DNA of 41,527 nucleotides from Pelatocladus maniniholoensis HA4357-MV3 (GTDB lineage: Bacteria; Cyanobacteriota; Cyanobacteriia; Cyanobacteriales; Nostocaceae): NCBI GenBank assembly GCA_019359115.1, contig JAHHHW010000123.1, forward strand, positions 1 to 41,527. Reading direction: 5' to 3'. The position numbers and the translations under genes were made by a program. This document shows positions 1-41,527 of the stretch, in pieces. The notes beneath the pieces are model-generated. The model worked only from the letters and a program-made list of their open reading frames with translations, did no database searches and was not told where the DNA came from. Position 1 is the stretch's first letter. Every line of letters starts with the position of its first letter.

Positions 1-75
1 GTTCTCTACAAGAATTATCTCAAACCCTTATTTATTCGTATAGACTAGCTGAATCGCAATGCTTGCATTTGCACC

Positions 76-1065
76 CTAAGAGCTAGTCACATAAAGGCTT
101 TGATAGTTGTCGGAGATGTCTACTGACTCTGGAACATTGACTACTAAAGTACCTCCGCTTTGAGAACCTAGAGTACCTGCCTCAATTGAGGAACCATCGG
201 TGAGAGTAAGGCGCTGACTTACTACTTGCATATCACCAGCACCATCACCACTTGCATCAACTGCTGTTTGTTTTGATAGTTGAATATTGCCCAAGTTTGT
301 TGCAGCATCATAACCCAAGGAAAATCCTTTGTTAATTGGAGTGAGACTGACTTGACCTTCTCCAGCAACACTGCCTAATTCTATCCGTCCGCCAGCAGTC
401 TTAAGCGTTGCTCCCTCTAAGCTAATATTTCCACCTACTAAAGCTAGGGTTTTATCGGGTTGCACTCGCAAGCCATCTGTAGTATCTATTAAATCGGTTG
501 TTGATCTTAGCCCTCGACCATCACCCTGTACCTGAATACTCCCTGGATTATCCCGAAACCTTAATCCAATCGGAATATTCACAGTTAACACTGGTGGTGT
601 TGCCAAATTCGTAGCACTAAACTCCACCCCATCACCAAACAACAAACTGTTAGCCGTTGTGGCAAAAAACGAACCACCGATGCTGAGGCTAGCATTCGGC
701 CCAAAAGCTATACCCGCAGGATTAATTAAAAATAAATTCGCGCTACCATTAGCACGAATCAAACCATCAATATTAGATATCGACCCACCCGTCACCCGAC
801 TGATGATATTCTGCACATCGACAGGATTTTGGAATACAGCCGAACCACCATTAGGAACAGAAAATTGGCTAAAGCTGTGAAAAAGGTTTCCCCCGGCTCT
901 ATTGCCATTCTCAATCGTAAAATTTAAGTCATTGGAGTTAGTAACAGTTTTAGTAACAGTTGTAGATAAACTTCCATCGCTTGAAACTTCTTGCGCTCTG
1001 ACGGTATTAATAGATGCAAGCCAGCCCAAACTAACTAGAGGTAAGATAACGAAGAGCGATCGCAT
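76..1065 (-). CDS. Filamentous haemagglutinin N-terminal (TPS) domain protein, C-terminally short
   Basis: A secreted protein of the two-partner secretion type. Residues 1-24 form a signal peptide with a hydrophobic core ending in Ala-Gln. Residues 30-170 match the haemagglutinin/TPS secretion domain, including an INPAGI segment equivalent to the NPNGI motif. The rest is the start of a right-handed beta-helix with repeated short strands. Cyanobacterial members usually run to 700-1000 residues or more, often with a C-terminal CHAT or further adhesin region. This one stops at 329 residues in the middle of the helix (ends SLYVTSS, then TAG). After the stop the same frame stays open for about 15 codons only. 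It is therefore probably a truncated gene or the 5' part of a broken one. The family assignment is firm; whether the product is functional is not known. ATG at 1065 is the chosen start because it directly precedes the signal peptide. Confidence 0.8.
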   Translation of the reverse strand: MRSLFVILPLVSLGWLASINTVRAQEVSSDGSLSTTVTKTVTNSNDLNFTIENGNRAGGNLFHSFSQFSVPNGGSAVFQNPVDVQNIISRVTGGSISNIDGLIRANGSANLFLINPAGIAFGPNASLSIGGSFFATTANSLLFGDGVEFSATNLATPPVLTVNIPIGLRFRDNPGSIQVQGDGRGLRSTTDLIDTTDGLRVQPDKTLALVGGNISLEGATLKTAGGRIELGSVAGEGQVSLTPINKGFSLGYDAATNLGNIQLSKQTAVDASGDGAGDMQVVSQRLTLTDGSSIEAGTLGSQSGGTLVVNVPESVDISDNYQSLYVTSS

Positions 1066-1290
1066 ATTAATTACTCTATTTTTAACAGTAAAATCCTGGT
1101 TGATTCTGTTGTTTATTAAACACCCATACGAGCTAGTAAATCTACTACTATGATCTTAAAAATGAGTAACAAATATCCAAAACTCGTCCCAATTTCCCTG
1201 TAAGTTCGGGGAGTTCCCGTCAGCATTGAGAGTCAAGTTACATTTTGTTTCACTTGCCATTCTCTCTCGATTGCAATACAGTCGGAACCC

Positions 1291-1403
1291 AATACTGCTC
1301 GGTTAAGGATTTGTCGTCGTAATTTTGGGCATGTAGAGACGTTGCACTGCAACGTCTCTACATGTTTTAAATGTCAATCGATTTGTCTTATCCGAGCAGT
1401 ATT
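1291..1403. mobile_element. MITE-like element with 12-bp terminal inverted repeats and 11-bp flanking direct repeats
   Basis: The ends AATACTGCTCGG (1291-1302) and CCGAGCAGTATT (1392-1403) are exact inverted repeats. The segment is bracketed by the direct repeat AGTCGGAACCC at 1280-1290 and 1405-1415, which looks like a target-site duplication. The interior carries a 17-bp perfect stem (1330-1364) and no ORF. The right ~40 bp recur at 3478-3520 with few changes. This fits a non-autonomous, transposase-dependent element; the mobilising enzyme is not in the window. Confidence 0.6.
1330..1364. repeat. Perfect 17-bp-stem palindrome
   Basis: The arms CATGTAGAGACGTTGCA (1330-1346) and TGCAACGTCTCTACATG (1348-1364) pair perfectly around a single C. 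The core TGTAGAGACG/CGTCTCTACA is a palindrome type seen often in Nostocales intergenic DNA. Here it sits inside the MITE-like element. It could act as a bidirectional terminator, but there is no clear T-run. Confidence 0.7.
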
Positions 1404-1461
1404 GAGTCGGAACCCCACTCCGGCTTTGCTGACGCAAAACCTCCCCTCCCCGCTTGCGGGC

Positions 1462-1667
1462 TACGGTGTACACACAAATCTAGGTTGAGCGCATCTGTAT
1501 CGCCTTGGAATAAATTCCGAGTCTCATAGCGCAAGTCCTCTGAAGAGGACTCAAAAAAAAGTTTATTCCAGTCCACTTGAGTGGACTTGCGCTATGAGCC
1601 TGGAACTTTAGTTCTAGGCGGGATACAGTTTCAACATGAAAAATTTTGACTTGTGTGTACACCGTAG
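1462..1667. mobile_element. 206-bp palindromic MITE-like element, copy 1
   Basis: The terminal inverted repeats CTACGGTGTACACACAA (1462-1478) and TTGTGTGTACACCGTAG (1651-1667) match exactly over 17 bp. Inside is a nested set of inverted repeats: CGCCT/AGGCG (1501/1616), a GGAAT-AA-ATTCC hairpin, a 16-bp stem 1523-1538 with 1583-1598, and two internal hairpins at 1534-1551 and 1571-1586. The internal hairpins compete with the 16-bp stem, so the strand could fold as a cloverleaf or as one long rod. A second copy lies at 5380-5686. Homology between the copies continues to the right for 40 bp (1676-1715 against 5711-5750, two mismatches). No transposase is present. Confidence 0.7.
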
Positions 1668-1763
1668 CCGCTTACGGGGTGGGGTACGTATTGGACACAA
1701 CCGAGAACTACTATAAATTTAATTGTTATTTGCGTTTGCTTTCACATTTATGTAAATATTGTC

Positions 1764-2035
1764 TCATTCATAATAAACATTAAAGCTTTTTAATAAAAAC
1801 TTTAATGATTTTTATAAGTTTCCAAGTTTTCATAAAAAATATTAAAGTTTTTCTAATAAATACTTAAACGTTTTTTATAGATCACAAAGTCATCATAAGA
1901 AACGTTAAAGCATTTCTAACAAATACTTGAATGTTTTCTATAGATCACAAAGTTTTCATAAGAAACGTTAGAGTATTTCTAACCAAATGCTTAAATATTT
2001 TCTATAGATCAGATAATTTTTGTGATCAACGTTCA
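1764..2035. repeat. Degenerate tandem repeat, ~63-bp unit, about four units
   Basis: Units begin near 1809, 1871, 1934 and 1998, with a partial unit before 1809. Each contains TATAGATCACAAAG or a variant, then CATAAGAAACGTTA, then TTTCTAAxxAAATxCTT. Units 1871-1933 and 1934-1997 are the most alike; the outer ones are more diverged. The block is AT-rich and non-coding. It differs from the known short heptanucleotide repeats of Nostoc and has no recognised function. Confidence 0.7.
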
Positions 2036-2262
2036 TGTAGACGCGATCGCGGCTTCTCATAGAGTACGGCCGGAATGCCCCTACGATAAGATAAGTAGTC
2101 GCACAAAATTAAATTCATTCGTGGAGACAGGCAATAGGCAATAGGCAATAGGCACTCTTAGAAACAAGATGTGTAATTAATTCTGTTTAGGTACTTAGTT
2201 CATCAAGTTCAGACTTTAGCTATGAGACTGGGATTGAAATCGCAGGCGGGTTTTTTCAAATT

Positions 2263-3108
2263 CTAGAGATTTGAAACTGCAAAAGTATCACATTGTGCTG
2301 GATTACCTGTCTGAATACCCCGTTTGAACCACCGCACTCGCTGGGCTGAACTACCATGAGTAAAAGACTCTGGAACAACATATCCTTTTGACTGACTTTG
2401 CAAGCGATCGTCTCCGATGGCGCTTGCAGCATTTAGTGCTTCTTCGACATCGCCAGCTTCGAGAATTTGTCGTGATTGATCAGCATGATACGCCCAAACA
2501 CCAGCAAAACAGTCGGCTTGTAATTCCTGTCGTACTGAAAGTTGATTGGCTTCTACTTCATTAGTTTGACGCTGTAATCTACTGACGCGACTGGAAATAC
2601 CCATGAGATTCTGGACATGATGTCCGACTTCGTGAGCAATCACATAAGCTTGAGCAAAATCACCTGGTGCTTGATATTTATTTTTTAAGTCTTGATAAAA
2701 GCTAAGATCAATGTAAAGGTTTTGATCGGCGGGACAATAGAAGGGGCCAACTGCCGATCGCGCGAAACCACAAGCAGATTTGACTGCATCTGAAAAAAGC
2801 ACTAACTTCGGCTCTACATAAGTCTTTCCACTTTGCTGAAACAATTTACTCCAGGTATCTTCTGTATCAGCTAGAACAACCGAAACAAAATCAGCCGCCT
2901 GATCTTCCGTTGCGGGACGTTGTGTTTGAGAAGAGCGATCGCTCGGTGTTTGTGTTTGATCAAATATGATACTGGGGTCGCCTCCCAATAACGCAACAAT
3001 CACCGCCAAAACCACAGCTCCAATTCCACCCCCCACCACAGGTGCAGAAACTCGACTTCCACGTCTATCTTCAACGTTAGTACTTCTACGACCGAATTCC
3101 CAGCGCAT
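2263..3108 (-). CDS. Neutral zinc metallopeptidase, YpfJ family
   Basis: A 281-residue protein of the YpfJ/KPN_02809 neutral zinc metallopeptidase family. It starts with the typical MRWEFGRRS segment, then a glycine-rich transmembrane helix at about residues 24-43, then an extracytoplasmic catalytic domain. The zinc site is visible as HEVGHHVQ (HExxH) with a downstream ELQADCFAG helix supplying the third ligand, as in related zincins. The conserved YIDLSFYQDL and AYVIAHEVGHH segments support a complete domain. Length and end agree with the family. It is monocistronic, with the haemagglutinin-like gene more than 1 kb away. Physiological substrate is unknown for the family. Confidence 0.9.
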   Translation of the reverse strand: MRWEFGRRSTNVEDRRGSRVSAPVVGGGIGAVVLAVIVALLGGDPSIIFDQTQTPSDRSSQTQRPATEDQAADFVSVVLADTEDTWSKLFQQSGKTYVEPKLVLFSDAVKSACGFARSAVGPFYCPADQNLYIDLSFYQDLKNKYQAPGDFAQAYVIAHEVGHHVQNLMGISSRVSRLQRQTNEVEANQLSVRQELQADCFAGVWAYHADQSRQILEAGDVEEALNAASAIGDDRLQSQSKGYVVPESFTHGSSAQRVRWFKRGIQTGNPAQCDTFAVSNL

Positions 3109-3218
3109 AACCTATATTCTCCCAACTACCCAAGCAAGAATTTCCCTGATTCACCAAAGATATTAGGGGTTTAATCTTAGCTAGATCATCTATCAGAAGG
3201 AAAGATTAATAGTCATAC

Positions 3219-3419
3219 TTAGGGAAGGTTTGAACAATTAAAAATTAAAAATACAAACCATAAAACAGCAAGAATACATCGGGCTGCAATAAATAATGGT
3301 AATTGTGTTTCAATCTCAATACTTAATTCTCTGTGCGATCGATATCCTGCAAGTAAATTTGCTTTGATTTCTAAATAATCAGAAGTTACCCATTGGGGAA
3401 ACACAAAAAATATCAGCAT
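3219..3419 (-). CDS. Possible small membrane protein
   Basis: A 66-residue reading frame from ATG at 3419. It has a short hydrophobic start, a polar middle (DYLEIKANLLAGYRSHRELS) and a strong C-terminal transmembrane stretch around LPLFIAARCILAVLWFVFLI. A longer version from TTG at 3458 would run into a palindrome, so ATG was preferred. GGGAG lies immediately before the ATG, too close for a good ribosome site. The middle segment looks protein-like rather than random, but I do not recognise a family. It may be a chance ORF or a gene remnant. Confidence 0.3.
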   Translation of the reverse strand: MLIFFVFPQWVTSDYLEIKANLLAGYRSHRELSIEIETQLPLFIAARCILAVLWFVFLIFNCSNLP

Positions 3420-3442
3420 CTCCCAAACCGTATAATTTTGGG

Positions 3443-3520
3443 GTTGTACCAGACGCAATATATCGCGTCTCTGGTGGGTTTAAATGTCAATAGATTTGTC
3501 TTATCCGAGCAGTATTGATT
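3443..3520. repeat. Palindrome plus right-hand fragment of the 1291-1403 element
   Basis: An imperfect hairpin CCAGACGC...GCGTCTCTGG (about 3449-3474) is followed at 3478-3520 by a near-copy of 1364-1405, ending TATCCGAGCAGTATTGA. The matching left inverted repeat is absent, so this is a decayed or partial copy of the small MITE-like element. Confidence 0.55.
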
Positions 3521-3807
3521 CAGATCTTGCACCAGATTTTAATACCGCCAAAAAATAATTTTTTTAGCTAATAGCTAAAGTCAGATTTATCTGACTAAGG
3601 GAGTGTTTTAGTCAGTTTCAACGGACTTGTGTTATGCATGGTGGTATATGGGGTAGGTGCAAGATATCAGCTAACGCACCACTCGATAACATAGTGGGTT
3701 ATGGCTTCGCTATCACGCACTCTACTTAAGATTTACTTTATAGATAGCCTCTAAAGGTAAATTTCTGCTATAGTCGGTTATTTGATTGTTGAGTAAAACT
3801 GTTTCAG
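3521..3807. other. Intergenic region upstream of the HEAT-like gene
   Basis: Non-coding. It contains two adjacent short inverted repeats, TTTAGCT/AGCTAAA (3563-3579) and AGTCAGAT-TT-ATCTGACT (3579-3596). No clear promoter was identified for the gene starting at 3808. Confidence 0.4.
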
Positions 3808-5277
3808 ATGAAGAATCGCACCATTTATCAACCACCTGTAGAAAAACTACTAACTTTGAGTGATTACCATAAAATTACAAACGAGTATAACTATATCGCA
3901 GAATTAGGTTTGGATACAGAACATATCCCTGAATTAATCAGGATGGCAGTTGATAAAAGATTGAATGGTGTAAATTCTGGAAGTTTAGAGGTTTGGGGAC
4001 AAATCCACGCGTGGCGTGCATTAGGACAATTACGCGCAGAAGTAGCAATAGAACCATTGATGCAGCTATTTCATGAGCTAGAAGATAGCGATTGGGTAAA
4101 CGAAGAAATGCCTAAAGCTTATGGGATGTTTGGTGAAATTGCTATCCCCAGATTACAAGCTTATTTAGCTGATGAATCCCACGGAATTTTTCCGCGTATT
4201 ACTGCTATCCATTGTTTAGAAGAAATCTGCAAGCAGCATCCCCATGCACGTCAAAAATGTATTACTGTACTTACTCAACAATTGAAATTATTTGCTCAAA
4301 ATCCTCAAGAACTTAATGGTTTTCTTGTTGCTTCATTGATTGAATTACAAGCAGTAGAATCCGCAACAATAATTAAAAGTGCTTTTGTAGGACAAAGTGT
4401 ACCTGATGAGATAACAGGTAGTTGGGATGATGTGTGTAAAATTTTAGGTATTAATTCAGATGAAATAGTGGTATTTACAGATATTGGTTTAGATGGAGTA
4501 TCTCAAATAGATAATTTGTCTACTGATGATTTAACGCAAACCGAAAATATTGCTGTTAGCGAAGAATCGCAAATTGAGGATACTTCTGCTGATGATTTAA
4601 TGCAAACTGAAAATACTTCTCAAACCGAAAATATTGCTGTTAGCGAAGAATCGCAAATTGAGGATACTTCTGCTGATGATTTAATGCAAACTGAAAATAC
4701 TTCTCAAACCGAAAATATTGCTGTTAGCGAAGAATTTCAAATTGAAGATACTTCTGCTGATGATTTAACGCAAACCGAAAATATTTCTCAAACCGAAAAT
4801 ATTGCCATTAGTGAAGAATCGCAAATTGAAGATACTTCTGTTGATGATGTAACGCAAACCGAAAATATTGCTGTTAGCGAAGAATTTCAAATTGAGGATA
4901 CTTCTACTGATGATGTAACGCAAACCGAAAATATTTCTCAAACACATCAAACACAAGATATTGCTGTTAATGAAAAACAATCTGAAACAGTTAATACTGA
5001 GGAATCAGAAAAAAATCTAGATATAATTTCAGATGATATCCAATTAATTGAAGATGTGAACACTGATGTAGAAAAACTACAAAAAGTAGAACATAAACTT
5101 GAGGGACAGAAGCAAAAGAATGATACAAATAATCGTGAAACAGAAGTAAATCAGTTCAAATCTGAACTTGATAATACTGTAGTTACTGAATCTGTTGAGC
5201 AGCCATCAAGTAAAGGTTTCGGTGGTTTTGCAACTTCACAAGGTAAAGCAAAAAGTAAGAAAAAAAAGAAGCGCTAA
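3808..5277 (+). CDS. HEAT-like repeat protein with an internal 28-residue tandem repeat
   Basis: A 489-residue soluble protein in three parts. Residues 1-215 are alpha-helical and resemble HEAT-like/DUF1186-type proteins (AWRALGQLRAEVAIEPLMQLF, EIAIPRLQAYLADE, AITAIHCLEEI-like helical pairs), probably a protein-binding scaffold. Residues 245-380 are an acidic, Ser/Thr/Glu-rich tandem array built on a 28-residue unit beginning TENIAVSEESQIEDTS. There are four full units and one 22-residue unit. The first two units (4540-4623 and 4624-4707) are identical at DNA level, so the array expanded recently. The C-terminus is SKGFGGFATSQGKAKSKKKKKR, a strongly basic tail. No catalytic motif was seen. 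The function is unknown; an adaptor role is inferred only from the fold. Confidence 0.75.
   Translation: MKNRTIYQPPVEKLLTLSDYHKITNEYNYIAELGLDTEHIPELIRMAVDKRLNGVNSGSLEVWGQIHAWRALGQLRAEVAIEPLMQLFHELEDSDWVNEEMPKAYGMFGEIAIPRLQAYLADESHGIFPRITAIHCLEEICKQHPHARQKCITVLTQQLKLFAQNPQELNGFLVASLIELQAVESATIIKSAFVGQSVPDEITGSWDDVCKILGINSDEIVVFTDIGLDGVSQIDNLSTDDLTQTENIAVSEESQIEDTSADDLMQTENTSQTENIAVSEESQIEDTSADDLMQTENTSQTENIAVSEEFQIEDTSADDLTQTENISQTENIAISEESQIEDTSVDDVTQTENIAVSEEFQIEDTSTDDVTQTENISQTHQTQDIAVNEKQSETVNTEESEKNLDIISDDIQLIEDVNTDVEKLQKVEHKLEGQKQKNDTNNRETEVNQFKSELDNTVVTESVEQPSSKGFGGFATSQGKAKSKKKKKR
4540..4941 (+). repeat. Coding minisatellite, 84-bp unit
   Basis: In-frame tandem repeats of 84 bp, with one 66-bp short unit, inside the HEAT-like gene. 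Two consecutive units are identical and the others carry a few substitutions. This is the pattern expected of replication slippage, and copy number is likely to vary between strains. Confidence 0.85.
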
Positions 5278-5775
5278 TATTGTAGCTTGGATGTTTTAAA
5301 TTTACAGTTGTGCTGCCTTAAAACAGAAATGAATAAACGGATATGTAGAGACCGTAAATTTACGAGATCTACCGAAAACCTATGGTGTACACACAAGTTA
5401 TCGAATTGCTACCAGTTCTCGAATTACCCCTCCCTAACCCTCCCCTTGCAAAGGGGAGGGAACAGTACCGCCTCGGAATAAATTCCGAGTCTCATAGCGT
5501 AAGTCCTCTTCAGAGGACTCAAAAAAAAGTTTGTTCCAGTCCACTTGAGTGGACTTTCGCTATGAGCCTGGAACTTTAGTTCTAGGCGGGATACAGTTTC
5601 AACATGAAAAATTTTGACTTGTGTGTACACCGTAGCCTTTGCAAGGGGGATTAAGGGGGGTAATTCGACTTGTGTGTACACCGTAGTCCCGCAAGCGCTT
5701 AGGGGATTAAGGGGTGGGGTACGTATTGGACACAATCGAGAACTGCTATATTCCTATTCGTGTAAGAAGTCTATT
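5278..5775. other. Intergenic region occupied by repeats
   Basis: Between the HEAT-like gene and smtA. Apart from the MITE-like element it contains half of a palindrome at 5344-5366 (GTAGAGACCGTAAATTTACG) whose complete version lies at 29102-29131. ORFs predicted here on either strand coincide with the palindromic element and are not credible genes. Confidence 0.6.
5380..5686. mobile_element. Palindromic MITE-like element, copy 2, with a duplicated right end
   Basis: The left end CTATGGTGTACACACAA (5380-5396) differs from copy 1 by one base. The core 5469-5635 follows copy 1 closely, including the nested stems. Between the left end and the core there is a different ~70-bp segment with its own CCTCCCCTTGCAAAGGGGAGG hairpin. 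The right inverted repeat occurs twice, at 5619-5635 and 5670-5686, suggesting a composite or nested insertion. The flanking 5711-5750 segment is shared with copy 1. Confidence 0.65.
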
Positions 5776-5949
5776 TTATGATGCACAGCCACAAACAGAT
5801 TGACATTGTGTGCAGACTTCACCACTTTGATGGCTATTTGCACAAGCTTCACAGCAGTAAGGCTTACCATCTTTCATAATGGCATCCTCAATAGAAACAA
5901 CGCACAGGCAAGAACCACAGGCGCATTTTACTTGGCTTACGGTTGCCAT
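5776..5949 (-). CDS. smtA: Bacterial metallothionein (SmtA type)
   Basis: A 57-residue cysteine-rich zinc/cadmium-binding protein. The sequence opens MATVSQVKCACGSCLC and has 11 cysteines (C9, C11, C14, C16, C32, C33, C36, C46, C49, C53, C55) and H40. The first four cysteines, C32, C36 and H40 sit at the same positions as in Synechococcus SmtA, which has nine cysteines and uses His ligands further on. Here the C-terminal zinc ligands are all cysteine, so the site may be softer and suited to Cd(II) or Cu(I). A good ribosome site (AGGAGAGGG, read on the minus strand) lies just upstream of the ATG. It is divergent from an ArsR-family regulator at 6083, the classic smt arrangement. This gene is usually missed because of its size; an unrelated ORF covers it on the opposite strand. 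Confidence 0.93.
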   Translation of the reverse strand: MATVSQVKCACGSCLCVVSIEDAIMKDGKPYCCEACANSHQSGEVCTQCQSVCGCAS

Positions 5950-6029
5950 AGCTTTACCCTCTCCTTTATTTCATGAAATCATTGATAATTGGCAAAGATG
6001 GCGATCGCTATCCTTGCTCAACCAAGACA

Positions 6030-6053
6030 ACATATCAGTGAAACCTGATATGT
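6030..6053. promoter_or_regulatory. Candidate metalloregulator operator
   Basis: ACATATCAG (6030-6038) and CTGATATGT (6045-6053) form a perfect 9-bp inverted repeat with a 6-base spacer, giving a 12-12 dyad. It lies between smtA and the ArsR-family gene, 29 bp upstream of the regulator start and 80 bp from the smtA start. Size, symmetry and place fit an ArsR/SmtB-family operator controlling both genes. The binding itself is inferred. Confidence 0.7.
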
Positions 6054-6082
6054 ATCTATAGTAAAACTTTTTGAGACATTTA

Positions 6083-6421
6083 ATGATAGCTAAAACAAAA
6101 ATTACCAAAACTCAAGCAAATGATCTGAAAGTCAAACTGTTTCGGGGATTTTCTGATCACTCGCGTATGTCTATTCTGAATGCATTGCGTTCTGGATCAC
6201 TGACTGTTAACGAGATTGTTGAAGTTACAGGACTCAGTCAGTCTAATGTATCCAATCACCTTGGGTGTTTGCGCTGTTGTGATTTGGTTGTCCGTCAACA
6301 GCAAGGGCGTTTTGTATACTATCGGCTTAGTGATGAACGCATATCCCAACTTCTGGATCTTGCAGATGAATTACTGGCTAATGTAGCTCTGGGTGTAAAT
6401 CAATGCAACAGTTACGATTAA
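6083..6421 (+). CDS. ArsR/SmtB-family metal-sensing repressor, CmtR-like
   Basis: A 112-residue winged-helix repressor from ATG 6083; a TTG at 6071 would add four residues but ATG is preferred. The recognition helix is LSQSNVSNHLGCLRCC. Metal-site residues differ from SmtB: the alpha3N Cys pair and the alpha5 DxH...HxxE set are missing. Instead C62 and C66 in the DNA-binding helix region and C108 near the C-terminus match the spacing of Cys57, Cys61 and Cys102 of mycobacterial CmtR, a Cd(II)/Pb(II) sensor. C65 is extra. It is divergently placed to the metallothionein gene and probably represses both until metal binds. Family membership is firm; the metal specificity is inferred from the cysteine pattern. 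Confidence 0.9.
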   Translation: MIAKTKITKTQANDLKVKLFRGFSDHSRMSILNALRSGSLTVNEIVEVTGLSQSNVSNHLGCLRCCDLVVRQQQGRFVYYRLSDERISQLLDLADELLANVALGVNQCNSYD

Positions 6422-7711
6422 AGACTAGCCCTTTTAAGGTGTAATGTATTTTTCTTGGTGTCTTAGGCGTCATTTTAAATGGTATGTTTATTTCCGCGAT
6501 CGCTCTACTAGATTAAAAACATATAGGACTCCTATTTGATTTTTGAAAAAACTCCGTACATTTTGACCTTAAGCATGACTATCAGCTTTCCCTATTGCCT
6601 ATTGCCTATTGCCTGTTGCCTGCCTCTACGAGTAATTCAGAAATCAAATCGGATTGCTATACCTGTTTTTAGAAAAACTTATTCTTTAAATAACTTGAAT
6701 TTAATTACTACTGTGATTATGGTTCAACTAACTTCATATTTTTCAAGCGTCAACTAGTTTAGTTGCTATATAACCATATTATGAAAATTCTAAATCACTG
6801 ATGAAAAGGAATTATCTTGTAGTTGTAAGGTAAGCAATGCAGTCATGCGGAATTTTCATAAGTTAAATATAATTGCTAGGAATATAGTAAAAAAGATTAC
6901 TTATCAATTCCAGTTAAATTGCTTTACTAAAAGTAAAATAACCAGTTTGTATACCATTTCCAAATTTACATTATTGATTCTAATAAAACTTACTATATAA
7001 GGTTTTTAGCCTATTTATCTATCATAATTATTTTTAAATTGGTATTACTTGTATACCCAATTTAGACATTAAAAGTTACATTCGTTTTAAGTAAGATCAC
7101 TCTTTTGAGAACATGTATCACTATTCTAATATTTTTTAAGCAGTGAAATTAAGGTTAATTTGTGATGTATGTGTTCTGTTTAGAAAGAAATATTGTTAAT
7201 ATTCATGCTCTAAATTTAAGTATTTACCTACCTATATTCGCTACAAAAATAGGTACTTAGAGGTTGTTTGAAAAATAAACTGATTAGCTGTGATTTTAAG
7301 TACTTCTATATCTCCCCTAGTCGTGCTTCAAAAAAGGGGTAGCAGAATCAAATTCCCTTTTTTTAATGGGGATTTAGGGAGAACTAAAATATTTTGCTAC
7401 TGAACAAAAATACTCTTAAAACATCCTCTTAGTATAACTTGAGTTACTACATCAGTTAATTTTGTCTTGACTAGTATTTATAAAAACTTATTGATATTAG
7501 TAATTTATTTTGGATAACTTCCAGTCTTATTTAAAAAGCTTATTATAAAGACAAGGTTATATATAGAATTGCATGTTTAGCTAATCTTTTATACATTTAT
7601 CTACCAAGTTCTCAAAAAAAATCGGGTTTAAAGTGCTGTTTTTAAGTCCATATTGATGTACTATTTGACAGTTAATAACTACTGCAAAATCAATAGGAGG
7701 AGTGTGGAATT
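6422..7711. other. Long AT-rich non-coding gap
   Basis: About 1.3 kb with no credible gene. It contains a short tandem run of the CCTATTG type at 6591-6620, followed by a segment (about 6618-6661, GAAATCAAATCGGATTGCTATA) that recurs with changes near 33524-33562. An imperfect inverted repeat TCTCCCCTAG...TTAGGGAGA spans about 7312-7382. The last 30 bp contain a strong ribosome site for the aminotransferase. Confidence 0.5.
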
Positions 7712-9130
7712 ATGTTTAATTCAGTTTTGACAAATCATTTAGAAAAATTCATTGCACGCTATATCAAGCGGACAAAAACATCAAAATTATTAAAAAAAAA
7801 TTATCATCAAGTTCTAGCTGATACTCAACAGGCTGGTAAATTTGGAAATTTTCATTTGTCATTCAAAGAAATGTATTATCCCATTGTTGGCAAGCACTCT
7901 CTGGGTTCTAAACTGTGGGATATTGATAATAACGAATATATAGATGTCAGGATGGGGTTAGGAATAAATCTCTTCGGTCATAATCCATCTTTCATTAGAG
8001 AAGTATTAACAAAGCAAATAGAACAAGGCTTCCAACTTGGTTCGCAATCAAAATTAGCTGGTGAGGTGGCTGAGTTAATTTGTGAACTAACTGGAATGGA
8101 GCGAGTAACTTTTATAAATACAGGTACAGAAGCCGTAATGACGGCAATTCGACTAGCTCGCACCGTCACAGGTCGTGACAAAATTGTTATATTTTCCAGT
8201 TCTTATCATGGTCATTTTGATGGAGTGCTAGCAAAGGCACAAATGATAGATGGAAATTTAAATATTGTGCCAATTGCTCCTGGAATTCCCACTAACATTG
8301 TGAAAGATGTTTTGGTTTTGACTTATGGAAATCCTCAATCACTAGAAGTGATCAAAGCTCATAAGCAAGAGTTAGCAGCTGTTCTAGTTGTGCCTGTACA
8401 TACTGCTAGATTCAGCTTAAAATTAAAAAATTTCTTACAAGAATTAAGGCAATTAACCAAAGAATCAGGTATACCGTTAATCTTCGATGAAATGACTACA
8501 GGCTTCCGTATTCATCCAGGTGGCGCCCAGGCGTATTTTGATATTGAAGCTGATATAGCCACCTATGGAAAGATCATCGGTGGTGGTATACCAATCGGAG
8601 TGATTGCTGGTAAGGCTTGTTATATGGATGCGGTTGATGGTGGGATGTGGAATTATGGAGATGATTCCTATCCAAGTGCAAAAACTACATTTGTTGCTGG
8701 CACTTTTTGCAAGCATCCCTTAGCGATGTCTGCTGCACAATCTGTCCTTGAATATCTGAAGAAAGAAGGCCCCAATTTACAACTACAGTTAAATCAACGC
8801 ACATCAGAATTTGTCCAAAAGTTAAACAATTACTTAGAAAAAAATGAAGTACCTATTAGGTTGGATAGTTTTGGTTCAGCGTTCTTTTTTTATTACTTAG
8901 AAAATACTATTTCGACAGTAGACATTACTGTTAGCGAGATCATGGAATTGTTCCGCTATCATTTGATAAACAGAGGAATTCATATTGTAGGTTCGTCTAA
9001 TTATTTATCGACAGCTCATACAGAACAAGATATTAATTATATTATTCGGGCTGTAGAAGATAGCGTGACGGAACTGCGTCAAGAAGGCTTACTTCCTCGT
9101 CTTTCCTGTTCCAATATGGCAGTGATTTGA
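7712..9130 (+). CDS. Class III PLP aminotransferase resembling NRPS/PKS AMT domains
   Basis: A 472-residue fold-type I aminotransferase of the glutamate-1-semialdehyde aminomutase clade. Visible motifs are FINTGTEAVMTAIRLAR (PLP phosphate cup), SSSYHGHFDG, LIFDEMTTGFRIHPGGAQ (the Asp pairing with the pyridine N) and ATYGKIIGGGIPIG (Schiff-base Lys). The N-terminal KEMYYPIVG...LWDIDNNEYIDVRMG and the later GGMWNYGDDSYPSAKTTFVAGTF match the AMT domains inside hybrid NRPS/PKS proteins such as McyE much better than HemL. Here the domain is free-standing, with no synthase nearby. The ribosome site AGGAGG is well placed before ATG 7712. It is followed by an ethanolamine-type permease, so it probably transaminates an imported amine or beta-amino acid; the substrate is unknown. 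Confidence 0.85.
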   Translation: MFNSVLTNHLEKFIARYIKRTKTSKLLKKNYHQVLADTQQAGKFGNFHLSFKEMYYPIVGKHSLGSKLWDIDNNEYIDVRMGLGINLFGHNPSFIREVLTKQIEQGFQLGSQSKLAGEVAELICELTGMERVTFINTGTEAVMTAIRLARTVTGRDKIVIFSSSYHGHFDGVLAKAQMIDGNLNIVPIAPGIPTNIVKDVLVLTYGNPQSLEVIKAHKQELAAVLVVPVHTARFSLKLKNFLQELRQLTKESGIPLIFDEMTTGFRIHPGGAQAYFDIEADIATYGKIIGGGIPIGVIAGKACYMDAVDGGMWNYGDDSYPSAKTTFVAGTFCKHPLAMSAAQSVLEYLKKEGPNLQLQLNQRTSEFVQKLNNYLEKNEVPIRLDSFGSAFFFYYLENTISTVDITVSEIMELFRYHLINRGIHIVGSSNYLSTAHTEQDINYIIRAVEDSVTELRQEGLLPRLSCSNMAVI

Positions 9131-9222
9131 AAATGGAGAGCGGGAATCGAGGAACTCACATTTTGCACCAAGAGAAATGGATAGTATTTAGTCACTCAGT
9201 AGTAATCCAAAAGTCCTTGATT

Positions 9223-9262
9223 TAGCGATAAAAGCCAATAAAAATAATATAGCTTTATCGCG
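9223..9262. promoter_or_regulatory. Inverted repeat upstream of permease 1
   Basis: GCGATAAAAGC and GCTTTATCGC pair with one bulge around an AT-rich loop, between the aminotransferase and the first permease. There is no T-run, so it is more likely a protein site or an RNA stem than a terminator. Confidence 0.35.
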
Positions 9263-9368
9263 TATATCTTTACTTTGTACGGGTTTGTATTTAGAGAAGC
9301 AAGATGTAAGCGCCCCACGAGGGGGAAGTCAAAAATCAAAATTCACTGCAAACAAGGTTATCAGGGTG

Positions 9369-10865
9369 ATGAAATACAATCGTGAGAAATATTTAAGTAG
9401 ATCTAAACTTCCCAAATCTAAAAGCATTTTTAATTATGAAAATGTAGATGATAAATATTTACAACAGCGACAGCTACGCCGCAGTGCAAACTGGTTGTTG
9501 CTGTGGGCTTTGGGAGTTGGAAGTGTGATTTCCGGTGATTTCTCTGGCTGGAATTTTGGTTTGGGAGCAGGTGGTTTTGGAGGATTGGCGATCGCTACCT
9601 ACTTGATGGCAGTAATGTATATCTGCATGGTTTACAGCATCGCCGAATTATCCGCAGCCCTACCTCACGCCGGAGGATTTTTTTCATTTACTCGCAAAGC
9701 TTTTGGTCGATTGGGCGGCTTTATTTGCGGCGTCACAATCATGATTGAATATGTGTTAGCTCCTGCTGTTGTCGTCTTTTTTATTGGTGCCTATCTAAAC
9801 ACATTATTTCCTTATGTCCCTGTTCCTGTTTGGTGGCTATTATTCTACGCCATTTTTGTGTGTATCAACATTCGAGGTACAGGGTTAACTCTCAAAGCAG
9901 GATTTGTCATTACTGCGATCGCTGCAACAGTACTGATTATTTTCTTCATCGCCGCCATATTTTCTGGTCAATTTCAGCGTGAATTACTGTTAAATATTCC
10001 CCCAGAACCAGGAAATTTGAGTTTGCTCCCCAAGGGATGGATAGGTGTATTTCAGGCTTTACCCTATGCTATGTGGTTTTATTTGGCGATCGAACACTTG
10101 CCAATGGCTGCTGAAGAAACTCATGATACTAGCAGAGACATTCCCAAGGCGTTAGTTTGGAGCATGATCACCCTCTTGCTTCTCTCTTTATTTGTTTTGG
10201 TATTAAATACCGGAGTCGGAGGTGGTGCCGCAAAAATAAGTCTATCTGCTGCTCCTTTGGCAGATGGAATTAAAGCTATCTTCGGTGAAACTAAGGTTGC
10301 TGCAACATTAATCTTACTCGCACTAACAGGTTTGATAGCAAGTTTCCATACCGCTATCTATTCTTACGGAAGAGTACTTTTTTCTTTGTCTCGCGCTGGA
10401 TACATACCACGCTGGATTTCCATTACCAGTAAAACTCACACTCCAGCACTAGCTATGATTTTAGGCGCTGTTGTTGGACTTGTCTGTACCGCAACAATTC
10501 AGTTTGCAGGCAAGATGATTGGAGCGATGCTACTCAACATGACAGTGTTTGGCGCAGTAATTTCCTATGTCATGGTTATGAGCAGTTACATCAAACTGAA
10601 ACTAACCTACCCAGACTTACCTCGTCCCTATCAAAGTCCTCTCGGAATTGGAGGTGCGATCGTCGGTTGTGTACTAGCAATCATCGCTTTATTTGCTTGC
10701 TTCTCTGATCCAGGATATAGACCAGGAGTATGGGGAGTGGCGATTTTTCTTGGTCTGATGATTTTATATTTCTTATTCTACTCACGTAAAAAGCTAGTCG
10801 CTAAAGCGCCAGAAGAAGAAGACGCCATGCTGATGAAAGCACTGCGGGAAATAGAGCAACCCTAG
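9369..10865 (+). CDS. APC-superfamily permease, ethanolamine transporter (EAT) type
   Basis: A 12-helix amino acid/amine permease of 498 residues from ATG 9369; an upstream TTG at 9285 is in frame but would add a polar, non-conserved tail. The start NVDDKYLQQRQLRR followed by ALGVGSVISGDFSGWNFGLGAGGFGG is the hallmark of the EAT family (ethanolamine permeases). LPHAGGFFSFTRKAFG is the conserved TM3 region. It lies 238 bp after the aminotransferase on the same strand and is about 55-60% similar by eye to the second permease at 12314. It likely imports the amine or amino acid used by the neighbouring enzymes. Substrate is inferred from the family only. Confidence 0.87.
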   Translation: MKYNREKYLSRSKLPKSKSIFNYENVDDKYLQQRQLRRSANWLLLWALGVGSVISGDFSGWNFGLGAGGFGGLAIATYLMAVMYICMVYSIAELSAALPHAGGFFSFTRKAFGRLGGFICGVTIMIEYVLAPAVVVFFIGAYLNTLFPYVPVPVWWLLFYAIFVCINIRGTGLTLKAGFVITAIAATVLIIFFIAAIFSGQFQRELLLNIPPEPGNLSLLPKGWIGVFQALPYAMWFYLAIEHLPMAAEETHDTSRDIPKALVWSMITLLLLSLFVLVLNTGVGGGAAKISLSAAPLADGIKAIFGETKVAATLILLALTGLIASFHTAIYSYGRVLFSLSRAGYIPRWISITSKTHTPALAMILGAVVGLVCTATIQFAGKMIGAMLLNMTVFGAVISYVMVMSSYIKLKLTYPDLPRPYQSPLGIGGAIVGCVLAIIALFACFSDPGYRPGVWGVAIFLGLMILYFLFYSRKKLVAKAPEEEDAMLMKALREIEQP

Positions 10866-10955
10866 CTTGGAAATGGGGATTGGGGATTGGGGATTGGGAA
10901 TAGAATTTTCATCCATACTGGTGTTTGCAATTCAGTCAGGTTTACTTAAAAACTT

Positions 10956-11708
10956 ATGCTAGATATTAAATGTGGAAATTTGGTCTTTTCCAACATCCAA
11001 GCAATTATATTTGATAAAGATGGTACTCTCGAAGACTCAAAAGAATATTTGCGTCAACTAGGACAAAGAGTAGCAAAGCTTGTAGATATGCAGTTTTCAG
11101 GGCTTGAACAACCTCTGTTAACGGCATTTGGTATTGACGGAGATAGTTTAGATCCTGCGGGTTTAATAGCTGTTGGTAGTAGTGGCGAAACAGCAATTGC
11201 TACAGCAGCATATATTGCTCAAGCTGGATGTAGCTGGTTTAAATCCTTAGCGATCGCACGTCAAGCATTCCACTCAGCAGAGAAACATATTGGCAACATA
11301 CCTTGTCCAATATTTGCTGGTGCTACAGAAGTACTAAAAAATCTCACCAAAGCGGGACTGAAATTAGGAATCCTCTCTGCTGCCAGAACTGATGAAGTCT
11401 GTGCTTTTGTAAAATATCATCACCTGAGTGATTATATCCAGGTTCAAATGGGAGTCGATGAAGGCCCTAGTAAACCAGATCCAATTTTATTTTTACAGGC
11501 TTGCCACTCTTTAGGAGTTGAGCCTAGTTATACCCTGATGGTGGGAGATTCTACAGGTGATATGCAGATGGCACTTAATGCTAGAGCAGCAGGTTGTATT
11601 GGAATTAGTTGGATAAAAAAATTTGAGAATTTAATCGGTGCAGATGTTCTGATTAGTCAGTTGAATGAGATTGAAGTTATTAATAAACAACATCCAAGTC
11701 TGCTATAA
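10956..11708 (+). CDS. HAD-superfamily hydrolase (subfamily IA, phosphoglycolate-phosphatase-like)
   Basis: A 250-residue phosphatase. Motif I is IIFDKDGTLED with nucleophile D20 and acid/base D22. Motif II is the Ser in GILSAAR, motif III the Lys in GPSKPDP, and motif IV VGDSTGDM. A helical C1 cap sits between motifs I and II. It resembles phosphoglycolate phosphatases and other HAD-IA enzymes. It lies between two EAT-type permeases on the same strand, so it could dephosphorylate an intermediate of the same amine pathway. That link is inference; it may instead be a housekeeping phosphatase. A tandem run of GGGGATT units fills the gap just before it (10872-10900). Confidence 0.85.
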   Translation: MLDIKCGNLVFSNIQAIIFDKDGTLEDSKEYLRQLGQRVAKLVDMQFSGLEQPLLTAFGIDGDSLDPAGLIAVGSSGETAIATAAYIAQAGCSWFKSLAIARQAFHSAEKHIGNIPCPIFAGATEVLKNLTKAGLKLGILSAARTDEVCAFVKYHHLSDYIQVQMGVDEGPSKPDPILFLQACHSLGVEPSYTLMVGDSTGDMQMALNARAAGCIGISWIKKFENLIGADVLISQLNEIEVINKQHPSLL

Positions 11709-11920
11709 AACAGCAACAAAATTGATAAAAAACAGCAAATATCTATCATTTTTGATAACTTGATTTATATTAAATCTTTTTATTTCTTTGTTATGGCTAA
11801 ACTCCGAAAAGAATCTTGTAGCTATTGTTATAGGAATTAACAAAGTATCTTATAATCATGTAGTCATTGATCTAAACCAAATATTTGGGTATAAACCAAG
11901 TATTTTGGTACAAAAAGGGA

Positions 11921-11955
11921 GTAGATCCAAAAGTTGGATCTACTAATTATTTTTA
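11921..11955 (+). terminator. Probable rho-independent terminator after the HAD gene
   Basis: A perfect 10-bp stem with a 3-base loop, 213 bp after the HAD stop, followed by an AT-rich run ending in TTTTT. Confidence 0.55.
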
Positions 11956-12030
11956 GGGTGTTTTTTGTAAAAAACTTTAATATTACCCCCAGATCAGGAG
12001 AACTCTACCAGACTTAATTAACCATAGGAA

Positions 12031-12063
12031 CGGATTATTATGATTAAAAATCCGCCTTTTTTT
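12031..12063 (+). terminator. Terminator or attenuator upstream of permease 2
   Basis: A 6-bp GC-containing stem (CGGATT/AATCCG, wide loop) followed by CCTTTTTTT. It is about 165 bp upstream of the small leader ORF. It may end transcription from upstream or act as an attenuator. Confidence 0.45.
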
Positions 12064-12228
12064 GTTGAATCCACTAGAAAATAAACAAAAAACTCTTGTC
12101 TAAATGTTTAGCCATTTTCTTGAAAGTGAGCTAGTTAAGTGCATTTAGAATGATTTTTGAGTTGGAGGTGTTTTTTTGTTGATTTGTCAAGTCCATAGAC
12201 ACAATAAAAAACACAGGAGTCAAAAACA

Positions 12229-12321
12229 ATGAAGTTTATTGACCTTTTTTGCCTTACTCATAAATACTTCCTTGTACTGCAACTTGATATCAGTACTGTT
12301 GAGAACTTAGGATATGTCTAG
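12229..12321 (+). CDS. Candidate 30-residue leader peptide overlapping permease 2
   Basis: The ORF starts ATG 12229 with a strong ribosome site, ACACAGGAGTCAAAAACA, and begins MKFIDLFCLTHKYF. Its TAG stop (12319-12321) lies inside the permease reading frame, whose ATG is at 12314, so the two overlap by 8 bp. This is the usual layout for translational coupling. The peptide has no recognisable family. It could be a regulatory leader or only a coupling ORF. It is too short for routine gene calling. Confidence 0.5.
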   Translation: MKFIDLFCLTHKYFLVLQLDISTVENLGYV

Positions 12322-13768
12322 AAAAAATATTAAAGGTATTGTTAATTACGAAATAGTTACCGAAAATTACTTAAGGCGTCGGCAACTAAAAGTTGGTGCT
12401 GGCTCGTTATGGTTATGGGGTTTAGGTGTAGGCGCTGTTATTTCAGGTGATTTTTATGGTTGGAACTATGGTCTAATTGCAGGTGGTTTTTGGGGTTTGG
12501 CGATCGCCACTTTTTTGATGGCAATCATGTATATATGCATGGTTTATTGTCTGGCAGAATTGTCGGTAGCACTACCCCATGCAGGTGGTTTTTACTCTTT
12601 CACTCGCAATGCTTTTGGTCCATTCTGGGGCTATGTTTGCGGTGTTTCTGTCGCTGTTGAGTATGTGTTTGCGACTGCTGCGATCGTCTACAGTATGAGC
12701 AATTACCTCAAGCCTTTGATTGATCACTTTTTCCCTATGCCTAATTATTTGATTTGGCTAACTATTTACGCTATTTTTGTGGCGATCTGCATCCAGAGTA
12801 TGGAATTGAGTCTGTATGTGAGTTTTTGGCTGACTCTGGTAGCAATCATGGTCTTAGGCATATTTTATGTGAGTATGCTAGCAGCAGGTGTTTTTCAGCC
12901 ACAACTGCTGTTTAATGTTCCTGCTGATCCAGGACAATCAGCAGCATGGCTACCTAAAGGCTGGCTGGGCGTTTTTGCAGCAATACCTTATGGTATCTGG
13001 TTCTATTTAGCAATTGAGGTATTACCTGTAGCCAGTGAAGAAACCCAAAACGTACCTAAGAATATGCCTAGAGGGTTAATATCAGCAATGTTTACGCTGA
13101 TAGTTCTTTCAGTTTTGACTCTAGTGCTAAATTCGGGTATTGGTGGTGGCGCTGTTGCAATTGGTAAATCAAGTGTACCTTTGTCGGAAGGGTTAGAGGC
13201 TTACTTTGGCAAGGGTGCGACCAGTAACACGATTACAGCGATCGCTTTATCTTTGAGTTTGGGCGTTAGCTTATTAACCCTGATTTATAGTTATGGGCGT
13301 ATTCTGTTTGCTCTTTCCCGATCAGGCTATATCCCACGTTCGATTTCTCTCACCAAAAATAATACTCCTTACCGAGCATTAATTCTAGGTACGGTAGTAG
13401 GATTTATCTGTGTAATTTTGGTTGACGCAGGAAGCGATGCTGTGGATGCAGTCATTTTGAATATGGCTGTTTTGGCAGCATTGATATCTTATATTCTGGT
13501 CATGCTCAGTTATATCAAGCTCAAATTCAGTCGCCCTGATCTACCAAGACCCTACGAAAGCCCATTAGGTATTACAGGAGCGGCGATTGGGACAATCCTA
13601 GCTATTTTTGCCCTCATAGCCTGTTTATCTGTACCTGCTTACCAAGTTGGTATTTGGGGCGTTGTAATTGTTATGGTTTTAGCAACTATCTATTTTTTAT
13701 CTAGGAAAAATCAATTAGCTGCTCAGGCGCCAGAAGAAGCAGCAGCTTTGAAAAAAAATAGGGATTGA
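12314..13768 (+). CDS. APC-superfamily permease, ethanolamine transporter (EAT) type, second copy
   Basis: A 484-residue, 12-helix permease closely related to the one at 9369. It opens with IVTENYLRRRQLKVG and then GLGVGAVISGDFYGWNYGLIAGG. LPHAGGFYSFTRNAFGP and AIPYGIWFYLAIEVLPVASEET are shared with the first copy. Differences cluster in the helices after TM4 (for example EYVFATAAIVYSMSNYL here and EYVLAPAVVVFFIGAYL there), so the two paralogues may prefer different substrates. Both end in a short cytosolic tail with APEE. The start is fixed by overlap with the leader ORF and by the conserved N-terminus. Confidence 0.87.
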   Translation: MSRKNIKGIVNYEIVTENYLRRRQLKVGAGSLWLWGLGVGAVISGDFYGWNYGLIAGGFWGLAIATFLMAIMYICMVYCLAELSVALPHAGGFYSFTRNAFGPFWGYVCGVSVAVEYVFATAAIVYSMSNYLKPLIDHFFPMPNYLIWLTIYAIFVAICIQSMELSLYVSFWLTLVAIMVLGIFYVSMLAAGVFQPQLLFNVPADPGQSAAWLPKGWLGVFAAIPYGIWFYLAIEVLPVASEETQNVPKNMPRGLISAMFTLIVLSVLTLVLNSGIGGGAVAIGKSSVPLSEGLEAYFGKGATSNTITAIALSLSLGVSLLTLIYSYGRILFALSRSGYIPRSISLTKNNTPYRALILGTVVGFICVILVDAGSDAVDAVILNMAVLAALISYILVMLSYIKLKFSRPDLPRPYESPLGITGAAIGTILAIFALIACLSVPAYQVGIWGVVIVMVLATIYFLSRKNQLAAQAPEEAAALKKNRD

Positions 13769-14742
13769 AGATCTAATTACGTCTTAGTGATTTGTTAGTG
13801 AATACACACAATATTTTCCCTTGTTTTCACGTGGAAAGTTTGAAAATCAAGGCTGCTAATACTGACGAATGATTTTAGTGTTACGAAAACAATCACGCGA
13901 TCGCACTCAAACAATTTTGGATTTTAGATTACTATCCCTTAAAGCCGCTACCAACGGACAGCGCTGCTGTTGCTGTCTACGCGTCTATGGAAAATGGAAT
14001 TGATCCCCAGGATTTATCCGAAGGCTTGAGGATACGTGGATTTTAGACTTCGTCGTGACACTTCGGCAAGCTCAGTGCCAGACCCTCAGCCGAACGATTG
14101 CGGATTAATTCCCAGGATAAATCCTGGGACTTGTAACATCAAAGAATTATTGGTCAATTAGCAGATTAAATTTTTTATATAAAAATGTATTAAATAATAC
14201 TTTAAATTTTGTAAAAGATAAGACTAATATATAAAGTAAACTAGCTCAATATTTGCCAAAATCATAAAGAATTTGGAGTAAATAAAGACAGAAGGTATTA
14301 TTGGCTATTGTTGACTGCAAAAAGTATATATACTTAATGAAGCGTATAAAATTTATCGAAAGTTTATTTAGGAATGATACTTAAGTGGCGACACTGAAAA
14401 AAGTTGGTTTAAGCTTGCAATTTCAGTTAATATACATTGCGTCCACAATTACACGATGTTTACTTAAAGGTAACTGGTTTAATCCAGTCTTTACATTTTT
14501 TTTGCTTTTTGCCGGAGAATGTTTGTTAATCTCAGTATTAGTAAGTAAAATAACTTCTACTTACTAATTTAACGGTGATTTTATTATCAAATAAATTAAA
14601 GCTAATCAATTGAAATTTAGCTATAACCAAAATCAAAAATTGTATACTTTAATACATAAAACTATTTTACGCAATTCTACTGTTTAAACTCTCTGATAAA
14701 TATAGCTTAGACCCATCTAATTGAGCAACAAGTAAAATCAAA
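13769..14742. other. Intergenic region, mostly without signal
   Basis: About 970 bp. It contains a perfect palindrome TCCCAGGAT-AA-ATCCTGGGA at 14110-14129 and a related half-site at 14008. A 60-residue ORF from GTG 14385 to 14567 has two hydrophobic stretches and an AGGA 11 bases upstream. It resembles nothing known and is only a weak candidate. The last 150 bp should hold the chemotaxis operon promoter, but no confident site was found. Confidence 0.4.
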
Positions 14743-15819
14743 ATGAGTACAAGTCCTCTGAGTAGCTACAGATTTTTTCAAAAACTACATCCTCTGTCTT
14801 TATTAGCACAATTAACTAGTAGACGTGCCACAGGATGTTTACGAGTGTTTACTGATAAAAACTCTTGGACTATTTATTTAGAAGAAGGAAAACTTACTTA
14901 TGCCTCTTCTTCAGATAAATTGTTTGAGCGGTTAGATCATCAATTGCGACGTTTGAGCCAACAAATTCCGAATTTATTAGGTGCAAATCGTGTGCAAATG
15001 CGGTTGATGTTTGACACTAAGAACGATAATCAATCGATGCCACATGCAGATTATCAAGCGATTTGCTGGTTAGTGAATCAAGACTACATTACTCCTCCGC
15101 AAGCGGCTGTTTTAATAGACGAATTAGCCAAAGAAGTGCTGGAGTCATTCTTGACATTAAAACAAGGTAGCTATGAATTTTACCGTGAAACTCCTTTAGA
15201 TGATCTGCCAAAGTTTTGCCGATTAGATTTACGATTATTAGTAGAACACTGTCAAAAGCAGTTACGCAATAAGCAAGAGCAATATTCAACAGTTAATACT
15301 GAAGAAAATTCTCAAACTTTGTTGAAAACACCATCTCAAAGGAGGGTGCAACCTCAAGCTCAACCTGAGCAACAAATCACAACAGACACTCATAATTTTG
15401 AAAATTCAGATAATATTCTTCATAGCCAGATTCCCCTGCAATCGGCGAACCGGAGCTTATACACAGTAGCTTGCATTGATGATAGTCCAACCGTTTTGAA
15501 CTCTATTAGGAATTTTTTGGATGAAAATACATTTTCAGTTGTAATGATTAACGATCCTGTCAAAGCTTTGATGCAAATTCTCCGCAGCAAACCCGATCTA
15601 ATTTTATTAGATGTGGAAATGCCAAATCTAGACGGCTACGAACTATGTTCGTTGTTGCGTAGACATTCAGCTTTTAGAAATACACCTATAATCATGGTGA
15701 CAGGCAGAACAGGATTTATAGACCGAGCCAAGGCAAAAATGGTCAGGTCATCAGGCTATTTAACTAAGCCATTTACACAATCTGATCTGTTAAAAATGGT
15801 GTTTAAACATCTTGATTAA
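14743..15819 (+). CDS. PatA/PixG-type response regulator (PATAN + REC)
   Basis: A 358-residue protein with an N-terminal PATAN (DUF4388-related) domain at about 1-175, recognised by LHPLSLLAQLTSRRATGCLRV and WTIYLEEGKLTYASS. A Gln-rich linker follows, then a C-terminal receiver domain at about 240-358. Receiver residues are the acidic pair in CIDDSPTV, the phospho-acceptor Asp in LILLDVEMPNLDGYE, and Lys in YLTKPF. It heads a five-gene block whose order equals pixGHIJL of Synechocystis and hmpABCDE of Nostoc punctiforme. It is the HmpA/PixG/PilG equivalent and acts in control of type IV pilus motility or hormogonium gliding. Which of the paralogous systems this is cannot be settled from sequence alone. 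Confidence 0.88.
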   Translation: MSTSPLSSYRFFQKLHPLSLLAQLTSRRATGCLRVFTDKNSWTIYLEEGKLTYASSSDKLFERLDHQLRRLSQQIPNLLGANRVQMRLMFDTKNDNQSMPHADYQAICWLVNQDYITPPQAAVLIDELAKEVLESFLTLKQGSYEFYRETPLDDLPKFCRLDLRLLVEHCQKQLRNKQEQYSTVNTEENSQTLLKTPSQRRVQPQAQPEQQITTDTHNFENSDNILHSQIPLQSANRSLYTVACIDDSPTVLNSIRNFLDENTFSVVMINDPVKALMQILRSKPDLILLDVEMPNLDGYELCSLLRRHSAFRNTPIIMVTGRTGFIDRAKAKMVRSSGYLTKPFTQSDLLKMVFKHLD

Positions 15820-15895
15820 TTGTGTTTGATCACAATGAAACAGACAACTCTATTTAGTAATTTAGTAAAAGTTTGGTTTTTTAGGAGATACAGGA

Positions 15896-16273
15896 GTGAG
15901 TCTAACTTTGCTTGGGACTATTTTAATTGTGGAAGATTCTCCCAGTGAATTGGAACTAATGAGCCACTACCTCAGAGAAAGTGGTTACAACGTGATTAAA
16001 ACAAGTAGTGCAAAAGAAGGATTAGAACAAGCTATTTCACAACAACCAGATGTCATTGTTACGGATGTTGTAATGCCAGGAATGAGTGGTTTTGAATTGT
16101 GTCGTTCTCTCAAAAAAAATCCAGTAACTCAAAAAGTACCAATTGTAATTTGTAGTTCTAAAAATCAAGAAATAGATAGATTGTGGGCAATGAGACAAGG
16201 TGCGGATGCTTATTTAACCAAACCTTATACCCGCGAACAGCTATTGCGTGCAATTAAATCAGTGGCGATTTGA
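15896..16273 (+). CDS. CheY-like response regulator (PixH/HmpB equivalent)
   Basis: A single receiver domain of 125 residues. The acidic pair is in LIVEDSPSE, the phosphorylation site is D57 (VTDVVMPGMSG) and the conserved Lys is K109 (YLTKPY). The usual Thr/Ser is in VICSSKN. The start is GTG at 15896, supported by AGGAGATACAGGA directly upstream and by the family's N-terminus. It lies 76 bp after the PATAN-REC gene and 6 bp before the CheW gene. It probably receives phosphate from the CheA hybrid at 19805. Confidence 0.88.
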   Translation: MSLTLLGTILIVEDSPSELELMSHYLRESGYNVIKTSSAKEGLEQAISQQPDVIVTDVVMPGMSGFELCRSLKKNPVTQKVPIVICSSKNQEIDRLWAMRQGADAYLTKPYTREQLLRAIKSVAI

Positions 16274-16279
16274 ATAATC

Positions 16280-16777
16280 ATGAATAATTCAAAAATGACA
16301 CTCGCACCCAAATCAATTGATTCTAACTTGGGAGATGGTTATCTCCGGTTTCAACTCAATAAACAAGCCCATGCAGTTTTGCCGATGAGGTATACGCAAG
16401 AGGCAATTGTTGTACCTGTGGAGGCTGTATCCTCCATACCCAACATGCCCTCGTGTATGCTCGGATTGATGAATTGGCGCAGTCACATAGTTTGGGTAGT
16501 TGATCTGCCAAGGATGTTCAATTTAGAATCCTTAGACTATAGATTTCGTCAGTTCAACATCGTGATGATTCGGGTAGAATCACTGCTTCTAGGCTTAGTT
16601 GTACAAGAAATCAAAGGTACAACTAAATTCATGCCAGATGAAATTCGCTCTCCTGTTGGACAAGTCGCCTCTAGTTTAGTTCCGTATTTACGTGGATGCG
16701 TTGTGCAACACAAAGAAGTATTGCTGGTGTTAGATGCACAAGCGATTGTCCAATCTTCTATTTTGCATGGTAACTAA
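16280..16777 (+). CDS. CheW-like adaptor (PixI/HmpC equivalent)
   Basis: A 165-residue CheW domain protein. The motifs PVEAVSSIPNMPSCMLGLMNWRSHIVWVVDLPRMF and LGLVVQEIKGTTKF are typical of the two beta-barrel halves. It links the methyl-accepting proteins to the CheA-like kinase. It starts 7 bp after the CheY stop, so the two are likely co-translated. It is slightly shorter at the C-terminus than E. coli CheW but complete for the cyanobacterial type. Confidence 0.88.
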   Translation: MNNSKMTLAPKSIDSNLGDGYLRFQLNKQAHAVLPMRYTQEAIVVPVEAVSSIPNMPSCMLGLMNWRSHIVWVVDLPRMFNLESLDYRFRQFNIVMIRVESLLLGLVVQEIKGTTKFMPDEIRSPVGQVASSLVPYLRGCVVQHKEVLLVLDAQAIVQSSILHGN

Positions 16778-16841
16778 GGGTGTATTACTATAACGACGGT
16801 ATTTTTAGGGTTATTCTCCACCTATTCTGGGAAACTATTTT

Positions 16842-19691
16842 ATGTTTAATAAAACGGACACGACTAAGAGTAGTGATGTTGGAAATCGAAAATCAACGAT
16901 TACTTCTCAAAAACTTACAGATAGTGTAGTGCAACTACCGACATTGAATAATCACGAGCAAACAGACACAAATTCTCACTTGAGTCGGATATTTGCTAAT
17001 TTTAAGCGTCTGAGTTTGGGTACAAAAGCCACAGTACTAGCGATCGCCATTGGTACACTACCAGTATTGGGGATTGGAGTGCTGGCATATCAAATTTCTA
17101 AGCAATCAATCGAACACAAAGTTTCCCAACTGCAACAATCTCAAGCTGAAGACTTAGCAGACAAAGTCAACCGTTTCATAGTTGAGCGGTATGGAGATAT
17201 TCAGTTCATATCTAATCTGCCAATACTGATTAATTCCCAAACTAGTGCAAACACCTCCCCTCAAGAAAAACAAGCAATACTGGATAAAATCATAGAGTCC
17301 AGAATAGTAGATGGAAACACAATTTATGAAAGCATTGCTGTATATGATTTAAGCGGTAATTTGATTGTCCAATCACAAGGAAAATCTATTCCTAACGTTA
17401 AAGAGCGCACCTTTTTTAAGAATGTACAACAAAGCGATCGCCCTTATATCAGTCAACCAGAACTATCACCAAGTACAAATAAAGTAAGTATTTTTATTGC
17501 TGCACCTGTTAAAGAAAATGGCACAGGCAACACAATTGCTGTAGCTAGAGTTCGTATGCCTGTAAAACCACTAGAAGAATTGGCAAAAAGTTATACAAAA
17601 ACAGTTGAGGAATATCTGTTTCTTGATAACTCTGGCAAAATTTTCATAGCCTCAGAAGCAGACCACGTAAATAGCAATATCAAAACAGATTACCCAGACG
17701 TATATAAATCACTACAAAAATCTAAAGAAAAAACTGTAATTGGATTAGATCCGGTGCATAACGATCGCCAGCAATTGTTAAGCTACGTACCCATTAAACC
17801 ACTCAAAGGTTTGCCAGATTTAAAATGGGAGATACTGCTAGCAACTAATACATCAACAGCCTTTGCCGCTCAACAACAATTATTATTGACTTTTGCCATT
17901 GGTACAGGGCTAACAGCAATCATCGTAGCAGCGATCGCAGCCTGGATAGCCAAACGTGCTACAGAACCAATTTTGCAAGCAACAGCAACAGTAGAAAAAC
18001 TGGGCAGAGGCGAACTCAACACCCGTCTGTATTTTCAAGGAGAAGACGAACTCGGAGTGTTGGTTGCCAACATTAACCAAATGGCATCACAACTAGAAGC
18101 TTCAATCAAAGAGCAAGAACAAGATGCAGAGCGCTCGAAATTGCTTGCAGATATTACTTTAAGGTTACGCAGAAGCCTCGAAGAAGAAGACATTTACAAA
18201 ACAACAGTCAGAGAAGTTCGGCAAGCACTGAAAACAGACAGAGTAATTGTTTATAAATTTAATTCCGAGACATGGGATGGCGATGTCGTCGCCGAAGCAG
18301 TCAGCAATAGTTTCCCGAAAATGTTCGGAGTCCAAATAGATGACCCTTGTTTTCGAGAACGTCATGTCAACGCTTACAAAGATGGTCGGGTGCGGGCGAT
18401 CGCAAATATCTATCAAGACTCTCATCTGAGTAATGCTGAATGTTACACCAGAATGCTGGAAAGATTTGCAGTCAAAGCAAATTTGATCGCACCAATTGTT
18501 CATCAAGAAGAACTAGTAGCCTTATTGATTGCCCATCACTGCGACAGTCCCCGGATTTGGCAACAAGCAGAAATTGATTTATTTAAACAGCTAGCAACTC
18601 AAGTTGGCTACGCAGTCGAGCAAGCCAAGTTGCTACAAGAGCTAGAAAGCGCTAAGATAGTTGCCGAAAAATCTACAGTAGATGAACGGCAACAAAAAGA
18701 AGCTCTGCAAATGCAGCTGTTGGAACTACTAAGCAACGTAGAAGGTGCAGCTAGTGGCGACTTGACAGTACGCGCTGATGTGACTGCTGGCGAAATAGGT
18801 ACTGTTGCTGACTTTTTCAACTCTATCGTTGAAAGCTTACGAGATATCGTTACCCAAGTCAAAATTGCTGCTAACCAAGTAAATCAGGCGATCGACACAA
18901 ACTCCGGCGCCATTCACCAACTGGCAGAAGAAGCCCTAGCACAAGCCGCTGAAATTGACAACACCCTAAATGCAGTTGATCAAATGACAGCATCTATTCG
19001 AGCAGTAGCAGACAGCGCCCAGCAAGCTGCTACGGTTGCTCAAAATGCTTCAGCCACTGCTGCGAAAAGTGGTCAAGCAATGGATATGACAGTACAGAAT
19101 ATTCTCCACCTACGAGAAACTGTCGGCGAAACCGCCAAAAAAGTCAAACGTCTGGGAGAATCTACGCAACAGATTTCCCGCGTCGTCGCATTGATTAACC
19201 AGATTTCCATGCAAACCAACTTGCTAGCAATCAACGCTGGGATTGAAGCCGCAAGAGCAGGTGAAGAAGGTCAAGGATTTGCTGTTGTTGCTGAAGAAGT
19301 CGGGGAACTCGCAGCTCGATCAGCCGCCGCAACTAAAGAAATTGAACAAATCGTTGAGAACATCCAACGAGAAACCAGTGAAGTAGTGCAGGCGATGGAA
19401 GTAGGAACCGCTCAGGTAGTGGAAGGTACACGCATTGTTGAAGAAGCAAAAGGCAGTCTCGGCCAAATTTTAGAAGTTTCACGACAAATTGATGCCCTAG
19501 TACAATCAATTTCTACCACTACAGCTTCTGGAGTGGAAACATCACAAGTCGTCAGCGAATTGATGAAACAAATCGCGATCATTTCCAAACACACCAGCGA
19601 TTCTTCCTTACAAGTCTCTGAATCTCTGCAACAGACTGTGAAGATTTCTCAACAGTTACAAGAAAGTGTGGGTACGTTCAAGGTCAACTAA
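16842..19691 (+). CDS. Methyl-accepting chemotaxis protein with Cache, HAMP and CBCR-like GAF domains
   Basis: A 949-residue receptor (PixJ/HmpD position). Order: cytosolic 1-60, TM1 about 63-83, a periplasmic Cache-like sensor about 85-340, TM2 about 346-370, HAMP about 371-425, GAF about 435-595, then a methyl-accepting signalling domain to the end. The tip is [34 protein letters not shown]. The GAF domain carries DPCF at 501-504 and C534-Y535. These correspond to the second cysteine (DXCF) and the canonical bilin cysteine of cyanobacteriochromes, except that the usual His after the cysteine is Tyr and there is a 3-residue insertion between the two. Chromophore binding is therefore possible but unproven. 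It follows cheW by 64 bp. Confidence 0.88.
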
Positions 19692-19804
19692 TGATTGGTG
19701 ATTAGTCATTTGTCCTTGGTTATTTGCCTATGACTAATGACTAATGATAAATGACTATTGATAAATGACTAATAATAAATGACTAATGACCAAGGACAAA
19801 AACT
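19692..19804. repeat. Short tandem repeats between MCP and CheA genes
   Basis: The gap is almost wholly made of GACTAAT/GATAAAT-type heptamer variants, flanked by the inverted pair TTTGTCCTTGG and CCAAGGACAAA. The repeats end right at the CheA start. They are of the STRR kind common in Nostocales. They may form a hairpin that changes the MCP:CheA expression ratio. Confidence 0.65.
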
Positions 19805-22800
19805 ATGTCACAGGACAAAGAATTAGAAATTCAGATGCAGTTTCTGGAGGAAGCAACAGATTATCTGAATACGCTAGAAGGAATATTACTCGAAATTGAG
19901 ACTAATCACCGCATAGCTCCAGACAAAATCAATGCTGCCCTCCGAGCCGCTCATTCCATCAAAGGTGGTGCAGGGATGATGGGGTTTCGTTCCCTTTCAG
20001 ATTTAGCCCACCGTTTAGAAGATTCTTTTAAAGTATTAAAAACTCGGAAAAATTCTTTAGAAATTGATACAGAATTACAAAGTTTATTACTGTCTGGAGT
20101 TGATTGGCTGCGTCAGATAGTTGAATTGCACTCAGAAGGAAATACTATTGATGAACAATGGTTAAGTACTTTTTGTTACCCAGTTTTTGAAGAATTACAT
20201 CAGCTTTTAGGCGATCCGACTCCAGAAGATGCCACAACTATCCTATCACCGGAAGATGATGGGCAAAATATTATACCCTTACTCTTTGAAAGTGAGGTAG
20301 AGGGATGCTTACAACGCTTAGAGGCTGTGTTGGAAGATAATCAACAACCCTGCCTCAAAGAAGAAGTTGCCATCATGGCAGCAGAGTTAGGTGGCTTGGG
20401 TGAAATGCTCCAGTTAGAAGCTTTTACCCAGTTGTGCGAATCAATCGCTCACCAGGTTGATAATGCTCAAGCAGACGAAATGGAAGAAATTGCCCGTGCT
20501 TCTTTGACAGCATGGCGGCGATCGCAAGCATTAGTACTCACAAATCAACTCGATAGTTTACCCACAGAGCTTGATTTAGAACAAACTTTCATCCAACTCT
20601 CACCTCATCCATCGCTAACACAGGAAATAATTCCGCAGTTTCAAACAGCAGACACCACAGAAGATGAGATTCTGCAAGCAGAAATTACCGCAGAAAGTTG
20701 GCTGGATGATGAAATCATTGCCGCAGACTTTGAAGCCTTAGAAGCAGCCTTTGCTGATGATAGTAACTCTTTTGCTGATGAACTAAGTGAGCCGACTCCA
20801 GTAACTGCCAAAGAAATTCCCGTCACAGATTATAAATTTGTTGAACCAAAACGGGAGCCTGTAGGTGTAAATAAAGAACGTGAAACTCAAGAAAATACCG
20901 TCCGAGTACCGAGTAAGCAGCTCGAACAAATTAATGACTTGTTCGGAGAATTAATTATCCAACGCAATGGACTAAACTTACAGCTAGAAAGACTACGTAA
21001 ACTAATTCGCAATCTTAGTCAGCGCGTCCAAAGTCTGGAAAGAGAAAATCAAGAACTACGGACAGCTTATGATCGAATCGCTACCCAAGCTGTGATTTCA
21101 GCAGAAGTGTCATCATTGCCATTGCTAGGAAATGGTGGCGATCGCTTTGCATTTGACTATACCTACCAGACACAAGATATAGAAAGCAGGTTTGATGCCT
21201 TAGAAATGGATCGTTACAACGATTTAAACCTGCTGTCACAAGAAGTCATGGAAACAATTGTGCAGGTGCAAGAAGTCACAGCTGACATCCAACTCAGTGT
21301 GGACGATACCGATCAAATCTCCAGAAAACTCAACAAAACTTCAAAGCAATTACAGCGAAAGCTCACACAAGTCAGGATGCGACCTCTATCTGACGTAGTT
21401 GATCGCTTCCCCAGAGCTTTGCGTGACTTATCTGTGGAGTTTGGCAAAAATGTCCAGTTAAAAATAGAAGGCGCTAACACCTTAATTGAACGCAGCATCT
21501 TAGAGGCTTTGAATGAGCCATTAATGCATCTGATGCGAAATGCGTTTGATCACGGCATTGAAGATCCTGCCACACGCCGCGCTTGTGGTAAACCAGAACA
21601 AGGAACGATTGAAATTAAAGCCAGCCATCAAGGTAATCGTACTATGATCACCATGAGAGATGATGGTCGTGGCATTTCCTTAGAAGGAATTCGCACCCGC
21701 GCCTTAGCTATGGGCTTAGATGCAACTCTGTTAGCTCAAGCCAGCGATGAAGAACTATTATCCTTGATTTTTGAACCAGGGTTTAGCACCAAAGACGAAG
21801 TGACAACACTGTCCGGTCGTGGTGTAGGTATGGATGTAGTTCGCAACAACCTAAAACATGTGCGTGGAGACGTCAAAGTTGATACCATGCCAGGAGTGGG
21901 GACTACCTTTACTTTATCTGTGCCATTTACCCTTTCTGTGGCCCGCGTACTGCTAGTAGAAAGCAACCGTATGCTATTAGCATTCCCCACAGATGCAGTT
22001 TCGGAAATTTTCCTCCTGCAAAATGAGCATGTTTTCCCAATGGCAAATAGCGAAATGATCAACTGGCAAGGAACCATGCTACCGTTGATTCGCCTCAGCC
22101 GCTACTTAGAATTTAATTGCTACCGTTATGACAATCCAAACCTGGAAACACCTCCAGCAATTAATGCTGCTAGCGTATTAATTATTGAAAGCAACAATCA
22201 ACCAATCGCACTACAAATTGACCGTTGCTGGGGTGAACAAGAAGTCGCTATTCGCCGTGTGGAAGGAAATATCTCTCTACCTGCTGGCTTTAGCAACTGT
22301 ACAATTCTTGGTGATGGTCGAGTCGTGGCTTTAGTCAATGTCAGTGAGTTGCTGTATTGGATTGCTGCTAATGATCGTACACCCAGAACTAATCAACTAC
22401 CATCAGCAAGGTTGAAGACTGTATTCCTGACTCCATCTGGAGAAAAAAACCCAGACTCATTAAAAGACCAGAAAGGAACTATCTTAATTGTTGATGATTC
22501 GATTAATGTCCGGCGCTTTTTGGCTTTGACTTTGGAAAAAGGAGGATTCTTAGTAGAACAAGCCAAAGATGGTCAAGATGCTTTAGAAAAATTACAAAGT
22601 GGCTTAAAAGTTCAGGCTGTTATTTGTGATATTGAAATGCCACGGGTTGATGGTTATGGCTTTTTAGGTCGGGTTAAATCAAACAATGAATTTAAGAATA
22701 TACCAATTGCCATGCTTACCTCTCGTAGTAGTGACAAGCATCGACAACTAGCAATACAATTAGGTGCAAAAGCCTATTTCTCAAAACCTTACAATGAACA

Positions 22801-22861
22801 AGAATTATTGAGAACACTGGAAGAACTTATTTTTCCTTTAGCAGGAGCAAATAAAAACTAA
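19805..22861 (+). CDS. Hybrid CheA-like histidine kinase with receiver (PixL/HmpE equivalent)
   Basis: A 1018-residue kinase. The N-terminal HPt domain has the phospho-acceptor H50 in RAAHSIKGGAGMMGF. A second, degenerate HPt-like helical region follows at about 155-240, then an acidic linker. The CheA dimerisation and ATPase region is at about 375-700, with NEPLMHLMRNAFDHGIEDP (N box), DDGRGI and FSTKDEVTTLSGRGVGMDVV (G boxes). A CheW-like domain is at about 705-850 and a receiver at about 895-1010 (LIVDDSINV, CDIEMPRVDGYG, FSKPYN). All catalytic residues look intact. It phosphorylates the CheY and PATAN-REC proteins encoded upstream. Confidence 0.92.
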   Translation: MSQDKELEIQMQFLEEATDYLNTLEGILLEIETNHRIAPDKINAALRAAHSIKGGAGMMGFRSLSDLAHRLEDSFKVLKTRKNSLEIDTELQSLLLSGVDWLRQIVELHSEGNTIDEQWLSTFCYPVFEELHQLLGDPTPEDATTILSPEDDGQNIIPLLFESEVEGCLQRLEAVLEDNQQPCLKEEVAIMAAELGGLGEMLQLEAFTQLCESIAHQVDNAQADEMEEIARASLTAWRRSQALVLTNQLDSLPTELDLEQTFIQLSPHPSLTQEIIPQFQTADTTEDEILQAEITAESWLDDEIIAADFEALEAAFADDSNSFADELSEPTPVTAKEIPVTDYKFVEPKREPVGVNKERETQENTVRVPSKQLEQINDLFGELIIQRNGLNLQLERLRKLIRNLSQRVQSLERENQELRTAYDRIATQAVISAEVSSLPLLGNGGDRFAFDYTYQTQDIESRFDALEMDRYNDLNLLSQEVMETIVQVQEVTADIQLSVDDTDQISRKLNKTSKQLQRKLTQVRMRPLSDVVDRFPRALRDLSVEFGKNVQLKIEGANTLIERSILEALNEPLMHLMRNAFDHGIEDPATRRACGKPEQGTIEIKASHQGNRTMITMRDDGRGISLEGIRTRALAMGLDATLLAQASDEELLSLIFEPGFSTKDEVTTLSGRGVGMDVVRNNLKHVRGDVKVDTMPGVGTTFTLSVPFTLSVARVLLVESNRMLLAFPTDAVSEIFLLQNEHVFPMANSEMINWQGTMLPLIRLSRYLEFNCYRYDNPNLETPPAINAASVLIIESNNQPIALQIDRCWGEQEVAIRRVEGNISLPAGFSNCTILGDGRVVALVNVSELLYWIAANDRTPRTNQLPSARLKTVFLTPSGEKNPDSLKDQKGTILIVDDSINVRRFLALTLEKGGFLVEQAKDGQDALEKLQSGLKVQAVICDIEMPRVDGYGFLGRVKSNNEFKNIPIAMLTSRSSDKHRQLAIQLGAKAYFSKPYNEQELLRTLEELIFPLAGANKN

Positions 22862-22950
22862 ATTCAGTTCGTGTGAATTTAGTATAATTCCACGCTACAA
22901 CTGAATTGATAGGTAGGTAGAAAAAACTTTAATATCTCTATCTTTACATT

Positions 22951-22996
22951 AGGCTGCATGAGGATACTACATCTTATCTCTTCATGCAGCCTTTTA
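22951..22996 (+). terminator. Rho-independent terminator of the chemotaxis operon
   Basis: AGGCTGCATGA (22951-22961) pairs with TCATGCAGCCT (22982-22992) over 11 bp and is followed by TTTT. It lies 90 bp after the CheA stop, so the second MCP gene probably has its own promoter in the remaining 290 bp. That 23000-23284 stretch is AT-rich and holds nothing else recognised. Confidence 0.75.
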
Positions 22997-23284
22997 AATC
23001 TGTTGATATTAATAACTCTTAACCAATTAAAGCAAAATAATACGATTTGTATAAGATAGCTCTTATTAACATTTACAACATATTGTTATAATATTATGTC
23101 TGCTTTACTACCAGTAATTACCTAGTTAATTTTCTGTAATCAGAGGATTTTACGGGATTTTGGTCTGTTGCCTAAATTCGAGAACATGATATAACTTATA
23201 CCCATAGTTTCTCAATACTAGTATAAAATCGGGAGCATCCCAACTAAATTTTTGATTTGAGTTATTAATTCAGGGAATTTACCT

Positions 23285-25687
23285 ATGGGTTATCGATTTG
23301 ATAGTGCTAATAAAAGTAAAAATTCCAGTTTGGCATATCTCCTACTACCTTCTCAGCTAATGATTGATAATTCTAGAGTTTCAGAACCACGTAAATTAAA
23401 TATTACAACCTCATTGTCAAGCAATAAATCTTTCTTTGGATGGTTTTATAACCTGATTCTCAATCGTAAACATTTAATCGCCTTAATTAGCTGTGAATTA
23501 GTTTCTATTTTAGGTATAGCTATTGGAACAAAATTCTTTATTAATCAAAGTTTAGCAACTCAATTGACTGAACAAACAAAATCTGAACTCGCAGTAAATG
23601 ATGTTGATTATCATGCTAGTTTTAATAAACTTAAATCACAGATAGAGTTACCTCTAGAAAGCAGGGCTATATTAGACGAAGCAGTTGCAGCCAATACAGC
23701 ACAAATAGTTACCAAACATGCTGTTTTGGGAAATAAAACTTACATTATGCCACATCAGGCTTTGACTAACAAAATTATTGGATATGTTGGAAAATCAGAT
23801 AGATATAAAGTAGTTGAGAAAAGACAATCCCTAGCTATTTTAGTGCAGAGAACTCCTGATAAATCTATCAATAACGTATTAACACAAAGTTGGTTATTAC
23901 AAATTGTATTAGTTTTATTAGCTTTCTTGTTAATTGCTATTTGGACATTCATCTTAAGACGTTCAATCATCAAACCAGTTTCTCATTTGCAGCAAGCCAC
24001 CGAAAAATTTGCCGCAGGCGATCGCAATGTCCGTGTTCAAGTTTTCGCAAATGATGAAATTGGTAAACTGGCTGTCAGTTTCAATAAAATGGCAGACTCG
24101 ATAACAAAAGAGTTTCGTCGTCAAGAAAATGATGCAAAACTCATAGAGAAACTCAATCAAATCACTATTCGCCTACGAGAAGTACTCAGCAGTGAAAAAA
24201 TTATTAAAACCGCAGTATCAGATATAAGAGATGCTTTGCAAAGCGATCGCGTACTCTTTTATAGTTTGGATGACCATTGGCAAGGCAAAATTATTGCTAA
24301 ATCAGTTGATTATTCTTGGTTAAGTGACTCAGAAGAAAATCTTTCTAACCCCTATTTTGGAGAAGAGTATTCTGATGAGTTAGCAATAGGTACGGTGAAA
24401 ACAGTCCATGATATTTACGACAATAATTTTAGTCACTCATATCTGCATCAACTAGAAAGCCAAGCAGTTAAAGCATATTTGTTAACACCTGTGTTTATTA
24501 ACAGAAAACTATATGGTTTGTTAGTAATTCATCAGTGTTCTCATGAACGTTATTGGCGAGATATAGAAATTTATTTATTTAAACAAATTGCTGTTCAAAT
24601 TGGTTATGCTCTAGAACAGGCAGAACTTACTCAACAAATAGAACAAGGTCGTCAAACTGCAAAAACATCTTCTTGGGAAGAACAGCAACATCAACAAGCT
24701 TTACAAAATCAAGTTTTAGAATTACTTGATGATGTTGAAGGTGTAGTTCGAGGTGACTTGACGGTACGTGCTGATGTGAATGAAGGCGAAATAGGTACTG
24801 TTGCAGACTTTTTCAACTCCATTGTTGAAAGTCTACGGGATATTATCATCAAAGTAAAAGTGTCAATTGTGCAATTAGACGAGGCGATTGGTAGCAACGA
24901 AACAAAAGTCTGCTATCTCACACAACAAGCACTAGCACAAACTAACGAAATTAGTCGCATTTTGGATGCTGTTGAACAAATGACTATTGCTATGCAAGCA
25001 GTAGCGTCTAGCACCCAGCAAGCTGCACAAGTCGCTAATACCGTCGCTAACACCGCCACGAAAACAGGAAAAGCGATGGATACAACAGTAGAAAATATCT
25101 TAACTTTGCGTGAAATTGTCGGCAAAACTGCCAAGAAAATCAAACATTTGGGACAATCTACACAAGAAATTTCGCGTGTAATCGCATTAATTAACGAGAT
25201 TTCCATGCAATCCAACTTGTTAGCAATCAACGCAGGTATTGAAGCCGAGCGAATGGGTGAAGAAAGTCAAGGTTTTGTTGTTGTGGTCGAAGAAGTTAGC
25301 GAACTCGCAGCGCGATCAGCACAAGCAACCAAAGAAGTAGCAGAAATTGTTGAAAACATCCAACAGGAAACCAACGAAGTAGTGGAGGCGATGCAAGAAG
25401 GAATTACTCAAGTTACACAGGGAACACAAATAGTTGAAGATGTCAAACATGATCTTAGTTTAATCTTAGACATCTCACAGCAAATAGATACTTTAGTGCA
25501 GTCAATTTCTACCGCCACAATCTACGGAGTCCAGACATCACAAACGGTTAGCGAATTAATGAAGCAAGTTGCTACTAATTCACAATCTACTAGTGAATCA
25601 TCTATGCAAGTTTCTAAATCTCTACAAAAAACGGTGAAGATTTCCCAGCAGTTACAGGAAACACTAGTTGGTTTGAAGGTGAATTAA
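23285..25687 (+). CDS. Second methyl-accepting protein with a diverged GAF domain
   Basis: An 800-residue paralogue of the MCP at 16842. TM1 is at about 60-80, followed by a short extracytoplasmic loop of about 110 residues (Cache reduced or lost), TM2 at about 203-225, HAMP, GAF at about 290-450, and a signalling domain. In the GAF the DPCF motif has become NPYF (Tyr at 357) and the canonical cysteine is Ser385, followed by Tyr. The 28-residue spacing typical of DXCF cyanobacteriochromes is kept, so both possible bilin-anchoring cysteines were lost by substitution. The normally near-invariant tip reads AGIEAERMGEESQGFVVVVEEV, with several unusual changes. It may still signal as a subunit of mixed receptor arrays. 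Confidence 0.85.
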   Translation: MGYRFDSANKSKNSSLAYLLLPSQLMIDNSRVSEPRKLNITTSLSSNKSFFGWFYNLILNRKHLIALISCELVSILGIAIGTKFFINQSLATQLTEQTKSELAVNDVDYHASFNKLKSQIELPLESRAILDEAVAANTAQIVTKHAVLGNKTYIMPHQALTNKIIGYVGKSDRYKVVEKRQSLAILVQRTPDKSINNVLTQSWLLQIVLVLLAFLLIAIWTFILRRSIIKPVSHLQQATEKFAAGDRNVRVQVFANDEIGKLAVSFNKMADSITKEFRRQENDAKLIEKLNQITIRLREVLSSEKIIKTAVSDIRDALQSDRVLFYSLDDHWQGKIIAKSVDYSWLSDSEENLSNPYFGEEYSDELAIGTVKTVHDIYDNNFSHSYLHQLESQAVKAYLLTPVFINRKLYGLLVIHQCSHERYWRDIEIYLFKQIAVQIGYALEQAELTQQIEQGRQTAKTSSWEEQQHQQALQNQVLELLDDVEGVVRGDLTVRADVNEGEIGTVADFFNSIVESLRDIIIKVKVSIVQLDEAIGSNETKVCYLTQQALAQTNEISRILDAVEQMTIAMQAVASSTQQAAQVANTVANTATKTGKAMDTTVENILTLREIVGKTAKKIKHLGQSTQEISRVIALINEISMQSNLLAINAGIEAERMGEESQGFVVVVEEVSELAARSAQATKEVAEIVENIQQETNEVVEAMQEGITQVTQGTQIVEDVKHDLSLILDISQQIDTLVQSISTATIYGVQTSQTVSELMKQVATNSQSTSESSMQVSKSLQKTVKISQQLQETLVGLKVN

Positions 25688-25804
25688 GGAGAACAAGGGA
25701 AGGGGGACAAGGAAGAATTTCTCTATTTTCTTCCCCTAATTTATAATTCTCGATCCCTATTCCCTATTTTCAAGAAAATTCTAACGATATATGCTGTTGT
25801 GAAT

Positions 25805-26275
25805 AAAAAAGTCCTTGACAAATCTGGCAATATCTGAAACAGTTGCTATGACATAATTTCAATAGTTTTTTCAATTAGTGTAATATCGTATTTTACACCA
25901 TTTTTTGGTCTACTCTCTGAGGAGACAGAGAACAAAATGTAGTTTATTTTTAAGTGAGTAGGCAACATTTTTTCCTTGACTAAATTCTAGATTTCTTATA
26001 GATATACTTTTAGTAACAGTTAAATATCCTAAAAAAATCAAGTTAAAAACATGTTAAAATAGTGTAATATCAAGTTAATGCTATGGCTATTAGTGATATT
26101 AATAGCCATAGCACGCTAGTTTTTCTGTAGTGAGTTCCCGCATGTTCTGCCAAAAATAGCACTAGATTCACAGTCAATTCTAGTGCTTAAACATTTTGAA
26201 CACTTTGATTCAGGCAAGAGTGAGGAAGTGGCGATCGCATCGCCTCATGTTCTATAGGTGTCCGCCGAGACACCC
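25805..26275 (+). promoter_or_regulatory. Duplicated leader block, copy A (upstream of egtD)
   Basis: A ~471-bp non-coding segment homologous from end to end with 29259-29754. Conserved islands include AAAAAGTCCTTGACAA at the start, GAGAACAAAATGTAGT, a 36-bp identical stretch (25954-25989), AAAATAGTGTAATATCAA, GCCATAGCAC, AAAAATAGCACTAG and, at the end, GCGATCGCATCGCCTCATG with CTATAGGTGTCCG. Copy A also has strong hairpins at 26079-26113 (14-bp stem), at AGCACTAGA/TCTAGTGCT, and at GGTGTC/GACACC. It ends about 300 bp before egtD. Shared promoter and leader control of egtD and the sulfoxide synthase is the natural reading, but no known riboswitch or RNA family was recognised. Confidence 0.7.
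25976..26002 (+). promoter_or_regulatory. Candidate promoter conserved in both leader copies (A)
   Basis: TTGACT (25976-25981) and TATAGA (25997-26002) with a 15-bp spacer. In copy B the equivalents are TTGACT and TATAAT. The -35-like box lies in the 36-bp identical stretch. The spacer is shorter than the optimal 17 bp, which lowers confidence. Confidence 0.4.
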
Positions 26276-26576
26276 GATCAACATATCCATAGCTTAGACT
26301 TGCACTGAGGAAGTTTATGAGTAAAAAATTCAACAGTCATTATTAAAAAAAATTCAAATTTTTTATCCAATAAATAATCCATAGTATCTAGACTTTTTAA
26401 AAGCATTCAGTTTTGTTAACAAAGTCTTATTAATTATGGAGAAAAATTTGATGCCTAAATATAACTTGTATTTATAAATAAAATTTGAATGTTTTTTATT
26501 AGTTACAAGAGTTGATCTATATATTGAAATGTGCAATTATTTTTTAGGTTAAGACCAGAGAATAAACAACATCAGA

Positions 26577-27551
26577 ATGGTTACAACTTCTTTGAAAATC
26601 CTCACTCATCCTTATCAATCTGTAAAAAATGATGGTCAAGATGTTATTCAAGGATTAACTCAAAATCCAAAAAGTTTACCTCCAAAGTATTTTTATGATG
26701 ATCACGGCTCAGAATTGTTTGAACAAATCTGTGAGTTACCAGAATATTATCCAACACGAACAGAGGCGTGGATTTTGAGCCAATATGCTGATGAAATTGC
26801 TGAGATTACAGGTGCTTGTGAATTAGTAGAATTAGGCAGTGGTAGTTCTACTAAAACTCTATTTCTGTTAGATGCATACCAAAAAATTGCTAGTTTGTGT
26901 AGATATGTACCCATTGATGTCAGTGGGGGAATCCTCAAAGCTAGTGTGCTGAAACTACAAGAAAAATATCCTTCTTTCTCGATAGAGGGTTTAGTAGGGA
27001 CTTACGAACAAGCATTAGCAAAACTGGAATCGACCTCGTCGCCATCGCGGATGATTTTTTTCTTGGGAAGTTCTATGGGAAATTTTGCTTCCCAAGATTC
27101 AGAAGATTTATTGCGCCGAATTTCTCAAACTTTAAACCCCGGCGATTATTTTCTACTTGGTATCGATCTACAAAAACCAGAAGATATTTTATCAGCAGCC
27201 TATAACGACAGTCAAGGAGTAACAGCTGCTTTCAATTTGAATATGCTCTCCCATTTAAATTGGCGATTCCAAGGCAATTTTGATCCCAGTTTCTTTACGC
27301 ATCAAGCAATTTATAATCAAGCTGATGCTCAAATTGAAATGTATCTTCATTGTCACAAGAGTCATTGGGTATCCCTAGAAATTTTAGATTTCAAGATTTT
27401 CTTTGAAGCTGGGGAAAAAATTCTCACTGAAATTTCTCGTAAATTCGATTTAGCAATTATGCAAAAAGATCTGGAAAAGCAAGGACTTAAGACACTGAAA
27501 ATTTGGACAGATCCAAAACAGTGGTTTGGATTAATTCTTTGCCAAGCTTAA
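26577..27551 (+). CDS. egtD: L-histidine N-alpha-methyltransferase (ergothioneine pathway)
   Basis: A 324-residue SAM-dependent methyltransferase that converts histidine to hercynine (trimethylhistidine), the first step to ergothioneine. Residues 37-63 hold the hallmark KYFYDDHGSELFEQI with EYYPTRTE. The SAM loop is VELGSGSSTKT at 84-94. FFLGSSMGNF and GDYFLLGIDLQK are further family motifs. The C-terminal lid region includes EMYLHCHKSHWV, and the protein ends at the usual place for EgtD. The ATG at 26577 fits the family start. It is separated from the sulfoxide synthase by an mscS-type gene, but both carry the same leader block. Confidence 0.93.
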   Translation: MVTTSLKILTHPYQSVKNDGQDVIQGLTQNPKSLPPKYFYDDHGSELFEQICELPEYYPTRTEAWILSQYADEIAEITGACELVELGSGSSTKTLFLLDAYQKIASLCRYVPIDVSGGILKASVLKLQEKYPSFSIEGLVGTYEQALAKLESTSSPSRMIFFLGSSMGNFASQDSEDLLRRISQTLNPGDYFLLGIDLQKPEDILSAAYNDSQGVTAAFNLNMLSHLNWRFQGNFDPSFFTHQAIYNQADAQIEMYLHCHKSHWVSLEILDFKIFFEAGEKILTEISRKFDLAIMQKDLEKQGLKTLKIWTDPKQWFGLILCQA

Positions 27552-27861
27552 ATATTGTTTTTTCTTTGTTGAAGGGTAACTAAGTAGCCATCCTAAACAT
27601 CCTAAACTGTATACACCAAGGTGAATAATTCCTAAAAATCTTTTTTCATTTTGGAGGAATAATATCTATTTAAAAAATTCAAATCCACATATTCCGTTAA
27701 ATAAAACCTAATTTAGTTTACAAAAATTATGAGTTATTTTGCGGATTAAAAATGATAAAATTCATCGTGTTTCTTCCCTATCCCTGATCTCCTAATTTCA
27801 AAGAGTTTGGGGATAGAAGAATTATCATCTACCAAATACTCAAATACTTTTTAGCCAATCT
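27552..27861. other. Intergenic region without recognised signal
   Basis: 310 AT-rich bases between egtD and the MscS-type gene. No hairpin with a T-run and no ORF of interest was seen. Confidence 0.4.
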
Positions 27862-28980
27862 ATGGAAACAGTTTGGAACACGCTGAAAAACATCAACTAT
27901 TCTGGCATCCCGATTGCCAAAATCGCTACTGTTCTTGTGATATTGACACTGACACAGCTGTTGAGACGGTTTTTTGTTGGAGTCATTATTAAAACTATTG
28001 AGCGCTTTACTCGCAAAACAAAAAGTACACTTGACGATGAATTGATAGCTGTAATCAGACCTTCTTTAAGTTGGCTGATTCAAATTGCTGGATTTTGGCT
28101 AGTCAAGACAGTTTTCGCAGAGGAATTAGGGCCTCAACTTAGCGAAACAATTGGTAATGTACTCAACTTCATAGTCATTTTTATAGTTGCATACGTTGTT
28201 TATCGAGGCTCTTCTATCATGGGTCAGATACTTGCCAACGTAGTGCTACACACAGAAACTGAGCTTGACGAGTTGCTCAGACCTTTAATGCCAAAGATTT
28301 TCCAATCAGCAGCAATCATCATACTGACAATTAAGGTTAGTGAAGTATTTTTAGGACAATCGGCGGCTGCATTGGTTGGTCTATTAGGTGGTGCTGGTAT
28401 AACTTTAGGTTTGCTATTAAAAGATATTGTCTATGACTGGTTTTGTACATTGATTATCTACTCCGATAATCTCTATCGAGAAGGTGACTGGGTAGGAGTG
28501 GAGGGAATAAATGGTTTTGTGCAGATACTAAATATTGGATTTAGAACCACAACTCTGCATATAACTAAGTGGGGTTCGATCATCAAAATGCCCAATTCAA
28601 AAATGATTACTGGAATTGTTGAAAATTGGTCACAAAATCCTGGTACAGAATTAAAGTGGGGGCTGAATTTAACTCTCAAAATAGATGGTATTTCAGCACA
28701 GCAAACTGCCAGAATTTGTGATGGTATTGAAGAATTAGCAAAAAATATTCGGGGAGTTTCTCCATCAGTTACGGTTAGGTTCAGCAAAATTGAAGAAAAT
28801 GCCCGTGTCATTGAAATTATGTTATTTGTGAATGACGCAAATCTTTATTTTGATGTGGAGAGAAGCTTAAACCTAGCCATATTAGAACTATTAGAGCAAG
28901 AGGGAATAGATTTTCTATCTATCAACCTAGAAGTAGATATGTATAAATATAAACAGAATAAGGAAGCAATCAACAATTAA
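27862..28980 (+). CDS. MscS-family mechanosensitive ion channel
   Basis: A 372-residue inner-membrane channel. There are about five transmembrane helices: about 16-40, 70-87, 96-122 and 148-166, and the pore helix AALVGLLGGAGITLGLLLKD (about 170-190). A beta domain follows (YREGDWVGVEGINGFVQILNIGFRTTTL, then IKMPNSKMITGIVENWSQ), and an alpha/beta C-terminal domain. The RxGD and PN motifs of the MscS middle domain are intact. It lies between egtD and the OvoA-like gene on the same strand. Co-occurrence could reflect osmotic or stress co-regulation, but a direct role in thiohistidine metabolism is not indicated. Confidence 0.9.
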   Translation: METVWNTLKNINYSGIPIAKIATVLVILTLTQLLRRFFVGVIIKTIERFTRKTKSTLDDELIAVIRPSLSWLIQIAGFWLVKTVFAEELGPQLSETIGNVLNFIVIFIVAYVVYRGSSIMGQILANVVLHTETELDELLRPLMPKIFQSAAIIILTIKVSEVFLGQSAAALVGLLGGAGITLGLLLKDIVYDWFCTLIIYSDNLYREGDWVGVEGINGFVQILNIGFRTTTLHITKWGSIIKMPNSKMITGIVENWSQNPGTELKWGLNLTLKIDGISAQQTARICDGIEELAKNIRGVSPSVTVRFSKIEENARVIEIMLFVNDANLYFDVERSLNLAILELLEQEGIDFLSINLEVDMYKYKQNKEAINN

Positions 28981-29101
28981 AGATGAAAGAAAACTTTCAC
29001 AATGATGTTTGATGTTGTTTTTACACACACCATACTACGCGATCGCACTTGATTCTGTAGAGTGTGTTAGCACTAGCGTAACGCACCAATAGTAAACCTT
29101 G

Positions 29102-29131
29102 TGCAGAGACCGTAAATTTACGGTCTCTGCA
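29102..29131. repeat. 30-bp perfect palindrome
   Basis: TGCAGAGACCGTAAATTTACGGTCTCTGCA is perfectly self-complementary about AAATTT, apart from no loop; read as two arms TGCAGAGACCGTAAA and TTTACGGTCTCTGCA. A half copy is at 5344-5366. It belongs to the GAGACG/GAGACC palindrome class also seen at 1330 and 37648. It may terminate mscS transcription. Confidence 0.7.
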
Positions 29132-29258
29132 TGACAAAACAATGCCGAAAAATCTTTAAAAAACCGCATTGGGGTTAGTCCTATCAATATAACCACTGTT
29201 GATTTTCCGCAGATATGCTGGAAGTAGGATTTGGGCGAATGAAGAACACGAGTCAGTT

Positions 29259-29754
29259 AAAAAGTCCTTGACAATTTTAGCTACATCTGAAACATTTGGT
29301 ATGTCTTAATGACAGTAGTTTTTCATATTGATGTAATATCATATTCACACTATTTTTTTGTTTATTTTCTACGTTCCCTGAGAACAAAATGTAGTCAGTT
29401 TTCGAGTGAGTAGGCAACATTTTTTCCTTGACTAAATTCTAATTTTCTTATAATGATACTCTCGTTTACCACTTAATAACCCTAAAAAATAATGCAATTA
29501 ATATACTCAAAATAGTGTAATATCAAATTAATAACATTGCTTGTAGTAATGCTGATTGCCATAGCACACTAGTATTTTTTTAGTGTTCTCCCGTATTTTC
29601 TGCGAAAAATAGCACTAGGTTTACTACCCTTTATACTGCTTAAATATTTGGAATAGTTTGATTCAGTCAAGAGTAAGAAACTGGTGATGCTCCTCTAGGA
29701 TATGCTTTCGGCGATCGCATCGCCTCATGCTCTATAGGTGTCCGAGGAGATACC
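29259..29754 (+). promoter_or_regulatory. Duplicated leader block, copy B (upstream of the OvoA-like gene)
   Basis: A ~496-bp homologue of copy A in the same orientation and at the same distance (about 290 bp) from its downstream gene. The 36-bp identical stretch is at 29406-29441, and a better -10 box (TATAAT) follows at 29449-29454 after TTGACT at 29428-29433. The stem at 26079-26113 of copy A is not preserved here, and GGTGTC/GATACC is weakened. Primary sequence islands rather than hairpins are what selection seems to have kept. Confidence 0.7.
29428..29454 (+). promoter_or_regulatory. Candidate promoter conserved in both leader copies (B)
   Basis: TTGACT, a 15-bp spacer, then TATAAT. It is equivalent to 25976-26002 in copy A. 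If real, it would give a 5' leader of roughly 590 bases for the downstream gene. Confidence 0.45.
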
Positions 29755-30045
29755 AACCTATTAGAAATACTTACAGAACGAATAGTTGATGATTAATAAT
29801 CTACTGATAAAAACTTAACAATCATATAAATCAGGGAAAATAAAATGAAAGATGGCTTTGAGTTAAGAAATGTCAATGGAAAAAATAGGTCACTGAATAT
29901 GTCACTCAGTAAGATTTTTGCATCGTTTTTTTACTTTATTAACCCTTGCATGAGAATCTACCTATAAATCTATTACTCTAGAAACAGAAGCGAATTATCT
30001 GGATTAAATTGTGTTGTCAAAAGTTCATCACAACTATAAAAGACC

Positions 30046-31383
30046 ATGAAAACAATCCAATTAACTGTTCCTCCAAAACTTGATAGTTGCAATAACCAAG
30101 CCATCCTCGATTACTTTGAGAATGCTTGGCAACTTGAAGACATGTTGTTTAGAAGTCTAGTTAGTGAAGACACATTTTATATCAATCCCGACCCTTTAAG
30201 AAATCCTCTGATTTTTTATCTGGGACATTCGGCTGTTTTCTACATCAATAAATTGATTCGTGTTGAATTATTAAAAAAACGTATTAATCCAGATTATGAG
30301 ATATTATTTGAAATTGGAGTTGATCCAGAAAAGCCAGAGGAATTAGATCAAGCGATCGCTCATCTGGAATGGCCGCAAGTTGCACAGACTTGGGAGTATC
30401 GAGAACAAGCATATTCTGTAATCTCCGAAGTAATTAAAAAAACCCCAATTACTCTACCAATTCATCCCAGTCATCCTCTTTGGGCATTAATGATGGGGAT
30501 GGAACACCAGCGTATTCACATTGAAACCTCTTCGATGTTAATTCGCCAACTGCCAATTGAGAGAGTTAAACGTCCCTCCAACTGGAAATATGCTCCTTCT
30601 AATGGTTACACTCCCCAGAATGAAATGATAGAAGTGGCTGGTGGGGTAGTGAAAATAGGTAAAGCCTTTGATGATAGTACCTATGGATGGGATATTGATT
30701 ATGGCGATCGCACTGTTGAAGTCGCACCTTTTTTAGCTAGTAAATATCTGATTACCAACTCAGATTTTCTCTATTTTGTCAAGTCCAGTGGCTACGAAAA
30801 TCAAGATTATTGGGATGAAGAATCCTGGAATTGGAAAACTCAAAATAACATCCAACATCCCAAATTTTGGTCACTAGAAAATGGTAATTATAAATATCGA
30901 GCCATGTTTGACGAGATGGATTTACCTCTAGATTGGCCAGTGGAAGTCAATCACTATGAAGCAATGGCTTACTGTCGTTGGCAAGGTAAAGAGACTCGCT
31001 TAATGAGTGAAGCCGAGTACCATCTAGCAACGTACGGTGATGGTTTAATAAAAGATATAGACAACTACAATCTCAATTTTAAATTTGGCTCACCGAGTCC
31101 CGTAGGCATGTTAGAAACTGCAAAAAGTCACTCTGGATTGTACGATTTACGCGGGAATATTTGGGAATGGTTGAGCGATAATTTAAATCCTCTTTCAGGA
31201 TATAAACCTCATTTTCTGTATGAAGATAATTCTGCCATCTTTTTTGATACCAAACATCACATGTTGTTAGGGGGATGTTGGATAACTAACGGTACAGAAG
31301 CTTTGAAATATTACCGCAATTGGTTCCGTCCTAATTTCTATCAACACGCTGGTTTTAGGATTGTTCGGGATATAAAATCTTAA
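30046..31383 (+). CDS. ovoA: OvoA-lineage iron-dependent sulfoxide synthase, lacking the methyltransferase domain
   Basis: A 445-residue non-haem iron enzyme: an N-terminal DinB-like domain followed by an FGE-sulfatase fold. The iron triad is visible as H61 (FYLGHSAVF) and H154/H158 (MEHQRIHIETS). INPDPLRNPLIFYLGH, NPDYEILFEIGVD and YGWDIDYGDRTVEVAPF mark it as OvoA lineage rather than actinobacterial EgtB. Typical OvoA has about 700 residues with a C-terminal N-methyltransferase; that half is absent. Cyanobacterial OvoA-lineage enzymes of this kind have been reported to make ergothioneine from hercynine and cysteine, and egtD 2.5 kb upstream supports this. So EgtB function is more likely than ovothiol synthesis. 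The C-terminus LGGCWITNGTEALKYYRNWFR is complete, and a decayed duplicate of it lies at 33618. Confidence 0.9.
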   Translation: MKTIQLTVPPKLDSCNNQAILDYFENAWQLEDMLFRSLVSEDTFYINPDPLRNPLIFYLGHSAVFYINKLIRVELLKKRINPDYEILFEIGVDPEKPEELDQAIAHLEWPQVAQTWEYREQAYSVISEVIKKTPITLPIHPSHPLWALMMGMEHQRIHIETSSMLIRQLPIERVKRPSNWKYAPSNGYTPQNEMIEVAGGVVKIGKAFDDSTYGWDIDYGDRTVEVAPFLASKYLITNSDFLYFVKSSGYENQDYWDEESWNWKTQNNIQHPKFWSLENGNYKYRAMFDEMDLPLDWPVEVNHYEAMAYCRWQGKETRLMSEAEYHLATYGDGLIKDIDNYNLNFKFGSPSPVGMLETAKSHSGLYDLRGNIWEWLSDNLNPLSGYKPHFLYEDNSAIFFDTKHHMLLGGCWITNGTEALKYYRNWFRPNFYQHAGFRIVRDIKS

Positions 31384-31485
31384 AAGAATATGTTTAGCGT
31401 GCTTGCTCTCGTATTGATTTAAAAACATATCAAAACGCCAGTTTGAGAATAACGTACGATATTTAATGACAGCAAATTATTAACC

Positions 31486-31980
31486 ATGAAACCAAATCCC
31501 ATACCACCAAAACCCGGTCAAGAATCAGTTTGGGACTATCCCCGTCCGGCGATTTTACAAGATACCGACAAACATCTAAAAGTCATTTGTAATGGCATTG
31601 TTTTAGCAGAAACTAACAGAGGAAAAAGAGTCTTAGAAACCAGTCATCCTCCTACATATTACTTTCCCCCAGAAGACATCAAACTAGAATATCTGATTGA
31701 AACACCAAAGAAAAATCTGTGTGAATGGAAAGGTGCATATCAATATTATGATATCAGCATTGGTGGTCAGCAGAGAAAGTATGCTGCTTGGCGATATTTT
31801 AACCCAACTTCTGATTTTCTGCCCATTCAAGAATACTATGCTTTTATCCCTGCTTTAATGGATGCTTGTTATGTAAATGATGAGTTAGTAACACCCCAAT
31901 CCGGTGATTTTTATGGAGGATGGATAACTGCGGATATTGTTGGACCTTTTAAAGGTGGTCAAGGTACATGGGGGTGGTAA
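31486..31980 (+). CDS. DUF427 domain protein
   Basis: A 164-residue soluble protein of the DUF427 family. Characteristic segments are VICNGIVLAETNRGKRVLETSHPPTYYFP-like (residues 28-60), LCEWKGAYQYYDI and AAWRYFNP. It has a short proline-rich N-terminus and a glycine-rich end. The family's biochemical role is unknown to me. It lies 102 bp after the sulfoxide synthase and its stop is only 3 bp before the next ATG, so it is almost certainly co-translated with the PP-loop gene. This placement makes it a candidate accessory factor of thiohistidine metabolism. Confidence 0.85.
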   Translation: MKPNPIPPKPGQESVWDYPRPAILQDTDKHLKVICNGIVLAETNRGKRVLETSHPPTYYFPPEDIKLEYLIETPKKNLCEWKGAYQYYDISIGGQQRKYAAWRYFNPTSDFLPIQEYYAFIPALMDACYVNDELVTPQSGDFYGGWITADIVGPFKGGQGTWGW

Positions 31981-31983
31981 ATT

Positions 31984-33339
31984 ATGAAATTTTCGGTAAT
32001 CAAAATTGATAGTTGGATAATTCATGAACATCATTTAGAAATTATCTACAGTGCAGATAAATTTCAATTCTCAAGTAAGATTTTCTATCATGATGTTTCG
32101 TTTTCTGGGTTGATGAAAAAATATTCTCAACCAATCATACAGCGCGTAGTTGCTCATATTATTTTATTTGAAGGAATGAAATTATGTTCTTTATTCCCTC
32201 AATATTATGATATTTCTGTAATTGCTGAATATCTAGAAATCGAAGTTCTAGATTTGTTTGTGCAAATATATCAGGGAGTATTTGGGCAACATTGGTATGA
32301 AAACAATATCACTAATTATCAACAACCGGAAATTATCTGTTCTCAAAAATTGGGAGTAAGTCAACCTACTTCCATTTTAGGTGATCATCAAACTATTCTC
32401 GCTGGATGTGGTGGTGGTAAAGATAGTATTTTAGCCATGAAAATACTGGAAGAAGCGGGTATTTCTTTTGCTTCTATGCAGTATTCCCATAGCGTTTACG
32501 GAAAAGCTGATTTTCAACATAATTTGATCTCGCAAGTATTAGAATTTGTCAACCCCATTGCTAAACATCAAATATCTATCTATGATGATTTTACTGATTT
32601 TCCATTTTTGAAATTATACTTTCCTGAAAACTCTGGTATCACTGCTCCAGAAACGCCAGTTTCTATCTTTGAATCTCTAATTTTAATATTAGATAAAGGA
32701 TATCGTTATCTATGTCTAGCACATGAAAAAAGCGCAAATACTGGTAATCTATTCTGGGACGAAATAGGAAAAGAAGTTAATCATCAATGGGGGAAAGGTT
32801 TAGTAGCAGAACAAATTTTGGATCAATTTATCCAACAACATTTGTTTAGCAACTTTAAATACTTCAGTATCCTCCAACCCATCTACGATTTTCGCATTTT
32901 TCAAAAATTGAGTAAATACCCTGAACTTATTCCTAAAATCCATTCTTGTAATGTAAAAAAACCCTGGTGTAAAAAATGTTCTAAATGCGCTTATGTTTGG
33001 TTAGGTTTAATGGCATTCTCGCAACAGAATCTTGTCAATGAAGTTTTTGAAAATAATTTATTTGATGATATAGATTTACTTCCGATATTCCGAGAAATGC
33101 TAGGTTTAGGTGAACATACACCATTTGAATGTATTGGAGAAATTGAGGAAAGTAGATTATTGATGAGAAGATGTTTAGAACGGGGTATAACAGGAAAAGC
33201 TTTAGATATGTTTACAGAGGAAATTTTATCGGATACTAGAATTGATTGGCAGAATATTGAGCATAAATATAATTTTATTTATGCTACAGAACATGCTGTT
33301 CCTGATTGGATATATGATCAAATTAATAATAATTTGTAA
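31984..33339 (+). CDS. PP-loop ATPase related to MurL, with a four-cysteine cluster
   Basis: A 451-residue protein. The PP-loop GGGKDS is at 143-148. LAHEKSANTGN, EVNHQWGKG, FSILQPIYDFRIFQKLSKYP and WCKKCSKCAYVWLGL follow the same order as in MurL-type epimerases (UDP-MurNAc-L-Ala-L-Glu epimerase). Cysteines C322, C329, C332 and C335 (CX6CX2CX2C) probably bind zinc or an iron-sulfur cluster. PP-loop enzymes adenylate a carboxylate or activate a substrate for amide or sulfur chemistry. Cyanobacteria do not obviously need MurL, and the gene sits 3 bp after DUF427 behind a thiohistidine enzyme, so a different substrate is plausible. The function is not established. Confidence 0.75.
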   Translation: MKFSVIKIDSWIIHEHHLEIIYSADKFQFSSKIFYHDVSFSGLMKKYSQPIIQRVVAHIILFEGMKLCSLFPQYYDISVIAEYLEIEVLDLFVQIYQGVFGQHWYENNITNYQQPEIICSQKLGVSQPTSILGDHQTILAGCGGGKDSILAMKILEEAGISFASMQYSHSVYGKADFQHNLISQVLEFVNPIAKHQISIYDDFTDFPFLKLYFPENSGITAPETPVSIFESLILILDKGYRYLCLAHEKSANTGNLFWDEIGKEVNHQWGKGLVAEQILDQFIQQHLFSNFKYFSILQPIYDFRIFQKLSKYPELIPKIHSCNVKKPWCKKCSKCAYVWLGLMAFSQQNLVNEVFENNLFDDIDLLPIFREMLGLGEHTPFECIGEIEESRLLMRRCLERGITGKALDMFTEEILSDTRIDWQNIEHKYNFIYATEHAVPDWIYDQINNNL

Positions 33340-33617
33340 AAAAGTAAAACTTTAGGAATTAATCAAGTTAAATAATTTTCAAAAATGTCTAAAGTCTTGA
33401 ATCAACAAATTGATTATTATTACAGAACTTCTATTTGGTTTTTGTTGGTGTAGTCTGCACTCTGCGCTGAAAAAACTCAGTAGACTTCTTATTAAAACTT
33501 TCCTGTTCCCTGTTAAGACCCTTCACGAGTCAGTTCATCAAATCAAATCAGATTGCTATATTACCCAGAAGTTGCACAGGACTTTACGACTTGTGCAGGA
33601 ATGTTTGGGAGTAATTA

Positions 33618-33827
33618 AGTGATGATTTAAATTCTCTCTCAGTATATAAACATCATTTAGTGTATGAAGATAATTCTGCGATCTTTTTTGATACGAAACA
33701 TAATATGATGTTAGGAGGATGTTGGGTAACTAATGGTACAGAAGCTTTAAAGTATTACTGCAATTGGTTCCATCCTAATTTCTATCAACACGCTGGTTTT
33801 AGAACTATTCAAAATATCAGGGATTAA
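33618..33827 (+). pseudogene. Remnant of the 3' end of the OvoA-like gene
   Basis: The 70-codon frame from 33618 to the TAA at 33825-33827 encodes a near-copy of the last 70 residues of the sulfoxide synthase at 30046, including YEDNSAIFFDTKH, LGGCW and FYQHAGFR. DNA identity is high, about 80% by eye. Changes such as YRNWFR to YCNWFH hit conserved residues. There is no upstream part, so this is a fragment of a second copy rather than a gene. Confidence 0.9.
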
Positions 33828-33837
33828 CAGCACAATC

Positions 33838-34383
33838 ATGTTTTACACAAATAATAAGTGGAGAGTACTGATACTTACAGGAATGATATTTGGCATCTCC
33901 TCCATTTATACCTGTAATGTTCAGGCTCAATCTTTGTCTGAGAAAGGCAATATATTAATAGCTCAAAATCTAGGGGGAATAGTACGAAAAATCACTCTAG
34001 AAGAAGTACCAATGACAGCAATGTCGTCTGCAAAAACAGTGACAAATGCTGAATTTAATCAAGCCCGAATTGAACTGAAGTCAGATGGTTCCTTAATATA
34101 CATCATTAGAGGAAAAAACCAACAAGGCTATCAGGTTGAAGCACAAGTTACTCCTAATGGTACTGTTACTCAAGTTGATGAGCAAATAGACTCCAGTGCA
34201 GTTCCTGAAGTTGCTGTCAAAGCTTTCAAACGATGGGCGCCCAATGACCAAACGGTCAGCATTTGGCGGAGTACCCGTCTGGGAGAATTGTACTATCAAT
34301 TTGTCATTCAGGATTTTTGGTTAGAAGTTGCTCCTGATGGTAATAAAGTTATGATTTACCGGAAAAAAGTTAATGTGACTTAG
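33838..34383 (+). CDS. Secreted protein with a PepSY-like fold
   Basis: A 181-residue exported protein. The N-terminal signal sequence has a hydrophobic stretch VLILTGMIFGISSIY and a likely cleavage after VQA. The mature part has alternating strands (ARIELKSDGSLIYIIRGKNQQGYQVEAQVTPNGTVTQVDE) and a helix (VPEVAVKAFKRWAP), reminiscent of PepSY-like repeats. I do not recognise a named family. It starts 10 bp after the pseudogene and precedes a PstS-like gene on the same strand, so it may be part of an envelope or nutrient-uptake group. Confidence 0.7.
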   Translation: MFYTNNKWRVLILTGMIFGISSIYTCNVQAQSLSEKGNILIAQNLGGIVRKITLEEVPMTAMSSAKTVTNAEFNQARIELKSDGSLIYIIRGKNQQGYQVEAQVTPNGTVTQVDEQIDSSAVPEVAVKAFKRWAPNDQTVSIWRSTRLGELYYQFVIQDFWLEVAPDGNKVMIYRKKVNVT

Positions 34384-34481
34384 TACAGTTTTACTGAAAA
34401 ATTTAGCATTTTCAAACGCCTCAATAGCGTGAATTTAGCTAATAATTTACTGGACAAGATTTTGAGCCATTTCAATGATTT

Positions 34482-34515
34482 TGTACTAGGCGTGCGCTCG
34501 CACGTCTGGTACAAA
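34482..34515. terminator. Strong hairpin between the secreted protein and PstS genes
   Basis: TTGTACTAGGCGTGCG pairs with CGCACGTCTGGTACAA over 16 bases with two or three mismatches around a CT loop. A related ACCAGACG palindrome is at 3449. It is a Nostocales-type palindrome likely to stop transcription in either direction; there is no long T-run. Confidence 0.5.
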
Positions 34516-34668
34516 GCTGGAAATTTATTTTCTGGCTATTAACGCATATTTAGAAAGTAATCCAATTTTCTGTTGGATGATTGAAATTCTCAAATTTTCA
34601 AATCTAAATTACTAAATGGGATTAATTCTTTTCCCAAAAATCGTTGCTTTATTTACTCAAAGATATTC

Positions 34669-35691
34669 GTGAAAAAATTGAAAATTAGTAACTACCAGCA
34701 AATTTTAACTTTGACATTAGTAGCTGCGACAACAATTACTTCTACCACTCATGCAGCTTTTGCCCAATTATTAAGAGGGGCTGGTGATTCTTTTGCTCAA
34801 CCTCTGATAGAACGTTATAGCCAAGAATACCAACAAGAAACAGGTGGAAATTTTAGATATAGCTCGATTGGTAGTGGTGGCGGTATTCGGTTATTTACTA
34901 ATAATTCTGTAGACTTTGGCGCTACAACTTTAATTCCCACTCCTATTGAAATCAATCAAATGGAAGATGGGTTGTTAATGATACCAACAGGGGGAGGTGC
35001 ATTAGCTGTTGTTTATCACCTCAAAGAAGTCAGTAGTAATGTCAAGTTATCCCGTGAGCAACTAGCAAAAATATTCACAGGTCAAATTACAAATTGGCAA
35101 CAAATTAATTCCCGATTTCCTAATAAGAAAATCCAAGTTATAGTTTGCTCTGACAATTGCGGTACTAACTTTATTCTCACTAAATACTTGCGGAAAATTA
35201 CTGGAGGTAAAATAGTAGCTAGTAGAAACCCCGATTGGGGATTTCGGGTATTTTCTGCTCTCAGTCAGGATGGTGAAATCGCTGGAGAAGTAAAACGCAT
35301 TGATGGTGCTATTGGCTATGTGCAAACTAACGTTGCTCTAAAAAACAATTTGTCAATAGCGAGTATTGAGAATAAAAGTGGCAATTATGTTAAACCTACT
35401 CTTGAAGAAACAAAAAAAGCTCTAGCCAATGTCACATTTCAGGATGACTTTTCTACAGAAGATATCCAAGATCCAGAAAATGGCTATCCCTTGGTAAGTT
35501 TAATTTGGCTGCTAGTACATAAAAAGTATGCCAATCAAGAGACGCTGGAAAAAACTAAAAACTTGATGACATGGATTTTGACTAAAGGACAACAACTTAA
35601 TGAAGATTTAGGATATACCAAAATCCCTGATGACGTGAATAAAAAAGTAATTAAAGCTGTCAATAATGAAGTGAGCATTAGTCCTTTTTAA
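34669..35691 (+). CDS. PstS-family periplasmic phosphate-binding-like protein with altered ligand site
   Basis: A 340-residue solute-binding protein; the start is GTG at 34669 followed by a signal peptide ending AFAQ. LRGAGDSFAQPLIERY, SSIGSGGGIRLF and VDFGAT are PstS motifs, and the C-terminal half is complete. Three ligand residues of E. coli PstS differ. Asp56 in DFGASD is replaced (DFGATT, T87). In the RSDxSGT loop the Arg is C160 and the Ser is C164 (CSDNCGT). The two cysteines could form a disulfide or bind a metal, and phosphate affinity is likely changed. No pstCAB genes are adjacent; an SLH-OprB porin follows. It is either a diverged paralogue or a binder of another ligand. Confidence 0.82.
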   Translation: MKKLKISNYQQILTLTLVAATTITSTTHAAFAQLLRGAGDSFAQPLIERYSQEYQQETGGNFRYSSIGSGGGIRLFTNNSVDFGATTLIPTPIEINQMEDGLLMIPTGGGALAVVYHLKEVSSNVKLSREQLAKIFTGQITNWQQINSRFPNKKIQVIVCSDNCGTNFILTKYLRKITGGKIVASRNPDWGFRVFSALSQDGEIAGEVKRIDGAIGYVQTNVALKNNLSIASIENKSGNYVKPTLEETKKALANVTFQDDFSTEDIQDPENGYPLVSLIWLLVHKKYANQETLEKTKNLMTWILTKGQQLNEDLGYTKIPDDVNKKVIKAVNNEVSISPF

Positions 35692-35861
35692 GAGTTATTA
35701 TTTATCAGTTTTACTACTGGATATAAATCTCTATTCATATTCCTGGTAACTGTTACTGATTTAATATTTGGTCTGCTTCAACACTTACTACAAATATTGA
35801 TTTTTTTACGCCCACTTAACTTATAGCATTTATTGGTGTGAGGATTAATCAGGGAACAACA

Positions 35862-37592
35862 ATGAAAAAAATGGATATATCCGTTATTATTACTTCAGTG
35901 ATTTTGAGTGGTAATTTATTAACTGCGTGGCCAGTATTAGCACAAACATATTTCAACTCTAATTCTATTAAAGAAGGAAATTTGAGTAATACAAAGAATT
36001 TGCAAATTTCCTCTGAAAATCAAAATCAGTTAACGTCAGTAAGTGATGATTCAACATCTAAAATTTCAGAGAAATTACAAGTACAAAGCGAACAACTATA
36101 TATTAGCGCTCCTCCTGAGTTAGATGAAATCGTCAATGTCAATCAATTACAAGATGTTACTCCTGATAATTGGGCTTATGAAGCCCTGCGAAATTTAGTA
36201 GAAAAATACCAATGTATTAGTGGTGATGCGGAGGGCCATTTTAATGGAAATCGGGCTATGACCCGTTATGAATTTGCGGCTGCATTAGATAATTGTTTGC
36301 AAAAACTTGGACGTTCAATTAATAGCTTAAGTAATAAAATTGCCAGTCAAGAAGACTTAGCAGTTTTTCAAAGATTGCAAACAGAATTTGCAGAAGAATT
36401 GAAAGCTATTACTGCCAGAATAGATACATTAGAATACAAGACAGCCTCAATTGCAGATCGTCAGTTCAGTACAACTACAGTTTTAAGGGGTCTAGCAACC
36501 TTTAACTTAATTAGCACCTTTGGTGATGAAAAATCAGTTTCTCCTGGTAGTGACTCAACAGAAAAAATAGATACAAATACTACCCTATCATCACGAAGTA
36601 TTTTAACCCTTGATACCAGTTTTACCGGTAAAGATAGATTGCGAACACAACTGGTAGCAGGAAATGTTAATAATTTTGGCAGTAGCGTCACCGGCACAGA
36701 CATGACTCGGCTGTCAGGTTCAATAAACACTGGTAATGATGTCTTCATAGGTACGCTATTTTATGAATTTCCTCTAGGCGATCGCGGGATAGTAGCCATT
36801 GCTCCAGCAGCAGATTTTCCCACTCGCATTTTTCCGGCTCTTAATCCTGTCAGTTCAATCTCCAATTTTGGTGCAGAAAGTCCGATTTACTCCTTTGCTT
36901 TTGGTAGTGGTGCAGTAGCTTACTATCAATTCACCGATACATTAGCCGCAGGTATCAGTTATTTAACTAGTTCTGGTGACAATCCCAATGAAGGATTATT
37001 TGGTGGTCAATATACTGCTTTGACTCAAGTAACCTATACTCCATCAGACAAAATCGGGCTTGCTTTTACTTACGGTCGTTATTATGCTCCAGAACCTGGT
37101 GCAACTATTAATGTCACTGGGAGTAAGGGGAGTCAATTTGCTCAATTACCATTTGGTGACAATACACCGACTTCCTCCAATGCTTTTGGTTTACAATTTA
37201 CTTATAAACTGAGTGAAAAATTGATATTAGGCGGTTGGACTAGCTACTTTAATGCTCGTGCTGAGGGTTCACCCAGTTTGAGTAATTTTAATGGTTCTAA
37301 AGGTGATCATGCAGATATATGGAGTTGGGCAATTACCGCATCACTGGCTGATTTGGGTAAATTAGGCAGTCAATTAAGTTTTGTGTTTGGGATGCCTCCG
37401 AAAGTCACAGACAATGACGTTATCGAACGCCAGGATCAAGATACTTCCTTACATTTTGAATTATCTTATCGCTACCCAGTGACTGATAGAATTTCTATTA
37501 CTCCGGGATTTTTAGTGATTACAAGTCCCGAACATAACGCAGATAATGATACAGTTTGGATTGGATTGATGCAAACTAACTTTAGCTTTTAA
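35862..37592 (+). CDS. SLH-domain OprB-type outer-membrane porin
   Basis: A 576-residue cyanobacterial porin of the SomA/B class, often labelled iron uptake porin. ATG 35862, with AGGGA upstream, was chosen over an in-frame GTG at 35838. A signal peptide is followed by an SLH domain (DVTPDNWAYEALRNLVEKYQ...MTRYEFAAALDNCLQ) that anchors to peptidoglycan-linked polymer. A short coiled coil (ELKAITARIDTLE) comes next, then a 16-strand beta-barrel ending with the outer-membrane signature Phe (QTNFSF). It follows the PstS-like gene by 170 bp and may supply its substrate across the outer membrane. Confidence 0.9.
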   Translation: MKKMDISVIITSVILSGNLLTAWPVLAQTYFNSNSIKEGNLSNTKNLQISSENQNQLTSVSDDSTSKISEKLQVQSEQLYISAPPELDEIVNVNQLQDVTPDNWAYEALRNLVEKYQCISGDAEGHFNGNRAMTRYEFAAALDNCLQKLGRSINSLSNKIASQEDLAVFQRLQTEFAEELKAITARIDTLEYKTASIADRQFSTTTVLRGLATFNLISTFGDEKSVSPGSDSTEKIDTNTTLSSRSILTLDTSFTGKDRLRTQLVAGNVNNFGSSVTGTDMTRLSGSINTGNDVFIGTLFYEFPLGDRGIVAIAPAADFPTRIFPALNPVSSISNFGAESPIYSFAFGSGAVAYYQFTDTLAAGISYLTSSGDNPNEGLFGGQYTALTQVTYTPSDKIGLAFTYGRYYAPEPGATINVTGSKGSQFAQLPFGDNTPTSSNAFGLQFTYKLSEKLILGGWTSYFNARAEGSPSLSNFNGSKGDHADIWSWAITASLADLGKLGSQLSFVFGMPPKVTDNDVIERQDQDTSLHFELSYRYPVTDRISITPGFLVITSPEHNADNDTVWIGLMQTNFSF

Positions 37593-37913
37593 TTGCAATA
37601 GGACTTACGCACACTCTACGAATCTTGGCGTTCTACCTTATGGTAGGCGCGTAGTGACTTGCTACGCGTCTCTACATTAGTTTTCACAGAGGTCTAATAC
37701 TTAAATTCCCAAGTATAGGGCAATCTGGAATCCGAATAATCAGGTGTTTGTAAACGATTATGAAGGTTATAATCAAGGTATTAGTATATGTTGTAGCATC
37801 ATATTAGCCCTGCAAGGTAGATTAGGATGCGATCGCCTAAGTTTGCTCTTTTTGCATTCACAGACAGTCTTTTAGATTAACGCCGATATTACTTTACAAG
37901 GAGAAAGTTTTTG
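37593..37913. other. Intergenic region with two small hairpins
   Basis: Hairpins CTACC/GGTAG (37633-37646) and CGCGTAG/CTACGCG (37648-37668) lie just after the porin and may terminate it. The rest shows no gene. AAGGAG at 37898-37903 is the ribosome site of the decarboxylase. Confidence 0.5.
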
Positions 37914-40184
37914 ATGAGAACTCCCAGGGAGACTTCCAGCAAAGCTTTTGAAAAAGCAACACGCCGTATCCAAAAGTCTTTTAAAAAAGCAGACAACCTC
38001 AATCTCAAGACAACTGGCTCAAGATCAGTAGAAGCTTGGTTTTTAGGGTCAAGAGCAGAAAATGCTGATCTACTGAAAAGATTGATAGTACAAGCTATCG
38101 ACTCTCAGGTTGAGTGGAGAAATAGTTATTTTCCTGAAGATCCTTGTCATATTACCGAAGAAATCAAGCAGTCACCAGATTACAAAGAAGCGATCGCTCT
38201 CATTGAAGAAGGTTATCACGATTTATTAGAAAGACTGAAGAGATCCGTTCCCTTTTTCAGTCTGCGCTATCAAGGACACATGGGTTGGGATTCCACCATT
38301 CCTTCCGTGATTGGCTACTTTGCGGGAATGCTGTACAACGCAAATAACGTGGCTTTTGAAGCCTCGACTGTCACCACAGAGTTGGAAATTGAGGTGGGTG
38401 ATGACCTTTGCCGAATGTTAGGATACTACGTTCCGCCGGATGATAATGAAAATGATCAACTGCGAGCCTGGGGACATATCACTTGTGGAGGAACTGTTGC
38501 TAACATAGAGGCTATTTGGTCAGCCAGAAATCTTAAGTTTTATCCCATTTCCATCAAAGAAGCTTTGTTGCATGACCAAAACTTGGTCAAGGTAGCAGAA
38601 CAGATTAAGATTAACGCCTACTCATCAGATTCTGGAACTTGGACAGAGCAACAGTTAATCAATCTCGACACTTGGCAACTGTTAAATCTCAAGGTTGATG
38701 ATATCCTAGCCTTATCTACGCAAATCACTGAGCAATTAGTCAGCCAAGGCGTTGACGAGAGTGAAGCTTCTACCATTTTATCGGCTGCCTTATCCAAGTA
38801 TTCGGTACAAGATTTAGGTATACAAGAATTTTCCAAACGTTATCTGCAAGAAGTTGAATCCCCGGTCTTTTTCGTACCCGGAACCAAACATTACTCATTC
38901 CCGAAAGCAGCAGCCATTTTAGGAATGGGAGCTTCCCACATGATTGATGTGGAAGTAGATGAACATGGCAGAATGAGAATTGAGCCTCTTGAACCTCAAC
39001 CTGGTCAAGATGGACTCAAGGGCTATAACCTCAGAGAAGATTTACAATATTGCCTAGATAATCACATTCCTGTCTATACCGTCGTTGCAGTTATTGGAAC
39101 CACCGAAGAAAGCGCCGTTGATCCCCTCAAGCAAATTCTGGAACTACGAGAAGAATTCAGCCAAAAAGGATTACAATTTACTGTTCATGCGGATGCTGCT
39201 TGGGGGGGATATTTCGCTACCCTATTACGCACCGACGCAGACTTTTATTTACCCTCTCCCAAAGATTCAGCACCCCCAATTTCTCCCTTGAGTGCTTATG
39301 TAGAGGAGCAATTCGCCGCTCTTCCCGAAGCTGACTCGATCACTGTCGATCCTCACAAATCAGGTTACATCCCCTATCCAGCTGGAGCGTTATGCTATCG
39401 CAACTCAGCCATGCGGAATTTAGTTACCTTCGTTGCTCCCTATGTTTTTCATGGAGAAGCAGAGCCAACGATTGGGATTTATGGAATTGAGGGATCTAAA
39501 CCAGGTGCAGCTCCGGCGGCGGTATATTTGAGCCATCGCATTATTCGACCTACCAAAGATGGCTATGGTAGGATTTTGGGTCAGGCTCTGTTCAGTGGTG
39601 ATAAACTCTATGCTCGACTTTTGTGTATGGCGAAAGAGGAAGATCCATTTATTATTGTTCCTCTGACCTTAATTCCCGATTCTATTCCCGGAAATACAGA
39701 AGCCGAAAAAATTAAATTCATTCGGGAAAGAGTGGATGGTAGAACGAATGAAGAGGTTGAGCAAGATGAAGAAGCAATGGCTGCACTCGAAGAACTGGGG
39801 CCGGATTTAAATATCTTGATTTACGCTTTCAATTTCAAGATTAATGGTCAACTCAACACCAGTTTAAAGAATGCTAACCTTCTCAATAAAAGGTATTATG
39901 AAAACCTGAGTATTGACGAGGGAGATGATATTAACAATTACCCCATGATTGTCAGTACCACAGATTTCAATGCTGAAGCTTATGGTTCTTATTTCATTGA
40001 ACACTACAAGAACCGTTTAGGTGTTACAGGGGAAGCAGATCAACCGATTACTGTCATCCGTACCGTAGTCCAAGATCCCTGGACAACTGAAACAGATCAA
40101 GGTTCGTTTATTGATGTCCTGGAAGGCATAATTCGGGAATCGATTTTAAAGGCTATTGAAGATATTCAAGATGAAATAGAGTAG
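37914..40184 (+). CDS. Group II PLP-dependent decarboxylase, tyrosine-decarboxylase-like
   Basis: A 756-residue member of the aromatic-L-amino-acid/glutamate decarboxylase family, closest in style to bacterial tyrosine decarboxylases, but longer by 130 or more residues than the 610-620 typical for them. HADAAWGGYF includes D427, which contacts the PLP pyridine nitrogen. VDPHKSGYIPYPAGA includes the Schiff-base K482. WGHITCGGTVANIEAIWSARN is the phosphate/substrate region. A 100-residue helical insertion (about 215-310) accounts for the extra length. ATG 37914 was chosen, with AAGGAG 11 bases upstream. It is followed by a radical SAM gene. It likely decarboxylates an aromatic or other bulky amino acid, giving an amine; the substrate is open. 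Confidence 0.85.
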   Translation: MRTPRETSSKAFEKATRRIQKSFKKADNLNLKTTGSRSVEAWFLGSRAENADLLKRLIVQAIDSQVEWRNSYFPEDPCHITEEIKQSPDYKEAIALIEEGYHDLLERLKRSVPFFSLRYQGHMGWDSTIPSVIGYFAGMLYNANNVAFEASTVTTELEIEVGDDLCRMLGYYVPPDDNENDQLRAWGHITCGGTVANIEAIWSARNLKFYPISIKEALLHDQNLVKVAEQIKINAYSSDSGTWTEQQLINLDTWQLLNLKVDDILALSTQITEQLVSQGVDESEASTILSAALSKYSVQDLGIQEFSKRYLQEVESPVFFVPGTKHYSFPKAAAILGMGASHMIDVEVDEHGRMRIEPLEPQPGQDGLKGYNLREDLQYCLDNHIPVYTVVAVIGTTEESAVDPLKQILELREEFSQKGLQFTVHADAAWGGYFATLLRTDADFYLPSPKDSAPPISPLSAYVEEQFAALPEADSITVDPHKSGYIPYPAGALCYRNSAMRNLVTFVAPYVFHGEAEPTIGIYGIEGSKPGAAPAAVYLSHRIIRPTKDGYGRILGQALFSGDKLYARLLCMAKEEDPFIIVPLTLIPDSIPGNTEAEKIKFIRERVDGRTNEEVEQDEEAMAALEELGPDLNILIYAFNFKINGQLNTSLKNANLLNKRYYENLSIDEGDDINNYPMIVSTTDFNAEAYGSYFIEHYKNRLGVTGEADQPITVIRTVVQDPWTTETDQGSFIDVLEGIIRESILKAIEDIQDEIE

Positions 40185-40283
40185 ATTTTGGCTGGCAAAA
40201 TTAAGATGATTGCAACAGTGATCGCTTTTACTGGTTTAATCTTGCTAAGAGCGATCGCTGATTATAATGAAGGTACTAAAAAA

Positions 40284-40430
40284 ATGATAAAAACAGAAGT
40301 AATTAAAATACTGGAGTTGATAATTCATGAACATCATCTCGATAATCACAAATTATTTATTCACAATCTAGTTTAGGAGAAAGTAATCCTGTCCTCATAT
40401 TAGGAGATAATTCTACTATGAGAGTAAATT
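40284..40430 (+). pseudogene. Decayed fragment of the PP-loop gene
   Basis: 40284-40350 matches the start of the PP-loop gene at 31984 (WIIHEHHLE there, LIIHEHHLD here; DNA GATAATTCATGAACATCAT is identical). About 40375-40425 matches its residues 123-138 (LGVSQPTSILGDHQTI there, LGESNPVLILGDNST here). The segment between has been deleted and the frame is broken. With the 33618 remnant it shows that a second copy of the cassette once existed. Confidence 0.7.
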
Positions 40431-40472
40431 ATAGATGTTGCTAATAACTACATAACACAACCAATTTAAACT

Positions 40473-41462
40473 ATGAAAATAGGATTAGTAGAACTTCCAC
40501 AGCTAAAAATCATAGATCCTGAAGGCATTGACTGGACAGAGCAAAATCAACACCCCCTGATCAGTAAACAGATTTTAATGTCTAACTTGGAAGCAGGAGG
40601 TTTTGAAGTGGAGTTGTTCAACCTCAAAAATGGTTTTGAGGAGGAAGAGTTCGGACAAGCAACTTGGAAAGGTATGACTCTACATAAGATTGCCTATGGT
40701 GGAAAAACAGCTGCTATTGACCCTAAATCCTGTGATGCTTGGGGTGTGACGAACAACTTTACGATTTATAGAGAATTAACCAGTCTGGTCTTGCGCCATT
40801 TAGCAAAAGGTGGCAAACCTATTATTGTGGGTGGCTCGGATGTCATTAGCCAGCCTCGGTACTACCTGGAAGCTGGAGCAACGGCTGTGGTGACAGATAA
40901 ATCGGGATCTGCCAACTGGGCAATTTTTGACTATGTGTTAGGACAACCACAACGACAGGAACTATCAGGAGTCCTCTTTGCCGATGGAAGTCAGTATGGC
41001 AAGAATCTGCGTCCACTGCACCCGCAGGATTGGCCTGTGCCGTCAATTAATGTGGCCAAAGCCTGTTTAGGTGGATCAAATGAATTTGCGGATAACATTT
41101 CAGAATCCTCTTTAATACCTATCGGCTCGGTAATGTTGGATCTGGGTTGCGATCGCACTTGTGACTTTTGCCAAACCCCTACTTATGGCACGGGCTATAT
41201 GCGAATGACTCCCCAGCGAGCTTTAGAGTGGTGCGCCCGTCAAAAAGAAGCTGGCGCACGTAGCGTTGTCTCTGACTCTGATCAGTTCCTTGGTCGGGTT
41301 TTATTTGGAAATGAAGGGCGACAAGAAGTATTCGATATCGTCAATGGATTGCGAGCCATGAATTTGCCCTTTTCTTGGGACAATGGGATCGAACTGAAAA
41401 ACTGCCCGTTCGCTTATTTTGAGATAACAAAAGGAATTAATGCCTTGGTGGGTAATGTTTAG
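40473..41462 (+). CDS. Cobalamin-binding-type radical SAM protein, C-terminally truncated
   Basis: A 329-residue N-terminal part of a B12-dependent radical SAM enzyme. Residues 1-190 form the Rossmann-like cobalamin-binding domain (MKIGLVELPQ, HLAKGGKPIIVGGSDV, LEAGATAVV). The radical SAM domain begins with CDRTCDFC (C226, C230, C233), the CX3CX2C [4Fe-4S] motif. Whole enzymes of this class have about 450-550 residues. Similarity to the fold seems to stop near residue 310 (WDNGIELKN); the last residues up to the TAG look unrelated, and the same frame has another stop soon after. A frameshift or insertion is likely, though the window ends 65 bp later. It lies downstream of the decarboxylase, possibly one pathway. 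Confidence 0.75.
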   Translation: MKIGLVELPQLKIIDPEGIDWTEQNQHPLISKQILMSNLEAGGFEVELFNLKNGFEEEEFGQATWKGMTLHKIAYGGKTAAIDPKSCDAWGVTNNFTIYRELTSLVLRHLAKGGKPIIVGGSDVISQPRYYLEAGATAVVTDKSGSANWAIFDYVLGQPQRQELSGVLFADGSQYGKNLRPLHPQDWPVPSINVAKACLGGSNEFADNISESSLIPIGSVMLDLGCDRTCDFCQTPTYGTGYMRMTPQRALEWCARQKEAGARSVVSDSDQFLGRVLFGNEGRQEVFDIVNGLRAMNLPFSWDNGIELKNCPFAYFEITKGINALVGNV

Positions 41463-41527
41463 AGTATTTTTGAACCAAGTGGATTATCGTACTTGATTTT
41501 CAGGTAGTGTGGAGACGAACATTGGGT

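Follow-up and report, generated by a model that had tools for sequence, protein, structure and literature searches.

The two homologous non-coding blocks that stand ahead of an egtD paralog and an ovoA-type gene in the window (the whole stretch of 41,527 nucleotides of Pelatocladus maniniholoensis HA4357-MV3 analysed here) are best explained, with a probability of roughly two in three, as paralogous versions of a promoter/operator region that lies between genes, acts as DNA and was spread by segmental duplication. Simple duplication of a promoter region had been offered only as a fallback in the preliminary description, and it is this reading that the copies, their neighbours and the surrounding deletions bear out. 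Transcription would run rightwards from the region into the gene. The segmental duplication would date to about the Fischerella/Westiellopsis species split, placing one copy (block A) within the egtD paralog's long leader and the other (block B) before a SET-domain gene; the later loss of the middle of that gene would explain why B now precedes ovoA, by happenstance. A third, shortened copy would have come to stand ahead of a different SET gene, on a segment of ~1.9 kb that relatives lack.

The duplicated block and the history of the locus

Block A (25,805–26,275, plus strand) is a promoter-like region that occupies the initial ~470 bp of the leader upstream of the egtD paralog. It is homologous to block B (29,259–29,754, plus strand), with 73% identity in the alignment and E values of 1.2e-83 and 1.3e-83 in own-genome blastn, and to the further copies described below. 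The homology and shared strand agree with what had been described, as do the HIP1 octamers, at 26,231 in A and 29,711 in B, and the gaps between block end and gene (301 bases from A to egtD and 291 bases from B to ovoA). The identical core of A and B is also present, at a length of 37 bp (25,953–25,989 and 29,405–29,441), one base over the 36 bp claimed.

The egtD paralog (26,577–27,551, plus strand) encodes an L-histidine N-alpha-methyltransferase (TIGR03438, 410 bits, cut-off 291) and is followed by an mscS-type channel gene (27,862–28,980, plus strand; PF00924, 37 bits, cut-off 20). The gene at 30,046–31,383 (plus strand) encodes the N-terminal part only of an OvoA-type 5-histidylcysteine sulfoxide synthase, a protein of 445 aa that matches TIGR04344 over residues 10–440 with 602 bits (cut-off 400) and EgtB with 181 bits (cut-off 360). 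Going by the name of TIGR04344, its substrate would be histidine. Hercynine can also be accepted by OvoA-type enzymes. On these scores, the placing of the two enzymes at consecutive steps of one pathway in the preliminary description is uncertain.

Between block B and ovoA are the remains of a SET gene: positions 29,809–29,871 (85.7%) and 29,895–30,057 (95.7%) match the two ends, with flanks, of its intact counterpart in Westiellopsis prolifica (G002), whose protein carries the SET domain (PF00856, 53 bits, cut-off 22). The relic in the window (29,845–29,912, plus strand) retains the first codons (29,845–29,871) and the last codons (29,895–29,912), with the middle missing. Because these gene ends lie between them, B is not the leader of ovoA but the former leader of the SET gene; and because the start codon of the relic (29,845) sits 90 bases past B, the 291-base distance from B to ovoA is fortuitous.

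Own-genome blastn found a third copy outside the window, comprising the first ~230 bp of the block (contig C110, 30,002–30,230, minus strand) and preceding another SET gene, different from that of B. This block, its SET gene and a DUF1248-like gene lie within the ~1.9-kb segment, at whose place 3/3 relatives have a 51-bp gap. Similarity between the C110 copy and A returns at 26,393–26,440, past the block end (E 1.7e-8; 9e-12 with G003), so that the duplication covered more than the block itself. The SET protein of C110 has homologs in 24 of the 217 family genomes, and a comparison of the C110 leader with 11 of their loci (L131–L141) gave one 34-bp match and none longer. The own genome thus has three clear copies (A, B and C110), and G002 and G003 have one each; a search of G001 gave no clear copy, and none of the five genomes searched has more than three. 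In Fischerella PCC 9431 mscS lies downstream of the block, and in G003 egtD is gone from this place. The tree of the five copies is star-like, with bootstraps of 42 and 44.

Conserved DNA elements and diverged relatives

Three short elements, putative promoters or protein-binding sites, recur in order along the block. In element 1, TTGAC is followed 20 bp on by TGAAA in 10/10 aligned copies; in A the element consists of TTGACA, a 17-bp spacer ending in TGA, and AACAGT (25,815–25,843, plus strand), and in B of TTGACA-17-AACATT (29,268–29,296, plus strand), an arrangement that would suit an extended -10 promoter. The sigma-70 extended -10 consensus describes a general bacterial promoter, and element 1 resembles it in the TTGACA hexamer, the 17-bp spacer and the TGN ahead of the second hexamer, but differs in having AACANT for TATAAT. 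The AACAGT of A is a poor -10, and a generic sigma-70 scan called no plus-strand site in the element-1 region of A. Element 2, ACAAAATGTAG in both A (25,932–25,942, plus strand) and B (29,384–29,394, plus strand), includes AATGTAG in all ten aligned copies. Element 3 in A is a second promoter-like site, CTTGACT, a 15-bp spacer and TATAGA (25,975–26,002, plus strand), within which CTTGACTAAATT is invariant in 5/5 genus copies; in B it is represented by TTGACT (29,428–29,433, plus strand), which the generic scan pairs with AATGAT at 18 bp, a call that falls within a count no higher than in shuffled sequence (4 sites around B and 1 around A, against a mean of 5.1 for each). The further conserved elements, extending over 160–200 bp, set the block apart from a sigma-70 promoter.

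Diverged homologs in five genomes of the same family carry related elements ahead of other genes. Four of the five lie between a divergent AAA_35 gene and either an MscS-type channel gene (G139, Nostoc sp. JL34, and G120) or a PAS-domain gene (G104 and G158); the fifth (G027) is at a contig edge with no AAA_35 gene in view. The homologs of G104 and G158 were first detected at E ~0.003 and are supported by a second model (R2) and by their shared neighbours. Element 3 reads CTTTACTAAA in G139 and G120 and CTTGACTAAA in G027, the latter being found in most aligned copies, and is degenerate in G104 and G158, where its position is set by alignment alone. The AAA_35/MscS-type intergenic region of G139 and G120 matches the block in the order and orientation of all three elements but has different neighbour genes and ~20 bp extra in each of two gaps. 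Within a clade the elements keep a fixed spacing, which differs by this amount between clades; any helical phasing may be due to chance, as the shift may reflect two indels and element 3 of G104 and G158 is placed by alignment. Because the diverged relatives border AAA_35, MscS-type and PAS-domain genes, the copies would belong to a small promoter-region family with three DNA elements that is not specific to ergothioneine. Judged by a search of the open-access literature, which also yielded no precedent for such promoter duplication, and by the Rfam scan, the module is undescribed.

An order-wide scan with a first model (R1) gave matches in 23/388 genomes at E <=0.01, at 26 places beyond the three own copies. 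Ten of these were inspected (L034–L037, L057, L061, L040, L044, L045 and L046), and L034, L045 and L046 were retained; L036, L037, L057 and L061 fall within ORFs, L035 overlaps two, and all five were taken as chance, while L040 and L044 gave weak matches, each partial and mostly in intergenic sequence (R2, 19.1 and 17.8 bits). The remaining 16 places were rescored with R2 only, and none exceeded 16 bits. A family scan with R1 found 10/217 genomes at E <=1e-4, among them four (G131, G136, G149 and G133; E 1e-5 to 7e-5) whose matches, on the opposite strand within one kind of long ORF, were taken as chance and dropped. Family blastn scored two candidates per genome and is therefore weak as a negative. 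Thirteen weak-hit regions rescored with R2 gave one match at E <=1 (11.4 bits, G001), which was set aside, and 6 checked among 36 matching records of plasmid AAA_35 genes gave no R2 match at E <=1.

Other explanations of the blocks

It is unlikely that segmental duplication left the blocks as neutral remnants without a regulatory function, even though the copies do decay, by a deletion in C110 and the absence of the B copy from G002. Ortholog leaders are 77–78% identical, close to the 67–85% seen at four-fold sites in adjacent genes, so whole-length similarity alone is no proof of function. The conserved columns are nonetheless grouped in islands, and diverged copies ahead of other genes still carry the same elements.

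We also consider it improbable that egtD is under translational or attenuation control by a 9-codon upstream ORF (MSKxFxxHY-stop) and a downstream hairpin. The candidate ORF (26,317–26,346, plus strand; MSKKFNSHY-stop) lies outside the block, with GAGGAAG ahead of it, and reads MSKEFKNHY-stop in G002 and MSKQFNSHY-stop in G003; GAGGAAG and the ATG fall within a 28-nt run that is invariant in 3/3 egtD-type leaders (column-permutation p 0.0005 for a run of this length, relatedness ignored). However, these are three related genomes only, codons 4, 6 and 7 vary, there is one His codon, and the ORF is retained in G003 although egtD is gone there. B, C110 and 12 other egtD leaders gave no such ORF in a scan for which a Shine-Dalgarno-like motif was mandatory.

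Filamentous cyanobacteria have MITE-type repeats, non-coding sequences that recur in separate intergenic regions. The block is alike in this, several copies standing ahead of unrelated genes and one lying on a segment missing from relatives, and could be imagined as a non-autonomous MITE-like element inserting upstream of genes. We find this quite unlikely: no terminal inverted repeats were found where the block or the C110 segment ends, copy number is very low, and the duplicated unit exceeds the block. Only the C110 segment had an observed empty site, and reading its junctions by eye showed no target duplication. Block A had no plasmid match and two 31-bp phage matches, the element-1 pattern had no exact match in viral contigs, and the G120 copy gave two short Borrelia plasmid matches only, taken as AT-rich chance.

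The preliminary description had favoured a dedicated leader for egtD and ovoA, perhaps a structured RNA. Such a leader is not supported, and a cis-acting RNA (a riboswitch or the like) responding to hercynine, ergothioneine or redox state is very improbable. Like riboswitches and Rfam leaders, the block is a long stretch 5' of a metabolic gene; thiol-histidine metabolism genes now follow both copies, and A folds better than 100/100 shuffles (z -4.0). The fold of B, however, is no clear improvement on shuffled sequence (z -1.2, 15/100 equally good), and the strong hairpin of A (26,079–26,113, plus strand) has, as judged by eye, no preserved counterpart in B, G002 or G003. The covariation of the five copies was reached by 242/500 shuffles, consensus folding gave 48 pairs on five copies and RNAalifold 0 on ten, and an Rfam scan of 25,600–30,100 at E <=1 gave three matches far below gathering score, taken as chance. 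Nor does the block keep to one pathway or always precede egtD or ovoA: it is missing from 12/12 egtD leaders examined in other family genomes, the former gene of B is a SET gene, and SET, mscS, MscS-type and PAS-domain genes lie downstream of the copies and their relatives. No ergothioneine riboswitch was found in the open-access literature, judged by titles and the beginnings of abstracts. A long leader would in any case be ordinary in Fischerella, since PMC5580265 reports a mean UTR length of ~380 nt for two species of the genus.

A candidate proximal promoter beside egtD (TTGATC-17-AATTAT with TGC; 26,512–26,540, plus strand), identical in A and G002 and with a 2-nt deletion in G003, could instead be the true egtD promoter.

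A possible regulator and implications

A bolder proposal, to which we give little credence, is that the block is an undescribed family-wide DNA control module with its three elements at whole-helical-turn distances, and that the AAA_35 product may bind it, regulating its own gene and stress genes (MscS-type, PAS-domain and SET genes, and the second egtD in Fischerella). The AAA_35 product is ATPase-like, and its N-terminus was judged HTH-like by eye. Sub-threshold matches were obtained for the N-terminus to winged-helix domains in G139 and G120 (14–16 bits, cut-off 27) and to sigma-70 region 4 in G158, with no match of either type in G104. No PDB relative was found, PADLOC gave one weak match (E 0.0076), and AAA_35 is not named in the text of PMC7159879.

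The locus removes a tempting false lead, that of an ergothioneine riboswitch, and illustrates how gene loss beside a duplicated promoter can create the semblance of regulation dedicated to one pathway. Should the module of three elements prove functional, a single circuit would join a thiol-histidine gene to sensor proteins and mechanosensitive channels, with the AAA_35 protein as its candidate regulator.

Genes downstream of the block copies

The two blocks lie where the preliminary description placed them, block A at 25805-26275 and block B at 29259-29754 on the forward strand; blastn aligns A to B at 73% identity (E 1.2e-83) with a concordant reverse search, and their identical core measures 37 bp (25953-25989 and 29405-29441) rather than 36 bp. 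Block A is upstream of an egtD paralog (TIGR03438) and block B of an OvoA-type synthase gene (TIGR04344), an arrangement first read as an ergothioneine-specific leader. The two copies do not form such a pair, as B formerly stood before a now-lost SET-domain gene and the A-type leader of Fischerella sp. PCC 9431 (G003), in which the window's kind of egtD is absent, runs into mscS. Westiellopsis prolifica IICB1 (G002) carries a 157-codon SET-domain gene (PF00856, 53 bits) between mscS and ovoA, the C-terminal part of which survives in G003. Window positions 29809-29871 match the start and upstream flank of the G002 gene and 29895-30057 match its final codons together with the spacer between SET and ovoA, so block B ends 90 bases before the former SET start codon and precedes ovoA because the intervening gene was lost. 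The spacer before the intact G002 SET gene has no match to the block.

The SET-ovoA spacer at 29895-30057 is 95.7% identical to that of G002, versus ~78% for the egtD leader, perhaps owing to recombination between strains. Between mscS and block B lies a perfect palindrome of 30 bp (29102-29131), which may be an mscS terminator. Further downstream, DUF427 and MurL-like genes (31486-33339) separate ovoA from a partial second ovoA (33567-33821; residues 360-444, 73% identity), and the gene just after the latter (33805-34380) matches the protein encoded directly after ovoA in G002 and G003.

In the window's own genome, blastn with A and B found a third copy, comprising the first ~230 bp, on another contig (C110, 30002-30230, minus strand); the remaining matches were short or weak. 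This copy is upstream of a different SET-domain gene (PF00856), the product of which shares no more than 26-27% identity with the G002 SET protein; the next gene has a DUF1248 match below threshold. The copy and both genes occupy a ~1.9-kb segment (about 6493-8375 of locus L017) directly upstream of mutL, with a rhodanese-like gene on its other side (these two flanking genes are named by their sequence rather than by a scan); in all three relatives, G001, G002 and G003, which lack the segment, the flanking genes are 51 bp apart. Terminal repeats of the segment were looked for and none was found. Similarity between C110 and A returns beyond the block end, at 26393-26440, so the duplicated unit was probably longer than the block: judging from this alignment, it was probably a longer egtD-type leader of which C110 has lost ~370 bp. 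The five copies in the genus, to which G002, G003 and the window's genome all belong, share 75-79% pairwise identity and give a star-like tree (bootstraps 42 and 44).

Distribution and diverged copies

The block does not stand before egtD and ovoA alone: its relatives also precede SET, mscS, MscS-type channel and PAS-domain genes, and it is absent from all 12 other egtD leaders examined, among 13 upstream regions in which R2, a model built from eight copies, gave no match at E up to 1. OvoA is present in 104 of 217 family genomes, and the window's kind of egtD is within about 1.5 kb of ovoA in 19 of 30 ovoA loci (the window, G002 and G003 included), so the egtD-ovoA pair is widespread in the family. 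Among the four genus genomes only the window's and G002 carry this egtD; all four have another PF10017 gene, ~60% identical to the window's paralog.

Blastn detected the block in 3 of the 217 family genomes, all of the genus. R1, a sequence-only model of five copies, matched 10 of the 217 at E up to 1e-4 (three of the genus, three accepted, namely G139 [Nostoc sp. JL34, a MAG], G120 and G027, and four set aside) and 23 of 388 order genomes at E up to 0.01, where G139, G104 and G158 were accepted beside the window's own genome and the rest include presumed chance matches and undecided ones. Against 90 sources, R2, which had neither G104 nor G158 in its training set, gave G104 a score of 37.8 bits (E 2.6e-10) and G158 one of 29.5 bits (E 1e-7).

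In G139, G120, G104 and G158 a divergent AAA_35 gene (PF14516) flanks the block, which sits some 110-200 bp upstream of that gene and is oriented away from it; any link between block and AAA_35 protein would be conjectural. The AAA_35 protein of G120 shares 84% identity with its G139 counterpart and 58% with the G104 and G158 proteins. On the other side lies an MscS-type channel gene in G139 and G120, and in G104 and G158 a gene with PAS domains (in G104 also GAF), cut in both by the locus end, that is presumably a sensor kinase, the G158 gene having a sub-threshold histidine-kinase ATPase match. The G027 block has an alcohol dehydrogenase-type gene on its left and the contig end on its right. 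A second match, weak and partial, to the element 2-3 part described below lies just upstream of the block at L034 1776-1881, L125 1760-1894 and L126 1421-1488, in all three copies of this kind; the scores are 7-9.5 bits (E 0.14-0.79), singly not significant.

Conserved DNA elements and RNA structure

A structured RNA, one of the forms of leader first envisaged, is not supported: no Rfam family reached its gathering score, covariation of the five-copy consensus fold was no better than in shuffles (242/500), and the ten-copy alignment (five genus copies and five others) has no consensus pair. Block A folds better than its shuffles (z -4.0), block B not clearly so (z -1.2), and the five-copy covariation exceeds that of slid versions, as expected when the structure derives from these same sequences. 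By inspection, the hairpin at 26079-26113 of A is not retained in B, G002 or G003.

The conserved features are linear. Element 1 includes TTGAC and, exactly 20 bp on, TGAAA, and element 2 contains AATGTAG, each found in 10 of 10 copies; element 3 reads CTTGACTAAA or CTTTACTAAA in eight, whereas the G104 and G158 versions are degenerate. When the genome collection was scanned with the element 1 pattern, three records matched, those of G002, G003 and G139; the scan perhaps did not cover the genome of the window itself. Read as TTGACA-17-AACANT, with TGA before the second hexamer, element 1 would form a putative extended -10 promoter; a generic promoter scan did not report it. Element 1 and AATGTAG are 119-121 bp apart in the genus copies (five of five) versus 139-142 in the five others, and AATGTAG and element 3 are 39 versus 59-61 bp apart, again five copies each, two of the latter five being placed by alignment alone. 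Both gaps shift by ~20 bp, close to two helix turns; this suggests that proteins bind along the same side of the helix, but it may reflect only two indel events.

Orthologous leaders are 77-78% identical, a value near that of four-fold sites in egtD, mscS and ovoA (67-85%) and below that in mutL (84%), so whole-length identity is no proof of function. Conserved columns are clustered, the longest invariant run being 16 columns where permutation gives 7.8 on average (p 0.0036; five copies, with a permutation that ignores relatedness).

Outside the block, 26317-26346 holds a candidate 9-codon upstream ORF (MSKKFNSHY-stop) preceded by GAGGAAG, with counterparts MSKEFKNHY-stop in G002 and MSKQFNSHY-stop in G003; the pattern MSKxFxxHY-stop thus recurs in the egtD-type leaders of three genomes, and the start lies inside a 28-nt invariant run. 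A promoter-like pair (26512-26540) directly precedes egtD. In two Fischerella species UTRs are reported to average about 380 nt (PMC5580265), by which a long leader would not be unusual there.

The duplication of a promoter region that the preliminary description allowed as its alternative is thus the best explanation: the block, whose role would be regulatory, is most plausibly a promoter/operator region that was copied by duplication and belongs to a small family of related regions that these cyanobacteria carry.
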